Assembly: GCF_902770715.1 (NCBI RefSeq)
Contig: NZ_CACXTS010000006.1
Location: 1 to 64,000, forward strand
DNA from: an uncultured Methanobrevibacter sp.
GTDB taxonomy: Archaea; Methanobacteriota; Methanobacteria; Methanobacteriales; Methanobacteriaceae
Length of the DNA stretch: 64,000 nucleotides
Direction: 5' to 3'
A model generated the notes under the pieces. It did not search any database. It saw nothing but the letters and a program-made list of their open reading frames with translations, and was not told the origin of the DNA. Position numbers and translations under genes: made by a program. Positions 1 through 64,000 of the stretch are shown here, in pieces. Every line of letters starts with the position of its first letter. The stretch's first letter is position 1.

Positions 1-1
1 C

Positions 2-1441
2 GGTAAAATGAATGTTGCTCAAGGTGCTCACGCTTACGACAACACTGTTGCTGGCGGCGTTGCAACTACTGGTACTGATTCAATCATTGAAAACAACACC
101 ATTACCGGTGCTGTTACTATAAATAAAGTTGGAACCACTTTCATTGGAAACGATGTAAATGGTACTGTAACTGTAAGTGCAAACAACAACGTAATTAAAG
201 GAAACAACATTACCACTACTGGTAATTATGCTGTTGATTTAGGATCAAAAACCGGTAACAACGTAACCGATAACTACTTAGTCTCTGCTTTATACAAAGG
301 TGATGCTGCTGTTAAATTCAGCAATGCCAATAACATTGTAGAAAACAACTATCCTGTTCGCACTGTTTTAACCGCTGAAGATCTTGATATGAATTATAAA
401 GATGGTAGTGCTTGGGTTGTTACTTTGACTGATGGTACTAATCCTATTGCGGGTGCTGTTGTTAAAGTTGGTATTCTCGGTAAAACCTACAGCCTCAAAA
501 CAGGTGCTGACGGTACTGTCACTTTACCTATTAATGTAGCTCCGGGCAATTATGATGTTAGTGCTGCTTATGATGGTGACGGACTTCACGAATCCGCATT
601 TGTAAATGCTACAGTAACTGTCGGTAAAGCTGTTTCCACTTTAACTGCTGAAAACATTACAATGTCTTATAAAAACGGTTCTTGGATTGTTACTTTGACT
701 GGTGCTGAAGGTGTTATTCCAAAAGCTGCAATTAAATTCGGTATCCTCGGTAAAGTTTACACTGTTGAAACTGATGAAAATGGTGTTGCTGCATTAGCAA
801 TCAACTTAGCTCCAGGCACTTACCAAATCAATGCAACATTTGGAGGTAATGCAAAACACGAATCTGCATTTGTAGATGCTACCGTAACTGTTGAAAAAGC
901 AGTTGCCACTATTGCTAGTGAAGATCTTACCATGTCCTATAAAGATGGCAGTGCATATGCTGTTACTGTGACCGATGCTAAGGGTGCTGTTCTTGCAGGA
1001 ACTACAGTAAAATTCACATTCGGAACAAAATCATACAACATCAAAACCGATGCAAACGGTGTTGCATCATTACCAATTAACTTAAACATTGGTGAATACA
1101 CAGTAAATGCTGTTGTTGACGATGCTAAATACACTTCCGAAGAAGTAACTAATACTGTAACTGTAACAGATTATGATGCAGTCCTCGTCGCAAACGATAT
1201 TAACATGACTTACCAAGACGGAACAAACTATGAAGTTCAATTAACAACCGCTGATGGTACTCCTATCACTGTTGCAAACTTAGTAGTTAAAATCACACTT
1301 CTTGGTAAAACATACAGTATTAAAACTGACAGTGAAGGTATTGCAAAATTACCAATCAACTTAAGGGCCGGAACCTATGTATTCACAGCAGAATACAATG
1401 GTAGCCAAGTAAACAGCACAGTTGTTGTAAACAAAGCATAA
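2..1441 (+). CDS. Adhesin-like protein, C-terminal part (cut by window start)
   Basis: The reading frame is open from base 2 and the first ATG (base 8) is preceded in frame by Gly-Lys, so the real start lies upstream. The visible part begins with Asn-rich beta-helix turns (about the first 110 residues) and continues with four Ig-like repeats of roughly 85-90 residues. Each repeat carries a YKDGS/YKNGS strand, a GKxY strand and a TLPINLxxGxY-type end. It ends in VVVNKA with no membrane helix, sorting signal or Lys-rich tail. The four repeats are nearly the same as the C-terminus of the next gene, with a 96-bp identical block. Such proteins are known in Methanobrevibacter as secreted adhesin-like proteins; the binding partner is unknown. 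A strong hairpin terminator follows. Confidence 0.85.
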   Translation, partial: GKMNVAQGAHAYDNTVAGGVATTGTDSIIENNTITGAVTINKVGTTFIGNDVNGTVTVSANNNVIKGNNITTTGNYAVDLGSKTGNNVTDNYLVSALYKGDAAVKFSNANNIVENNYPVRTVLTAEDLDMNYKDGSAWVVTLTDGTNPIAGAVVKVGILGKTYSLKTGADGTVTLPINVAPGNYDVSAAYDGDGLHESAFVNATVTVGKAVSTLTAENITMSYKNGSWIVTLTGAEGVIPKAAIKFGILGKVYTVETDENGVAALAINLAPGTYQINATFGGNAKHESAFVDATVTVEKAVATIASEDLTMSYKDGSAYAVTVTDAKGAVLAGTTVKFTFGTKSYNIKTDANGVASLPINLNIGEYTVNAVVDDAKYTSEEVTNTVTVTDYDAVLVANDINMTYQDGTNYEVQLTTADGTPITVANLVVKITLLGKTYSIKTDSEGIAKLPINLRAGTYVFTAEYNGSQVNSTVVVNKA

Positions 1442-1457
1442 AAAACAGAATAATTTC

Positions 1458-1502
1458 AAATTAGGCTTATTAACTTAAGCCTAATTTCTCTTTTTTTTTT
1501 AA
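1458..1502 (+). terminator. Hairpin plus poly-T terminator after first adhesin gene
   Basis: A perfect 12-bp stem (1458-1469 with 1476-1487, 6-nt loop) is followed at once by a run of about 12 T. It lies 17 bases after the stop codon. Confidence 0.8.
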
Positions 1503-1646
1503 TAATGGATAATTTTAGATAATTCTCATTTTTAACTTATTTTTTATCAATTGACGTGGAATTTAAATATCACTTTCAATATAAATTAATAATGTAAAGT
1601 TGTTAATTTTTAATGTTAACTTTATAATATTTTATTGAGTGATTAA

Positions 1647-4600
1647 ATGAAGATTAATAATAAAGTTTTTATTTGCACATTGCTTGTGTTGATAATCTTT
1701 TTCAGTATTAATGCATGCAGTGCAGAGGAAACACTTAATGAAACATTAGGGGCAGATACTGTTGGGGAAATTAGTTTATCTGAAGGCCCTATCGATGAAT
1801 TAAGTGATAGTGAAGACACATTTGATATTGATGGAAATCAGAATGAGGAGTTTACAACAAGTACTGGCGCTATTAGTAATTCTAATGGTGAAGAAGCAAT
1901 CCTCATTAAGAATGATGAACTTTTTGAAAAAGAAAGTCCAATTATGGGCAATGATGAGCAGGTTGTTCTTCCAGAAGGGACTATTTATGTTTCTGAAAAT
2001 GGTGATGATTCCAATGATGGGTTATCAGAAGAAAATGCAATACTTACTCTTGTTCATGCAGTTGACATAGTTAAAAATAGGGAAAATAAAACTGCTACCG
2101 TTTATGTATTAAATGGTGATTACACTACTGGTGCTATTGATATTAGTGATGATGTTGGAGTTTCATTATCCATTATTGGTCAGGAAAAAGATAAAGTTAC
2201 TATTCATGGAACTGGAGCCTATATTTTTGATATATATGGTGATAATTTAGTATGGGCTTTTAAAAACCTTGATTTTGATGGACTTGATTCAACTTCAAGA
2301 ACTTCAGCTGCTTTAGTGTTATACAGCAAAAACGGCAATTTCACTGTTAACAACTGTAACTTCAGAAACATTAACACTAAATTAGGTGCTATTGCAATAG
2401 GCAATGACAATGGAAATACAGATGTTACAAATTGTATTATTGAAGATGTAACCGGATCTGCTTCTTCCACATCAATTTTAACTATTAATGGTGATGGTAA
2501 ATTTGTTTTAGATAATATTACAATTAGGAATTGTAAATTAAATGATGATGTTGCGAGTACAACTGTCTCTTCATATTTAAGAACTGTTTTATATGTAAAC
2601 ACTTATGAAGCGGATGTGACATTATCCAACTCCAAAATTAGAAATAATAATGGTCCGGTGATGAGTTTTATAGAGTCTAGAGCTAAATTAACATTAATTA
2701 ACACTACCATTGCAGATAATGTTATTGATACTTCCTTAAATGGTGCAAATGGTGGGGATATGTTAATTTGGGCAAACAATGATGATAGTTGTAATATTAA
2801 CATATCTCAATGCGTAATTAAAAACAATACCATTGCTAAATCTGGAAAAGGATTATTCCACAATCAAAAAGGAAGTATGAATGTTGAATACTCAGATATC
2901 AGCAAAAATACTGTTGGCAAGTTCATTGGTTCAACAGGAACTATAACCGCCAACAATAACTGGTGGGGAACCAATGACCAGCCTGATGCCAAAGTTGACA
3001 ATTGGGTTATCATGAATGTTGAAGTCGATGATTCTGAATTGGCTGATAACAATAAGATTACTTTAACCATAGACTTTAATCATGTAAAAACATCATCAGG
3101 TAATGTTGAAGAGTTAACAGGCGGGGAAATTCCTAAAGATTCTTATACTGTTTATGCATCTGCTCAGGAAGGTGAAATAACTCCTAGTGAGGTTGTAATT
3201 AATAAAGGTGAAGTTAAAGTACAGACTTTCACTGTAACCGAAAACAATGATGTGATTACATTAACTTGTGATGGTGATGTTGTAGAACTTACTATTGTAG
3301 GAGATGAACCTTATAACGGAATTGTTTATGTAAGCAAAACAGGTGATGACAATAATAACGGTTCAATTGACGCTCCAGTAGCAACTGTTGCAAAAGCGAT
3401 TGAACTCGCAAATGCAGGATCAGGCCAAATAATCATTTATGAAGGAAACTATCTAGGAAATATGTATCATGTAACCCATTCATTAAATATTACAGGTGTT
3501 GGAAACGTTGTTTTAGATGCAAATAACGGCAGATTATTTACAATGAGTTATGATGATGAAGTTGAACAATTAATATTAACTAATTTGGTTCTTACCGGTG
3601 CTGATGATAATTATGGTCAGGTAATCTACAGTTTTGCTGATGAATTGATTTTAGATAATGTAAATATTACAAATAACCCTGGTTCCGGCAGTCTTATTAA
3701 AAATTACGGTAAGATGACAATCAATAATTGCGTCATTGCAAATCATAACGGTGAAAACGTAATTGACATTTCCGGCTCTAAAGATATAATTATTAACAAC
3801 ACTATCTTTGAAAACAATACAGTAACTGATTATGCAGTTGTCTATGCTTCTTCCTCTAGTGGAAATGCAATAGTTGAAAATACTATATTCAGAAACAATA
3901 CAGGACAATTGGGAATATTCAAAGTAAGTAAAAGGACTACTGTAAAAGGTTCCAAATTTATTGACAATACAAATAAGTTAGGTTATGGCGGTGCAATAAG
4001 TGATTTCGATTCATTGACCGTAGCAAACTCAACATTTATAAATAACAAAGCAAATAAGGAAGCTGGTGCTATTTATGTAGGCTACAATAGGGTTGCAACC
4101 ATTACCCAATCAATATTCATAAACAATACTGCAAACCTTGCCGGTACTGATTATCAGGGTGATGCAATCTTCAACAAGGGCAAACTCACCATTAACTACT
4201 GTGTATTATTGACAAATGCCAAAAACTCACTCATTTACTCTTCAAGCGAGTTTGATGCAAATGCCCAATACAACTGGTGGGGAACTAATGATAATCCCGT
4301 ATCCTTAAATGGCGTTGGAACCTATGAAAATGATTTGGATGAGGAAGTATATAGCGTAATTGATTCATCAAATTGGGTCTATATGAATGTTACTACTGAC
4401 ATGGCTGATGATACTGTAATTGTTGGTGATGCTGTGGGAATCACTGTTGACTTTACTAATTATAGGGATTTAAATGGGGATTTACAACCTTTAAGCAAAA
4501 GCATTCCTGAAGTAAATGTATCTGCAAGTGCTATTTATGGTAATCTGGATAGTGATGTAAAAACCACTTCAAACAACATTGCTACTTTTGTTTATTATGC

Positions 4601-7600
4601 TACAGTTTCAGCTGAAGACGTAGTTGATATTGCATCTTCCAATGCTACTGTTCAGGTTCCTATAAATGTTGATGAGCCTGCTCAGGAAGGAGTAATCTAT
4701 GTATCTCCAGATGGTGATGATTCCAATGATGGTTTAACCAAGAAAAACCCTGTTAAAACAATTACTCATGCTATTGAAATAGCTACAATTGGTCAAATTG
4801 TTCTTTTAGACGGTGTACATATAACCGGTGATTTGGGAAACATTTATGAGGATTTAACAATCACTGGTAAAGGTAAAGCAGTCATTGATGCCCAAAACAA
4901 TAACAGAATTTTATATGTCGGAAGCGAAGCAAATGTGGTAATAAATAATGTTACTATGATTAATGGGTATACTGCCGATGAGAGCGGTGCACTTTTAGGA
5001 AACAGTAATCATTTAACATTGATTAATTGTATATTGTCCAACTCTTCTGCTGGCCAAAATAATGGTGGGGCTATTTTCAGCGTTGGCAGATTGACTATAA
5101 TCAATACCACTATCGCTAACTGTTCTGCAAAACAGGGTGGTGCAATTTTTACCCAATCCGATAGTGATTTTAATAGTTTAGAAGTGATAAACTCAACTTT
5201 TGAAAACAATATTGCAACAGGATATGATATGAATGGTGGTGGAGCAATATATGCTCAACGCACTACAGGATTTTATAATTTTGATTTAAAAGTAGATAAT
5301 TCAACATTCATAAACAATAAAGCAGAAGGTACATCTTCAGGTGGAGCAATCGCTCTTGTACAATTGGATGCTACAGCTAAAATAACAGACTCTAAGTTTA
5401 TTGCAAACCATGCTAACGGAAAAACCGGCTACGGTGGTGGAGCGATTTATGTCTCCAGTGCAAGTAATTATTACAGATATGGTACTATGACTATTACAGG
5501 CACTTTATTTGAAAACAACACCTGCGGTGCAAATGGTGGAGCGATTTATGGAAGAGTCACTACTGTAAATGTTGCAAACTCTGTATTAATCAACAATAGT
5601 GATGTTAATGGTTTGGTGGTTTACGGATATAAAACAGATTCAGCAAGCCCTTCTATCACATTAAATGATAACTGGTGGGGTTCAAATGATAGTCCAAAAA
5701 GTCTCGTTGGTGGAAACGGATACAAACCAACTCTTAACAGATGGGCGATTTTAACAGTAACTAACGATTCTGCAATTGAAGCTGGAAATACTGTTAAATT
5801 GACTGTAAGTATCAATAATTATACTACAGGCACTGTAAATGGATCCATGTCCAAACCGATTTCAGTTAAACGTGATGTGACTATTAAAACAACCGATGAA
5901 GACATCACTTCAACTTTAGAAAACGGAGAATTCATTTATGATTACGCAGTGCCTGAGAATGTTAAATACGTGGCTGCCAGTGTTGATGATGAAACTGTAG
6001 TATTGCTTGTAATCTCTTCACAGGTTAATGTTGAAATCGATGATATTACTGCAAGGAAATATGATAAGGTAAATGTAGTTGTAAATGTGACAGGAGATAC
6101 AGAAATCAATGTCGGTGTTGTAGAATTATATGCAGATACTACTTTAATTGATACAATTCCAGTTACTCAAGGAAAAGCGATTAAAGATGTTGTTATCAGT
6201 TGTGATGTTGGAACATATGAGTTAATTGCTAAGTTTATTGATGAGTCTAACCTATTTGATGCAAGCGAGTCTAATGCAACTCTTGTTGTCGATGGGGTTT
6301 GTGAATTATGGAATGACACTTTCTTTAATTTCTTTAATGAGGATGGTCTTTTAAGAGATGAAATCATTGATGAAGAATTGGTGTTCCATGGTGATTTCTC
6401 AAATCTTGGCGTGGATGTAATAAGTATCCATAAGCCTATTGTAATTTCTGGTGATAATGCAGTAATCTATGATATGGCATTTGCTCTTAAAGATGATGTT
6501 AAATTAACTAATATTAGTTTAATAGCTAACAATTCCAAATTTGCTGAAAATTCCAATGCATTAATATTCGCTAATGGCGAATCCATAGAGTTGAATAATA
6601 TTCATGTAAACTACACAACACCAAGCAACTCTAATGCATATGGAATTTTGGCATATTGTGCTGAAAACTTCAAATTATTGAATTCCACCATCTTATTTGA
6701 TTCAAACAATAGGGCTGGCGTAACTCAACATGCATTGCAAATTCGTGATTGCAATGACTTTTTGGTTAAAGGAAATACAATCAATGCTTATCTGCCTGCA
6801 AGAGATGTTGCATATGCAGACACCTACCCTTACTTCAATTCTGTTGATCAGGAATTGGTATTGGTTGTCGGTATTCAAAATGGTGAAAATGGTATTTTAA
6901 CTGAGAATTGTATTGATTCCATAGTTAAATCCGCTTTAGGTGATTTCCCTACTGTTGATACAATCATGGTTTACGGTGCTGCAAACCTGGAGATTAGCTG
7001 GAACAATATTACTCAAATAGACACTGTCAATGCAGGACGTGCCAGTTATTGCAATGCAATGGATTTATACGCTTTTGATGGCATCACAGTTAAGAATAAT
7101 AATGTATTGGTAAACATTACCTCAGGAATGGAAGCTAAAGGTACTGCCTATCCTATTCAGGCTACAGGTTCCTATAATGCTCTTTTAATTGATCATAACA
7201 ATTTAACTTCAATTTCCAGAGGTCCTGCTTTAGGTATTTACTCACAAAACTATGATGGCTCAACTGATATCACTATTGTCTACAATAACATTAATGCTAC
7301 TGGATTAGCAACCATGGATGAGTATGCATTGGTTTCAGGTATGGAACTCCAGGACAATATTGCAATGGTTTACAATAACACAATATATTCAAGAAGCATT
7401 GGTAGCTATAATGATTTAAATGCATTATATGGTATTAGTTATGCTCAAGAAACTGCTAATAACCATGAATTTGGTATTAGGGATAATACTGTTTATACTG
7501 AAGGTAAATATGCAATTTACCTTAAAAATGCTAAAAATTCTAATGTAACTGAAAACTATCTGATTGCTAAAGAATTAAAAGGTGATTCTGCTGTAAGTGT

Positions 7601-8717
7601 TAACGGTGAAAACAATATTGTTGTAAATAACTATCCTGGAGATGTCAATTTGTCTGCTAATGACCTTGAAATGCTTTATAAAGATGGTTCAGCTTGGACA
7701 GTTACCTTAACTGATGGTATTAATCCTATTGAGGGTGCTGTTGTTAAAGTAGGCATTCTTGGAAAAACTTATGGCCTTACAACCGATGCATATGGTACTG
7801 TATCATTACCTATAACTGTCAGTCCGGGCACTTACGAAGTCAATGCCACCTATGAGGGTGACCAAGGGTCAGCATTTGTCGATGCCACAGTTACTGTCGG
7901 TAAAGCTGCCGCTACATTAACTGCTGAAAACATTACAATGTCTTATAAAAACGGTTCTTGGATTGTTACTTTGACAGGTGCTGATGGTGTAATTCCTAAA
8001 GCTGCAATCAAATTCGGTATTGCTGGTAAAGTCTATACCATTAAAACAGATGATAGTGGTGTTGCTGCATTACCTATCAATTTAGCTCCAGGCACTTACG
8101 AAATCAATGCAACATTTGGAGGTAACGCTAAACACGAATCTGCATTCGTTGAAGCTACTGTAACCGTTGAAAAAGCAGTTGCCACTATTGCCAGTGAAGA
8201 CCTTACAATGTGCTATAAGGATGGTAGTTCATATGCTGTTACAGTGACTGATGCAAATGGTGCTGTTGTTGCAGGAACCACAGTTAAATTTACATTCGGA
8301 ACAAAATCATACAACATCAAAACCGATGCAAACGGTGTTGCATCATTACCAATTAACTTAAACATTGGTGAATACACAGTAAATGCTATTGTTGACGATG
8401 CTAAATACACTTCCGAAGAGGTAACCAATACCGTAACCGTAACAGATTATAATGCAACCCTAGTTACAAACGATATCAATATGACATACCAAGACGGAAC
8501 AAGCTATGAAGTTCAATTAACAACCGCTGACGGCAATCCAATTGCTGTTGCAAACTTAGTGGTTAAAATATCACTTCTTGGTAAAACATATAATATCAAA
8601 ACCGATGCAGAGGGTATCGCAAAATTGCCAATCAACTTGAGAGCCGGCAATTACACAGTGACTGCAGAATACAACGGTAAAGAAATAACAAACACAATTG
8701 TTGTAAACAAAGCATAA
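1647..8717 (+). CDS. Giant secreted adhesin-like protein (beta-helix and Ig-like repeats)
   Basis: This 2356-residue protein starts at an ATG behind GAGTGATTAA. An N-terminal signal peptide (Lys-rich start, hydrophobic core, cut near Ala-Cys-Ser-Ala-Glu) directs export. Three modules begin with a YVSxxGDDxNxG strand near residues 112, 557 and 1017. Each runs into parallel beta-helix turns closed by an NNWWG motif (near 435, 875, 1341) and then an Ig-like spacer. A fourth, NosD-like helix (about 1545-2000) resembles the body of the next gene. Four Ig-like repeats (about 2010-2356) resemble the preceding gene. There is no membrane anchor and no Lys-rich tail, so how it stays on the pseudomurein wall is not evident. 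Adhesion to host, bacterial or protozoal surfaces is inferred from the family. Confidence 0.9.
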   Translation: MKINNKVFICTLLVLIIFFSINACSAEETLNETLGADTVGEISLSEGPIDELSDSEDTFDIDGNQNEEFTTSTGAISNSNGEEAILIKNDELFEKESPIMGNDEQVVLPEGTIYVSENGDDSNDGLSEENAILTLVHAVDIVKNRENKTATVYVLNGDYTTGAIDISDDVGVSLSIIGQEKDKVTIHGTGAYIFDIYGDNLVWAFKNLDFDGLDSTSRTSAALVLYSKNGNFTVNNCNFRNINTKLGAIAIGNDNGNTDVTNCIIEDVTGSASSTSILTINGDGKFVLDNITIRNCKLNDDVASTTVSSYLRTVLYVNTYEADVTLSNSKIRNNNGPVMSFIESRAKLTLINTTIADNVIDTSLNGANGGDMLIWANNDDSCNINISQCVIKNNTIAKSGKGLFHNQKGSMNVEYSDISKNTVGKFIGSTGTITANNNWWGTNDQPDAKVDNWVIMNVEVDDSELADNNKITLTIDFNHVKTSSGNVEELTGGEIPKDSYTVYASAQEGEITPSEVVINKGEVKVQTFTVTENNDVITLTCDGDVVELTIVGDEPYNGIVYVSKTGDDNNNGSIDAPVATVAKAIELANAGSGQIIIYEGNYLGNMYHVTHSLNITGVGNVVLDANNGRLFTMSYDDEVEQLILTNLVLTGADDNYGQVIYSFADELILDNVNITNNPGSGSLIKNYGKMTINNCVIANHNGENVIDISGSKDIIINNTIFENNTVTDYAVVYASSSSGNAIVENTIFRNNTGQLGIFKVSKRTTVKGSKFIDNTNKLGYGGAISDFDSLTVANSTFINNKANKEAGAIYVGYNRVATITQSIFINNTANLAGTDYQGDAIFNKGKLTINYCVLLTNAKNSLIYSSSEFDANAQYNWWGTNDNPVSLNGVGTYENDLDEEVYSVIDSSNWVYMNVTTDMADDTVIVGDAVGITVDFTNYRDLNGDLQPLSKSIPEVNVSASAIYGNLDSDVKTTSNNIATFVYYATVSAEDVVDIASSNATVQVPINVDEPAQEGVIYVSPDGDDSNDGLTKKNPVKTITHAIEIATIGQIVLLDGVHITGDLGNIYEDLTITGKGKAVIDAQNNNRILYVGSEANVVINNVTMINGYTADESGALLGNSNHLTLINCILSNSSAGQNNGGAIFSVGRLTIINTTIANCSAKQGGAIFTQSDSDFNSLEVINSTFENNIATGYDMNGGGAIYAQRTTGFYNFDLKVDNSTFINNKAEGTSSGGAIALVQLDATAKITDSKFIANHANGKTGYGGGAIYVSSASNYYRYGTMTITGTLFENNTCGANGGAIYGRVTTVNVANSVLINNSDVNGLVVYGYKTDSASPSITLNDNWWGSNDSPKSLVGGNGYKPTLNRWAILTVTNDSAIEAGNTVKLTVSINNYTTGTVNGSMSKPISVKRDVTIKTTDEDITSTLENGEFIYDYAVPENVKYVAASVDDETVVLLVISSQVNVEIDDITARKYDKVNVVVNVTGDTEINVGVVELYADTTLIDTIPVTQGKAIKDVVISCDVGTYELIAKFIDESNLFDASESNATLVVDGVCELWNDTFFNFFNEDGLLRDEIIDEELVFHGDFSNLGVDVISIHKPIVISGDNAVIYDMAFALKDDVKLTNISLIANNSKFAENSNALIFANGESIELNNIHVNYTTPSNSNAYGILAYCAENFKLLNSTILFDSNNRAGVTQHALQIRDCNDFLVKGNTINAYLPARDVAYADTYPYFNSVDQELVLVVGIQNGENGILTENCIDSIVKSALGDFPTVDTIMVYGAANLEISWNNITQIDTVNAGRASYCNAMDLYAFDGITVKNNNVLVNITSGMEAKGTAYPIQATGSYNALLIDHNNLTSISRGPALGIYSQNYDGSTDITIVYNNINATGLATMDEYALVSGMELQDNIAMVYNNTIYSRSIGSYNDLNALYGISYAQETANNHEFGIRDNTVYTEGKYAIYLKNAKNSNVTENYLIAKELKGDSAVSVNGENNIVVNNYPGDVNLSANDLEMLYKDGSAWTVTLTDGINPIEGAVVKVGILGKTYGLTTDAYGTVSLPITVSPGTYEVNATYEGDQGSAFVDATVTVGKAAATLTAENITMSYKNGSWIVTLTGADGVIPKAAIKFGIAGKVYTIKTDDSGVAALPINLAPGTYEINATFGGNAKHESAFVEATVTVEKAVATIASEDLTMCYKDGSSYAVTVTDANGAVVAGTTVKFTFGTKSYNIKTDANGVASLPINLNIGEYTVNAIVDDAKYTSEEVTNTVTVTDYNATLVTNDINMTYQDGTSYEVQLTTADGNPIAVANLVVKISLLGKTYNIKTDAEGIAKLPINLRAGNYTVTAEYNGKEITNTIVVNKA

Positions 8718-8725
8718 AAACATTT

Positions 8726-8766
8726 ATGGATTTATAAAAAATAAATCCATTTTCTTTTTCTTTTTA
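8726..8766 (+). terminator. Hairpin plus T-rich terminator after giant adhesin
   Basis: A 10-bp stem (8726-8735 with 8741-8750, A5 loop) is followed by a T-rich tract, 8 bases after the stop codon. Confidence 0.75.
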
Positions 8767-8860
8767 ATTGTCATATTTTTCATTAATACAATTGTATTTT
8801 AGTTTTTTTTAATGAAAACTTTATAAGCTATTTTTAACAAATAGTAATATAATCTTTAAA

Positions 8861-11164
8861 ATGATTTCGTATATCTGGAATCTTTTGAGGATAATCACTT
8901 ACGGGGGTGATAAGTTTAAGAAGAGTCCTAAATTAATATTGGGATTAATGATTATAATCTGTGTGATATTTCTCTCTTCCGTTTCGGCTGAAGAGATAGA
9001 TACTAATAGTTCACTAGAACTTTCGGATCAGATTCAAATAGAATCTTCTCCTTCGCTAGAAGAGGCTAAATTAGAAGTTATTGATGATGAAAATGAAGTT
9101 CCTGATGTGCCTGATTTAATATTTAATGATACAATATACATCGATTCAAAGAATGTGAATGATTATTTCAAAGATGGTGTTTTGGAATCCAAATATTCAA
9201 ACAAAATCTTTGTATTTTCACAGGATTTTGATAATCTGGGTAAATTGAATATCAGTGCAGAAAACGTAACTATTAGAGGCATCGGATTCAAATTGACTAA
9301 CACAGTTTTTGTATTGGATAGCAAGAATATTACATTACAAGACTTGAATATTGATTTAGATGATGAATTTGGAGAAAATGATGGTGCAGGAATATTAGTT
9401 TATTCAGATTATGCAAATTTAATCAATCTTAATATTAATTATGCCGTTCCCAATAATGTAGAGGCATATGGTATTTACGCTGAAGGGACTTCCAATAATC
9501 CAATTAGAAATCTTAGGATGTTTAACTCCAGTATTAACTTTGAAGGACACAATGATAAGGCAAACGTTTATAATGCTGCAGTTAAATTAGTCAATTGTAG
9601 GGATTCTCTAATTGAGAACAATTTTATCAGTTCACAATTACCTCTTAGGAACATTAACTTTGGACCAAATGGTGCGGAATTGGCTTCTGATTTAGTATTA
9701 ACCGTTGGTATGGAAGGTTGTAATAACGTATCTTTCATAGGAAACTTGCTTTATTCAGAAGTAAATCAGAGACCTGACTATGAATATCCTTCGTTGGATT
9801 GTATGCTGATTTCAAAATCGGACAATTCATTGATTGCGAATAATTCGATTTTCATGAGCGATTTTGAAACAAAACCAGGTGTGGATAATTATCTCTATGG
9901 GTTAGATATTTATAACTTGAATAATTTGACTGTTTTCAACAACAGTATTTCAATTATAACAACAGGAGGTAAATTAGCTGCAGGTACAGCATATCCTATT
10001 CAGATAACAGGTCCTATTTCAAATGTTTCAATAACCAAAAATGATTTATATTCATTTTCCAATGGGCCAAATATAGGTGTTTATTCTCAAAACTACTATG
10101 GTAGTACTTCACTATTGATTAATGATAACAACATTAATATTACTGGTTTGGCAGGAGTTCATGAATGGGCATTAGTTGCAGGAATAGAATCACAGGACAC
10201 ATTTTCAGTAATTCATAATAACACAATTGAAGTTCACAGTGTCGGAGATGTTTCCATTGATGATAATATCTATGGTGTAAGTTATCGTCAAAGTACATCA
10301 GGAGATCACAAATATGATATTCAGAACAATACTGTTTACAGCGATGGTTATTATGGTGTTAATCTGATAAGTTCCGTTGATTCAAAGGTATTGAACAATA
10401 TATTGATATCCTATAATCCTGAATTTTCTAATCAAACCAAGACCGGATTTAAATATGGAGATATAAATCAACATAAAAATTTAGAATCTTACAACAATAG
10501 GGTAATGAAAGCTTTTGAATATTTCTCAGGTCGTGAAAATGTTATTGATGGAGGACATGATTATAATTATAATCCTTCCAACAGGAATAACATTGATAAC
10601 AATTTTGACGGCAGGGACATATCAAGCGATGATACCCGAAAGAATTATTCTTACAATCCTTTAATTCCGGGTTCTTCTGATGGATCAGGAGTAGATGATG
10701 GTGATGCATGGTGGACAAAACCAGGAACCGAAGATGATTCTGAAAATGGAAATAATGATAATCAAAATTCACAGGGTTCCGGAGATAACGACGGTGATTC
10801 TTCAGGAAACTCAACAGGTCATCAGGTTTCTTTGAGTGAACTGTTGCGTAATTTCATGAATTCCAATACCGATGATGGTAAAGTCAACGTAACTTCTTAC
10901 AATGGACATAATTCAGAAGCTGTTGCAAATGCTTCAGAGGTAACACCTTCCGCTGAAGGTAAAGATGCTCTTGCAAGCCAATTCAAAACTACAAAAAGTT
11001 TGGACGTAGCAAGTGCGGGGGATTCATCAAGTGCAAGCAAAAAGGTTTATGAAATTGATGAAAAGAATGAAATCGACAAATTCATTCCATCAGTGTTCTT
11101 CATCATTCCTTTGATGATATTATTGTTAATTGGAATCAGACGTAAAAAATCAAGTTTCGAATAA
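8861..11164 (+). CDS. Adhesin-like protein with NosD-type beta-helix and C-terminal membrane anchor
   Basis: The 767-residue product has a signal-like hydrophobic segment (about residues 27-44, ending SSVSAEE). A right-handed beta-helix body (about 100-570) matches the fourth module of the preceding gene. A Gly/Asn/Asp/Ser-rich low-complexity stretch (about 590-660) follows. The protein ends in a hydrophobic helix and RRKK, the pattern of a C-terminal membrane anchor with a cytoplasmic basic tail. The start is uncertain: the ATG at 8861 has no ribosome site, while a strong GGGGGTGAT at 8902-8910 sits where a start codon would be expected at 8914, but that codon is TTT. If TTT is really a lost start, the signal peptide would have had a normal short n-region. 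A hairpin/poly-T terminator follows. Confidence 0.8.
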   Translation: MISYIWNLLRIITYGGDKFKKSPKLILGLMIIICVIFLSSVSAEEIDTNSSLELSDQIQIESSPSLEEAKLEVIDDENEVPDVPDLIFNDTIYIDSKNVNDYFKDGVLESKYSNKIFVFSQDFDNLGKLNISAENVTIRGIGFKLTNTVFVLDSKNITLQDLNIDLDDEFGENDGAGILVYSDYANLINLNINYAVPNNVEAYGIYAEGTSNNPIRNLRMFNSSINFEGHNDKANVYNAAVKLVNCRDSLIENNFISSQLPLRNINFGPNGAELASDLVLTVGMEGCNNVSFIGNLLYSEVNQRPDYEYPSLDCMLISKSDNSLIANNSIFMSDFETKPGVDNYLYGLDIYNLNNLTVFNNSISIITTGGKLAAGTAYPIQITGPISNVSITKNDLYSFSNGPNIGVYSQNYYGSTSLLINDNNINITGLAGVHEWALVAGIESQDTFSVIHNNTIEVHSVGDVSIDDNIYGVSYRQSTSGDHKYDIQNNTVYSDGYYGVNLISSVDSKVLNNILISYNPEFSNQTKTGFKYGDINQHKNLESYNNRVMKAFEYFSGRENVIDGGHDYNYNPSNRNNIDNNFDGRDISSDDTRKNYSYNPLIPGSSDGSGVDDGDAWWTKPGTEDDSENGNNDNQNSQGSGDNDGDSSGNSTGHQVSLSELLRNFMNSNTDDGKVNVTSYNGHNSEAVANASEVTPSAEGKDALASQFKTTKSLDVASAGDSSSASKKVYEIDEKNEIDKFIPSVFFIIPLMILLLIGIRRKKSSFE

Positions 11165-11193
11165 TTAGTCATTTGACTAATTACTTTTTTTTC
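11162..11193 (+). terminator. Hairpin plus poly-T terminator
   Basis: A 10-bp inverted repeat (11162-11171 with 11174-11183) overlaps the stop codon region and is followed by eight T. Confidence 0.7.
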
Positions 11194-11282
11194 TTATTTT
11201 ATATCTGTTTTTTAGATAGTTTTATATATCTTCTTTTTCATACCTTAAAACATTATTGACAAATTATAAGGGGTATTTGAAA

Positions 11283-14200
11283 ATGAAAATTAATAAAATC
11301 ATATGGATACTTTTCATTATCACGGTAATATTTACATTATCCACTGTTAATGCGTCGGATATGAATGTTTCTCAAGTGGATAATTTATCTGTTGTTAATG
11401 AGGGTTATGATAATGTTTTAACAGACAATCCTACAGATATTTATGTTGATGCTGTAGTAGGATATGATACAAATGATGGATTGGCTAAAGATTCATCATT
11501 AAAGACAATTAAGGAAGGAATTTCCAAAGCCAAGGATAATGACAATATTTATTTGGCTGATGGTGTGTATTCCGGTTTGAAAAATACCAGATTGGGTATT
11601 GACAAGTCATTGAATTTCATCGGTTCAAAAGATACAGTTATTGACGGTGAAAATGAAAACTATATTTTTAACATTACAAATGGCGTAAAAGTCACATTTA
11701 AAAATATTAAGTTTATTAATGCATTCAAATCACCGAATTCCTATTATAATACTTATATGGGTCCTGTTTATGGTGCCGCTTTGAGCATAAACAATTCTAC
11801 TGTTGTTGTAGATAATTGTTCATTCATTCATAATATTGGAGGCCACAATAATCATGCGGAAGATAAGGTTTATGGTGGTGCAGTAAGCAATTTCGGTAAT
11901 TTGACTATTCTTAATTCCTATTTTGAAGATAATACTGCTTTGTCTGCATCAGGTATGTTCTCAAGTGGTGGATCAATTTATAACAAAGGGGAGCTTTTGA
12001 TAAATAATTCCGTATTCAATAAAGCAGACCGTGTTGATTATGTATATGGTAGCGGAATAGCCAATTACGGAAATATGATTATGGACAGGAGCATTCTTGC
12101 AAATTTCACCAATGGAGGTCAAAGTAAAGGTGCCGCAATATACAATGATGGAAATTTCACATTATTAAATTCCATTGTTGAGAATAACCGTGTCGGCACA
12201 TCAAATTTCGCTTATGGTTCTGTTTATAATAATGGTAATCTGATAGTAAGAGGAACCGTATTCAGAAAGAACACTGCACAGTATATGTCTAACAGACTTT
12301 ATAAAGGATCTTCAGTGATATACAATATGGGTGATTTAAATGTTACATACAGTGCATTTATGGAGAATTTAAGATTTAAATGTAATAGAGAGGGTTATGG
12401 TATTACTTCCGATGTTTACAGAAGTTCAGGAAATATACTTTCTTTAGATAACAATTGGTGGGGCTCTAATGACAATCCTACTAAAGATACTTTAAGAATT
12501 CTCAGTGAAAGTGATGTAAACACTTGGTTAATTTTCAATGTAACTCCGGAATATTCAAAATTGAATATAGGTGAGAGCGGCGTAATCAGTGCAATGTGGA
12601 CAGATAACCTTAATCAAATACCTCAAATCGATTTGTTCCCATTGTTCAACGTAACATTCACTGTTGATTATAGTGATGTGGCAACTAAAGAGCTGGAAAA
12701 CGGAAAGGCTGCTTTCACATTTGATGATACTCAAACTAAAGGTCAATACATAGTTGAAGCCATTGTTGGCGATTTCACACAGGAGGTAATGGTTGATGTT
12801 GGAAAAATCTCATCTGACATTGCTGTGGAAAGCAACAATAACATCCTGTTTAATGAAACACTTCTCGTAAACATTTCCTTGACTGATGCAAATAACCGTC
12901 CATTAAATGGTGATGTTTCTGTAGAGTTTATGGGAGAAACATATTATCCTGATTTGGCAAACGGTAAGGCCACTTTGGAAATTGAAGATTTAAAAGCGGG
13001 CAATTACACTTTAAAAGTGATTTATGAGGGTGATGATGACCATTTCAAATCATTTTATACCAAAAGCATTACTATCAAAAAACTTTCTGTTGATTTGTCT
13101 TTAAATGTTCCTGATTTTAAAGTAGGTGAACAAAGCAGAGCCTATGTAACTTTGCTAACTGAAGGCGCTGAGGGAAATGCGAGAGTTTTCATTGATGGTG
13201 TTGAGCAAAGATTGAAAATAGGTTTAAAATATAACATAACCAATGACAGAACAGTATTGAGAAATATTGCCGACGGTGAGCATAATATTACTGTTGAATT
13301 CGTGGAAACATCTAATTTCTATTCCAAAACTGTAAGTGCCATTTTTAAAGTAACTCTGTATGATTCATCAATGAACGTTTCTGCCAAAGACATTAAAGTA
13401 GGTGAAACTGCTGTAATCACAATCACCGTCAATTCGGATGAGATGGAGGGTGAAGCGATATTAATCATCAACGGTCATGAGGAAACAGTCTATTTGGAAG
13501 GTCTTTCAACCGATGTCACTTTTTCCAATCTAAAGGCAGGAACTTATAATGTTTCAGTTTACTTTGATGAAAATCCTAAATTCTACCCAGTGAATGCTTC
13601 CACTTCATTTAAGGTTTCAAAAACACCATCCAAATTAGATGTAAACCTTACACTGGATGATAATGATGACCTTAAAGCAACATTGGCAATAAAAACAATT
13701 CCTAGTGATTGTACAGGTGTCATTAGCGTTTGGGTCAACTATAGGCAATACAATGTGACTCTTAAAAATGGTGAAGCCACAGTTGACATTGAATTGGACA
13801 GAGGATCAAATCTCATCTTTGTCGGCTATGAAGGTGATGACTATTATGAAGACTCCAACTGGAACACTACAATAGGAGTTGCCGACAAGGTTATCCTCAT
13901 TGGGAGGAATTCAACCGGATGGAGCTATAATGAATTTGATTATGCAATCAGATTGACTGAAGAAAATGGAGTTCCAATGTCCGGAATGAATGTCACAGTT
14001 GAATTTGATGGAGAAAAGCATAATATAACAACCAACGCTAACGGTTTGGCATATTATACCTTAAGATTACCAACAGGCACATATGACATATCTGCAACAT
14101 ATGGAAAGGAAACAATCCACAATACCTTGACCGTCAAGGGTATTGATTTTAATGTTACCAGTCAGGACATTGTTTATGGGGATGTCGAAGTCATAGAAGC

Positions 14201-16508
14201 AAGCTTTGACAGTGCCATTAAAGGTAAAGTCAATTTTATCATTGTTGGAATCTTAAACAAGACTGTTGATATTGTGGATAATAAGGCAACATGCAATGTT
14301 TCCGGATTGAATGCAAATAAATACACAGTTAAAGCAGTTTATATGAATGGTTATACAACCAAACAGAAAAATTCCAAATTCAACGTTGATAAGGCGACTT
14401 TAAACATTAATGTGGATATTAAGGATGTTGTCGCTAAGGATGATGAGATAATCACAGTTTCAAATCTATCAAATGCAACAGGCAAAATAGTGTTTGTTGT
14501 AAACGGCAGCACATATAAAAAAGGCATAAAAAATGGTGTAGCTATTTTGAATTTGTCCAAATTGAATATGGGAAGTTATTCATTATCTGTTGATTATGGT
14601 GGAGATTCTAATTATTATAATGCATCATATGCTACAGTATTTTACATTAAAGGACTTACAACTCAAGTGACTTTAACCATTAATAATGCGGCTTACGGTG
14701 CAGATTTGATAGCTAAAGCTATTCTTAATAAAAATGCTACTGGTACTGTAAGATTCACAACTGAAGACCTATCAAAAGATGTTTCAGTTAAAAATGGTGT
14801 GGCTACTTGGACATTCTCAGGCATCAATGCGGGAAAACATGAAATTGCGGTCAAGTATTTGGGAGACAATTATTATGTATCTTCAGATGACACAGCGGAA
14901 TATACAGTTTCAAAAGCAAAATCCAGCATGGTCTTATATGTAAAAGAGGTTTATCTAAATGAGAATATCAGAATATATACAAATTTAAGCGCCAATGCGA
15001 CAGGTAAGGTTTTGTATAGTATGAATGGATACTATTCCCCAAGAAACAAGCCTATTGTTGATTCTGTTTGTCACTGGTATATTTCTCCTTTGGATACAGG
15101 TAATTATACAGTTATTGCGGTTTATGCTGGTGACGATAATTATTATGGATGCAATGTGACATTCATTCTTAAGGTTACTCAAATAAGAACCCTATTGGAT
15201 GTCGAGATTAATGATGCCGGTTTGAATGATAGGGTTTCTGCAAAAATTAATTTAAAGTCAGTTGATGGTGTAAAACTCTCTGATGATATTGTTTTAAAGG
15301 TTAATGACAAGTCTTATGATATTTCAGTTGAAAATGGTGAATCGACAGTTGTTTTAGGAAAATTACCTGCGGGCAATTATACTTTTGAAGCAACTTATAA
15401 AGGATTTGCCAATTACTCAAAAGCTTCATCCAAAGGCAAATTCGAAGTAAAAGACACTCTTTTAGATGTAGTCTTAACATCCAATAATGTAACTAAATAT
15501 TATAAGGGAAGTGGAAATCTCATAGTTTCATTATCATCTTCAAAAGGCAAAGCCATTGAGGGTAATGTAATCACTGTCAAAATCAATGGTAAAACTTACA
15601 CTGGTGTTACTGACTCATCTGGTAAAGCTTCATTTAACATTGATTTAAGTTCTGGTAAATATACTGCTGTAATTGAATCTAGCGAAACTAAAACTTATCA
15701 TTCTGCCTCAACAAAAGCTTCAGTAACCATTAATCCTACTGTTGAAGGAATTGATGTCGTAAAATTGGAAGGTAGCGATACTTTATATTATGCGATATTT
15801 TCAGATTCTAACGGCAAAGTTTTGGCAAATAAGAAGCTTCAACTTAAAATTGGTTCAAAATCTTTATCCGTAACTACCTTGCCTAATGGTATTGTAAGAG
15901 TTAACATTGATGTGAATGTCGGAACTTATTCAATTGTTGCAACCAATCCCGTTACTGGTGAAAAGGCAACAAATACTTTATTTGTTTTCAATTACCTTAT
16001 GGGAAATAAGGATCTTACAAAATACTATAAGGGCAGTCAAAGCTATAAGGTAAGGGCTTATGGGGCTAATGGAAAGCCGGTTGGTGCAGGTCAAATCGTT
16101 AAGATTAAAGTCCATGGAGTAACATATAATGTTAAAACAGATAAAAAAGGTTATGCAACTTTGAAAATCAATTTGAAACCTGGAAAATACACTATTAAAG
16201 CTACATATAAGAAATATACTGTAACTAATAAGATTAAGGTTAAATCAACATTGATTACAAAGAACTTATCCAAAAAGAAATCTAAAAAAATCAAGTATAC
16301 TGCAAAACTTTTAAGCACTAAGGGCAATCCTTTGAAAGGCAAAAAGATTACCTTCAAATTCAAAGGCAAAACATACAAGGCTATAACCAACAAAAAGGGA
16401 ATAGCCACAATTACCATCAAAGCCAGTAAATTGAAAGTTGGCAAACATGTTATATATACTTCATATGGAAAGTTAAAAATGAAAAATACTATTTCAATTA
16501 AAAAATAA
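11283..16508 (+). CDS. Large adhesin-like protein with Lys-rich C-terminal Ig-like domains
   Basis: The start was set at the ATG at 11283, 8-9 bases after AAGGGG; an in-frame TTG at 11256 has no site. The 1741-residue product has a signal peptide (cut near VNASD). A beta-helix domain (about 45-400) opens with YVDAVVGYDTNDG and closes with NNWWGSNDNP near residue 390. About twelve degenerate Ig-like repeats follow (about 470-1570), each with a GxYxxxxxYxGD-like strand pair. The last 170 residues begin with LTKYYKGS and are very Lys-rich. That tail recurs in the adhesin at 17343, so it looks like a shared retention domain that could bind the wall electrostatically; this is inference. Like its neighbours it should be exported and act at the cell surface. 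Confidence 0.9.
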   Translation: MKINKIIWILFIITVIFTLSTVNASDMNVSQVDNLSVVNEGYDNVLTDNPTDIYVDAVVGYDTNDGLAKDSSLKTIKEGISKAKDNDNIYLADGVYSGLKNTRLGIDKSLNFIGSKDTVIDGENENYIFNITNGVKVTFKNIKFINAFKSPNSYYNTYMGPVYGAALSINNSTVVVDNCSFIHNIGGHNNHAEDKVYGGAVSNFGNLTILNSYFEDNTALSASGMFSSGGSIYNKGELLINNSVFNKADRVDYVYGSGIANYGNMIMDRSILANFTNGGQSKGAAIYNDGNFTLLNSIVENNRVGTSNFAYGSVYNNGNLIVRGTVFRKNTAQYMSNRLYKGSSVIYNMGDLNVTYSAFMENLRFKCNREGYGITSDVYRSSGNILSLDNNWWGSNDNPTKDTLRILSESDVNTWLIFNVTPEYSKLNIGESGVISAMWTDNLNQIPQIDLFPLFNVTFTVDYSDVATKELENGKAAFTFDDTQTKGQYIVEAIVGDFTQEVMVDVGKISSDIAVESNNNILFNETLLVNISLTDANNRPLNGDVSVEFMGETYYPDLANGKATLEIEDLKAGNYTLKVIYEGDDDHFKSFYTKSITIKKLSVDLSLNVPDFKVGEQSRAYVTLLTEGAEGNARVFIDGVEQRLKIGLKYNITNDRTVLRNIADGEHNITVEFVETSNFYSKTVSAIFKVTLYDSSMNVSAKDIKVGETAVITITVNSDEMEGEAILIINGHEETVYLEGLSTDVTFSNLKAGTYNVSVYFDENPKFYPVNASTSFKVSKTPSKLDVNLTLDDNDDLKATLAIKTIPSDCTGVISVWVNYRQYNVTLKNGEATVDIELDRGSNLIFVGYEGDDYYEDSNWNTTIGVADKVILIGRNSTGWSYNEFDYAIRLTEENGVPMSGMNVTVEFDGEKHNITTNANGLAYYTLRLPTGTYDISATYGKETIHNTLTVKGIDFNVTSQDIVYGDVEVIEASFDSAIKGKVNFIIVGILNKTVDIVDNKATCNVSGLNANKYTVKAVYMNGYTTKQKNSKFNVDKATLNINVDIKDVVAKDDEIITVSNLSNATGKIVFVVNGSTYKKGIKNGVAILNLSKLNMGSYSLSVDYGGDSNYYNASYATVFYIKGLTTQVTLTINNAAYGADLIAKAILNKNATGTVRFTTEDLSKDVSVKNGVATWTFSGINAGKHEIAVKYLGDNYYVSSDDTAEYTVSKAKSSMVLYVKEVYLNENIRIYTNLSANATGKVLYSMNGYYSPRNKPIVDSVCHWYISPLDTGNYTVIAVYAGDDNYYGCNVTFILKVTQIRTLLDVEINDAGLNDRVSAKINLKSVDGVKLSDDIVLKVNDKSYDISVENGESTVVLGKLPAGNYTFEATYKGFANYSKASSKGKFEVKDTLLDVVLTSNNVTKYYKGSGNLIVSLSSSKGKAIEGNVITVKINGKTYTGVTDSSGKASFNIDLSSGKYTAVIESSETKTYHSASTKASVTINPTVEGIDVVKLEGSDTLYYAIFSDSNGKVLANKKLQLKIGSKSLSVTTLPNGIVRVNIDVNVGTYSIVATNPVTGEKATNTLFVFNYLMGNKDLTKYYKGSQSYKVRAYGANGKPVGAGQIVKIKVHGVTYNVKTDKKGYATLKINLKPGKYTIKATYKKYTVTNKIKVKSTLITKNLSKKKSKKIKYTAKLLSTKGNPLKGKKITFKFKGKTYKAITNKKGIATITIKASKLKVGKHVIYTSYGKLKMKNTISIKK

Positions 16509-16705
16509 ATTCATTTTTTAACTTTTTTATTTTTTTTATGTAGATGCCATAACTTCAATTTATTATTTTTTTTCTTAACTTTATTTATTTATTAGAAAAT
16601 GCTCATTTTAATGCAACTTATTAAATACAACTATTGAATAATTAAAGCTATTCTCATTTAAATCGAATGAAAACTTTTATTAATTTTTCCAACTAATTAT
16701 TAATC

Positions 16706-17125
16706 ATGATTTTTAAACTTCAAACTAAAGGCCATAAAAATGTGACTTCCCTGCACAAATCAACTTTTGAGGTAACAAAGGATGTTGAAATTGGTCCAAC
16801 TGCAGATTGCATTATCGGAACGGACATGGACAAATCAATGTTAAATTTCCCTCAGGAGTTTAAAGATAAAATAGCTAATTCTAATACAAAAATAACTGTT
16901 GTTTTGGATACAGAAAATGGGCATGATGAAATCACTGGCTTTGGTCATGAAGATTTGACCTTAACACATCCAACAGACATTGTTTGCCGAACCAGTGATT
17001 ATACTTGTTCACGCACATTGATGATTAAATCAGACAAGGCTGCAAAGGATCTTGATGAAAGGCTTATTGATGATTTAAAAAATGAAAAGATTATGGATGT
17101 GACTATAAAATTAAGTGAAAAATAG
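16706..17125 (+). CDS. DUF371 family protein
   Basis: The 139-residue protein fits the archaeal DUF371 family from end to end. It has the GHKNVTSLHKSTFEVTKD block near the N-terminus (family: GHpNvxaTHktTlEiTK), an ADCIIGT segment, a GHEDLTLTHP strand, and a C-terminal R-T-L-M-I-K-S-D-KAA-D-LDERLIDDL helix. The function of the family is unknown, and no catalytic residues can be assigned. It is a small soluble cytoplasmic protein, with no ribosome site ahead of the ATG and a TTAACTT/AAGTTAA hairpin just after the stop. It separates two adhesin genes but is a conserved core archaeal gene, so the island is not one continuous insertion. Confidence 0.85.
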   Translation: MIFKLQTKGHKNVTSLHKSTFEVTKDVEIGPTADCIIGTDMDKSMLNFPQEFKDKIANSNTKITVVLDTENGHDEITGFGHEDLTLTHPTDIVCRTSDYTCSRTLMIKSDKAAKDLDERLIDDLKNEKIMDVTIKLSEK

Positions 17126-17179
17126 TTAACTTTATATAAGTTAAAAAATATACTTTTTTATAACTACTTTTGTTTTTAT

Positions 17180-17263
<84 letters not shown>

Positions 17264-17342
17264 CTATTTAACTAATTTTTTTAAAACTATTTAATGTATG
17301 ATTATCAAATATACTTTACAGTTGTTAAACTGGAGGAATATT

Positions 17343-18923
17343 TTGATAAAAAAATTAATTTTTGCATTGTCAATTCTAATTTTAGTTTCCATATCTTGCG
17401 TCAGTGCAGATGAACTAAATGAAACTTCAAATGCCACTGCGGAGGTTGATGTTTCCAGCTTTGAAGATTTGGCAATAAAAGTCAATGACACCTTGGAAAA
17501 CCAGACATTAACCCTTGATTGTGATTATGAATATCAAAACGGCTCCATAAAAGGAGTGGTGATTTCAAAACCAATAACAATTGATGGAGCGGGACACACT
17601 TTAGATGGAAAAAAAGTATCCAGAATGTTCAACATCACTGCAAATAATGTAATTTTGAAAAATATAAAGTTCATAAACGGTAATGCCCTTGGAAGCTATG
17701 AAAAGATTTATGGCGGAGGTGCAATCTACTGGAGTGGATCCAACGGCTTGGTGGAAAACTGCAGCTTCACAAACAATACCGGAAGCGGCATTGAAAACGA
17801 TCCATTCGACAAGGAAGAGGTTACTATTACCGAAGACGGAATGGTAATACACACTATAAGAATGAGGCCGATGGGCTGTAAGATTAATGAAGGCGGAGCT
17901 ATTGTGTGGACAGGCGAAAATGGAACTGTTTCTAATTGCAATTTCACACATAATGGTGTAGGATATCCTGACAGCGGTGGTGCAATCTGCTGGAGAGGAA
18001 ATGATGGGAAAGTGTTGAACTCTAAATTCTTCGACAATTATGCATGGTGCGGAGCTGCAATATGCTGGGTTGGAGATAATGGTAAAATATTATTCTCAAA
18101 ATTCCTGAATGATGGAATTTCAGATCAGGGCCTGTTCTGGTTTGGGCAAAATGGTGTAATCAGCAATTCAATATTGCTTGAATCCGCTAAAAGGGGCGTA
18201 ATTCATTATTCCAGCGCAACTTTTGATGCAAACAATAATTTCTGGGGAGATACAATAGACAATCCCAATAAATTTATTAAAGCGGCCAATGTAACAAAAT
18301 GGTTTGTTGCAAATATCACTGGCGGTCATGACTTTACAAAGGATTTTGACAATTTGGAAATTAACAATGGTTCCTTTTATCTTTTCAAGAAATCTATTTT
18401 GCCGGTTGATAAATCTAAAATAAAATCCAATGACCTGACTAAATATTATAAAAACTCTAAACAATTCAAAGTACGTGTTTATGGTGAAAATGGCAAATTA
18501 GCTATTGGAAAATATATCAAATTTACAATCGGAAAGCATATAGATAAAATCAAAGTAGACAAGAGAGGATATGCTTCATTGAAAATCAATAAGAAGCCTG
18601 GAACTTATACAGTTAAAATTTCCTATGGTAAAATCAATGTTAAAAATAAGATTACCATTAAATCTACTTTAAAAACTAAAAATGTAAATAAGAAATTTAA
18701 AAAATTAGGAAAATTCACTGTAAAAGTCCTAAATTCAAAAGGCAAGCCTTATTCCATACAGGTTGTTAAAATTAAATTTAAAGGTGAAACCTACAAACTT
18801 AAAACCAATAAAAATGGAATTGCTACCTTGAAATTATCTAAAAAATTAAAGCTTGGTAAACACACAATTAAAACAACTTGCAACGGTTTAACAAATTCTA
18901 ATAAAATTATCGTTAAAAAATAA
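17343..18923 (+). CDS. Adhesin-like protein, short beta-helix with Lys-rich tail
   Basis: The best start is TTG at 17343, five bases after GGAGGA (17332-17337); this gives a normal signal peptide (IKKLIFALS... cut near VSADE). The ATG at 17298 would add 15 residues and lacks a site. The 526-residue product has a beta-helix body with repeated GGAIxWxGxNG turns (about 100-300) and NNFWG near residue 297, a variant of the NNWWG motif. It then has two Lys-rich Ig-like domains (about 364-526) starting LTKYYKNS and closely related to the tail of the 11283 gene. It is probably exported and held at the wall; the partner is unknown. It is the shortest complete member of the cluster. Confidence 0.85.
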   Translation: MIKKLIFALSILILVSISCVSADELNETSNATAEVDVSSFEDLAIKVNDTLENQTLTLDCDYEYQNGSIKGVVISKPITIDGAGHTLDGKKVSRMFNITANNVILKNIKFINGNALGSYEKIYGGGAIYWSGSNGLVENCSFTNNTGSGIENDPFDKEEVTITEDGMVIHTIRMRPMGCKINEGGAIVWTGENGTVSNCNFTHNGVGYPDSGGAICWRGNDGKVLNSKFFDNYAWCGAAICWVGDNGKILFSKFLNDGISDQGLFWFGQNGVISNSILLESAKRGVIHYSSATFDANNNFWGDTIDNPNKFIKAANVTKWFVANITGGHDFTKDFDNLEINNGSFYLFKKSILPVDKSKIKSNDLTKYYKNSKQFKVRVYGENGKLAIGKYIKFTIGKHIDKIKVDKRGYASLKINKKPGTYTVKISYGKINVKNKITIKSTLKTKNVNKKFKKLGKFTVKVLNSKGKPYSIQVVKIKFKGETYKLKTNKNGIATLKLSKKLKLGKHTIKTTCNGLTNSNKIIVKK

Positions 18924-19012
18924 CAGGTAATTTTATTTTATCTTTTTTTTACTAAATTATTTAAATAACTAAATTAAAATTATAAATAATTAAACTTATT
19001 TGGTGATAAATC

Positions 19013-19867
19013 ATGAAAGCGGTAATTCCAGCAGCAGGTTTTGGAACTAGATTTTTGCCTGCTACCAAGGCGCAACCTAAGGAAATGTTGCCTGTTTTTG
19101 ACAAGCCTACCATTCAATATGTTATTGAAGAGGCAGTAAATTCCGGTATTGATGATATTCTTATTGTTACAGGTAGGAATAAAAGGTCAATTGAAGACCA
19201 TTTTGACAAATCTTTTGAACTTGAACAAACTTTACAAAGTGCAGGTAAAGATGATCGTTTAAAACAAGTTCGTGAAATCACAGATTTGGCCGATATTTGT
19301 TATGTAAGGCAAAAAGAACAGAAAGGTCTTGGTGATGCAATTTATTGTGCTAAAAAGCATGTTGGTGGCGAACCATTTGCTGTAATGCTAGGAGATTCCA
19401 TTACCAAAGGACCCGTTCCATGTACCAAACAATTGATTGATGTTCATAAGAAATATGGAGCATCCGCCATTTCCCTTGAAGCAGTACCTCGCGAAAAGGT
19501 AGAAAGATACGGTATTATTAAGGGTGATGAAGTTGAAGATAATGTATATAATATTACAAAACTGGTTGAAAAGCCATTGGCTCATCAAGCACCATCCAAT
19601 TTAGCTATTATGGGACGTTATGTATTGACACCTGATATTTTTGATAAAATTGATGAGACTGAACCGGGTGTCGGAGGAGAAATCCAGTTAACTGATGCTC
19701 TTCAAAAATTAGATGCAATTTATGGGGTTACTTTTGAAGGCAAAACTTATGATATTGGAAATCGTTTAGAATGGCTTAAAACATCTATCGAGTTTGCAAT
19801 GGATGATCCAAAATCAAAAGATGATTTGATTGAATATATGAAAGAAATTATTAATGGAGTCGAATAA
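19013..19867 (+). CDS. galU: UTP--glucose-1-phosphate uridylyltransferase
   Basis: It makes UDP-glucose from UTP and glucose-1-phosphate for wall and glycan precursors. The 284 residues match the usual GalU length. The nucleotide-binding loop GFGTRFLPATKAQPKEMLP lies at residues 9-27. The metal-binding Asp of MLGDS is near residue 128, and EKP and GGEIQLTDAL blocks come later. A GGTGATAAATC ribosome site precedes the ATG. The nearest pathway partner in the window is galE at 57.5 kb. Cytoplasmic. Confidence 0.93.
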   Translation: MKAVIPAAGFGTRFLPATKAQPKEMLPVFDKPTIQYVIEEAVNSGIDDILIVTGRNKRSIEDHFDKSFELEQTLQSAGKDDRLKQVREITDLADICYVRQKEQKGLGDAIYCAKKHVGGEPFAVMLGDSITKGPVPCTKQLIDVHKKYGASAISLEAVPREKVERYGIIKGDEVEDNVYNITKLVEKPLAHQAPSNLAIMGRYVLTPDIFDKIDETEPGVGGEIQLTDALQKLDAIYGVTFEGKTYDIGNRLEWLKTSIEFAMDDPKSKDDLIEYMKEIINGVE

Positions 19868-19897
19868 CTCCATACTCATTTTTTTTTATTGATTTTA

Positions 19898-21121
19898 ATG
19901 CAATATAGGGTAATTTCAAAAACTGGCGATGAGATATCTTCATTAGGCTTTGGCGCTATGAGATTGCCATTGAAAAATGGTAAGATAGACCGTGATAAAG
20001 CCAGTAAACTTATTTTTCATGCTATCGACAATGGCGTTAACTTCATTGATACCGCTTATCTTTACGGAGACAGCGAAACATTTTTAGGAGAGATTTTAAC
20101 TGATGAAATAAGAGCCAATCTTAAGATATCAACTAAATTACCTTCCATTAATGTTAGAAAGTATGAAGATATGGAAAATATCTTGGCTGAGCAGTTAAAT
20201 AGACTGCAGATTGATTGTATTGATTATTATCTAATTCATGCTGTTGATTTGAAAACTATAAATCGCTTGCTTAAAAGGGATTTAATCAAATTCCTTGATA
20301 AGGCAAAAGCCGAAGGCAAAATCAAGCATACGGGATTTTCATATCATGGACCTAAAGAAGAATTTGAAAATGTCGTTGATTCTTATGACTGGGATGTCGT
20401 AATGGTTCAATATAACTACTTTGATGAGAATGTTCAGGCGAGTGTTGAAGGAATTGAATATGCTGCTTCAAAAGGGCTTGGTGTTTTTGTAATGGAACCA
20501 TTAAAGGGGGGAATCCTGGCCGGAAAAATGCCTGATGAAGTTGAACAGGTTTTCAGAAAAGCCAATCCCTATAAAAGCAATGCCGATTGGGCATTGGAAT
20601 GGGTTTTAAACAATCGAAATGTCACATCCATTCTATCTGGAATGAACAGCATGGAACAGCTTGATGATAATTTGGCTATTGCAAGCAAAACCACTCCCTT
20701 ATCAATGAGCTTTGAAGAGATGGAAACAGTCGAACTTGCAAAAAGGGTGATGAGAAATTCTTTGAAAATCAACTGTTCGACTTGCGGCTATTGTATGCCC
20801 TGCCCTCAGGGAGTCAATATTCCCGAATGCATGAAGATTTACAATGAAAAGTACCTATTCAACCATAAAGGCTTTGTTAACCAATCATTAATAGATTATT
20901 ACCAGTATGTCGGTGGAATTATGGGAAATGAAGGCAGTGCCGGTAAATGTAATGGATGCGGCAAGTGTTTAAGGAAATGCCCTCAGAAATTGGATATCAT
21001 TTCAGAGCTTAAAAAAGTGAAAAAGGAGTTCGAATTTCCGGGTGTCCAGTATATCCTTCTCTTTGTTAGGCATGTCGGTTTTCCTGTTTATAGGCAAATG
21101 GTAAAATTATTGAATCGTTAA
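19898..21121 (+). CDS. Aldo/keto reductase with C-terminal 4Fe-4S clusters
   Basis: The start was set at ATG 19898 (MQYRVISKTG); a TTG nine bases upstream is less likely, and neither has a clear ribosome site. The N-terminal TIM barrel has the aldo/keto reductase tetrad: Asp and Tyr in FIDTAYLYGDSE (near residue 50), Lys in STKLPS, and His in YYLIHAVD. The C-terminal part has CSTCGYCMPCPQGVNIP (near 293) and CNGCGKCLRKCP (near 351), which suggest two 4Fe-4S clusters. This ferredoxin-fused subfamily is common in anaerobes; the substrate is unknown and electrons may come from ferredoxin rather than NAD(P)H. It is probably a separate unit from galU. Confidence 0.85.
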   Translation: MQYRVISKTGDEISSLGFGAMRLPLKNGKIDRDKASKLIFHAIDNGVNFIDTAYLYGDSETFLGEILTDEIRANLKISTKLPSINVRKYEDMENILAEQLNRLQIDCIDYYLIHAVDLKTINRLLKRDLIKFLDKAKAEGKIKHTGFSYHGPKEEFENVVDSYDWDVVMVQYNYFDENVQASVEGIEYAASKGLGVFVMEPLKGGILAGKMPDEVEQVFRKANPYKSNADWALEWVLNNRNVTSILSGMNSMEQLDDNLAIASKTTPLSMSFEEMETVELAKRVMRNSLKINCSTCGYCMPCPQGVNIPECMKIYNEKYLFNHKGFVNQSLIDYYQYVGGIMGNEGSAGKCNGCGKCLRKCPQKLDIISELKKVKKEFEFPGVQYILLFVRHVGFPVYRQMVKLLNR

Positions 21122-21276
21122 TCATTTCTTTAATAACTTTGATTATAAATTTATGATGTACTTTAATGTTTAAAGCCTGTCCAACTCAATTTTAAAAAGT
21201 ACTCTATTTCATGCTTTTTATTTCAATATATAAAATTAAATACTTCAAAAATAGAATATTAACTAAGGTGAAAAAA

Positions 21277-21486
21277 ATGAAACTTGAAGAATTATTAGCT
21301 CCATGTCCAAAATGTGGTTCACAAGATAAAGTGGCTAAAAGAAAATTATTGGACAATCACAGAGCCCATGCAGAAATGGAAGCTGTGAAATGTTCAGAAT
21401 GCGGTTACATTTTCTTTGTAAATGATGATATGGATGAAGATGAGAAAAAGCAATTATTAAGAGAATTAAATAAAGTTCACGGATAA
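21277..21486 (+). CDS. Small CxxC/CxxC protein next to a radical SAM enzyme (candidate modified peptide)
   Basis: The start is ATG 21277, right after AAGGTGAAAAAA; the longer upstream frame is non-coding leader. The product has 69 residues with CPKC at 10-13 and CSEC at 39-42, a basic/His segment between (KRKLLDNHRAHAE), and an acidic-basic tail ending NKVHG. The four Cys could bind zinc like a ribbon protein. It ends 2 bases before the radical SAM gene, so the two are almost certainly co-translated. From memory it resembles the short Cys-rich peptide family (TIGR04165) reported beside peptide-modifying radical SAM enzymes in Methanobacteriaceae; this could not be checked here. Substrate, or zinc-binding partner, of the enzyme is inference. 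Confidence 0.75.
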   Translation: MKLEELLAPCPKCGSQDKVAKRKLLDNHRAHAEMEAVKCSECGYIFFVNDDMDEDEKKQLLRELNKVHG

Positions 21487-21488
21487 AA

Positions 21489-22616
21489 ATGACATTTCAT
21501 GTAATGATTATTCCAACACTTAACTGTCCATCAAACTGCAAATACTGTTGGGGATCTGAAAATAAAAAGGAAATGATGGACATTGAAATTATTGACCAGA
21601 TTGTAACATGGTTAGGTGATTTCAGAGATGATAAAGTTCATTTCACTTTTCATGGTGGTGAACCTCTTCTGGCGGGTTATGACTTTTATGAGCAAGCATT
21701 AGAAAAGTTATCCGAATTGCCTAATCTGGAAGGATTTTCCCTTCAAAGCAATATTTGGCTTTTAACTGAAGAGCTCATTGATTTATTCATTAAATATAAT
21801 GTTGTTGTAAGTACAAGTATTGATGGGCCAAAAGAAATCAATGATTATCAAAGAGGTGATGGCTACTTTGATAAGACCATGTCAAAGTTCAGATTGGCTA
21901 AGGAAAAAGGTTTGATAATCAACTTTGTTTTAACCGTGACAGACTACTCAAAAGATTTCTCGGATGAATTATATGAATTCTTTAAAAGCGAAAAGATGAA
22001 TCTCAAGATTCACGCAGCACTTCCCTCTTTAAGGGGTGATAATGCAGACCCTTGGGCGCTTGATCAGGAGGAACATGGCAAGCTGCTTGTCGATTGGTTG
22101 GACAAGTACCTTTATGATTTGGATAAGTTCACTGTAATGGATCTGGACCATATCTGCAAAAGTGCACTTAGAAGAAGGGGAACACTTTGCACATTCGCAG
22201 ATTGTATTGGAACAACTCTGGCAGTAGGTTCGGATGGTTCTATTTATCCATGCTACAGATTTGTTGGAATGCCTGAATATGTCTTAGGCAATGTCGCTGA
22301 TAATCCTAGCTTCGATGATTTGAAGACATCAGATTCATGGTCCAAGCTAATGGAGTTCAGGGAATATGTTGATGAAAACTGTAAAAAATGCAGATATGTA
22401 AAATATTGTGAAGGTGGGTGTCCTTACAATGCTATTGTAGCATATCAAACTCCACAAGCAGTTGACCCGCAATGCACTGCATATAAAATGATATTCGGTG
22501 AAGTTTCAAAAAGAATGAATAAGGAATTTGCTCGTTCAGCCTTTGGAATGGGTGAACCGGCTCCTAGAAAAGAAGGCGATCCATTCAGCATCATGGATTT
22601 GGCCATGAAACCTTAA
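21489..22616 (+). CDS. Radical SAM/SPASM enzyme, probable peptide modifier
   Basis: The 375-residue protein has the radical SAM signature CPSNCKYC (Cys13, 17, 20) very close to its N-terminus and an FHGGEPLL glycine motif. The C-terminal SPASM-type region has CTFADC, IYPCYRF, CKKCRYVKYCEGGCPYN and a last Cys near PQCTAY, enough for two auxiliary clusters. This layout is typical of enzymes that modify ribosomal peptides or mature sulfatases. No sulfatase is nearby, and a small Cys-rich protein ends two bases upstream, so peptide modification is favoured. The chemistry (thioether, epimerisation, other) cannot be read from sequence. It lacks a strong ribosome site, which fits translational coupling. 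Confidence 0.85.
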   Translation: MTFHVMIIPTLNCPSNCKYCWGSENKKEMMDIEIIDQIVTWLGDFRDDKVHFTFHGGEPLLAGYDFYEQALEKLSELPNLEGFSLQSNIWLLTEELIDLFIKYNVVVSTSIDGPKEINDYQRGDGYFDKTMSKFRLAKEKGLIINFVLTVTDYSKDFSDELYEFFKSEKMNLKIHAALPSLRGDNADPWALDQEEHGKLLVDWLDKYLYDLDKFTVMDLDHICKSALRRRGTLCTFADCIGTTLAVGSDGSIYPCYRFVGMPEYVLGNVADNPSFDDLKTSDSWSKLMEFREYVDENCKKCRYVKYCEGGCPYNAIVAYQTPQAVDPQCTAYKMIFGEVSKRMNKEFARSAFGMGEPAPRKEGDPFSIMDLAMKP

Positions 22617-22629
22617 ACGTGTTGATACT

Positions 22630-22755
22630 ATGATTTGTGATGATTGTAAACACTTGGAAAGCAGAGATAAATATAAGATTGTCTGCAAGGTAAATGAACA
22701 TCAGCTTTTAGATGTAAAACAATGCATGAATTTTGAAAAAATCGATGAAGAATAG
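22630..22755 (+). CDS. 41-residue Cys-containing small protein
   Basis: A short frame starts 13 bases after the radical SAM stop. The translation begins MICDDCKHLESR and contains four Cys with spacing CxxC-x12-C-x12-C, followed by an acidic end (KIDEE). The pattern could bind zinc or an Fe-S cluster. It is too short for usual gene finders. Even Cys spacing, a clean frame and the tight position in the cassette support it as a gene, although its ribosome site (GTTGAT) is weak. It may be a second partner of the radical SAM enzyme or an unrelated zinc micro-protein. No family was recognised with certainty. Confidence 0.6.
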   Translation: MICDDCKHLESRDKYKIVCKVNEHQLLDVKQCMNFEKIDEE

Positions 22756-22884
22756 ATTATTATGAAATTTATTCTTGCATTCTTTTTTTTGATTAAATTG
22801 AGATTCTATTCTATATTGCCATCCCATAGCGAAAGCATCTGATATTAAGTTTATCATCAGATATTCGTATTGATTTTTTTCTTG

Positions 22885-22928
22885 AGTAATACATAGTATT
22901 TAAATGAACTCAAAAAAAGTAATAATTT
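22885..22928 (+). repeat. 44-nt promoter-operator repeat, copy 1
   Basis: This is the most diverged copy: an AGTAATACA box, then AGTATTTAAATG, then CTCAAAAAAAGTAATAAT. The two box positions are 33 bases apart, as in the other copies. A TTTTATATA sequence follows at 22926-22934. Confidence 0.75.
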
Positions 22929-22957
22929 TATATACTTCTTATTCTAAAATAATTAAT

Positions 22958-23001
22958 AGTAATACTGAGTATTTAAGTGAACTCAAAAAAAGTAATACTT
23001 T
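22958..23001 (+). repeat. 44-nt promoter-operator repeat, copy 2
   Basis: AGTAATACT boxes begin at 22958 and 22991, 33 bases apart. The palindrome AATACT-G-AGTATT runs into a TATA-like TATTTAA, followed by GTGAACTCAAAAAA. Confidence 0.8.
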
Positions 23002-23075
23002 TTGGCTGTTTGTATTACCGAATTTAATTTTTTTATAAGTTTCAAAAAATTGGGGAATTTCTAAAAAAATTTTTG

Positions 23076-23119
23076 AGTAATACTGAGTATTTAAATGAAT
23101 TTAAAAAAAGTAATACTTT
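23076..23119 (+). promoter_or_regulatory. 44-nt repeat, copy 3: likely promoter-operator of the metal ATPase
   Basis: AGTAATACT boxes begin at 23076 and 23109 (33 bases apart, three helical turns). Between them lies the palindrome AATACT-G-AGTATT fused to a TATA-like TATTTAAAT (23088-23096). The ribosome site GAGGTG starts one base after the repeat and the GTG start is 12 bases downstream. A repressor bound to both boxes would block TATA recognition. The metal sensor is unknown. Confidence 0.65.
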
Positions 23120-23131
23120 GAGGTGTTTTAA

Positions 23132-25180
23132 GTGATTGATGAAATAACTGATTTCCTGTTTGGACTGAAAATGACAATTATTTCAGGAATATTTCTATTA
23201 ATTGCAGTTATTTTTATGATTCTTGGAATTGACACTCCGATTTACTTAAATCCTGCATGGGGAACAGTAATCATTAGTGGAATTCCAATGTTATTATTAG
23301 CTATGACAAGACTAATCCGTGAAAAATGGATTTCATCTGCATTATTGATTGCAATTGCGATGGTGGCTTCACTGTTAATCGGTGAGATATTTGCAGCAGG
23401 TGAAGTTGCATGGATCATGGCATTAGGAGCTCTTTTAGAAGATTGGACAGTGGAAAGAGCTAAAAAAGGTTTAAGAAATTTAATTAACTTAACTCCACAA
23501 ACCGGAAGAAGAATTGTGGATGGTAAAGAAGAAGTAATTTCTGTTGATGAAATTAAAATTGGAGATACTTTAAGAATTCTTCCAGGTGAAAGTGTTCCTG
23601 TTGATGGTGAAATTATAAATGGTACTTCATCACTTGATCAGTCAATCATGACTGGTGAATCCCTGCCGATAGACAAAGAAGTTGGGGATGAGGTATTCTG
23701 TGGTACCATGAATTTGTATGGTGCTATTGATATTAAGGCAACTAGTTTAGGTGAAAATTCTTCACTTCAAAAATTGATTGACCTTGTTAAAGCAGCTGAT
23801 GAAAAACAGGCTCCAACACAAAGAATTGCTGATAAATGGGCTACATGGTTGGTTCCTATTGCATTAATAATTGCAATTGCAGCATGGCTTATCACAGGCA
23901 ATATTGAAAGAGGAGTAACTGTTTTAGTTGTATTCTGTCCATGTGCACTGATCTTAGCAACACCAACTGCAATTATGGCAGCTATTGGTCAAGCTACAAA
24001 ATATGGTGTGCTTATCAAATCCGGTGAAGCGCTTGAAACATTGGGTGGTCTTAATACTTTAGTATTCGATAAAACTGGAACATTAACTTATGGTAATTTA
24101 GAAGTTTCTGATGTTATCTCTCTGAAAGAAGATTTATCCGAAATGGATTTGCTTAAGATTGTCGCATCATGTGAAAAATTAAGTGAACATCCATTGGCTA
24201 AAGCTATTGTAAACAATGCAAAAGAACTTCAAGTTGATATTGAAGAGCCAAGTGATTTTAAAATGTATCCTGGTAAAGGTGTCTCATGTAAAAATTCTTA
24301 TGGTCAAGTATATGCAGGAAACTCCAAATTCCTATCTGAAAATAATATTGATGTAAACATTGACACTCATATGGATAAGTTAAAACATGAAGGTAAAGCT
24401 TCAATCATTGTTGCATTAAATGATGAGGTTATTGGATTAATTGGATTATCTGATGTGGTTCGTGAAGATTCTAAAAGCATGATTGAAAACTTGCATGATT
24501 TAGGTACTGAAACTATATTACTCACAGGGGATAACACAGAAACTGCTAATTATTTTGCATCTAAAGTTGGAATAGGAAAAGTTTATGGGAATTTACTTCC
24601 AGAAGAAAAACTTTCATGGATTGAAAAACTTAAAAGCGAAGGCAAAAAAGTATGTATGATTGGTGATGGTGTAAATGACGCTCCCGCACTTAAAACTGCT
24701 GATGTAAGTGTTGCAATGGGTTCTGTTGGAAGCGATGTAGCTATTGAAGCAGCAGACATTGCGCTTTTAGGTGATGACATTGGCAAAATCCCTTATCTTA
24801 AAAAACTTTCTAATTCCACTTTATTTACAATCAAAGCAAATATTGCAATTTCCATGACAATCAATGCTGTTGCTATTGTCTGTTCTGTTTTAGGCCTATT
24901 AAATCCTGTAACTGGAGCTATTGTTCACAATGCAGGATCTTGTCTTGTCGTATTGAATGCGGCACTGCTCTATGACAGAAAATTCGATGATTCAATTAAA
25001 AAAATTGACACTGAAAATGTAGAGCATTCACATTATCATTTCCACAATGATGGTGATCATACTCATTCTCATGAGGGTGTTGTAATAATTGATGAAATCC
25101 AAACAGATAGTGGAATTAAGCATATGCATGTTCACAAACATGCTTTGGATAGACAAAGTTGTGAAGCTTATCACAACTAA
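23132..25180 (+). CDS. Heavy-metal P1B-type ATPase with His-rich C-terminal tail
   Basis: The GTG start at 23132 follows GAGGTG by six bases. The 682-residue pump has TGES (near 174), the membrane CPC metal motif in FCPCAL (near 269-271), the phosphorylation motif DKTGT (near 313), an SEHPLA motif and GDGVND (near 511). The last helix carries HNAGSxLVVLNA. There is no N-terminal HMA domain. Instead the tail after the last helix holds HSHYHFHNDGDHTHSH and a second HMHVHKH cluster, likely metal binding. CPC alone does not separate Cu, Zn, Cd, Ni or Co; the His tail hints at a divalent ion. It should export metal from the cytoplasm. Three repeated operator-like elements upstream suggest metal-dependent control. 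Confidence 0.9.
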   Translation: MIDEITDFLFGLKMTIISGIFLLIAVIFMILGIDTPIYLNPAWGTVIISGIPMLLLAMTRLIREKWISSALLIAIAMVASLLIGEIFAAGEVAWIMALGALLEDWTVERAKKGLRNLINLTPQTGRRIVDGKEEVISVDEIKIGDTLRILPGESVPVDGEIINGTSSLDQSIMTGESLPIDKEVGDEVFCGTMNLYGAIDIKATSLGENSSLQKLIDLVKAADEKQAPTQRIADKWATWLVPIALIIAIAAWLITGNIERGVTVLVVFCPCALILATPTAIMAAIGQATKYGVLIKSGEALETLGGLNTLVFDKTGTLTYGNLEVSDVISLKEDLSEMDLLKIVASCEKLSEHPLAKAIVNNAKELQVDIEEPSDFKMYPGKGVSCKNSYGQVYAGNSKFLSENNIDVNIDTHMDKLKHEGKASIIVALNDEVIGLIGLSDVVREDSKSMIENLHDLGTETILLTGDNTETANYFASKVGIGKVYGNLLPEEKLSWIEKLKSEGKKVCMIGDGVNDAPALKTADVSVAMGSVGSDVAIEAADIALLGDDIGKIPYLKKLSNSTLFTIKANIAISMTINAVAIVCSVLGLLNPVTGAIVHNAGSCLVVLNAALLYDRKFDDSIKKIDTENVEHSHYHFHNDGDHTHSHEGVVIIDEIQTDSGIKHMHVHKHALDRQSCEAYHN

Positions 25181-25254
25181 CTTTTTCTTTTTTTTAAATA
25201 GATATATCGCAATTAATATATATCTTGAATAATAATCTTATTTTAGGTATTAAT

Positions 25255-26244
25255 ATGAATGAAAAAATAATTTTAGGACTTCCAAAGGGAAGTTTAAATA
25301 ATGTGAAAAGAGGAAATACTTATCAATTATTTGTTGATGCAGGTTATGAAGTCAAAGGATATGAACCTGGCGATGAAGCTTACGAAATTGAAATTTTAAA
25401 TGATGATGACATTATTGCATTTCTTACCCGCCCACAATCCACTCCTGTAGAACTGAACAGAGGAATAATTGATATTGCTATTGTTGGAGAAGACTGGATT
25501 AAGGAAGAGTCCGTTTTGAGAGAAACCAATACTGTTAAGATTGGGGATTTGGATTATGGAAAGACTAGATTGATAGTGGCCGTTCCTAAGGATTCCCCAT
25601 ATGACAATTTATCAGATTTGTTCAGAGCAAATAAGGACAGAAAAACTCCAATTTTATGTTTTACAGAATATCCTAATTTAACAAGAAAATTCATGATGGA
25701 AAACGAAGCATATCAGGAAATCTATGGTGATGCAGTGCCGTTTGTCCAGGTTAGAGGTTTAACTCATGGGGACAATGAGATGGTTCAGGTCATCAACTCC
25801 GACGGTGCTACTGAAGTTTACATTGCCAAAGGTGCTGATTTGATTGTAGACAATACTCAAACAGGAAGCAGTTTGAAAAAGGCAGGCCTTAAAGAGATAG
25901 AAACAATTTTGCATTCATCAGCGGGCCTTTATGCAGGCGTAAGCTGCACTGGCGAAAAGCTCGACAAGGCTAAAATGATTTATGAACAGTTATTGGGAGC
26001 TATTACTGCTAAAAAATACTTTGATGTTAAGTTCAATATTGCAAACTCTAAAATAGATGAAGTTTCTGCTTATCTAATTGAAAACAGGCTTTGTGCTGAT
26101 GAACCTACCATTACTCCAGGATCCGGCTTTTCTCAGATAAATGTGCTGATTCCTAAAGCAAAATTCCCTGAAATGGTTGATGCCATCAAAGGATTTGATG
26201 CAACTTCAATTATCAGAAATGATTTAAAACAGCTGGTTGAATAA
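25255..26244 (+). CDS. hisG: ATP phosphoribosyltransferase, long form
   Basis: It catalyses the first step of histidine synthesis: ATP plus PRPP to phosphoribosyl-ATP. The start was set at ATG 25255 behind TTAGGTATTAAT; a TTG 30 bases upstream lacks a site. The 329-residue product has the N-terminal LGLPKGSL motif, [12 protein letters not shown], a PRPP-loop-like [21 protein letters not shown] (near 187-207), and a C-terminal regulatory domain (about 250-329), so it is the HisZ-independent long form. It stands alone rather than in a his operon. It is a little longer than many archaeal HisG proteins. Confidence 0.8.
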
Positions 26245-26377
26245 TCATTTCTTCACATTTTTCTTTTTTCTAAACACTGTTCAAAACCACACATTAAACC
26301 ATCATGATAAATCATTAATATTTATAAAGTATACTTAACATAAATAAATATATTAGATTAGTAGATGGGGATAAAAC

Positions 26378-27280
26378 ATGTTAACATCTGTTCAAAAAGA
26401 AATTTTACAAACTTTAATTAATTTATATCAATCTTCCGATGGTAAATCAATTAAGGGAGAAGACATTGCTGAGGTTATGGGGAGAAATCCAGGTACAATT
26501 CGTAACCAGATGCAATCATTAAGAAGTTTAGGTCTAGTCAAGGGTGTACCGGGACCTAGAGGAGGATATAAGCCAACAATTGAAGCTTATCATTCATTAA
26601 ACATATCTGTCTCTGATGATGATTCCAAAGTGCCAATATATAAAAACGGCAAAAGGATTGAGGATATCTCAGTTGCAAGAATTGAGTTTACAAGTGTTCC
26701 GCAGCCTGGTGAATGTGAAGCAGCAATAAAAGTTTTGGGAAGCATTAAAGACTTGAACTTAGGTGATACTGTAAGCATTGGTCCTACACCTGTAAATAAT
26801 TTAGGAATTTTGGGCACTATCGTCGGCCGTGATGATATGGATAATATTCTCCTGGTTGATACCAAAACCATCAGAAGCATTCCAAAGCAAAGCGTTGGAG
26901 ATATCGCAAGCAGAGATGTAATATCATTTTCCATGGACTGCTCTGTTAAAGATGCTTCTAAAAAATTAGCGGAAAATGATATTGATGGGGCTCCAGTCAT
27001 AAAAGATGGAAAAGTTGTAGGAGTTTTCACATTGACTGATCTTGTTCGTGCTATTGCTGAGGATAAGGAAAATCTCACTGTTGGAGAGCTAATGTCAACA
27101 AATGTCGTGATTGTTAATGAAGATTTAAAGATAGCCAATGCAATTGAAGTCATGCTTAAAAAGTCAATTTCCAGATTGATTGTAGCAGATAACAATCAAA
27201 CTTTACTTGGAATCGTAACTAGAACAGATTTGATTAATACGATTACCAATTTAGACCAATTCCCAATAATTACAAACTAA
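26378..27280 (+). CDS. Winged-helix regulator with paired CBS domains
   Basis: The 300-residue protein starts with a winged-helix DNA-binding domain (about 1-70; GEDIAEVMGRNPGTIRNQMQSLRSLGLV, then the wing GVPGPRGGYKP). A beta-rich middle segment (about 75-165) follows, then two CBS repeats (about 175-230 and 237-295; GxPVIKDGKVVGVFTLTDLV and SRLIVADNNQTLLGIVTRTDLI). CBS pairs usually sense adenine nucleotides or SAM, so this is probably a ligand-controlled repressor. The target is unknown. An AAGTATACTT palindrome at 26327-26336 overlaps the TATA-like region of its own promoter and may be its operator. The ribosome site is GATGGGG. It is followed by dys after 13 bases. Confidence 0.8.
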   Translation: MLTSVQKEILQTLINLYQSSDGKSIKGEDIAEVMGRNPGTIRNQMQSLRSLGLVKGVPGPRGGYKPTIEAYHSLNISVSDDDSKVPIYKNGKRIEDISVARIEFTSVPQPGECEAAIKVLGSIKDLNLGDTVSIGPTPVNNLGILGTIVGRDDMDNILLVDTKTIRSIPKQSVGDIASRDVISFSMDCSVKDASKKLAENDIDGAPVIKDGKVVGVFTLTDLVRAIAEDKENLTVGELMSTNVVIVNEDLKIANAIEVMLKKSISRLIVADNNQTLLGIVTRTDLINTITNLDQFPIITN

Positions 27281-27293
27281 TCCATGTGATTTA

Positions 27294-28217
27294 ATGAAAG
27301 TTAACCAGATTAATGTAGAAAGCAATATGAAAATATCTGATTTGATCAATCAATTTGACGAATCAGGTGTTTTGGGTGCAGGAAGAGTTGCACGAGCATG
27401 TAATATATTGGCTGATATGATACAGGATGAAGACATGAGCGTCTTCATGAGTTTAGGAGGCCCTTTAATTCCGGGAGGAATGAGACATATTGTAACTAAA
27501 ATGATAAATGAGGGTCACGTCGATTTGATTGTATCCAGCGGGGCCAATATTACCCATGACCTTGTTGAAGCCTTTGGAGGAGCCCATTATCGCCATGAAG
27601 GAAAAGATGATGAAGAACTCAATGAAGAGGGAATAGGTCGTATTGCAGATATTAATGTTGGTTCTGATGATTTTACTATTTTTGAAACTGAAATCATAAA
27701 AATATTTGAAGAGATTGCTTCAAAAAAGAAGGTTGTTTCAATTCAGGAATTATTATATGAAATAGGTCTTTTAGTTGAAGATGAAAACTCATTTGTAGCA
27801 ACAGCTGCAAGAAATAATGTGCCGATATTTGCACCTGGTCTCATTGATTCAATGATGGGCCTTCAATTATGGATCTTTACCCAAGACCATGACTTTACAA
27901 TTAGTGCTGTTGGAGACATGCCATATCTGTCAGATATTGTATTCGAATCCGAGAAAGTTGGTGCAATTCTTCTTGGAGGAGGCCTTACAAAGCATTATAC
28001 TTTAGCATCTAACGTTATTAAAGGCGGTCTTGATGCGGCTATTCAAATTACTATGGACAGACCTGAAGCCGGAAGTCTTGGCGGCGCCCCTTTAGAAGAG
28101 GCTAAATCATGGGCAAAGGCAAGATGCGGTTCCAGCCTTGCAAGTGTGGTCGGTGATGTTACAGTTATTTTCCCATTGATTTATGCAGCAGCATTAGATA
28201 AGATTAACAGTGATTAG
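27294..28217 (+). CDS. dys: Deoxyhypusine synthase
   Basis: It transfers the aminobutyl group of spermidine to a lysine of translation factor aIF5A, the first step to hypusine. The 307-residue protein has the NAD-binding segments MSLGGPLIPGGMRH and VSSGANITHDL, the HYRHEG block, and the catalytic lysine in GGGLTKHYT (Lys233). The family length and C-terminal GGAPLEEAKSW helix are complete. It lies between the CBS regulator and a membrane protein that starts at the very next base, so these are likely one unit. Confidence 0.93.
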   Translation: MKVNQINVESNMKISDLINQFDESGVLGAGRVARACNILADMIQDEDMSVFMSLGGPLIPGGMRHIVTKMINEGHVDLIVSSGANITHDLVEAFGGAHYRHEGKDDEELNEEGIGRIADINVGSDDFTIFETEIIKIFEEIASKKKVVSIQELLYEIGLLVEDENSFVATAARNNVPIFAPGLIDSMMGLQLWIFTQDHDFTISAVGDMPYLSDIVFESEKVGAILLGGGLTKHYTLASNVIKGGLDAAIQITMDRPEAGSLGGAPLEEAKSWAKARCGSSLASVVGDVTVIFPLIYAAALDKINSD

Positions 28218-28745
28218 ATGAGTTATATTATTTTAGCGATTTTATTTTTACTCTCCGGATTTTTCATGAAGTATTCGGATGATTTATTTGATGTCAATGA
28301 TGATGTAAAATTTGCCAGCGTTTTTGGTGTTTTATGTGCAATCACATCTGCCGCAGCAACAGTTTACAGTATTGAAGCGGCTTATATTTTCATTGCAATT
28401 CTAATAGGCAATTTAATTGCTTTAAAAGTTGATGGAATTCATCATATCATTACATTACTTCTATTTGTTATTATATGCCTTTTGGTAGGAATTTCCGAGT
28501 TGAGCCTGGTTGTTTTATTGATTTGTATTTTAGCGGCTCTTGGCGATGAAGTCGGTCATGAGTTAATCTCAAAATTCACGAAAAATCGATTTTTAAATTT
28601 ATTCTTTGAATATAGATGTGTAATGAAGGTTGTGATTTTACTTTTAGCCGTTTGTGGTGTATTCAGCTTTTGGATATTTTTATGCTTCATTTCATTTGAA
28701 ATAGCTTATGAAATTGCAGGAATTATTTTTGAAAAATTTAATTAA
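28218..28745 (+). CDS. Multi-pass membrane protein of unknown function
   Basis: The 175-residue protein starts directly after the dys stop codon. It has about six hydrophobic segments: residues 2-17, 32-50, 54-70, 76-110 (probably two helices) and 140-170. Polar loops carry KYSDDLFDVNDDVK and GDEVGHELISKF, with acidic and His residues that could bind metal. No family was recognised. Translation is probably coupled to dys. It could be an enzyme of lipid or polyprenyl type, but nothing in the sequence proves this. Confidence 0.75.
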   Translation: MSYIILAILFLLSGFFMKYSDDLFDVNDDVKFASVFGVLCAITSAAATVYSIEAAYIFIAILIGNLIALKVDGIHHIITLLLFVIICLLVGISELSLVVLLICILAALGDEVGHELISKFTKNRFLNLFFEYRCVMKVVILLLAVCGVFSFWIFLCFISFEIAYEIAGIIFEKFN

Positions 28746-28757
28746 AAAAAGAAGTTA

Positions 28758-28779
28758 AAAAGGAATTTAAATTCCTTTT
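28758..28779. terminator. Bidirectional palindromic terminator
   Basis: A perfect 22-bp palindrome (28758-28768 with 28769-28779) with A-rich and T-rich flanks lies between the convergent genes ending at 28745 and 28787, so it can serve both strands. Confidence 0.65.
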
Positions 28780-28786
28780 ATTTTAT

Positions 28787-29029
28787 TTATTCTTGTTCTA
28801 CGCCCATTTTAGCTGCTACTCTAGCAATGAGTACAGTTACGATTACAGCAATTATGGTTACAATAATAGCGTAGGTTAATAAACTAGGAATAGCATCTCC
28901 AGTACCTACAAAGGATTCAATTAATTTTTGAATTGCACTGTTCCATGCTTCACCAGCTACAAATGCGAATGCAGTTGTAATTAATGCTAAGATGGTTTCC
29001 ATAATTAATTTTGTTACGTCGTTTGCCAT
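28787..29029 (-). CDS. DUF5654 family small membrane protein
   Basis: The 80-residue protein has an N-terminal hydrophobic helix (about 8-26, ILALITTAFAFVAGEAWN), an amphipathic middle (AIQKLIESFVG) and a second helix (about 50-72, YAIIVTIIAVIVTVLIARVAA). This matches the DUF5654 family found in archaea and giant viruses; its function is unknown. The AGEAWNSAIQ segment after the first helix is typical. It has a ribosome site GGGGTGAAAA just before the ATG on the minus strand and looks monocistronic. Confidence 0.8.
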   Translation of the reverse strand: MANDVTKLIMETILALITTAFAFVAGEAWNSAIQKLIESFVGTGDAIPSLLTYAIIVTIIAVIVTVLIARVAAKMGVEQE

Positions 29030-29115
29030 ACGTTTTCACCCCATTAAAAATTTATTTGTTCCCAGATTATAAGAACAATTTTATTTTTATTTTTTTTAAT
29101 TAAAATAGTTTACTT

Positions 29116-29763
29116 TTATTTTAATGATTGGATTAAATTTTCACAAGCAATTTTAGGATTATCGGCTTCGTATATGCTTCTTCCAACAATAATTGCATTG
29201 GAGTATTCAAGTGTTTTTTTACCGTCTCCACCTTGCTTGCCAACTCCAGGAGAGATTATAAAAGCATTATCTCCGACAATATCTCTTATAATTGATAATC
29301 TGTCAAGTCTGGTTGCAGGTGCAACATAGTTTGTGATTCCCATATCCACTCCCATCTCAGCGATTTTTTCTGCATCTTTCTGTAGAAACATTTTGGCTCC
29401 CGGATGTGACATTTCAGTTAATAGGAATATTTCCTTTCCATGATTGTTGGCCATGTCGAGGCAAGCCTGCACGCTGTCTGATCCTACAAATCCGTGGCAT
29501 ATTATTGCATCTGCTCCTGCTTTGAATGTTTCATCACAGATTTTTGAGTTTGTAGCATCAATGTCCGCTACTTTAAAGTCGCATATCACCTTAAATCCGA
29601 ATTTGTCTTTTAGTTTATTGATTATTTCAAGGCCTTCTGCAAGTGCTAATGGATATCCTATTTTTATTGTGTCGATATAATCTTTAATGGAGTCACAAAT
29701 TTCAATAGCTTCACTTTCGCTCATCACATCAAGTGCTAAAATTAAACTATTTTTTATTTTCAT
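29116..29763 (-). CDS. pyrF: Orotidine 5'-phosphate decarboxylase
   Basis: It converts OMP to UMP, the last step of pyrimidine synthesis. The 215 residues fit the archaeal form. The N-terminal LALDV strand holds the first Asp, DFKVADIDATN (near 62-72) holds the catalytic Asp-x-Lys-x-x-Asp set, and ISPGVGKQGGD plus IIVGRSIYEADNP form the phosphate-binding end. It is transcribed away from the cbi operon; the 199 bases between them hold both promoters. Confidence 0.93.
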   Translation of the reverse strand: MKIKNSLILALDVMSESEAIEICDSIKDYIDTIKIGYPLALAEGLEIINKLKDKFGFKVICDFKVADIDATNSKICDETFKAGADAIICHGFVGSDSVQACLDMANNHGKEIFLLTEMSHPGAKMFLQKDAEKIAEMGVDMGITNYVAPATRLDRLSIIRDIVGDNAFIISPGVGKQGGDGKKTLEYSNAIIVGRSIYEADNPKIACENLIQSLK

Positions 29764-29962
29764 AGTATCTACTTTCTTATTTTTTTTATTAAAATTATTA
29801 GGTTTGCCTAAATTTTGTTTAGGGTATTACTAATAATATTTATATATAATAACGTATATATTTATATTATCAATAAAACTTTAATAAATTTTAAATATAT
29901 TTTAAATTTTTATTGAGTATTTTATCAATTAATTTTGATAGGTTATTTGGAGGAAATTATTT
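29764..29962. promoter_or_regulatory. Divergent promoter region between pyrF and cbiM
   Basis: Several TATA-like stretches (for example 29839-29850) and a GGTATTACT box (29823-29831, one mismatch from the AGTA[A/T]TACT box near the metal ATPase) are present. A TATCAA/TTGATA inverted repeat lies at 29923-29940. The leader before cbiM ends in TTGGAGGAAAT. No cobalamin-riboswitch core was seen. Confidence 0.45.
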
Positions 29963-30628
29963 ATGCATATTATGGAAGGATATTTACCATTAACATGGTG
30001 TATTATATGGTTCGTCATATCCATCGCCGTTGTGGCTTTTGGTATTTATCAAATTAAAAAAATTGTAGATGAAAATCCTGAATCCAAGGCTTTACTCGCT
30101 GTAAGTGGTGCATTCATGTTCATCTTATCATCTTTGAAACTACCTTCTGTTACTGGAAGTTGTTCTCACCCTTGTGGTAACGGATTAGGTGCAGCATTAT
30201 TTGGTCCTGCTGTAACTGCAGTATTAGCAACTATCGTACTTATCTTCCAAGCACTTTTACTTGCTCACGGTGGATTAACTACTTTAGGTGCAAATATCTT
30301 CTCAATGGGTATTGTTGGACCATTAGTTGCATGGCTTGTATACAAAGGTTTAACTAAAGCTAATATTTCATCAACTATTGCAATCTTCTTTGCAGCATTC
30401 TTAGGTGACTTATTAACTTACGTAGCTACTTCATTCCAATTAGCATTCGCATTCCCTGCTCCTACTTTTGGTGCAGCATTAACTGCTTTCTTAACTATTT
30501 TCGCAGTTACTCAAGTGCCATTAGCTATTGGTGAAGGTATCTTAACAGTAATTATCTGGGACAGATTAAAAGCATACAAACCAAAATTATTAGATAAACT
30601 AGGTGCATTAGCTCCTAATGAAGCATAA
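29963..30628 (+). CDS. cbiM: ECF cobalt transporter, substrate-binding membrane subunit
   Basis: The N-terminal [10 protein letters not shown] is the metal-binding start of CbiM/NikM proteins, where the amino group and His2 bind Co or Ni. The 221 residues have about seven hydrophobic segments. The conserved [13 protein letters not shown]-like block appears as [19 protein letters not shown] (about 62-80). With CbiN, CbiQ and CbiO downstream it forms an energy-coupling-factor importer. Cobalt for cobamides is the usual assignment; nickel, which methanogens also need, cannot be excluded from sequence. The ribosome site is a strong GGAGGAAA. Confidence 0.92.
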
Positions 30629-30638
30629 GGTGATTATA

Positions 30639-30926
30639 ATGAAAACATCAACATTAATTATTTTAGCAGTTGTTTGTATAGTGATATTTATCGCACCATT
30701 AGTAATGTTCAGCGGTCACGGAGAAGATGACGGATACTTTGGTGGATCAGACGATGCAGCTAGTGAACAAATTGAAGCATCAAATTATGAACCATGGTTT
30801 TCATCAATATGGGAACCACCTAGTGGTGAAATAGAAAGTTTATTATTTGCTCTTCAAGCAGCTATAGGAGCAATCATTATTGGTTACTTCTTCGGTTACT
30901 GGAGAGGACAAGGTAAAGAAGAATAA
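30639..30926 (+). CDS. cbiN: ECF cobalt transporter accessory subunit
   Basis: The start was set at ATG 30639 after AGGTGATTATA. The 95-residue protein has two membrane helices (about 5-25 and 68-86) around an extracytoplasmic loop with SGHGEDDGYFGGSDDAASE and WEPPSGEIESLLFALQA, matching CbiN, which is required for CbiM activity. It lies 10 bases after cbiM. Confidence 0.9.
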   Translation: MKTSTLIILAVVCIVIFIAPLVMFSGHGEDDGYFGGSDDAASEQIEASNYEPWFSSIWEPPSGEIESLLFALQAAIGAIIIGYFFGYWRGQGKEE

Positions 30927-30969
30927 ATCTTCTTTATTATTTTCTTTTTTTTAGAGATTAAGTGATTTT

Positions 30970-31665
30970 ATGAAATTTGATATGGATTATATTGCGCATC
31001 ATAATGCTTTAACAGAAACAAATCCTTATTTTAAATTGTTTTTGACAATAATTATATTAATTGTTACATTAGCACTAGATAATCTATATTTTGACGTATT
31101 TGTTTTTATTGTAATGTCTATTGTCATATTGGCCATTGCTAAAATCAACTATAAATCTTATTTGAAATTCTTATCACTTCCAATGGCATTTCTTGTGATA
31201 ACCTGTTTCTTTTTAATGTTCTTCTTTGGAAAAGGGGATGTTATTTATGAAACTGGAATATGGGGTATTGTAGTAACTACAGATTCTTGGCATTATGCAG
31301 TATATACATTTATGCGTGTAATGGGATGTTTACCTTGTTTAGGTTTTCTAGCTCTTACTACACCTATTGCAAAAATTTTAAATTGTTTAAGGACTTTGAA
31401 AGTTCCTAAAATATTAATTGAAATTGCCCTTTTGATGTATAACACCATTTTCATATTTTTAAATGAAATTGATACAATGCAAAAAGCACAGGAAACAAGA
31501 CTTGGATATCATTCATATTGGTCTTCATTTAAATCTTTAGGTGCTCTTGTAAGTACAATATTTTTAAGGTCCCTTGATAAAAGTGAAACATTGCAATTTG
31601 CTTTAGATTCAAGAGGCTATTCTGGTGACCTTCCAGTTTACGAACCAAGAAAAAAGGAGAATTAA
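30970..31665 (+). CDS. cbiQ: ECF transporter T component
   Basis: The 231-residue membrane protein starts MKFDMDYIAHHNALTETNP, typical of CbiQ. It has four or five hydrophobic helices and a C-terminal coupling region with QETRLGYHS and ALDSRGYSG, the Ala-Arg-Gly-type motifs that contact the ATPase. It couples CbiO ATP hydrolysis to CbiM. The stop lies one base before the cbiO start. Confidence 0.92.
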   Translation: MKFDMDYIAHHNALTETNPYFKLFLTIIILIVTLALDNLYFDVFVFIVMSIVILAIAKINYKSYLKFLSLPMAFLVITCFFLMFFFGKGDVIYETGIWGIVVTTDSWHYAVYTFMRVMGCLPCLGFLALTTPIAKILNCLRTLKVPKILIEIALLMYNTIFIFLNEIDTMQKAQETRLGYHSYWSSFKSLGALVSTIFLRSLDKSETLQFALDSRGYSGDLPVYEPRKKEN

Positions 31666-31666
31666 G

Positions 31667-32500
31667 ATGTTAGAGGTAAAAAATATTAAATATTCCTATA
31701 ATGCTGAATATCAAGCACTTAAAGGAGTCAGCTTAAAAGTTGAAAAGGGTGAAATGGTTGCTCTTTTAGGTAAAAATGGTGCTGGTAAGTCAACATTGTT
31801 TCTTCAGTTAAATGGTATTTACAGACCTGATGAAGGACAAGTTTTCATTGATGGTGAAGAATTAAAATATGATAAGAAATCTTTACTTAAATTCAGACAA
31901 AAAGTTGGAATTGTATTCCAAAACCCTGATGATCAAATATTTGCTCCAACAGTTGAAGAGGATGTTGCATTCGGTCCTTTAAACTTAGGTTTATCTATGG
32001 AAGAAGTTCAGGACAGGGTTGAAGAGGCTTTAGCCCGTGTTGGAATGAGTGGATTTGAAAAAAAGGCTCCTCATCATTTAAGTGGAGGTCAAAAGAAAAG
32101 GGTTGCTATTGCAGGAATTCTTGCAATGAAACCGGAAATAATGGTTTTGGATGAACCTACTGCAGGCCTTGACCCGCAGGGAGTAGTTGATTTATCAATA
32201 TTGTTAAGGGAGCTAAATGATGAAGGAATTACAATCATAATTTCAACACACGAAGTTGATTTGGTTCCGAATTATGCGAAAAGAGTCTTTGTTTTAGTAG
32301 ATGGTCTTTTGATTGCTGAAGGAACTCCTAAAGAGATTTTTGCAAAACCTGAGATATTGGAACAAGCTAACCTAAAAGTCCCAATCGTTACAGATTTATT
32401 CCAACAGCTTGAACGTGAAGGCTTTGATATGCAAGGGGACTATCCGTTAACAATTGATGAAGCTAAGGATAAGTTTTTGGAATTGTTAAACAAAAACTAA
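31667..32500 (+). CDS. cbiO: ECF transporter ATPase
   Basis: The start ATG 31667 follows AAAAAGGAGAATTAAG, which overlaps the end of cbiQ. The 277-residue ABC ATPase has Walker A GKNGAGKST, a Q-loop in VFQNPDDQIF, signature LSGGQKKR, Walker B IMVLDEPTAGLDP and the H-loop STHEVD. It powers cobalt (or nickel) import with CbiM, N and Q. The C-terminal extension (about 215-277) is usual for this family. Confidence 0.93.
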   Translation: MLEVKNIKYSYNAEYQALKGVSLKVEKGEMVALLGKNGAGKSTLFLQLNGIYRPDEGQVFIDGEELKYDKKSLLKFRQKVGIVFQNPDDQIFAPTVEEDVAFGPLNLGLSMEEVQDRVEEALARVGMSGFEKKAPHHLSGGQKKRVAIAGILAMKPEIMVLDEPTAGLDPQGVVDLSILLRELNDEGITIIISTHEVDLVPNYAKRVFVLVDGLLIAEGTPKEIFAKPEILEQANLKVPIVTDLFQQLEREGFDMQGDYPLTIDEAKDKFLELLNKN

Positions 32501-32543
32501 TTTTTTTTTTAATTCAAAAATTTTTCATAAATTTACAACTCAA

Positions 32544-32580
32544 AGTATTACTCGTGGTAATAATTCATAATACTTTTTTT
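32544..32580. promoter_or_regulatory. AGTATTACT-type box pair before ribC
   Basis: AGTATTACT (32544-32552) is followed by a related CATAATACT (32566-32574), centres 22 bases apart. The same box occurs in the repeats before the metal ATPase and in the 40.5-kb gap. It lies upstream of the ribC TATA-like region. Confidence 0.4.
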
Positions 32581-32637
32581 AAAATTAATTAAACATTTAT
32601 ATTAATAGGAACATATTTTTTTTATAAGGTGAATTAA

Positions 32638-33096
<459 letters not shown>

Positions 33097-33107
33097 AAAG
33101 GTGTAAA

Positions 33108-33812
33108 ATGGCAATAGAAATCAGCAAGGAAGATAAGGATGCAACATATGTTGTTCTTCCAGCATATAATGAAGCAACAAGAATTCAACCGGTTATTGAT
33201 GAAATAGCTGAAAAGGGATACAATATGGTTATTGTCAATGACGGTTCATCAGACAATACTCTGGATGTTGTTTTAGAATCCAAAAGGAAGTACCCCGACC
33301 AGATTCATATTTTTTCTTTAACTATCAATCGTGGAGTGGGTATTGCAACCCAAACAGGTTTTGATGCGGTTTTAAGATTCAATCCAAAATATGTTGTCAG
33401 TATGGATTCCGATGGTCAGCATTCAGTGGATGATTTGGATAATGTGCTCGAGCCATTGGTTACCGGTAGGGCAAAGGCAGTAATAGGTGTAAGGCCGTTC
33501 AAGGATATGCCGTTCAGCAGAAGCTTTGCAAATGGAATAATGAACCTTCTAACAAAAATATTTTACAAGGTGGATGTGAGCGATTCACAGACTGGTTTTA
33601 GGGCAATTACAATAGATGCATTAAAACAGATTACAATCAACGCCAGAGGATACCTTATTTCCTCGGAATTTATCCGTGAAGTAAATGATAAAAACATTCC
33701 TTTTGAAGAGGTTCCTATTAAAACAATCTACACTCCCGAAACCCAAGCTAAAGGAACTAATGTGAATGAAGCAATTAAGATATTGTTCCAGATGATCAGA
33801 CATCAATTTTAA
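33108..33812 (+). CDS. Family 2 glycosyltransferase
   Basis: The 234-residue protein has a GT-A fold: VVLPAYNEATRI (about 15-26), VNDGSSDNT, and the DSDGQHS metal/nucleotide-sugar motif near residue 104, then FRAITIDAL and GYLISSEFIREV. It resembles dolichyl-phosphate mannose/glucose synthases without a membrane domain. The DUF2304 membrane protein that follows after 10 bases is a common partner of such enzymes, so together they may load a sugar onto a lipid carrier for surface glycans or glycoproteins. The sugar is unknown. Confidence 0.87.
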   Translation: MAIEISKEDKDATYVVLPAYNEATRIQPVIDEIAEKGYNMVIVNDGSSDNTLDVVLESKRKYPDQIHIFSLTINRGVGIATQTGFDAVLRFNPKYVVSMDSDGQHSVDDLDNVLEPLVTGRAKAVIGVRPFKDMPFSRSFANGIMNLLTKIFYKVDVSDSQTGFRAITIDALKQITINARGYLISSEFIREVNDKNIPFEEVPIKTIYTPETQAKGTNVNEAIKILFQMIRHQF

Positions 33813-33822
33813 AGGTGATTAA

Positions 33823-34167
33823 ATGTTATTATATTCCATCATATTTCCAATAATATCAATTATAGCTATTGTGTGGTTTTTATTCAGATATTTAAATCAA
33901 AAACAGTCCTTGCTTACAGTTATTTTGTGGGCTATTTTCTGGATAATTGTTAGTTTATTTGCTATTTTCCCAAATTTCAGTAATGCTTTTGCTAAACTGT
34001 TCGGAATAACCCGTGGTTTGGACTTCATTATTATTTTAGTCTTTGCCGTTTTAGTTTATACAATATTTAAATTGTATAACAGAGTCGATAAGCTTCGGGA
34101 TGACGTAAACACTTTAGTAAAGGAAATTGCCTTAAAAAATGAAATAACTCTTGAGGAAGAGGAATAA
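33823..34167 (+). CDS. DUF2304 membrane protein, partner of the glycosyltransferase
   Basis: The 114-residue protein has three hydrophobic helices (about 3-22, 31-50, 64-82) and a C-terminal cytoplasmic coiled helix (KLYNRVDKLRDDVNTLVKEI). Size, TM spacing and position after a GT2 gene match DUF2304. It probably anchors or helps the glycosyltransferase at the membrane. It starts with ATG after AAAGGTGATTAA. Confidence 0.85.
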   Translation: MLLYSIIFPIISIIAIVWFLFRYLNQKQSLLTVILWAIFWIIVSLFAIFPNFSNAFAKLFGITRGLDFIIILVFAVLVYTIFKLYNRVDKLRDDVNTLVKEIALKNEITLEEEE

Positions 34168-34170
34168 TCT

Positions 34171-34842
34171 ATGTTATATTTCAGAGGATGCACTGCACGA
34201 GAAAAGCTAACAAGCATTCAGGAAGCAACAGAAAAATTATTGAAGTTGGCTGACGTCGATTATCATGTTTTGGAAGATGAAAAATGTTGTGGATCTGTTC
34301 TGCTTAGAACTGGTTTTTTAAAGGAAGCTCAGGAACAGATTGAAAAGAATACTGAGATTCTTAAAGGCGAAACAGTCATAACATCATGTGCCGGCTGTTA
34401 TAAGACATTAAAAGAGGATTATGATGGATTGGATGTAATCCATATCTCCCAATTGTTGAATCAGTTGATTAATGAAGGCAAACTAGACGTATCTAAAACA
34501 GATTTGAATGTTACATATCATGATTCTTGCCATTTGGGCCGTCATTGTGATGAATTTGATGAACCTCGTGAAGTCATTAATTCTGTTGCCAATTTGATTG
34601 AAATGGAAAATGTTCGTGAAAATAGCTTGTGCTGCGGTGCAGGTGGAGGAGTAAAGTCAGCCTATCCGCAAATTGCATCAGAGATGGGAAAATCAAGGAT
34701 TGAACAGGCAAAGGAAACAGGCTGTGAAACATTGGTGACACCATGTCCATTCTGCAAGCTTAATCTGGAAAATGATGATTTGGAAGTACTCGACTTGACT
34801 GAATTTTTAGTGAAATATGGTGATTTGGATGAAGGACAGTGA
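34171..34842 (+). CDS. CCG-domain iron-sulfur protein (LutA/HdrB-like)
   Basis: The 223-residue protein has two complete Cys-rich CCG modules: FRGCTA, EKCCGSVLLRTGF and SCAGCYK (about 6-80), then YHDSCHLGRHC, LCCGAGGG and TPCPFCK (about 115-200). Such modules bind noncubane Fe-S clusters in HdrB, GlcF and LutA. The next gene overlaps by 14 bases and is a LUD/ferredoxin protein, so the pair resembles LutA-LutB of lactate or hydroxyacid oxidation. LutC is absent. The substrate and electron partner in this organism are unknown. Confidence 0.82.
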   Translation: MLYFRGCTAREKLTSIQEATEKLLKLADVDYHVLEDEKCCGSVLLRTGFLKEAQEQIEKNTEILKGETVITSCAGCYKTLKEDYDGLDVIHISQLLNQLINEGKLDVSKTDLNVTYHDSCHLGRHCDEFDEPREVINSVANLIEMENVRENSLCCGAGGGVKSAYPQIASEMGKSRIEQAKETGCETLVTPCPFCKLNLENDDLEVLDLTEFLVKYGDLDEGQ

Positions 34843-36031
34843 ACTTGAAACCATGAGAAAATCTTTCAATACTGTTAAGAAAAGATCAAACTCAATAAAG
34901 GAGTCACCTTCCACCAAAAGGCTGATTGAAAGGGTTCGTGAAGTCAAGAAATACTCAATTGAAAACAATGAGGAACTGATAAATCAGGCTTCAGAATCAT
35001 TTGAACACAATGATATTGATTTTAGATTTGCTAAAAATTCAAAAGAGGCCTTAAAGATTATAGATGAATTATTGTTGGAATATGATTGCAGCACCATTGC
35101 AAAAGCCAAATCAAATACATTGGGTGAAATCAAACTTAAAAAACATTTGGCAGATAAGGGCATTGACATTGTCGAAACAGATTTGGGGGACCGTATCCTA
35201 CAGCTTAAAAAGACAGATAACAATCCTGTTCATCCAACAGGACCTGCTTCACATTTAAATGTTTCAGACATTACTGATATAGTAAATGAATCATTGGGTG
35301 TCAATGTAAATCCCGAACCAAGGGAAATTATGGAAGCCGTAAGAGGCGATGTGCTAAAACGCATAGAAAGTGCAAATGTAGGTATAAGTGGAGCTAACGC
35401 TATTGCATCAGAAGAAGGGTCCCTTGTAATGGTGCACAATGAGGGTAATATTTCAATAGTTTCACTGAAGGATTTGCATATAATCGTAGCTGGAATTGAA
35501 AAAATCGTGCCGACATTGGAGGACGCAATATCCGTTTCAAAACTCGAAACAATCTTTGCAACAGGAAGCTATGTAACATCATATATGAACGTAATATCCG
35601 GGCCGTCAAAGACTGCCGATATTGAGAAAAAACTCTTGAAAAACATGTATGGTGCTGAAAAGGTAGTGGTAATCCTGTTAGACAATGGAAGAAGCAAGGC
35701 AACACCTGAATGTCTTTATTGCATCGGTTGCGGAAATTGTGTTGTGCACTGTCCTGTATATAATGCAGTTGGAAATGAATTCGGATTCAACAATTATTTG
35801 GGTGGACGTGGAGTTGCAATGTCAAAATTCATTGAAGATGATGAGGCATGCTACAACTCAGGTCTCTATATGTGTACATTATGCGGTCTATGCACATTGA
35901 ATTGTCCATTAGCTATTCCAACAAATGAAATTATTGAGAATCTTAGAAAATTATCAACTGATGCTGGTTTTTATCCAAAAGCACATGGAATAATAAAAGA
36001 AAATATTTCTCAAAACGATTCACCATATTAA
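34829..36031 (+). CDS. LUD-domain protein with two 4Fe-4S clusters (LutB-like)
   Basis: The start was set at ATG 34829, four bases after GGTGAT (34819-34824); the first ATG at 34817 has no site. The 400-residue protein has an N-terminal helical segment, a LUD domain (about 65-290; AKSNTLGEI, ETDLGDRILQL, ANVGISGANAIASEEGSLV), and a ferredoxin-type region CLYCIGCGNCVVHCP plus CTLCGLCTLNCP (about 295-375) for two clusters. It overlaps the CCG protein gene. The pair would form a cytoplasmic redox complex. The function is by analogy with LutAB only. Confidence 0.83.
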   Translation: MKDSELETMRKSFNTVKKRSNSIKESPSTKRLIERVREVKKYSIENNEELINQASESFEHNDIDFRFAKNSKEALKIIDELLLEYDCSTIAKAKSNTLGEIKLKKHLADKGIDIVETDLGDRILQLKKTDNNPVHPTGPASHLNVSDITDIVNESLGVNVNPEPREIMEAVRGDVLKRIESANVGISGANAIASEEGSLVMVHNEGNISIVSLKDLHIIVAGIEKIVPTLEDAISVSKLETIFATGSYVTSYMNVISGPSKTADIEKKLLKNMYGAEKVVVILLDNGRSKATPECLYCIGCGNCVVHCPVYNAVGNEFGFNNYLGGRGVAMSKFIEDDEACYNSGLYMCTLCGLCTLNCPLAIPTNEIIENLRKLSTDAGFYPKAHGIIKENISQNDSPY

Positions 36032-36126
36032 TTTTTATTTATTAATTTTTTTTCAAAAAACCAATAATATTATAAATAATAAGGAAGTAATATTATTATA
36101 TTATAATATTATATTGGAGGAAATAT

Positions 36127-36840
36127 ATGCTTCTATTAATAAGTCCTATAAATCGTGAAGAAGCTCTCGAATCTATTGAAGGTGGAGCAGATATTGTTGA
36201 TGTGAAAAATCCTAAAGAAGGTTCTTTAGGTGCTAATTTCCCATGGGTAATTAAAGAAATCAGGGAATTAACTCCCGAAGATAAACTTGTAAGCGCTACT
36301 TTAGGTGATGTTCCTTACAAGCCAGGTACAGTTTCACTTGCAGCAATGGGTGCTCACGTTTCTGGAGCAGATTATATTAAAGTTGGATTATACGGAACAA
36401 AAGACCATGATGAAGCTGTTGAAGTCATGGAAAATGTTGTAAAAACTGTAAAAGATGTTAGTGAAGATACAATTATTGTAGCTGCAGGTTATGCTGATGC
36501 TCACCGTGTTGGTGCAGTCGGCCCTATGGAAATACCAAAAGTTGCTAAAGATGCAGGATGCGACCTTGCAATGCTTGATACTGCAGTTAAAGACGGTCAT
36601 ACATTATTTGATTACTTAGATATTGACCAATTAAAAGAATTTGTTGAAGAAGCTCACAGTTACGGTTTGCTAACAGCACTTGCAGGATCCGTTAAAAAAG
36701 ATCAATTGAAACCATTGCATGACATTGGATGTGATGTTGTTGGTATCAGAGGAGCTGCATGTGTTGGCGGTGACAGAAATACAGGTAAAATACACCACAC
36801 TGCCGTAGCAGAGCTTAAAGAATTATTAGATTCATTCTGA
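36127..36840 (+). CDS. mfnB: (5-formylfuran-3-yl)methyl phosphate synthase
   Basis: It makes 4-HFC-P from two glyceraldehyde-3-phosphates, the first committed step to the furan ring of methanofuran, the C1 carrier of the first methanogenesis step. The 237-residue TIM barrel has both catalytic lysines expected from the characterised Methanocaldococcus enzyme: Lys27 in DVKNPKEGS and Lys155 in DTAVKDG. The [12 protein letters not shown] end is conserved. A TTGGAGGAAATAT site precedes the ATG; guaB starts 13 bases after the stop. Confidence 0.93.
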
Positions 36841-36853
36841 TTAGGTGTTATTT

Positions 36854-38338
36854 ATGTCATACTCAAAAAAAGTTCAAGAAGCAAGAATGTCTTTCACTTT
36901 TGATGATTTTCTTTTAACTCCAAATGCAAGTTACGTTGAGCCTAAAGACATTGATACTACAATTGAATTGGGCAAAGGAATTAAATTGAATATTCCAGTA
37001 TTAAGTGCAGCAATGGATACTGTAACTGAAGCGGACCTTGCAATCGCCATGGCACAACAAGGTGGTATTGGTGTACTTCACAGAAATCTCTCACTTGAAA
37101 GGCAAGTTGAAGAAGTTATAAAAGTAAAAAATGCTGAAGATTTAACAATTCGCGATGTAATAACAATTTCTCCTGATTCTACTGTTGGAGAAGCTGAATC
37201 TTTAATGCGCAATGAACTTATCAGCGGTTTGCCTGTTGTTGACGGTGATAAGATTATGGGTATCATCTCAAAAAGGGACATCAGGCCTGTTTTAAATTCA
37301 GAGCCATCCACAGCAATCAAAGAAATAATGACTTCCGATGTAGTCACTGTTGAGGAAGGGGTTTCCGCTGAAGATGCATTAAACGTCGCTTATGAAAATA
37401 AGGTTGAAAGACTCCCTGTTGTTAAGGACGGCAAATTGGTTGGAATCATAACCATTAAAGATATTTTAAACCAAACTCAATATCCGAATGCTGCCCGTGA
37501 TAAAAACGGAAACTTTTTGGTTGCAGCCGCATGCGGTCCATTCGATTTGGACAGGGCAATGGCACTTGACCAAGCGGGTGCGGACATCATTTCAATCGAC
37601 TGTGCTCATGCTCACAATATGAATGTAGTTAAATTCACCGAAACCATTAAGGACAACATCGATGCTGAATTGTGTGTAGGTAACATTGCAACTGCAGAAG
37701 CTGCTGAAGACTTGATTTCAATGGGTGTAGATGCACTTAAAGTTGGAATCGGTCCTGGTTCAATGTGTACCACCCGTATTGTAGCTGGTGTAGGTGTTCC
37801 TCAATTGACCGCCATTTCAGATGTTGCTGATGCAACTCGTGATTCAGGTGTCCCTGTTATTGCAGATGGCGGTATCAGATACTCCGGTGATGTTGCTAAA
37901 GCTATTGGTGCCGGTGCAGATGCAGTAATGCTTGGAAACTTACTTGCAGCTTCCCTTGAAGCTCCTGGTGATATTGTTGTTATGAACGGAAAACAATATA
38001 AGAAATACCGTGGAATGGGATCCATGGGTGCAATGACCAGTGAGTTTGACGGTGGAGCAGACAGATACTTCCAAGGTCAAAAAAGTAAAATGAACCACAC
38101 TAAATATGTCCCTGAAGGAATTGAAGGTGCTGTACCATACAGAGGTACAATTGAAGAAATTCTTTTCCAATTGGTTGGTGGATTAAAATCATCCATGGGA
38201 TACTGTGGTGCTGAAAATATTGCTGCAATGAAAGAAAAAGCAAAATTCGTTAGAATTACAAGCAGTGGAATTAAAGAATCCCACCCTCATGACTTGTTAA
38301 TTACTAATGAAAGTCCTAATTATCCAACTCTTGAATAA
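36854..38338 (+). CDS. guaB: IMP dehydrogenase
   Basis: It oxidises IMP to XMP with NAD+, the rate-limiting step of GMP synthesis. The start was set at ATG 36854 behind TTAGGTGTTATTT. The 494-residue protein has the TIM barrel interrupted by two CBS domains (about 97-205) and the catalytic loop GPGSMCTTR with Cys305. It also has the mobile flap RYFQG region and the MGSMGAM phosphate-binding motif. Full length. It probably shares a transcript with mfnB. Confidence 0.95.
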
Positions 38339-38469
38339 TTAGGAATTATCAATTTTTTTTGATGGGAAATATAATGGAGCATATAGATTTATAGGAAATT
38401 GGATTATTCTCATCAAAATTATTATATTTTATATTAAAACAAGTGTTTTTTCTTTAAAATACTTATTTT

Positions 38470-38599
38470 TACCAAACCTTTAAATATAAGTAAGTATAAT
38501 ATTATTACATTAGATAATTTTATGATTATTTTAGATAATCAATGTAAATTCAATAAATTTACATTTTATTAAATTTTATTATTAATGGAGAGAATTTAA
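38470..38599 (+). promoter_or_regulatory. Promoter and 5' leader of rpl37ae operon with hairpin
   Basis: ACCAAACCTTTAAATATAAG (around 38471-38490) looks like a BRE/TATA element. The leader holds a perfect 10-bp hairpin (38541-38550 with 38556-38565, loop CAATA) and then GGAGAG before the ATG at 38600. Confidence 0.5.
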
Positions 38600-38869
38600 A
38601 TGGCAAGAACTAAAAAAGTGGGTATTACAGGAAGGTTCGGTGCAAGATACGGAAGAAAAGCTAAAAGATCTGTAAAGATTATTGAAGAAAACATGAAAAA
38701 AGATCATGTTTGTCCTAAATGCGCTAGACCTTATGTTAAAAGACAAGCTGCTGGAATTTGGAAATGCAAAAAATGTGGTGCAGTATTTACTGGTGGGGCT
38801 TACGTTCCACAAACTCCTATGGCAAAATCTGCAGCACGTAGTATAAGAGACATTAAAGTGGAGGAATAG
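38600..38869 (+). CDS. rpl37ae: 50S ribosomal protein L37Ae
   Basis: The 89-residue protein starts [18 protein letters not shown] and has the zinc ribbon CPKC (about 38-41) and CKKC (about 56-59), as in archaeal/eukaryotic eL43. It heads a conserved archaeal translation and transcription cluster with rpoP, Brix, pcc1 and prefoldin beta. Confidence 0.96.
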
Positions 38870-38872
38870 GCC

Positions 38873-39004
38873 TTGTATAGGTGTCCACGTTGTGGAGCAG
38901 AAGTAGACCATAAGAGCTACATGGAAAATAAATGTCCTAAATGCAGATATAGGATTTTATTTAAAAATGTTCCAGAAACAACAAGAATTATAAAAGCAAG
39001 ATAA
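38873..39004 (+). CDS. rpoP: RNA polymerase subunit P (Rpo12)
   Basis: This 43-residue gene begins at TTG 38873, three bases after the L37Ae stop, with GAGGAATAGG as ribosome site inside the end of L37Ae. The product has CPRC and CPKC (YRCPRCGAEV, KCPKCRYRILFKN), the zinc ribbon of the small polymerase subunit that joins Rpo3/Rpo11 assembly. The C-terminal TTRIIKAR is typical. Length and position match other archaea. Confidence 0.93.
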   Translation: MYRCPRCGAEVDHKSYMENKCPKCRYRILFKNVPETTRIIKAR

Positions 39005-39046
39005 TTTCATCTGCTTTTACTAAATTTTTTACTATTTTTGATTTAA

Positions 39047-39532
39047 ATGTTAATCTCAACTTCTAGAAAACCTTCTCAAAAAACTAGAAAATTCTGTAAA
39101 AATTTAGCGCATGCAACTGGTTCTACCTCAGTAAATAGGGGTAAAATGAACATGCGTGAACTTTTGTTAAAGGCATTGGAAGTTGATGAATTTAATTTAG
39201 CTATTGTAAATGAGATTAAGGGTAATCCAAGTAGGATTTCATTTTATTCTAATAAAGGGGATTTATTGCTTACAATTCTCATTGGAGCATCTGAAGAAAA
39301 CGAAAAGATGAACATTGCTCCATCACAATTAAAAATAGTATCTGAAGTTGACAAACTCAATGTCTTAAAGGATATCTTAGACATGGATTTAGTGGAAAGC
39401 GCAGAGGAAAATTATATCTTGATTTCTAAAAGTGATGATTCAGTCGCTATGATAAATTTCATTAATAAATTTGGGGAAAAGCTCAAATTCCAAATTAATG
39501 TCAAAAAGCTTTTAGAGGTTTCAAATGATTGA
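39047..39532 (+). CDS. Brix-domain ribosome biogenesis protein
   Basis: The 161-residue protein begins MLISTSRKPSQKTRKFCKNLA, the Imp4/Brix signature start, and keeps the RGK(M/x)NMRELL segment. It is the single-domain archaeal form thought to act in large or small ribosomal subunit rRNA maturation. No ribosome site is seen before the ATG. Its end overlaps pcc1 by 8 bases. Confidence 0.88.
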   Translation: MLISTSRKPSQKTRKFCKNLAHATGSTSVNRGKMNMRELLLKALEVDEFNLAIVNEIKGNPSRISFYSNKGDLLLTILIGASEENEKMNIAPSQLKIVSEVDKLNVLKDILDMDLVESAEENYILISKSDDSVAMINFINKFGEKLKFQINVKKLLEVSND

Positions 39533-39791
39533 TGACAGCCTTCTTGAGCGAGTTAAAAGTAACATAGTCATTGAATTTGAAGATAATAGTCAAGCCAAGA
39601 TAATTTATGATTCCATACTTTTAGAATTCAACACTGCTCCTGATTTCAGATCATCCATGACAATCGATTTGGATGAATCTAATATTGTGATTAATATTGA
39701 TGCGGAAGATTCTACATCATTTAGAGCTTCTGTCAACTCAGCAATCAAGTGGATTAAACTGGCATTAGAAATAAATAACTTAACCAATTAA
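39525..39791 (+). CDS. pcc1: KEOPS complex subunit Pcc1
   Basis: The 88-residue protein has the Pcc1 pattern: an N-terminal strand (NIVIEFEDNSQAKIIYDSI), a middle strand and the C-terminal helix SFRASVNSAIKWIKLA. It is the dimerising, tRNA-binding subunit of KEOPS, which makes t6A37 on ANN-reading tRNAs. It overlaps the Brix gene by 8 bases and is followed by prefoldin beta, the usual archaeal order. Confidence 0.9.
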   Translation: MIDDSLLERVKSNIVIEFEDNSQAKIIYDSILLEFNTAPDFRSSMTIDLDESNIVINIDAEDSTSFRASVNSAIKWIKLALEINNLTN

Positions 39792-39825
39792 TGTTTATAT
39801 AATTATTAATTAAAAAGGTGATAAT

Positions 39826-40173
39826 ATGGAGATTCCTGAAAATATTCAACAACAATTAAATCAGTTTCAACAATTACAACAACAAGCTCAAGCTGTAAGC
39901 ATGCAAGTTCAAAATGTTGAAATTCAAATTCAAGAAACTGAAAAAGCTTTAGAAGAACTTAAAAAAACCGATAGCTCTACTGAAGTATTCAAACAAGCTG
40001 GTACTTTACTCATTAAAGTGGACTATGATGATGCTTTAGCTGACATGGCTGACAAATTGGAAACTCTTGAATTAAGAAAACAAACCATGTCCCGTCAAGA
40101 AGAAAGAGTAATGAAAAAACTTGAAGAAATGCAAGCTACTATCCAAGCTGCAATGCAAGGTATGGGCCAATAG
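39826..40173 (+). CDS. pfdB: Prefoldin subunit beta
   Basis: The 115-residue protein is two long Gln/Glu-rich coiled-coil helices around a short beta hairpin (IKVDYDDALADMADKLETL, about 64-85), the classical prefoldin beta form. With alpha subunits it makes the jellyfish-shaped holdase that hands proteins to the thermosome. AAAGGTGATAAT is the ribosome site. Confidence 0.93.
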   Translation: MEIPENIQQQLNQFQQLQQQAQAVSMQVQNVEIQIQETEKALEELKKTDSSTEVFKQAGTLLIKVDYDDALADMADKLETLELRKQTMSRQEERVMKKLEEMQATIQAAMQGMGQ

Positions 40174-40209
40174 GCTTAATACTTTATTTTTCTTTTTTTT
40201 AGGATTTTT

Positions 40210-40494
40210 ATGTCAAAATTAAAATTATTATCTCAAGATGATTTAGCTACTATTTCTGATGATTTTGGTGAAATTCTTGAAAGTGAAGTTTCAAAATGCA
40301 TTTCAATGAAAGAATTAGAAGATTTGGACTTGGACATTGTTCTTAATTACGAAAACGAACAATTGGATGTCGATGTCGATGTTGGCGTTTTATTTGATGA
40401 ACTTTCTGAAATTACTCAAGATCAAGTTATGAATGCTATTGATGCGGCTTATTTGAAGTTCGATTCCTATATCGATGAGAATTTCAGAGTTTAA
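40210..40494 (+). CDS. DUF3194 family protein
   Basis: The 94-residue acidic protein (LDLDIVLNYENEQLDVDVDV) resembles DUF3194, which regularly follows prefoldin beta in Methanobacteria and other euryarchaea. It is small and cytoplasmic, with two helices around beta strands. The function is unknown; a link to translation or chaperone work is suggested only by the neighbours. A TTTTAGGATTTTT site precedes the ATG. Confidence 0.8.
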   Translation: MSKLKLLSQDDLATISDDFGEILESEVSKCISMKELEDLDLDIVLNYENEQLDVDVDVGVLFDELSEITQDQVMNAIDAAYLKFDSYIDENFRV

Positions 40495-40514
40495 TTATTT
40501 TTTTTAAATTCGTA

Positions 40515-40580
40515 AGTATTACTTTTTTTAATTTTTATAATATTAATGTAATACTTTTTTATAAAAAAGTATTTATATAA
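40515..40580 (+). promoter_or_regulatory. Candidate promoter-operator with 24-bp palindrome
   Basis: An AGTATTACT box (40515-40523) and a GTAATACT box (40548-40555) have centres 32 bases apart. A perfect 24-bp palindrome (40550-40573) runs into a TTTATATAA TATA box at 40572-40580. The box layout echoes the repeats upstream of the metal ATPase. Confidence 0.5.
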
Positions 40581-40600
40581 TAAAAACAAATTATTATTTA

Positions 40601-40695
40601 GAGTTTGAAGTAACCTAATAGCTTAGCAATATTAAGACAACACGTAATACTATCTTTCAAATTTCCCTCTTTTTCTACTTCAAACTTTATTTTTA
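40601..40695 (+). ncRNA. Candidate small RNA A, closed by an 11-bp stem
   Basis: About 21 bases after the TATA box the sequence begins an 11-bp closing stem, AGTTTGAAGTA at 40602-40612 paired with TACTTCAAACT at 40676-40686, followed by a T-rich tract (40687-40700). The enclosed 63 bases include a pyrimidine-rich TTTCCCTCTTTTTCT. TATA spacing, the closing stem and the T-rich end fit one short transcript. No known family was recognised. Confidence 0.45.
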
Positions 40696-40897
40696 TTTAT
40701 TTATTCAATTTAACTTTATCAAGCAAATTTTATTAAAAATAATGGCATTTCAAGTCTTTAAAATTTGGTGTTTTATAATTTTTATAATTTTATTCATTTA
40801 TGTTAAAAAATATTGAATTAATTTTAAATTATGTTTAAATTTTTTATATATTTTTAAAAATTATAAATTCAAGTTTACTTTAATTTTTCTAAATTAT

Positions 40898-40922
40898 AGT
40901 AACATTTAAATACTATGTTACT
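40898..40922 (+). promoter_or_regulatory. TATA box framed by inverted repeat, candidate operator
   Basis: AGTAACAT (40898-40905) and ATGTTACT (40915-40922) form an 8-bp inverted repeat around TTTAAATA, a TATA-like element. A 16-bp palindrome TTACTTAATTAAGTAA (40918-40933) follows. Confidence 0.45.
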
Positions 40923-40929
40923 TAATTAA

Positions 40930-41047
40930 GTAATAGAGGTCCATAACATGATATCATGTTATTTACCATAAATTGATCATTATTTTTATATTCTCGAGAT
41001 GAGGCTAAAAAACATTTAGCTCATCTCACCTCCTATACGTTTTTTTA
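40930..41047 (+). ncRNA. Candidate small RNA B with 16S-tail-like sequence and terminator hairpin
   Basis: It contains GAGGT (40936-40940) and the 18-bp palindrome TAACATGATATCATGTTA (40943-40960). A 13-bp hairpin with one bulged G follows (40996-41009 with 41015-41027), then TCACCTCCT (41026-41034) and a T-run (41040-41046). TCACCTCCT equals the 3' end of archaeal 16S rRNA, so the RNA could pair with AGGAGGTGA ribosome sites. The start is predicted from the TATA element 25 bases upstream. Confidence 0.45.
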
Positions 41048-41082
41048 AAATTATTAAATACTTGTTTTATCTAACTATTATT

Positions 41083-41772
41083 ATGATTAAGAAAATTCCA
41101 GTTATAGATTTAAAACAACACCGGGCCGTAAGTGGAAAATCAGGAATGAGGGACACATACCAACCGTTAAGGACAGTTTTCGCCACATCTTCCAATCCCG
41201 TTGAAATAGCTCAGGGATTAAAATTAAACGGTGCGGATGAAATGTATATTGCTGATTTGGATTTGATTGAATCAGTAGGCCACAACATCAATGATGTTAA
41301 AATGGCAAATACAGTTTTGCCTGTTATGTTTGATGGTGGCGTTAAAAATTGTGAAGGCTTTGAATTCTTCCTGGACTATGCATTTAAAATAATCATTCCA
41401 ACCGAAACTCTTGAAAGCATTGAGGAAATGGAAAAGATATTCGATAAATATCCTAAGGAAAGAATTGTTGTCAGTGTCGATGTTAAAAACAATGAATTGT
41501 TGTCCAAGAATTTTGATATGAGCTTATCCGAATTTAAAGATGTCTTAAAAAGATTAGACCCTAATGAAATTATTCTTCTGGACATTACTGGTGTCGGCAC
41601 TGAAAAGGGATACAATAAAATGCTGCTTGAAGAGTTTGAAGAGTTGAAGGAAAAATTAATCATTGCCGGTGGTTTAAATAAAGACTCTTTAGGTGAGTTA
41701 GAGTCATTGGGTATAAAAAAAGTGTTGATAGGAACTAGCCTGCATTCAGGCGAAGTAAAACTTCTAGACTAG
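41083..41772 (+). CDS. HisA/HisF-like TIM-barrel protein (COG1411 type)
   Basis: The start was set at ATG 41083. A TTATTAAATA TATA-like element ends about 23 bases upstream and there is no ribosome site, so the mRNA may be leaderless. The 229-residue protein is related to ProFAR isomerase: IPVIDLKQHRAVSG, DEMYIADLDLIESVG, VMFDGGVKN, IIAGGLNKDSLGEL and IGTSLHSGEV (phosphate-binding ends). It lacks the full HisA pattern and belongs with the methanogen HisA-like proteins often linked to C1-carrier biosynthesis. The exact reaction is not known to me. It overlaps a small minus-strand gene by 9 bases at its 3' end. Confidence 0.8.
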   Translation: MIKKIPVIDLKQHRAVSGKSGMRDTYQPLRTVFATSSNPVEIAQGLKLNGADEMYIADLDLIESVGHNINDVKMANTVLPVMFDGGVKNCEGFEFFLDYAFKIIIPTETLESIEEMEKIFDKYPKERIVVSVDVKNNELLSKNFDMSLSEFKDVLKRLDPNEIILLDITGVGTEKGYNKMLLEEFEELKEKLIIAGGLNKDSLGELESLGIKKVLIGTSLHSGEVKLLD

Positions 41773-41943
41773 AACACTCAAAATCAAATAAGGGAATACG
41801 CAAGCTATTATAAATAAAGCAATACCTAATCCTAGTTTATTTCTATCATTTTCTAATGATCCAGATATAATAAATACAAATCCGAAGAATCCACAGATTA
41901 CTGGAAGAATATGTGAAAATATTGTTGTTCCAACTATCGCCAT
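41764..41943 (-). CDS. 59-residue two-helix membrane protein
   Basis: On the minus strand a frame begins ATG at 41943 after GTGATTTAAA, the usual ribosome site form here. The product starts MAIVGTTIFSHILPVICGFF. It has two hydrophobic helices (about 3-28 and 38-59) joined by a charged turn with GSLENDRNKLGLG. It ends inside the last codons of the HisA-like gene (convergent overlap of 9 bases). A ribosome site and the two-helix hairpin with a charged turn support a real gene. No family was recognised. Confidence 0.65.
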   Translation of the reverse strand: MAIVGTTIFSHILPVICGFFGFVFIISGSLENDRNKLGLGIALFIIACVFPYLILSVLV

Positions 41944-42064
41944 TTTAAATCACTACTATAATTTACATTTTTTAATTATTTAAATATAACTTAATTATAC
42001 TTTAAGATTTGTAGTTCAAAGGTTAAATAACTTTTTTATCTTTAAAATTTCAAATATTAAGACT

Positions 42065-42913
42065 ATGAGAATTGATGTACATCACCATCACAAGAAAGCC
42101 GGTGAAAATTTAGCATTTGTTTTTTTCATGAATCTTGCTTTCAACATAATCGTCATTGCAGGCGGCCTTGCAACCAATAGTATGGCCATACTTGCCGATT
42201 GTATTCATGACCTGTCAGACACCATTTCAATAGCCTTTGCCTGGTTTTTGGAACGCATTGCCCAAAGGGACTCAACAGACAACTATTCTTATGGCTATCA
42301 GAGATTTTCAATCCTTGGAGCGGTCATAATATCTATTTTTGTAATTATAATGGCATTGATAATCCTCCAGGAAGCTATTCCAAGACTATTTGCTCCTGAA
42401 AGTGTTGATGCTGATGGGATGTTGATGGTTGCGATTGTCGGAATTGTTTTTAAGATGATTTCTGTTCACCGATTATATGGTGGGGAAACATTCAATGAAA
42501 AGGCCATATTGTTTCATCAGTTGGGTGATGTATTTGAATGGGTAGCTATTCTGATTTTGAGTGTTGTATTGATGGTTTGGGATGGTGCTCCATATCTGGA
42601 CCCATTTGTTTCAATAGGAATTGCATTATGGTTAATAGTTAATCTTGGAAGAAATCTGTACAAGTCCGTTGAAGTCTTGCTGCAAAAGACACCTAACCAT
42701 TTTGATGTTGAGGAATTTAAGGGCAATGTTTTAAAAATTGAAGGTGTTGAGGGAATAGGCGATTTTCATGTTTGGTCTTTGGACGGAATCGATTCTGTTT
42801 TAACACTGAAAGTTGTTGTTGGCGACAGTGCAAATCAGGACCCTATTAAAAAAGAGATTTATAGTATTGCATCTAAATATCACATTGTAGATATTACTAT
42901 AGAATTTGACTGA
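42065..42913 (+). CDS. Cation diffusion facilitator family transporter
   Basis: The 282-residue protein has six membrane helices. Metal-binding pairs sit in helix 2 (ADCIHDLSD: His and Asp) and helix 5 (HQLGDVFEW: His and Asp). A cytoplasmic CDF domain lies at about 200-282 (VEGVEGIGDFHVWSLDG). The N-terminus starts with a HHHH run at residues 6-9, an added possible metal site. It exports divalent ions such as Zn, Co, Ni, Cd or Fe in exchange for protons; the H/D sites suit Zn or Cd. No ribosome site is clear before the ATG. Confidence 0.9.
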   Translation: MRIDVHHHHKKAGENLAFVFFMNLAFNIIVIAGGLATNSMAILADCIHDLSDTISIAFAWFLERIAQRDSTDNYSYGYQRFSILGAVIISIFVIIMALIILQEAIPRLFAPESVDADGMLMVAIVGIVFKMISVHRLYGGETFNEKAILFHQLGDVFEWVAILILSVVLMVWDGAPYLDPFVSIGIALWLIVNLGRNLYKSVEVLLQKTPNHFDVEEFKGNVLKIEGVEGIGDFHVWSLDGIDSVLTLKVVVGDSANQDPIKKEIYSIASKYHIVDITIEFD

Positions 42914-42925
42914 ATGGAGAATTTT

Positions 42926-43744
42926 ATGACGCTGGTTGTTATTGGGCCTGTAACGGAAGATCTAATCATAATTGGAGAAGAGAAATCTCGTAAAGTTGGC
43001 GGAGCCACTTACTTTCAAAGCTTTGTTTTTGAAGAGTTTTACAAGGATTATCTGGCAGTTGTGAATTGCAGCGATGAAAGTTTGATTAGGGATTTTCCTT
43101 CAAAAGATAAGGTTAAAGTAGTATTAAAAGACGATACTCATTTTTTCATTAACAGATATCCTTTTGAGGATAATTTGGATATCCGTGAACAGATAAGCAA
43201 TTTTGCAGATATTCCAATATTGAAATCTGATCTGGAAGATATTTTGCCCGATGAGATAGATGCCTTTGTAATTAATCCCCTCAATAGGCATGATTTTCCA
43301 CTAGAAACAATAGACTATTTGAAAAGTTTCAATGTTCCGATTTTCATGTCAGTTCAAGGATTTTTAAGGATGCCTCTTGATGAAGTAAATGAAAATTACA
43401 CTATAAAATTAGAGGACTTTGATGAATTTTGTGATATTTTAGAAGGTGTTACCTCAATATTTTTAGATGAGGGCGAATTGAACATCATAGGTTTGGACTT
43501 TGATGTAGATGAGATAGTCGTAACTGATGGAAGTAGGGGATCAAGAATAATTGGTGATGGGGAAATAAAAATCGATGCCGTGAAATGTGAAGATGTTGTG
43601 GATACGACTGGCTGCGGAGACACTTATATGGCAGCATATATTACACAAAAAATATTGCTTAAAAATAGTAAAATTGCAGGTGACTTTGCATCAAGTATTG
43701 CTAGTCGCAAAATTGAAAATTCTGGACCCTATAATTCAAATTGA
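42926..43744 (+). CDS. PfkB-family sugar or nucleoside kinase
   Basis: The start was set at ATG 42926 behind TGGAGAATTTT; ATG 42914 directly follows the CDF stop and has no site. The 272-residue protein has an N-terminal GPVTEDLIIIGEEKSRKVGGAT and the PfkB signature DTTGCGDTYMAAYI near residue 230, with the catalytic Asp in GCGD. The mid-region is diverged, with many acidic residues, so the substrate (sugar, nucleoside or other) cannot be named. It likely shares a transcript with the CDF gene, but a functional link is not evident. Confidence 0.82.
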   Translation: MTLVVIGPVTEDLIIIGEEKSRKVGGATYFQSFVFEEFYKDYLAVVNCSDESLIRDFPSKDKVKVVLKDDTHFFINRYPFEDNLDIREQISNFADIPILKSDLEDILPDEIDAFVINPLNRHDFPLETIDYLKSFNVPIFMSVQGFLRMPLDEVNENYTIKLEDFDEFCDILEGVTSIFLDEGELNIIGLDFDVDEIVVTDGSRGSRIIGDGEIKIDAVKCEDVVDTTGCGDTYMAAYITQKILLKNSKIAGDFASSIASRKIENSGPYNSN

Positions 43745-43907
43745 CATATCAAATTTTTATTTTATTTTATTTGCCTTTTAAATTGTTTTCATTTTTAATT
43801 TTAGATAGTTTTTAATTAAATTTTCCTTATTTAGAAAACTTTATTAATTAATATAATTATAATTAAATATGTATTTCTGAATTTTTTAAACACTACAAAG
43901 GGTCATC

Positions 43908-46900
43908 ATGTTAAACAAATCATCAAATATAATCGAAAGGGAATTTAAAAATCTACGTAAGGAGCTATTGGATTTAACTTTAAGGAATCAACTTCTTAAC
44001 TTTAAATCAAGAGCAAAAACCATTACCATAGTAAATCAGTCTCCTGTAAACCTTTTTCAAACATTGGTCCTGCAAGAGCATAAGATGTATTTTGTTGCTA
44101 ATAAGAAAGATAAAAAGGAAGACAAGTCTTCAGTATGGGACCATATTCCGTTTGATTTTTCAAAGTTTTCAGAAGGGGACAAGAAACTAGCTACCGATTT
44201 GACCCCAAAGGAACTCCAAAAAAGATTATATTACATTAATAACCAAGCGAAAACAATGCTTCAGGAGCAAGGTTATAACATTTTATATTTGGCGGTTGGT
44301 TTTTTAGAATGGAAAGACAAATCAAAGCCAAGACAGAAAAACAATGCTCCTTTAGTCTTGATACCAGTTTCAATGGAACGTAAGAAGGTTGGTGAATCAT
44401 TCAACCTTTCATGGACTGGTGAGGATATTCAGACAAACATTTCACTTAAGGCTAAATTATTAGAAGCGGGAATTGAACTTCCAAATTTTGAATTCAAAAG
44501 ATATGGCGAGGTCATAGACCATTATATTGCAAGCGTAAGGCGTGCAGTTAGCAGAATGGATGGCTGGGAAGTTAACAGTAATGTAGCTTTAGGTTTCTTT
44601 AGTTTTACAAAGTTCGTAATGTATAATGACTTAAACCCTGAAGCATGGGCTGAAAATGTGGATTTGACTAAAAATGAATTAATCCAAGCTATTTTCAATC
44701 CCGCTAAAAATGACCAGGAAGCATTCAGAGAAGAGGATATTGACTCACGTTTGGAATATCAGAATATGTATCAGGTTTTGGATGCCGATTCTTCTCAGAT
44801 TGCAGCTATCCAGGACGTTAAGGCAGGTAGAAACCTTGTTGTGGAAGGACCTCCTGGAACAGGTAAATCACAGACTATTGTGAATTTGATTGCCGAATTA
44901 TTGGCGGAGGGCAAATCAGTTTTATTCGTATCAGAAAAGATGGCTGCGCTTGATGTTGTAAAAGACAGATTAACTGCTGTCGGATTGGGCAAGTTTGTTT
45001 TGGAACTTCATTCCCATAAGACTAGGCGTAAAAAATTCTTGAAAGAGTTGCAAAAGGCAACCAATGTAAGGGCTCAAGAGCCATTGAATCTTGATCAGAC
45101 AATTCGTAAGCTGGAGACTTTGCGTCGCCAACTTGATGATTATTCTCAAATTATTCATAAACCGGCATTTGCAGTTAACTTATCTCCATTCCAGTTATAT
45201 GGAATGAAAGAATCTGCTGATGACCATTTTGCAACCAAAGGCACTTTAATGCCGTTAGTCAGGTTTCAAAGTCCGGAATCCATCACACTAAAAGATTTGG
45301 ATGATATGAAAATAGCATTGGAAAACCTGGCTGAATTATATCAGACAATTTCAAAGGAAAATCCCTGGAGCAAATGCTCTCCAAAAAGTTTGCTTCCGGC
45401 TGATTTAAGGGAAATTGAAATGCTTATCAATGACACGCTATTTGCTCTTGACAATTTCATGGTCGAGCGTGGAAGGGTCTATGATATTTATGGAATTAAG
45501 CAGCCGGATACTTTAAATGAATTCCAGAATTCCCTATCAGCTTTTGAAATAATAAAATCTCAAAATGCGGAACTGATTGACGGATCCATAATCAAATCAG
45601 GGGCATGGAATAATAACAATGACGATGCATTTAAATTAATCCAAGAGCTTCAAAGGTATCAAAAATACGCCGGAATATTGACTAAATTCAATCAAAGCAT
45701 TTTCCAGGCAGATATTGATAGATTGATATACGAGTTAAGAAATATTTCAACCAAAAAGTTCAGGTTCTTTAACAACAAGCAGCACATAGAACTTGTTGAA
45801 AGATACTATGCGGTACCTGTACCTGGAAGCATTGAAGAGATAATAAGGGATTTGCAGGAAGCAAAGGCCGTAATCAAAATTAGAAAAAATCTTGAAGCCA
45901 ATGAAGCATTAGGTCAAAAGTATTATGGTGGATATTGGCATTTGAACGCCAATGTAAATGATTTGAAGGCTATTGCAAAATGGATGAATGAATTCACAGC
46001 ACTTGTTCGTGAAGGAACATTTTCTGAAAATACCATTGACTTGATGAGTAAAGATTTATTTGACATTAAGCCTGAAAGAGACCTTGCGGAGTATATTGAT
46101 GCTGGTGAGGAATTTGTTAGGGTACTGTCAAAACTTAAAGATAAGCTAAACCCTAGAAGCAAATTAATCTTTAAAAGGGAAACCGGTGATGTTCCGTTTG
46201 AAGCATGGCAGGAACAGCTGTACAATTGGAGAGGACAGCTATCAAGCTTACATTTATGGTCTCAATACTTAAATACCAAAAATGCACTCAAATCTTCAAA
46301 TGCAAAAATGTTTGTAGATTCAATTGAAAAGAGAAACATTAAAAAAGAAGATATTGAAGCATTGGTGGAAGGAAACTTTGCAGATTCATTATTAAATATA
46401 TTATTTGTTGAAAATCATGAGTTGGCTACCTTTGTAGGGGAGCTTCATGAAAATAGGATTCGCGAATTCAAGGATTTGGATAAAAAAATATTGGTTTTAA
46501 ACCGTAAAAGAATCTATCAAAGGTTAAACAGCAATATTCCAAAAATATTTGGTGGAACTGAAAATCCACAGGCAAAAATACTTGCAGGCGAGTTTACAAG
46601 AAAAAGCGGGCACATGCCAGTTAGAAAACTCTTGGAAAAAGCAGGCGGAATGATAAAACAGATTAAGCCTTGTTTCATGATGAGCCCATTATCAATTGCT
46701 CAATACTTAGATCCAACTAACGAAGAATTGCAGTTTGATGTAGTCATTTTCGACGAAGCAAGTCAGGTAAAACCTGAAGATGCACTTGGTGCATTCATGA
46801 GAGGTAAAACTGCAGTTGTAATGGGAGATACCCAACAATTACCTCCAACATCATTCTTTGATCAGATGTCTGATGCTGAAAGCGATGAAGAGGAAGCAAC

Positions 46901-49900
46901 CTCCCTTGATATGGAAAGTATCCTCCATTTATGCAAACTTTCATTCCCTGTTAAAATGCTCAAATGGCACTACAGATCTCGCCATGAATCTTTAATTACA
47001 GTTTCAAACCGAGAATTTTATGATGATGACTTGTTAGTTTATCCTTCACCTTCTCATAATGACCCTGAACTTGGTTTAAAATTCCACTATAATCCAAATA
47101 CATATTATCTTAGAGGAGCATCATCCGCAAACCCTCTTGAAGCGGAAGATGTTGTAGAAGAGATTTTCAATCATTTTGAAAAATATGGCGATACAAAAAG
47201 TTTAGGTGTTGGAACATTTTCTGTTGCTCAAAAAAATGCGATTTTGGAAGCATTGGAAGTAAAACGTAAAGAAAGGCCTGAATTCGAACCGTTATTCTCC
47301 GATAACAAGGAAGAAAGATTCTTTGTCAAAAACCTTGAAACAATTCAAGGGGATGAAAGGGATGTTATTTTAATCAGTGTGGGTTACGGTTATGACCAGG
47401 ACAGAAAGATGTCTCTTAACTTCGGTCCACTTAACCAAGACGGTGGGGAAAGAAGGTTAAATGTGTTAATTACACGTGCAAGGGAAAAATGTGTTGTATT
47501 CTCAAACTTCAAAGCATATGATATGAAATTGACAGCAAACCCTCCTTATGGGGTTAAATCATTAAAAGAATTCTTGGAATATGCTGAAAACTTGACTTTG
47601 GGAACTCATGTTGGCGAAGCTTATTCTCATGAGCCGTTTGAGGATGCTATTGCTAGCTTTTTAGAAGAAAACGGTTATACAGTTGATAGACAGATTGGAT
47701 GTGCCGGATTTCGGGTAGACCTTGCAATTGTTGATGATGAAAATCCTGGAAAATATATTTTAGGAATTACAACTGATGGAAAAATGTATTCCTCAAGTAA
47801 AGTAGCACGTGACAGAGACAGGCTCCGTGAACAAGTATTGAATGGATTAGGTTGGAAACTTTACCACTTATGGTCAACTGATTGGTATAGAAATAGAGAT
47901 TTAGGACGTAAAAAACTTTTAGAAAACGTTGAAAAATCTATTCGCAGAACACGTGCCGAAGAAAAACGCAAATCTGAAGAAGAGAAAAAATTGGCTGAAA
48001 AAAGAAGATTGGAAGCTGAAAAGAAAGCTGAAGAATTGCGCATAGCTCGCGAAAGAGAAGAAGCTGAGCAAAAAATGAAAGAAGACCAATCAGAAGAAGA
48101 AATTAATATTGAAGACATTGGTCCTGCCGATTTTGTTGAAGTTGAAAAAATTGATGATGACATATTGGAAAAACCGATTGATGTTTCTGAAATTGACCCT
48201 TCAGAGTTCTTTGAAGATGAAAGTCATGAAAAAACAGTAAATGAAAAGAAAACCTTTGAAGAAACTCCTTCTGAGTTTGTTAATGTTGATGTTAATGATG
48301 ACATTGTTATTGAAGAGGTTCCTACTGAATTTGATGAAAGTGAAAAAATCAAATTTGATGATGAAATCAATGAAAATGCTGATCAACAGGACATTCAAAC
48401 AACTCCAATGGAAGAACCTGTTACTGTTGAAAATGTAGAAGAAGAGGACATAATCTCAACTCCAATGGAAGAACCTGTTACTGTTGAAAATGTAGAAGAA
48501 GAGGACATAATCTCAACTCCAATGGAAGAACCTGTTACTGTTGAAAATGAAGATGAAACAGAGGATCTTGATTCTGAAGTTTGGGAATCAGATGAAGGAA
48601 TTTCTCCAGAAGACAATGCAGAGGTTTGGGAAGATGAAAAAGATTATTCCGATGAAACTAACGATTCTATTTCAAAAGCAATTTCTGATAAATTCAAATC
48701 TCTCTTAAAATCTGATGATGAGGATACTAATAAAGAGGATGATTCAATTCTATCTAAACTCAGGTTCCATAAGGATTTGGGTGAAAATTCAGATTTAGAT
48801 GATGATATCACTGATGTGGAAAGCACTAAACTGGAAGACATGATTGAAGATGAAGATAATGATCTGAATAATGTAGTTGATGAGGAAGATATTTCTGATG
48901 ATTTGGACTTTGAACATCAGTCTTCTGATGATAGTTATTCACAATCTGGTGTAAAATTCACAAATAAAATGGATTTAGATTCAGATAAAGTAATTAATGA
49001 TGTGTATGATGATAATGCATCTCAAAATGAAGATGCAGATTTCGCTGATGATTATGTTGTAGTCGAGAATGAAGATGTGGTTAAGGAAGAACCTGTTAAA
49101 TCCAAAACAGAGAAAAAGTCAACTAACAAGATAAATGAAGATGAAAAAGTAGACTTGGGATCTGATGATGATTATATTTATGTTGACCATAGTCATGATG
49201 ATGAACGTTATTTAGAAGAAGACGACAAAATAGAGTTTGGATTTGATGAAGATAAACCTGAGGATTTCATGGAAAATGATGAAAAAACAGTTGATGAGAA
49301 TGTCAATTTAGGTTCTGATGATGATTATATTTTTGTTAATCATGATCATGATGATAAACGTGTTTTGGATGATGAAGAACCTGTTGAAAAGGATACTGTA
49401 AAAGAAGAATCATTTGAAGAAGCAAATAAAGATCAGTATACTCATAAAAAAGCTCGTAAAACTAATTTTGTAAAATCATTGATATCCGATGTTGTCACTG
49501 GTGAATCTCAACTTGAACCAGAAGAAGTTGAAACCGTTAGGGGTGAAGTTATCCAAGAGGACGAAGTTCCATTACACAAGCCAGCTCCAAAAGATGATTT
49601 CGTTGTAGAGGCGGAAATTGTGAATGATGATGAAGAGTTAAATATTTTCTCCGATAATTTTGGAGAAGATGATGGATTGGATAGGCCTGCATCTAAAATG
49701 GATTACACTGAAGGTGAAGAATTAAATATTTTCACTGATAAATTTTCCAAATCAGAAAACGATGAAAATCGTAGAAAAGCTAATGACATTGTAACAAAAG
49801 CTATGGAAGATTTCCTTGATGATGTATTTGATAATGTTGAATTACAGAAAGAAGTTTATAAGGATGAAATTATAGAAGATGTTCCTAATGTAAATAAAGA

Positions 49901-51164
49901 AGTTGTTGATGATGTGCCTGTTTCTCGTGATGTGGATAGGGATGTTGTTGATGATGTGCCTGTTTCTCGTGATGTGGATAGGGATGTTGTTGATGATGTA
50001 CAGATTTTCCCTGAACAGGATGACATTCCTCAGGAGGAAGATGTGAAAATTGACGATACTCAAGATACTCCTCAAGAAGAAATTGGTGATGGTGTAACAT
50101 ATTATCAAGGTTCTAATGATGTTACAAGCAAACTCAGGAAGAATAATTTCTATTATGAGGAAGAAAAACCTAAGTCTGTTAGAGATTCAATTAGGGGAAT
50201 TAAGAAGGATATGCAATATATCAACAAATCCTTAAAGGAAATTGAAAATCCTACTCAAATTGACTATGTTTCCGTTGTTGATAGAACTGAAGAATTTGAC
50301 CCTATGGACTATTTGAACAGGCCAAGTGATGATGATTCTGATAAAATTCTTGAAAAGGAACAAGGATTAACATTTGCTGAAAAAGAAGAGCAAAGAATTG
50401 AAAAAGAAATGGGAATGGAAAATCATAGAAAAGAAATTTCCAATGAAGATGAGGTAATTATCCCAGTTCATGAGCAATTTAGAAGAGAAGACCTTAAAGA
50501 CCAAGCTTTAGAGGATATTATTTCAAGTGCTAATGAAGATTATAAAGAGATTGAACGAAAGAGACATCAAAAGGACAATCAATTAAAGGCCTTTGATGAC
50601 CAAATTCTTCCAGGAAAAGGAAAAATGGAAGATAATATCATAAATTATGTTCAAATCGATGATATTGGCCTACATTCATCTGAAGAGTTATACAAACAGC
50701 CAATTGAAAATGTAGCAAAATCAATTAAGGAAATTGTAGATATTGAAGGTCCAATTCATATTAAAGAGGTAACTAACAGGGTTAGGGATGCTTGTAATAT
50801 TAACAGAGCAGGATCTAATTTGAAGAAACGTGTTAATGCGGCGATTAGTGAAGCAGAAAATTCAGGAGATATCATTAAAATTGGAGACTTCCTATATGAT
50901 GCTTCAAACAATAATATTGTTATTAGAAGAAGAAACAAGCCGAATATTGAGTTAATTTCAGATGAGGAAATAGCTAAAAATATTGAAACAGTTCTAATCC
51001 ACAAGCAGAATGTCACAACTGGTCAGATTGCTAAAGAAACTTCACGTAACTTCGGATTCAAATCCACTTCTAAAAAGACTGCTACCAGAATTAATAGTGT
51101 TTTGGATTTAATGATTGCCAACAATAAAGTTAAAATTGAAAATGATATTGTTGAGCTTAAATAG
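43908..51164 (+). CDS. Giant DUF4011 / SF1 helicase / Vsr-like nuclease / DUF3320 protein
   Basis: The 2418-residue protein has, in order: DUF4011 (about 10-240; LLDLTLRNQLLNFKSRAK); an SF1 UPF1-like helicase split by a long helical insert, with Walker A GPPGTGKS (314-321), Walker B DEASQ (949-953), HYRSRHE and the late motifs TIQGDERDVI and LNVLITRARE; and a Vsr/MTES_1575-like nuclease fold (about 1240-1320; FEDAI, FRVDLAI with Asp1271). Next come a charged coiled coil (about 1340-1395), an acidic repeat-rich stretch (about 1395-2060) and DUF3320 (about 2255-2418). The expected catalytic Glu of GIExDG reads Thr (GITTDG, 1286-1291). Related architectures have been reported as anti-phage proteins (Hhe, from memory). 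uvrC follows 8 bases downstream. Confidence 0.88.
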   Translation: MLNKSSNIIEREFKNLRKELLDLTLRNQLLNFKSRAKTITIVNQSPVNLFQTLVLQEHKMYFVANKKDKKEDKSSVWDHIPFDFSKFSEGDKKLATDLTPKELQKRLYYINNQAKTMLQEQGYNILYLAVGFLEWKDKSKPRQKNNAPLVLIPVSMERKKVGESFNLSWTGEDIQTNISLKAKLLEAGIELPNFEFKRYGEVIDHYIASVRRAVSRMDGWEVNSNVALGFFSFTKFVMYNDLNPEAWAENVDLTKNELIQAIFNPAKNDQEAFREEDIDSRLEYQNMYQVLDADSSQIAAIQDVKAGRNLVVEGPPGTGKSQTIVNLIAELLAEGKSVLFVSEKMAALDVVKDRLTAVGLGKFVLELHSHKTRRKKFLKELQKATNVRAQEPLNLDQTIRKLETLRRQLDDYSQIIHKPAFAVNLSPFQLYGMKESADDHFATKGTLMPLVRFQSPESITLKDLDDMKIALENLAELYQTISKENPWSKCSPKSLLPADLREIEMLINDTLFALDNFMVERGRVYDIYGIKQPDTLNEFQNSLSAFEIIKSQNAELIDGSIIKSGAWNNNNDDAFKLIQELQRYQKYAGILTKFNQSIFQADIDRLIYELRNISTKKFRFFNNKQHIELVERYYAVPVPGSIEEIIRDLQEAKAVIKIRKNLEANEALGQKYYGGYWHLNANVNDLKAIAKWMNEFTALVREGTFSENTIDLMSKDLFDIKPERDLAEYIDAGEEFVRVLSKLKDKLNPRSKLIFKRETGDVPFEAWQEQLYNWRGQLSSLHLWSQYLNTKNALKSSNAKMFVDSIEKRNIKKEDIEALVEGNFADSLLNILFVENHELATFVGELHENRIREFKDLDKKILVLNRKRIYQRLNSNIPKIFGGTENPQAKILAGEFTRKSGHMPVRKLLEKAGGMIKQIKPCFMMSPLSIAQYLDPTNEELQFDVVIFDEASQVKPEDALGAFMRGKTAVVMGDTQQLPPTSFFDQMSDAESDEEEATSLDMESILHLCKLSFPVKMLKWHYRSRHESLITVSNREFYDDDLLVYPSPSHNDPELGLKFHYNPNTYYLRGASSANPLEAEDVVEEIFNHFEKYGDTKSLGVGTFSVAQKNAILEALEVKRKERPEFEPLFSDNKEERFFVKNLETIQGDERDVILISVGYGYDQDRKMSLNFGPLNQDGGERRLNVLITRAREKCVVFSNFKAYDMKLTANPPYGVKSLKEFLEYAENLTLGTHVGEAYSHEPFEDAIASFLEENGYTVDRQIGCAGFRVDLAIVDDENPGKYILGITTDGKMYSSSKVARDRDRLREQVLNGLGWKLYHLWSTDWYRNRDLGRKKLLENVEKSIRRTRAEEKRKSEEEKKLAEKRRLEAEKKAEELRIAREREEAEQKMKEDQSEEEINIEDIGPADFVEVEKIDDDILEKPIDVSEIDPSEFFEDESHEKTVNEKKTFEETPSEFVNVDVNDDIVIEEVPTEFDESEKIKFDDEINENADQQDIQTTPMEEPVTVENVEEEDIISTPMEEPVTVENVEEEDIISTPMEEPVTVENEDETEDLDSEVWESDEGISPEDNAEVWEDEKDYSDETNDSISKAISDKFKSLLKSDDEDTNKEDDSILSKLRFHKDLGENSDLDDDITDVESTKLEDMIEDEDNDLNNVVDEEDISDDLDFEHQSSDDSYSQSGVKFTNKMDLDSDKVINDVYDDNASQNEDADFADDYVVVENEDVVKEEPVKSKTEKKSTNKINEDEKVDLGSDDDYIYVDHSHDDERYLEEDDKIEFGFDEDKPEDFMENDEKTVDENVNLGSDDDYIFVNHDHDDKRVLDDEEPVEKDTVKEESFEEANKDQYTHKKARKTNFVKSLISDVVTGESQLEPEEVETVRGEVIQEDEVPLHKPAPKDDFVVEAEIVNDDEELNIFSDNFGEDDGLDRPASKMDYTEGEELNIFTDKFSKSENDENRRKANDIVTKAMEDFLDDVFDNVELQKEVYKDEIIEDVPNVNKEVVDDVPVSRDVDRDVVDDVPVSRDVDRDVVDDVQIFPEQDDIPQEEDVKIDDTQDTPQEEIGDGVTYYQGSNDVTSKLRKNNFYYEEEKPKSVRDSIRGIKKDMQYINKSLKEIENPTQIDYVSVVDRTEEFDPMDYLNRPSDDDSDKILEKEQGLTFAEKEEQRIEKEMGMENHRKEISNEDEVIIPVHEQFRREDLKDQALEDIISSANEDYKEIERKRHQKDNQLKAFDDQILPGKGKMEDNIINYVQIDDIGLHSSEELYKQPIENVAKSIKEIVDIEGPIHIKEVTNRVRDACNINRAGSNLKKRVNAAISEAENSGDIIKIGDFLYDASNNNIVIRRRNKPNIELISDEEIAKNIETVLIHKQNVTTGQIAKETSRNFGFKSTSKKTATRINSVLDLMIANNKVKIENDIVELK
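48402..48551 (+). repeat. 57-bp in-frame tandem repeat in giant helicase gene
   Basis: Two identical 57-bp units (48402-48458, 48459-48515) and a partial third encode TPMEEPVTVENVEEEDIIS. This indicates recent expansion within the acidic linker. Confidence 0.9.
49902..50000 (+). repeat. 42-bp in-frame tandem repeat in giant helicase gene
   Basis: Two identical 42-bp units (49902-49943, 49944-49985) plus a partial third at 49986 encode VVDDVPVSRDVDRD. Confidence 0.9.
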
Positions 51165-51172
51165 GGTGGTTC

Positions 51173-52924
51173 ATGTCAACTAAAGTCAAATCCCCTGATA
51201 ATTTGCCGAATAAGCCTGGTGTCTACATAATGCGTGATTCTACAGACACCATTATTTACATAGGTAAGGCAAAAAATCTTATTAAAAGGGTTAAATCTTA
51301 TTTTAGAGAGAAGCTTGATAGGCCAAAAACCCAAATATTAATGAGTCATTTTGATAGTTTAGAATACATTGTAACTAATTCTGAAAAAGAAGCTTTGATT
51401 TTGGAAGCTACATTAATTAAAAAGCATCGCCCAAGGTATAATGTTCAGTTAAAGGATGATAAGAGATATCCTTATGTAAAGATTACTGATGAGGAGTTTC
51501 CCCGTTTGGTTATCACAAGGAACGTTACAAAAAATGGAGTGTATTTTGGTCCGTTTACGGATGTGGGTTCAGTTAAACAGACAGTTAAATTTTTAAAATC
51601 TTTATTTAAAATAAGAACTTGCCGTAATATGAATGGGCCTTGCTTGAATTCTCAAATTGATTTGTGTTATGCTCCATGTGATGGCAGGATTACTAAAGAG
51701 GAATACTCTGAAATCATTAATAAGATTGATTTGTTTTTCCAGGGAAAATACTCAACTATTGTTAAGAATCTTAAAAATGAGATGATGGAAGCGGCTCAAA
51801 ATGAGGAATTCGAAAAAGCGGCAGTGATAAGGGACCAGATTTCTTCAATTGAGGAGATTATGGAGAAGCAGTTTGTTGACCTTGTTGATGATGACTTGGA
51901 TCAGGATGTAATAGCCATTGCTCCGGGTGAAAATGAGGTTGTGGTCATCATAATGCCAATCAGAAATGGAAAGATAGTTGGGCGGGATGACTTTTTAATG
52001 AGTGCTTCACAATATGACTCATCATCTGAAATAATGTTTTCATTTATTCAACAGTATTATGGTTATAATAGACATATTCCAAAGCAAATCCTTTTAGATG
52101 AAGATATTGATGATAAGGAATTGCTTGAGGAATGGTTAAGTGATTTAAGAGGAAATAAAGTCAAAATTAAAGTTCCTCAAAAAGGTGTTAAATTAAGGCT
52201 TGTTAAAATGGCGAAGAAAAATGCCGAAATCATTAAGCATCAAAAGAAAAAGATGGAGGATGCATTGATAGAGCTTAAGAAATACCTTAAGCTTGAAAAA
52301 TTGCCTCGTGTAATCGAAGGATATGATATCAGTAACATTTCGGGACAGTTTGCAGTAGGTTCAAAAGTATCATTTAAAGATGGGAAACCTAACAAAAAAA
52401 GGTATAAACATTTCAGGATGGAAACTCCTGGACCGAACGATTTTGCTATGATGGAGGAGCTATTGACTCGCAGATTAAAAATGGTCGAATCAGACCCTGA
52501 ACCAGACTTGATAGTCATTGATGGTGGTAAGGGACAGCTCGGAATGGCATGTGGGGTTTTGGAGGAATTAAATCTAACTCATATTCCAATCATTGGTCTT
52601 GCAAAGGAATTTGAAGAGATATATCTTCCTAATACAAAACGACCAATTATCATTCCTAAAAATAATAAGGCATTGCACTTGCTTCAGCAAGTAAGGGATG
52701 AATCTCATCGCTTTGCGATAACTTATCACAGAAAACTTCGCAGCAAGAATATTTCAGCCTCTTCACTTGATGATATCGTTGGAATCGGCAAAAAAAGAAA
52801 AATTGCTCTTTTAAAAGAATTTGGAACCATTGATAATATTAAAAAAGCATCTATCGAAGATTTGGCTAAAATAAACGGCATGAATCAAAAAACGGCTGAA
52901 AATGTCTATAATTATTATCACTAG
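51173..52924 (+). CDS. uvrC: Excinuclease ABC subunit C
   Basis: UvrC makes both incisions in nucleotide excision repair with UvrA and UvrB (not in this window). The 583-residue protein has the N-terminal GIY-YIG nuclease (GVYIMRDS...IIYIGKAKN, about 16-40), a Cys-rich CRNMNGPCLNSQIDLCYAPC segment (four Cys, likely Fe-S or zinc), and a UVR motif (about 200-230). An RNase H-like nuclease (GYDISNISG, about 385; VIDGGKGQL) and C-terminal helix-hairpin-helix repeats follow. Bacterial-type UvrABC is known in Methanobacteria through old transfer. A TAGGGTGGTTC site lies before the ATG, 8 bases after the helicase gene. Confidence 0.95.
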   Translation: MSTKVKSPDNLPNKPGVYIMRDSTDTIIYIGKAKNLIKRVKSYFREKLDRPKTQILMSHFDSLEYIVTNSEKEALILEATLIKKHRPRYNVQLKDDKRYPYVKITDEEFPRLVITRNVTKNGVYFGPFTDVGSVKQTVKFLKSLFKIRTCRNMNGPCLNSQIDLCYAPCDGRITKEEYSEIINKIDLFFQGKYSTIVKNLKNEMMEAAQNEEFEKAAVIRDQISSIEEIMEKQFVDLVDDDLDQDVIAIAPGENEVVVIIMPIRNGKIVGRDDFLMSASQYDSSSEIMFSFIQQYYGYNRHIPKQILLDEDIDDKELLEEWLSDLRGNKVKIKVPQKGVKLRLVKMAKKNAEIIKHQKKKMEDALIELKKYLKLEKLPRVIEGYDISNISGQFAVGSKVSFKDGKPNKKRYKHFRMETPGPNDFAMMEELLTRRLKMVESDPEPDLIVIDGGKGQLGMACGVLEELNLTHIPIIGLAKEFEEIYLPNTKRPIIIPKNNKALHLLQQVRDESHRFAITYHRKLRSKNISASSLDDIVGIGKKRKIALLKEFGTIDNIKKASIEDLAKINGMNQKTAENVYNYYH

Positions 52925-53023
52925 TGTTATATTATTTTTTAAGAAAAATGGCTTATTTTCCATTAAGTTTAAATATAAGTATTTTTATAATGTTTTTATA
53001 AGAAATTAAAGGAATTATTATTT

Positions 53024-53566
53024 ATGGTAAAATGTCCACGGTGTGGATATGATAACTCAATCAACGCCGTATATTGTGATAATTGTGCCTATCGTCTCAC
53101 AGACCATAAAGGGAGATATATTAAAAATACAAAACGAGTTAATAAGTGGGACATTGGTATTGCTAGGAAAATTGTTATTGTATTGGGAATTATTATTATA
53201 GCGCTGTTACTCTTCTCTTTTATTTATAATAATACTCAACCATCGGATAATGAGACTTTAAATGTCATTACTGATGATGGAAGTGTTCATAAAACTGCTT
53301 CCTATCCATATGAAGCTGTAATTTTATACGAAGGTAGTTGGTATGCTGAAATGGGAAATCCGAATTACCTTGTAAAAGAATCTGGATACGGTCCTGAAAC
53401 ATTTACATTAGATTGCGCCGCATGGGATAGGGTAGCTATTGATGCTCAAAAATATGATTATGGTGAAGGGGAATTTAAAGTTCAATTATTAAGAAATGGT
53501 GAAGTTGTAGCTGAAAATTCAACTACAAATGTAACCGGTAGGATAGTAATTAATTATAATTACTGA
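53024..53566 (+). CDS. Zinc-ribbon membrane protein with outer domain
   Basis: The 180-residue protein starts with a zinc ribbon, CPRC (4-7) and CDNC (18-21). A basic stretch follows, then a single membrane helix (about 49-67, IVIVLGIIIIALLLFSFIY) and an extracytoplasmic beta-rich domain (about 75-180) with SYPYEAVILYEGSWYAEMG and VQLLRNGEVVAENSTTN. The ribbon would be inside and the domain outside. This ribbon-TM-domain plan is frequent in Methanobrevibacter; no function is known. It ends convergently, overlapping the coiled-coil gene by 7 bases. Confidence 0.8.
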   Translation: MVKCPRCGYDNSINAVYCDNCAYRLTDHKGRYIKNTKRVNKWDIGIARKIVIVLGIIIIALLLFSFIYNNTQPSDNETLNVITDDGSVHKTASYPYEAVILYEGSWYAEMGNPNYLVKESGYGPETFTLDCAAWDRVAIDAQKYDYGEGEFKVQLLRNGEVVAENSTTNVTGRIVINYNY

Positions 53567-53868
53567 GTTTTTTCTAATTGATCAATTTTCGCTTGTAATA
53601 ACTCGACTAATTCATCAGTTTTATATAATCTGATTTCCTGTTCGTCTTTGTCTTTGAATACTTTGATAAATTCGATAAGGTCATTGCATAGTTGGTCGTA
53701 TTGAATATTTAGTGTGTTGAAGTTATTCATTAGAGCAACTAGTTTTTCTTGTTCGATTACTTCAGGTTCTCTTAAAATTCTTTCAATGTTTACAAAGTGA
53801 GTTTCAATCATAAGTTTTTCTTCTTCCAATATGTTTTGATATTCTTGAATTTTATTTTCAGTTGCCAT
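53560..53868 (-). CDS. Small coiled-coil protein
   Basis: The start was set at the ATG at 53868, which follows AAGTGATTAAA on the minus strand (an ATG nine bases upstream lacks a site). The 102-residue product is almost wholly helical and charged (KIQEYQNILEEEKLMIETHF, then DELVELLQAKIDQLEK), with no Cys and no membrane part. It is probably a cytoplasmic oligomer or adaptor. It diverges from atwA across an 80-base region with a shared TATA-rich promoter. The function is unknown. Confidence 0.72.
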   Translation of the reverse strand: MATENKIQEYQNILEEEKLMIETHFVNIERILREPEVIEQEKLVALMNNFNTLNIQYDQLCNDLIEFIKVFKDKDEQEIRLYKTDELVELLQAKIDQLEKTQ

Positions 53869-53952
53869 TTTAATCACTTATTTTTTAATTAATATAAAAT
53901 ATAAATACTTTCATTAATATAAATTTGTATTATAATAAATGGGGCATAAAGA

Positions 53953-55656
53953 ATGATAAAAGTTGAAAATGTAAGTAAAGATTATGAATTAGCCGATGGA
54001 ACAAAGGTTACAGCACTTAAAAATGTTAGTTTTGAAGTTAAGGAAGGTGAAATATTAGGAATCATGGGTAAAAGCGGTTCCGGCAAGACTACACTTTTGA
54101 GAGCTTTAAGGGGTGTTGAACATATTGATGAAGGAAGCATAACTGTTGGTGAAGTTAGCATCAATCAAGATTCATCCCAATATTATTACAACAAACTCAA
54201 AAAGGAGACTGCTATCCACCTTCAAAGGTCTTTTGGTATCTGGCCTGATACCGTTCGTGAAAACGTATTGAGAAAATTGTATGCCAGAAGATATTTTGAT
54301 GAGGGAGATACTAATTTTGAAGTCGCTGAATCAGAATTCGGTGATGAAGCAGACGAGCTTTTGGAGCTAGTTTCCCTAACCCATAAAAAAGACCACTATG
54401 CATCCGTATTGAGTGGTGGTGAAAAACAAAGGCTTATTATGGCAAGACAACTTGCAAAACAACCTACAGCTTTACTTCTTGATGAACCTGCAACCATGGC
54501 ATGCCCTAAAACAAAACAAGAAATATTGGATGCAGTTAAAAAAATTAACAAGGAATTGAATATTACTGTCATTATTGTATCACACCTGCCGGATATCCAA
54601 AAATATTTGGCTGATAGGGTTATTTTACTTGAAGACGGTGAAATTGTTGATGAAGGTTCTGCTGAGGACATCTGCGATAAATTCATGGAAGGAATGGATG
54701 ATATTGTTGATATTGAAAATATTGCAACCGATGAGGATGTTATACAGGTAAATGATATCTACAAACGATTCTATCTGTTGACCGGTGGTGAAGTTTTACA
54801 AATTGAAGATATAAACTTCACTGTTCAAAGAGAGAATATATTAAGCATTATCGGGCCTAGTGGTGCTGGAAAAACAGTCCTTTTAAGAATGCTTGGAGGA
54901 CTTGAGGATCCTGATAAGGGTGAAGTGTTGTATAATGTCGAAGGCGAGTGGAATGATGTGGATATTCCAGGTATGGGCCGTATGAAAATCAGGTCCCAGT
55001 TAGGTTTCATGCACCAGGAGTTCGCTTTAAGCCATTATGCTACTGTATTAAATCAGTTAGCTACCAGATTAGGTTATAAAAATCAGAACATTGTTAAGGA
55101 AGCTCAAGAAAGAGCTAGAAGAATTGGTCTTAGTGAAGAATTATTGGATTCATTTTATTTGCTGACTGATTTGCCTGAAGTTGAAGCAAGAGACAGATTG
55201 AAAAAAATCGGGCTTGATGCAGATATTTTGGATGATTTATTCCCAAGGTTCCCTGAAACTGCAACAAAAGAAGCTGTCGCAGATATATTTGAAAGTCTTG
55301 ATTTGGACATGGATATCCTGCATAGGAAATCCTATGAATTATCAGGCGGTCAAAAAGTACGTGTAATGCTTGCATTGATTTTAGTGTCAAGACCTAAATT
55401 CCTGCTTTTGGATGAGCCATTCGGTGATTTGGATCCAGTTACTTTAAGGGATGTCACCAATGCTTTAAAAACAATTTCCAAGGATTATGGAATTACCATT
55501 GTGATGATTTCACATAATACTGACTTCATTAAGGAGTTAAGTAACAGGGCCATATTCATGGATGACGGTAAGCTCATTGATGATAGTGAAAATATCGACC
55601 AGATTGTTGATAACTTCATTGATTTCTGTCATGCTGATTACTTGAAAGGGGAATGA
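53953..55656 (+). CDS. atwA: Methyl-coenzyme M reductase activation component A2
   Basis: The 567-residue protein has two ABC ATPase domains and no membrane part: Walker A GKSGSGKT (about 39-46), signature LSGGEKQR, Walker B ALLLDEPAT; then GPSGAGKT (about 302), LSGGQKVR and FLLLDEPFGDLDP. This matches component A2, which uses ATP to help reduce Ni in coenzyme F430 of methyl-coenzyme M reductase to Ni(I). The insert with FPETATKEAV between the second Walker A and signature is part of the family. It is followed by a Usp gene overlapping its end. Confidence 0.9.
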   Translation: MIKVENVSKDYELADGTKVTALKNVSFEVKEGEILGIMGKSGSGKTTLLRALRGVEHIDEGSITVGEVSINQDSSQYYYNKLKKETAIHLQRSFGIWPDTVRENVLRKLYARRYFDEGDTNFEVAESEFGDEADELLELVSLTHKKDHYASVLSGGEKQRLIMARQLAKQPTALLLDEPATMACPKTKQEILDAVKKINKELNITVIIVSHLPDIQKYLADRVILLEDGEIVDEGSAEDICDKFMEGMDDIVDIENIATDEDVIQVNDIYKRFYLLTGGEVLQIEDINFTVQRENILSIIGPSGAGKTVLLRMLGGLEDPDKGEVLYNVEGEWNDVDIPGMGRMKIRSQLGFMHQEFALSHYATVLNQLATRLGYKNQNIVKEAQERARRIGLSEELLDSFYLLTDLPEVEARDRLKKIGLDADILDDLFPRFPETATKEAVADIFESLDLDMDILHRKSYELSGGQKVRVMLALILVSRPKFLLLDEPFGDLDPVTLRDVTNALKTISKDYGITIVMISHNTDFIKELSNRAIFMDDGKLIDDSENIDQIVDNFIDFCHADYLKGE

Positions 55657-55658
55657 GA

Positions 55659-56084
55659 ATGTTTGATGTTATAGCTGTTCCTGTTGACGGGTCTGAATAT
55701 GGTTACAAGGCGGCGGATGTGGCTATTGAGATTGCTCAAAAATTCAACTCTAAAATTGCAGCCGTTCATGTTTTAGAGGAATTTTCATTCAATAGTTATG
55801 ATTCAGAAGAAGATTCCGGTGATGCAATTTTGGCAAAGATAACTCAAAAAGCCAATAAGTTAGGAATTGAAGTTACAGAACATTTGCTTACAGCAGACCC
55901 ATTAAGGGATATGAAATTCATCGTTGACCAAACTCGTGCAGATTTAGTGGTTATTCATGCACACGGTTCAAATAATAACAGGTTTGTCTCATTTGATGAG
56001 AATAATGTCTCTGATACTCAAATAGGTTCAGTTGCAGAAAGGCTTCTTAGAACATCTGTGGTTCCTGTATTATTAGTTAAATAA
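55659..56084 (+). CDS. Universal stress protein, UspA family
   Basis: The start was set at ATG 55659 (MFDVIAVPVDGSEYGYKA), 8 bases after AAAGGGG in the atwA end; ATG 55653 is too close to it. The 141-residue protein has VDGSE at the N-terminus and a C-terminal GSVAERLLRTSVVPVLLV, close to the G-x2-G-x9-G(S/T) ATP-binding pattern but with Ala-Glu inside. It is a small cytoplasmic nucleotide-binding stress protein; the specific role is unknown. It is likely co-transcribed with atwA. Confidence 0.88.
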   Translation: MFDVIAVPVDGSEYGYKAADVAIEIAQKFNSKIAAVHVLEEFSFNSYDSEEDSGDAILAKITQKANKLGIEVTEHLLTADPLRDMKFIVDQTRADLVVIHAHGSNNNRFVSFDENNVSDTQIGSVAERLLRTSVVPVLLVK

Positions 56085-56204
56085 TACTTTAAAATTTTTT
56101 TTTCCTTTATTAATCCTTCTAGCCCTCTTTTTTTTACTAAACTTTTTATATAATAATAAAGATAGTTAAATATAACATAAATTGTTAAATTTAGGAGATA
56201 TTTT

Positions 56205-56372
56205 ATGATAGTTAAAGATTGGTGCTCATTTTGTGGTGAGTGTGCCGGAGTTTGTCCGAGAAATTTAATTCAAGTAAGAGAGTATTCATTAGTATTTAAT
56301 GAAGATGACTGTAAAGATTGTGATACATGTATTAAAGCATGTCCTATTAATGCATTAGAAAAAGAGGATTGA
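56205..56372 (+). CDS. 2[4Fe-4S] ferredoxin
   Basis: The 55-residue protein starts at ATG 56205 after TTAGGAGATATTTT. It has CSFCGECAGVCP and CKDCDTCIKACP, eight Cys for two 4Fe-4S clusters. It ends four bases before the geranylgeranyl reductase gene, so it is very probably its electron donor: archaeal reductases of this type saturate lipid chains with ferredoxin. Confidence 0.92.
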   Translation: MIVKDWCSFCGECAGVCPRNLIQVREYSLVFNEDDCKDCDTCIKACPINALEKED

Positions 56373-56376
56373 TTAT

Positions 56377-57555
56377 ATGATTGAAACTGATGTAATTGTA
56401 GTAGGTTCTGGACCTGCAGGTTCCAGTGCAGCTAAACACGCTGCATTAGGTGGAGCTAAAGTAATTTTAATGGATAAGAAATCTGAAATTGGTGCACCAA
56501 AAAGATGTGCGGAAGGTGTTTCAATTCAAGGACTTGAAAAGTTAGGCATTGAACCATCACCTCGTTGGGTTACCCAAGAAATTCAAGGTGTTAGAATCCA
56601 AACTCCTGACGGGACCGATGTTTGGTTAACTAAAGATGAAGTTAAATTGCCTGAAGCAGGATACATCTTAGAGAGAAAAGTATTCGATAAACATATGGCA
56701 ATGGATGCTGCAAGAGCTGGTGCAGAAATCAGAATCAAAACTTTAGTAACAGGCATTGAAAAAATCGATGATGGTTATATGGTTTTCACCGAATCCATGG
56801 GAAAAGAAGAAGTATTCAAATGTAAAATATTAATTGCTGCCGATGGTCCTGAAGGTCACATTGCAAGATGGGCAGGTTTAAGACCGGCTGCAAAACCTAA
56901 AGAAATGGAATCCGGTGTGCAATATGAAATGTGTAATGTTGAATTCGAAAGACCAGGTGTCATTGAATTCTACTTAGGATCCTGTGCTCCTGGAGGATAT
57001 GTCTGGATTTTCCCTAAAGGAGATGACATAGCTAATGTAGGTTTAGCAATTTTACCTCATAAGGCTGAAAAAACAGCTATTGAATACTTGGATGATTTTG
57101 TTGCAACATGCCCTTACTTAAAAAATGCTCAAGCAGTTGAGTTGAATGTAGGTGGAGACCCTGTTGGCGGAATGACCAAAAAACTTTATGATGATAATAT
57201 TTTAGTCTGTGGAGATGCTGCAGGTCAAGTAAACCCATTAACCGGTGGAGGTATCATTAGTGGTATGACCGGTGGAATGTGCGCAGGCCAAGTTGCGGCT
57301 CAAGCTATTAAGGAAGACTGTTCCAAAAAATTCTTGAAACAATATGATGAAATGGCTCATGAAGAACTTGACCATGAAATCAAGAGGTATAAAAAAGTCC
57401 AAGAATATTTACTTACCTTATCTGACGAAGAGCTTGACAGCATCGCTCATGCATTCCAAGGCGAAAGCTTTGACAAAATATCAACAACTGAAATTGTTAA
57501 AAAATTAATTAAAGTATCTCCAAAAGCATTACTTAAATTAGGTAAATTCGTATAG
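56377..57555 (+). CDS. Geranylgeranyl reductase family protein (archaeal lipid saturation)
   Basis: The 392-residue flavoprotein has an N-terminal FAD dinucleotide motif GSGPAGSSAAKHAALGG (about 10-26) and the KRCAEGVS block. It also has a GSCAPGGYVWIFPKG strand pair and the second FAD motif CGDAAGQVNPLTGGGI (about 285-300). It should saturate the double bonds of (di)geranylgeranylglycerol phospholipids to give phytanyl archaeol chains. The ferredoxin gene directly upstream supports this. It acts at the inner membrane face. Confidence 0.9.
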   Translation: MIETDVIVVGSGPAGSSAAKHAALGGAKVILMDKKSEIGAPKRCAEGVSIQGLEKLGIEPSPRWVTQEIQGVRIQTPDGTDVWLTKDEVKLPEAGYILERKVFDKHMAMDAARAGAEIRIKTLVTGIEKIDDGYMVFTESMGKEEVFKCKILIAADGPEGHIARWAGLRPAAKPKEMESGVQYEMCNVEFERPGVIEFYLGSCAPGGYVWIFPKGDDIANVGLAILPHKAEKTAIEYLDDFVATCPYLKNAQAVELNVGGDPVGGMTKKLYDDNILVCGDAAGQVNPLTGGGIISGMTGGMCAGQVAAQAIKEDCSKKFLKQYDEMAHEELDHEIKRYKKVQEYLLTLSDEELDSIAHAFQGESFDKISTTEIVKKLIKVSPKALLKLGKFV

Positions 57556-57564
57556 GTGTTTAAT

Positions 57565-58533
57565 TTGATTTTAGTTACGGGTGGAGCAGGTTATATAGGT
57601 TCCCATACTAATAAGGCATTAAATAATGCAGGATATGAAACTGTTGTTTTAGATAATCTTTGTAAAGGTTATGAAAACTTTGTAAAATGGGGGAATTTTG
57701 AAAACTATGATTTTGGAAGCAAAAATATAAGGGAAGTTTTTGAAAACTATGATATTGATGGTGTCATTCACTTCGCAGCTTTCTCATCTGTAGCTGAATC
57801 AGTTGAATTACCTCAAAAATATTTTAAGAACAATTATAAGAATACATTAAATCTCTTGCAAGTCATGAGAGAATTTGGTGTAGATAAATTTATTTTATCT
57901 TCAACTGCTGCAGTGTATGGAAATCCTGAAAAGGTTCCAATTACAGAAGATCAAGATTTAAAACCAATCAATCCTTATGGACACTCCAAATTTATCACTG
58001 AAAAGGCTCTTGAAAGAGAAGCTGAAAAAGGTGATTTCAATTTTGTATCTCTTAGATATTTCAATGCAGCAGGAGCGGATTTTGATTGTGAGATAGGGGA
58101 ATTGCATGACCCTGAAACTCACTTGATTCCATTGATATTGGATGCGGCTATTGGAAAACGTGATAGTATTTCCATTTTTGGTGACGATTATGATACTCCT
58201 GATGGAACTTGTGTCCGTGATTACATTCACGTCAATGACTTGGCTGATGCACATGTTAAGGCATATGAATATTTATGCGATAAAAACGAATCAAATATAT
58301 TTAACTTAGGAAATGGTGAAGGATATTCTGTTCGTGAAGTAATTGAAATGTGTAAAAAGGTCACTGGTCGTGATTTTGAAGTTAAAATTGATGAACGCCG
58401 TGAAGGCGATCCTGCTATTTTGATAGCTGATTCAACTAAAATTAAAGAGGAATTGGGATGGATTCCACAATATAATCTTGAACAAATTGTTGAATCTGCT
58501 TGGAAGTGGCATGAAAAAGTGAATATGAGTTAG
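57565..58533 (+). CDS. galE: UDP-glucose 4-epimerase
   Basis: The start was set at TTG 57565, six bases after AGGTG that overlaps the reductase stop. The 322-residue SDR protein has VTGGAGYIGSH (NAD loop, about 4-14), the catalytic Ser-Tyr-Lys set in LSSTAAVYG and NPYGHSKF, RYFNAAGAD and a VRDYIHVNDLA block. It interconverts UDP-glucose and UDP-galactose, with galU at 19 kb as upstream step, for wall polysaccharide and glycan synthesis. Confidence 0.92.
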   Translation: MILVTGGAGYIGSHTNKALNNAGYETVVLDNLCKGYENFVKWGNFENYDFGSKNIREVFENYDIDGVIHFAAFSSVAESVELPQKYFKNNYKNTLNLLQVMREFGVDKFILSSTAAVYGNPEKVPITEDQDLKPINPYGHSKFITEKALEREAEKGDFNFVSLRYFNAAGADFDCEIGELHDPETHLIPLILDAAIGKRDSISIFGDDYDTPDGTCVRDYIHVNDLADAHVKAYEYLCDKNESNIFNLGNGEGYSVREVIEMCKKVTGRDFEVKIDERREGDPAILIADSTKIKEELGWIPQYNLEQIVESAWKWHEKVNMS

Positions 58534-58542
58534 GTAATGTTC

Positions 58543-59439
58543 ATGCAAAATGAAAATCATGAATCAAAGATTGATGTTCGCATAATTGTTGAAGGTTTGG
58601 ATATTGCACAGCTTGTTTCTAAAGCTGTCAATAATATTCAACTCGAAAATGATTATAACATAATTGTTTCATCAATAATTCCTACCGTTGAGCTGGACAT
58701 GGTTAAGAAAGTGGCTAGCGGAGCAGACATTTTATTAATTGGCGGTTACGGTCATGATGAAACATTTAATATACTTTTCAATGAACTGAAAACTGATTTT
58801 AATCATATCGGATTATTTGATTATAACAATATCATTATTGAAGATGAGTCAATTGACTTTAAATTGGCTGAAAAGGAAATCCTAAATTCAATAATAAAAT
58901 CCACTCTGTCTTATTCTTTAAATCTAATAAATATACATACATTAGAAAATAAGCTAATGAAAGTAACTCATAATTATAATAATTTATTAGATGATTATAA
59001 TCAAGTTTTAAAAGAAAATGAAGTTTTATCACAGGAAAATAATGAGCTAAGGGAAGATATCGATGAAGTAAAATCTGACTTTTCAGCTTTTAAATTACGC
59101 TATGATGACATTTATTCCAGAGATATTCTTGAAATTTTTAATCTGAACGATTTGTGGCAGGAAACATTTAGACAAGATTTAAATGATGAGGAAAGGGTTG
59201 TAATTGCCACAAATAAGTTCAAGCCGGATAATATTATTGTTGGTCAAGGTTTTATAGCTGCAGAATCCAAATCTAAAGCTATTGAATGGTTAAAAATTAT
59301 TAGAACTGCTTTGATATTTGTAGATGATAATTCAGATGACTTAAAAAAAGAATTAAATGAAAAAGAAGAAGAAAAAATTCCAGAGGTAAAAGAGGACTAT
59401 GATGATATTTCCAATGCCTTTGAGAATTTTTGGGATTAA
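58543..59439 (+). CDS. Unknown protein with central coiled coil
   Basis: The start was set at ATG 58543, seven bases after AGGT; ATG 58537 is too close to that site. The 298-residue protein has an N-terminal alpha/beta part (about 10-105; DVRIIVEGLDIAQLVSKAV, GADILLIGGYGHDETF), and a coiled coil (about 128-185; LDDYNQVLKENEVLSQENNE). A C-terminal alpha/beta part follows (about 195-265; NIIVGQGFIAAESKSKAIEW), with an acidic tail. There is no signal or membrane helix. No family was recognised. It lies between galE and purF and may be cytoplasmic scaffolding; this is speculation. Confidence 0.75.
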   Translation: MQNENHESKIDVRIIVEGLDIAQLVSKAVNNIQLENDYNIIVSSIIPTVELDMVKKVASGADILLIGGYGHDETFNILFNELKTDFNHIGLFDYNNIIIEDESIDFKLAEKEILNSIIKSTLSYSLNLINIHTLENKLMKVTHNYNNLLDDYNQVLKENEVLSQENNELREDIDEVKSDFSAFKLRYDDIYSRDILEIFNLNDLWQETFRQDLNDEERVVIATNKFKPDNIIVGQGFIAAESKSKAIEWLKIIRTALIFVDDNSDDLKKELNEKEEEKIPEVKEDYDDISNAFENFWD

Positions 59440-59511
59440 TGCATAAAACAATTATTATTTTATACTAGTTTTAAGATAATTATAATTATACTATTTAATA
59501 GGAGTTAGCAA

Positions 59512-60933
59512 ATGCACGGTGAAATGGAAGATAAGTGTGGTATTGTTGGAATTCACTCAAGTGATGATTCTAAAAATGTAGCACCTTTTGTTTATTATTG
59601 TTTGTATGCTTTACAGCACAGAGGTCAGGAATCAGCAGGAATAGCTAGTTTTAATTCAAAAGAAGGTTTGAAATACTATTGCGGCATGGGTTTGATAACT
59701 GATGTCTTTAGAGATTATGAAATTCAAAATTTAGAAGGCAGCATGGCTGTAGGTCATGTAAGATATTCCACTACTGGTCAATCAAAATTAGAAAATTCAC
59801 AGCCTTTTGTCATTGATTTTGGTGACGGTTTTATTGCAATGGCTCATAATGGAGACATTGTTAACTCTGAAGAGTTAAGAAATGAACTTATCAATGAAGG
59901 ATTCTATTTCAGATCAGATTCCGATTCTGAAGTCATCTGTTACATGCTTAAAAGGGAGCATTATGACAATAAAAAGGATGTTTTGGATGCTATTGAGGCT
60001 GTATGTAAGAAACTTGTTGGTTCATATGCATTGACAATTTTAATCGACGGTGACTTGTACGGTGTAAGAGATCCAATGGGCATAAAACCACTTGCTATTG
60101 CAAAAAGAGGTGAAGATTTCATACTTGCTTCTGAAACTGTTGCTTTTGATGTAGTTAATGCAGAATATATCAGAGATGTTGTGCCTGGTGAAATTGTCCA
60201 CTTTGAAAACGATGAAGTCAATTCCCACATGCTAGAAAGCGCAGGCAAATGCAAACTTTCACATTGTATGTTTGAATATGTTTACTTTGCAAGGCCGGAC
60301 AGCACAATCGATGGCATTAATGTTTATGAAACTAGGGTTCATATTGGCGAACAATTGCACAAATTATACCCTATTGATGCTGATTTCGTAATTCCCGTAC
60401 CTGACTCATCAATTCCTGCAGCTATCGGATACGCAAGAGCTTCTGGAATTCCATACGGTGAAGGACTAATTAAAAACAGGTACGTTGGAAGAACATTTAT
60501 CATGCCAACCCAAGAAGAACGTGAGTTAGCAGTCAGACTCAAATTAAATCCTATTAAATCAGCGATTAAAGGTAAAAAGATTATTTTAATTGATGACAGT
60601 ATTGTAAGAGGAACAACATCCAAAAAATTATTGGACCTTGTTAAGGAAGCAGAACCGGCTGAAATTCACTTTTTGGTAGGTTGTCCTCCTGTAATTTCTC
60701 CTTGTTATTATGGTGTAGCAATGGCAACCAAAAAAGAGTTGATTGCAGCAAACTACAGTGTTGAGGAAATTAAGAATCAATTAAAAGTTGATTCATTAGG
60801 TTATATTACTCTTGAAGCTTTGGTTGAAGCAATCGGAATGCCTGAAGAGAATTTATGTTTAGGTTGTGTTAATGAGAAATATCCTACTGAAATTCCTGAA
60901 GGTCTTGAAGCTGAAACTTATTATAAACCTTAG
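59512..60933 (+). CDS. purF: Amidophosphoribosyltransferase
   Basis: It makes 5-phosphoribosylamine from PRPP and glutamine, the first step of purine synthesis. The 473-residue protein has the N-terminal nucleophile Cys9 in CGIVGIHSS after an 8-residue propeptide to be removed, [10 protein letters not shown], and the PRPP loop [13 protein letters not shown] (about 360-372). [10 protein letters not shown] and earlier Cys can bind the structural 4Fe-4S cluster, as in the Bacillus-type enzyme. The ribosome site is TAGGAGTTAGCAA. Confidence 0.95.
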
Positions 60934-60938
60934 ATATT

Positions 60939-62186
60939 ATGGTTGAATTATTAGCTCCTGCTGGAAATTTCATATCGCTACGCGCCGTTTTGGAAAATGG
61001 TGCTGATGCGGTCTACTTTGGCCTTGATGATTATAATATGAGGGCCAATGCAAAAAATTTCTCTTTAAATGATTTAAGTGAAGTTTCTAAAATCGCTAGT
61101 GAGTATGGAGCTAAAACTTATTTATGTACAAATATTATTTTAAACGAACGCTTAGCCTCAGAGCTTGAATCTAATTTGGAAAAGATTTCCGAATCTGAAA
61201 TTGATGGGCTTATTTTATCAGATATCGGGTTGATTGAAGACACCGTTTCACATGGTCTTGAAGCTCATGTCAGCGTTCAGGAAAATGTCACTAATTCTTA
61301 TACGTTGAAAACTCTTGCGAAGCTTGGAGCCAAAAGGGCAATTCTTTCCCGTGAACTTTCATTAAAGGAAATCACAGACATTGCTCAAAAATCACCTATA
61401 GAAACTGAAATATTTATTCATGGTGCAATTTGCATGGCTATTTCAGGAAGATGCTTCTTGAGTTACGGGTTGTATGGAAGAAGTGCAAATTGTGGAGATT
61501 GCCTGCAGCCTTGCCGCAAAAACTGGACATTGACTTATGAGGAGGGTGACGATAATGTTATTAACTTCTCTGATGTTGAAGATGAGACATTTGTGGTAGC
61601 TGGAAGTGATGATGGAAGTTATAGGACTAACTTCTTTTCTCCAAAGGACATGTGCATGATTGAATATATTCCTGAGCTTATGAAAAGCGGTGTAGCATCT
61701 TTTAAAATTGAGGGCAGAGCTCGCAGTCCTGATTATGGTGCAATGGTAACTGGAATATATAGGCAGGCCATTGATGATTATGTGAAAGATCCATTAAATT
61801 ACACGGTCAAAGATGAATGGATGGATGAACTTACCAGTGTATTTAACAGAGGTTTTGACACTAATTTTTATTTCAACACTCCTTTTGAGACCAGCGAGGA
61901 CAACCAATCAAAATATATTAAAAAGGACATTGGTCAGGTTGTAAATTACTACAATAAAGTAAAGGCAGCGGAATTAAGGATATGGGATGATTTGAAACTT
62001 GGCGATAAGATTATTATTCAAGGACAGACCACAGGTTCCATTACCCACACTATTGATTCCATGCAGATTGAAGGCGTAAGTGTTGATGAAGTTAATAAAG
62101 GATGTAACGTAGCGATAGCTATTGCGCAGAAAGTGAGAGAAAACGATTTTGTTTATAAATTGGTTGAGAGGAATGTTGATGATTAA
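60939..62186 (+). CDS. Peptidase U32 family protein
   Basis: The 415-residue protein has the U32 pattern: LLAPAGNFISLRAVLENGADAVYFG at the start, VSVQENVTN, EIFIHGAICMAISGRCFLS with the signature Cys residues, SANCGDCLQPCR, and a C-terminal domain with FKIEGRARSPDYGAM. U32 proteins include RNA hydroxylation enzymes (RlhA, TrhP) with Fe-S clusters as well as reported proteases, so peptidase activity is not proven. It starts 5 bases after purF and overlaps cfbC by 8 bases, which suggests a shared unit. A role in F430 synthesis is possible but unproven. Confidence 0.85.
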   Translation: MVELLAPAGNFISLRAVLENGADAVYFGLDDYNMRANAKNFSLNDLSEVSKIASEYGAKTYLCTNIILNERLASELESNLEKISESEIDGLILSDIGLIEDTVSHGLEAHVSVQENVTNSYTLKTLAKLGAKRAILSRELSLKEITDIAQKSPIETEIFIHGAICMAISGRCFLSYGLYGRSANCGDCLQPCRKNWTLTYEEGDDNVINFSDVEDETFVVAGSDDGSYRTNFFSPKDMCMIEYIPELMKSGVASFKIEGRARSPDYGAMVTGIYRQAIDDYVKDPLNYTVKDEWMDELTSVFNRGFDTNFYFNTPFETSEDNQSKYIKKDIGQVVNYYNKVKAAELRIWDDLKLGDKIIIQGQTTGSITHTIDSMQIEGVSVDEVNKGCNVAIAIAQKVRENDFVYKLVERNVDD

Positions 62187-62976
62187 GAAGATAGCTATTT
62201 ATGGAAAAGGTGGAATTGGAAAGAGTACTACGGTAGCTAATCTGTCTGCAGTTTGGGCTAGTGAAGATTTAAATTGTCTGGTAATTGGTTGCGATCCAAA
62301 AGCGGATACTACACGTACTTTATATGGGAAAAGAATTCCAACTGTTGTCCATACTTTAAAGGAAAATAGAAAACCTGAAAAGGAGGATTTGGTTTTCACA
62401 GGTTTTAAGGGCATTCAATGTGTTGAAAGCGGAGGTCCGGAACCTGGTGTGGGTTGCGCTGGACGTGGTGTCATTGTTGCAATGAAACGCCTTGAACAGT
62501 TAGGAATTTTTGACGATGATTTGGATGTTGTTGTTTATGATGTATTAGGTGATGTTGTCTGCGGCGGTTTTTCGGTGCCTTTGAGGGAAAAATATGCTGA
62601 TGAAGTGTTGATTGTTACTTCTGGTGAATATATGTCACTTTATGCTGCAAACAATATAGTTCGAGGTGTTAAAAAGCTTAAAGGTAACTTAAGCGGTATT
62701 GTCTGCAATTGCAGAAATGTCGATAATGAAGAACAGATTGTCAATGACTTTGCCGAAAAGATAGGCACGCATGTTATTGGTACAATTCATAGAAGCAATT
62801 TGATTCAGGATGCCGAATTAGATGCAAAAACCGTTGTAGAAAAATACCCTGAAAGTGCAGAAGCACAAGAATACGCAAAGCTTGCTTCAAGCATTATGAC
62901 TAATGAAAACATATCAACTCCAGAACCTATGAGTGATGAAGAATTTGAGGAATTTTTCAAATCATATTTAGATTAA
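62179..62976 (+). CDS. cfbC: Ni-sirohydrochlorin a,c-diamide reductive cyclase, NifH-like subunit
   Basis: CfbC is the ATP-using reductase that drives ring reduction and lactam formation by CfbD in coenzyme F430 synthesis. The start was set at ATG 62179, seven bases after AGAGG. The 265-residue protein is NifH-like: Walker A GKGGIGKST (9-17), GCDPKADTT, the two cluster Cys in GVGCAGRGV and DVVCGGFSVP, and SGEYMSLYAANNI. No nifDK genes are seen, and F430 is essential in methanogens, so CfbC is preferred to nitrogenase. It overlaps the U32 gene. Confidence 0.87.
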   Translation: MIKKIAIYGKGGIGKSTTVANLSAVWASEDLNCLVIGCDPKADTTRTLYGKRIPTVVHTLKENRKPEKEDLVFTGFKGIQCVESGGPEPGVGCAGRGVIVAMKRLEQLGIFDDDLDVVVYDVLGDVVCGGFSVPLREKYADEVLIVTSGEYMSLYAANNIVRGVKKLKGNLSGIVCNCRNVDNEEQIVNDFAEKIGTHVIGTIHRSNLIQDAELDAKTVVEKYPESAEAQEYAKLASSIMTNENISTPEPMSDEEFEEFFKSYLD

Positions 62977-62977
62977 G

Positions 62978-63463
62978 ATGTATTATTCAACCGATTACAT
63001 ATCTCCATTAGGTGAAATGATTATTGCAAGTGATGGTGAAGCCATTTGCGGCGTTTGGTTCTATGGCCAAAAGCACTTTCCATCATTGGATGATTTCACA
63101 CAAAATGATGACTTGCCTGTTTTTAGCGATGTAAAAAAATGGCTTGATGATTATTTCAATGGGTTGAATCCTAAAATCAACTTCAAACTTAAGCCGGAGG
63201 GAACGCAATTCAGATTGAATGTTTGGAAAATACTGTCTGAAATTCCATATGGGGAAACATTGACATATGGTGAGATTGCACAAAAGATATCTCCGACAAT
63301 GTCTGCTCAGGCTGTCGGAGGGGCTGTTGGCCATAATCCCATTTCTATTCTGATTCCTTGCCATAGGGTTTTAGGTGCAAACGGCAAACTAACAGGGTAT
63401 GCCGGCGGAATTGATAAAAAGATAGAATTATTGAAAATAGAAAATATTTTAAATTCCATTTAA
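62978..63463 (+). CDS. ogt: Methylated-DNA--protein-cysteine methyltransferase
   Basis: The 161-residue protein transfers alkyl groups from O6-alkylguanine to its own Cys, a suicidal repair. The active site is PCHRV with Cys128. The helix-turn-helix part contains YGEIAQKI and AVGGAVGHNP, and the wing GYAGG. The N-terminal domain (about 1-75) is short and diverged as is usual. It starts one base after the cfbC stop. Confidence 0.93.
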   Translation: MYYSTDYISPLGEMIIASDGEAICGVWFYGQKHFPSLDDFTQNDDLPVFSDVKKWLDDYFNGLNPKINFKLKPEGTQFRLNVWKILSEIPYGETLTYGEIAQKISPTMSAQAVGGAVGHNPISILIPCHRVLGANGKLTGYAGGIDKKIELLKIENILNSI

Positions 63464-63476
63464 CTAATTTTAATTA

Positions 63477-64000
63477 ATGTCAACTGCAGAAGATAAGATT
63501 TTTACAAAAGACTTTTTCCTTGTTTTTGGAGCGCTGCTCTTTACGGCACTTGTAATGTATGTGCTGATGTCAACAGTTACTGAGTATGCCACTTCGATGG
63601 GATCTTCTGCAATGATTGCAGGTCTTGTTTCAGGAATATATATCTTTGGTGGGCTTTGTTCTAGAGTTTATTCGGGAAATGCCCTTGAAAGAATAGGTTG
63701 GAAGAGAACTGCGCTGATTTTCATGAGCATTCATTTCATCTCCTGTCTGTTCTATTTTTTAGTCAGTGACGTGACATTGCTTATAATCGTCAGATTTATT
63801 CATGGAGTGGGTTTTGGAGCATCCGCCAATGCAATTGTAACAATAGCTTCGGCTGTTCTCCCTAAAAAACGCTTTGGAGAAGCGTTCGGTTACTTTATGT
63901 TGGGAACTACACTTGCAGTGGGTTTAGGCCCATTTATAGGTGGATTTTTATATGATACTGTGGGTTCTTACGGTTGCTTTTTGGCGGCCAGCATCTTTTC
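63477..64000 (+). CDS. MFS transporter, N-terminal part (cut by window end)
   Basis: The frame starts at ATG 63477, 13 bases after ogt, and stays open to the window end (174 codons). The visible part starts MSTAEDKIFTKDFFLVFGAL and has about five hydrophobic helices. The MFS loop motif between helices 2 and 3 is diverged (SRVYSGNALERIGWKRT), and helix 4 has FIHGVGFGASANAI, like multidrug or sugar-type MFS exporters. The substrate is unknown. Confidence 0.85.
   Translation, partial: MSTAEDKIFTKDFFLVFGALLFTALVMYVLMSTVTEYATSMGSSAMIAGLVSGIYIFGGLCSRVYSGNALERIGWKRTALIFMSIHFISCLFYFLVSDVTLLIIVRFIHGVGFGASANAIVTIASAVLPKKRFGEAFGYFMLGTTLAVGLGPFIGGFLYDTVGSYGCFLAASIF

Follow-up and report, generated by a model that had tools for sequence, protein, structure and literature searches.

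A predicted structured small RNA gene with an anti-Shine-Dalgarno-like tail upstream of a HisA-like gene in Methanobrevibacter

The spacer in front of a HisA/HisF-family gene (TIGR00734) of an uncultured Methanobrevibacter sp. raises the question whether it holds a small RNA gene of its own and, if so, what such an RNA would do. The window, i.e., the whole stretch of DNA that was analysed, comprises 64 kb; the draft genome to which it belongs has a size of 2.1 Mb and is assigned to Methanobrevibacter as a broadly defined genus. On its other side the spacer is bounded by a block of genes encoding a KEOPS Pcc1-like protein, prefoldin beta, and a DUF3194-like protein; gene names given without a family call are our own reading. 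Based on sequence comparisons, we regard it as highly probable that the region represents an unannotated, independent, single-copy gene for a structured small RNA on the + strand. The predicted RNA of approximately 110 nt extends from 40934 to 41046 and is matched by a covariance model at 40932-41043 (99 bits), its 5' end near 40934 being deduced from the distance of the TATA box and its 3' end from the T-run. In 5' to 3' direction, the locus is composed of an upstream element, a BRE/TATA region, the start at about 40934, hairpin H1, a linker, hairpin H2, the tail (A)CCUCC(U), a T-run, and the TATA box of the HisA-like gene. A first-pass annotation of this DNA had proposed a small RNA gene that is independent, has a promoter of its own, and carries a CCUCC tail not included in the hairpins; the comparative evidence agrees with this proposal.

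Fifty-six Methanobrevibacter species carry the RNA at the same position; in 53 of them it was detected by the covariance model, which was built from 42 sequences, and in three by eye. The model matched 53 out of 67 genomes of the genus, once each except for a weak second match in one genome. With strict filters applied, it matched none of 72 genomes representing sixteen further genera of the family. An exact pattern search, the control of which gave no match, agrees with this picture, and a 176-base query of the stretch matched 59 of the 67 genomes, some of them through short promoter pieces only. Several genomes without an RNA match are also devoid of a close HisA-like gene, thus the RNA locus is probably missing from these assemblies. 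In the diverged species G025, G030, and G061, read by eye, promoter and H2 are kept and the linker or the tail is eroded. The named relatives in which the element was recovered are Methanobrevibacter MAGs, with the exception of a few bacteria that were matched by chance. In Rfam 15, no family scored at or above its gathering threshold at the locus, the sole match in the window being a tRNA elsewhere; with E values of up to 10 admitted, the highest-scoring match in this region (17.8 bits compared to a threshold of 62) is located on the wrong strand. The predicted RNA would constitute a genus-specific family of intergenic archaeal sRNAs without an Rfam match, and the features by which such sRNAs are recognised, i.e., a promoter and a terminator of their own, a conserved structure, and the lack of a conserved ORF, are all predicted for the locus. 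The weak second match (33.7 bits; G019:C182:1523-1614, minus strand) is possibly a diverged copy, a contamination, or a chance hit. Two candidate peptides were rejected: the 7-codon ORF beginning with the ATG at 40948 exists in this genome only, and those beginning with a minus-strand ATG in the linker complement end differently between species.

The putative core promoter AGTAACATTTAAATACT (40898-40914, + strand) corresponds to a BRE/TATA region with the consensus AGTAACATTTATATACTATG and an identity of 0.96. It is preceded on the same strand by a near-palindromic upstream promoter element, TTCAAGTTTACTTTAATTTTT (40868-40888), with an identity of 0.95 over 36 species, which reads TTCAAGTATACTTTAA in many species. 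In each of ten genomes, the best match to this element occurred only at the RNA locus, and a regulon sharing the element was rejected due to this uniqueness. Within the promoter, an inverted repeat formed by AGTAACAT (40898-40905) and ATGTTACT (40915-40922) flanks TTTAAATAC (40905-40913); its 3' half belongs to this genome only and is not conserved in relatives, and a 16-bp palindrome centred on CTTAATTAAG (40921-40930) is likewise peculiar to this genome. Repeated TAACAT/ATGTTA half-sites had been ascribed to a dedicated regulator, an idea that is not supported, since AGTAACATTTATATA is an ordinary BRE/TATA region, which these genomes also use in front of their tRNA and Lsm-L37e genes, and since the second half-site is unconserved. 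From this strong, tRNA-type promoter, transcription of the RNA gene would proceed to the T-run at 41040-41046 (+ strand), a presumed terminator recognised by direct reading, the length of which differs among species. As a side aspect, AGTAACATTTATATA is useful to locate other strong promoters in the genus.

Further conserved elements are situated on the + strand of the window. Just upstream of the small RNA, at 40560-40700, a second conserved RNA-like element shows a promoter, which comprises the inverted repeat AATACTTTTTTATAAAAAAGTATT plus a TATA box, and then a closing stem formed by GTTTGAAGTA and TACTTCAAAC, which encloses a long unpaired interior holding the conserved motif CTATCTTTCAAATTCCCTCTT; these features were read from an alignment of 19 loci, folded singly. 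Downstream of this element, a conserved block, CAATTTAACTTTATCAAG..ATTTTATTA, is located at 40700-40760.

The fold energy of the RNA stretch amounts to -27 kcal/mol compared to -12.6 for shuffled sequences (z = -5.2). H1 (40936-40968, + strand) is composed of a lower stem, in which GGT at 40938-40940 pairs with ACC at 40965-40967, and an upper stem within the palindrome ATAACATGATATCATGTTAT (40943-40962). All motifs listed in the first-pass annotation are present in the sequence, except that this second palindrome comprises 20 bp and not 18 bp. The arms of H1 co-evolve (P = 0.0016; 0 of 5000 permutations for the lower stem) in permutation tests without correction for relatedness, which favours apparent co-evolution. 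H2 (40996-41027, + strand), with the arms GAGATGAGGCTAAA (40996-41009) and TTTAGCTCATCTC (41015-41027), shows double-sided changes in 10 of its 11 pairs, 93 such changes altogether; 88% of cells are paired, and when its arms are exchanged between species, 6.7 kcal/mol are lost on average. The covariation of the whole structure exceeds that of all 500 shuffles and of all slid versions. G-U combinations outnumber A-C combinations by 75 to 17 in H2 and by 25 to 14 in H1, which indicates an RNA on the + strand. Over 36 species, mean pairwise identity decreases from the linker (0.97) and the tail (0.90) to H1 (0.72) and H2 (0.59), with 0.57 for the upstream spacer and 0.95, 0.96, and 0.61 for codon positions 1, 2, and 3 of the HisA-like gene as comparison. 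Since its identity is close to those of the spacer and the third codon position, the sequence of H2 changes as fast as neutral sites do. AT-rich DNA often contains short palindromes, and the two perfect ones at this locus occur in this genome alone, as would befit an AT-rich spacer that is not transcribed, with palindromes that arose by chance or a DNA site to which a protein binds; compensatory changes and a one-strand G-U excess are, however, properties of RNA, and H2 has kept its pairing at neutral sequence identity, so that we attach next to no probability to an untranscribed element. A C/D or H/ACA guide RNA was rejected as well, due to the missing Rfam match and because direct reading of the alignments revealed neither C and D boxes nor an ACA box just 3' of a hairpin.

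The RNA is always located upstream of the HisA-like gene or near it, which would be in line with a cis-acting leader or attenuator for this gene. The HisA-like gene, however, has a TATA box of its own, TTAAATAC (41055-41062, + strand), which is conserved as TTTAATACT/TTAAATACT with the same spacing in relatives, and its ATG at 41083 is located where a leaderless transcript would start, hence the gene is apparently leaderless. Moreover, in genome G023 an entire 92-codon ORF with its own Shine-Dalgarno sequence separates the intact RNA from the HisA-like gene. The inserted gene and the conserved TATA box argue against a leader or attenuator, which we consider very unlikely, and a riboswitch or attenuator leader was rejected on the same grounds. 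The ORF inserted in G023 (contig C71) apparently encodes a secretion-type N-terminus. Gene, strand, structure, constraint, and independence from the HisA-like gene are supported by the comparison of species.

Turning to the unpaired segments, the U-rich linker AAATTGATCATTATTTTT (40970-40987, + strand), with 17 almost invariant nt reading AATTGATCATTATTTTT, has a predicted mean unpaired probability of 0.72. The anti-Shine-Dalgarno-like tail ACCTCCT (41028-41034, + strand) has a mean unpaired probability of 0.65, being partly paired in many species in single-sequence folds. Constraint sits in the unpaired segments, as expected for a pairing RNA. The first-pass annotation had named the conservation of the tail segment and the hairpin in other Methanobrevibacter as a check and free variation of CCTCCT in close relatives as counter-evidence. 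CCTCC is present in 49 and CCTCCT in 47 of the 56 species, with a differing core in seven, H2 pairing is kept, and the tail identity of 0.90 stands against 0.57-0.61 at near-neutral sites; the tail does not vary freely, its altered forms in some relatives being TTCCTTC, TCTCTT, or ATTTCG. The interpretation of the tail as a copy of the 16S rRNA 3' end (GAUCACCUCC) has to be narrowed to the conserved CCUCC(U); the TC preceding CCUCC forms the last two pairs of H2. The 9-nt sequence TCACCTCCT at 41026-41034 is exact in only 25 of the 56 species, and its presence is within chance (0.19 expected in the window; found in 18 of 100 shuffles). An imitation of the 16S 3' end in two pieces, GAUCA of the linker and CCUCC of the tail, joined by H2 and serving as decoy for a factor by which the 3' end of 16S rRNA is matured or read, has in our view a very slim chance; against it, some relatives without CCUCC still hold GAUCA. 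The literature search revealed no paper that deals with archaeal Dim2 together with the 3' end of 16S rRNA.

It had also been suggested that GAGGT (40936-40940) pairs with ACCTC (41028-41032), so that the 5' end would hide the tail until a signal frees it. This pairing forms in the minimum-energy fold of this genome and can form in 88% of cells, but the 5' end and the tail of the same species pair no better than cross-species swaps (-5.27 versus -5.35 kcal/mol, P = 0.74), and the partner with which the 5' bases do co-evolve is the nearby 3' arm of H1. As relatedness would favour apparent co-evolution, its absence in case of the switch carries more weight. Pairing with the 5' end is not what keeps the tail conserved, and we regard such a switch as unlikely.

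Regarding function, we give roughly even chances to a new family of trans-acting archaeal sRNAs that likely pair with translation-start regions via linker and tail; transcription as such, trans pairing, the roles of tail and linker, and repression are inferences. In such an RNA, the two hairpins would flank the linker and leave the CCUCC tail, which would pair with Shine-Dalgarno sequences of the GGAGG/GAGGU type in mRNAs. The linker would add pairing or bind a chaperone such as Lsm, and translation of selected mRNAs might be blocked or tuned. Among 315 gene starts in a 400-kb sample of one relative, GGAGG and GAGGT were observed at 24-27 and AGGAGG at 7, an enrichment that is overstated because the starts were chosen with Shine-Dalgarno strength. 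Genes with full AGGAGGTGA sites, earlier put forward as targets, do not stand out, since AGGAGGT before ATG occurred at control level in seven genomes (277 versus 362 for the reversed pattern, a crude control). As complementary Shine-Dalgarno pieces occur at several percent of starts, the tail may contact a corresponding share of mRNAs, though weakly, and another part of the RNA, most simply the linker, must provide selectivity. Trans pairing is opposed by the poor selectivity of a tail of 5-6 nt, by the seven of 56 species without CCTCC, and by the partial pairing of the tail in single-sequence folds. Neither a search for the linker complement in the own genome, allowing 3 mismatches, nor a search with ATAATGATYAAT in two relatives revealed a target candidate. 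In the few match contexts examined, only the near-match AAAATGATTAAT is a gene start, and the exact matches are not.

As no target emerged from these simple searches for complements, the possibility that the linker has a protein partner has to be taken seriously. A protein-binding or scaffold RNA, in which linker and tail bind a protein (e.g., Lsm on the U-rich linker) without mRNA pairing, is a possible though less probable reading. It would fit the linker, which exceeds a usual seed in both length and invariance and for which no conserved complement was found elsewhere in the own genome and two relatives. On the other hand, constraint outside the linker is highest in the anti-Shine-Dalgarno-like CCUCC, and mRNA pairing is known for other archaeal sRNAs with a comparable architecture.

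Similar to the predicted RNA, sRNA162 of Methanosarcina mazei (191 nt, three stem-loops) is an intergenic methanogen sRNA with stem-loops and an unpaired linker, which masks a ribosome binding site (PMC3510493). The linker is, however, the most variable part of sRNA162 and the most conserved one of the Methanobrevibacter RNA, and the organisms are unrelated. In M. mazei, loop 2 of sRNA154 contains an anti-RBS sequence, and masking of ribosome sites is known for sRNA41 (PMC5867862); both share conservation at genus level with the candidate (PMC5867862), but have known targets and a link to nitrogen control (PMC5867862), and the CCUCC of the candidate is located in the 3' tail. A short C/U-rich sequence complementary to Shine-Dalgarno sequences is also known from Staphylococcus sRNAs of the RsaE/RNAIII type, which possess UCCC motifs in their seeds (PMC9217828). 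These RNAs are bacterial and a relationship is not expected; in contrast to them, the CCUCC of the candidate adjoins a T-run and a second invariant segment is present. In the literature searched, no Methanobrevibacter RNA of this kind was described.

Beyond Methanosarcina and the haloarchaea, little is known about archaeal regulatory RNAs. Members of Methanobrevibacter are methanogens of gut and rumen and thus relevant to methane emission and to the human gut. With a structure shared by almost the entire genus, a linker in which 17 bases hardly vary, and a tail resembling an anti-Shine-Dalgarno sequence, the predicted RNA represents a defined candidate for a translation regulator in these organisms.
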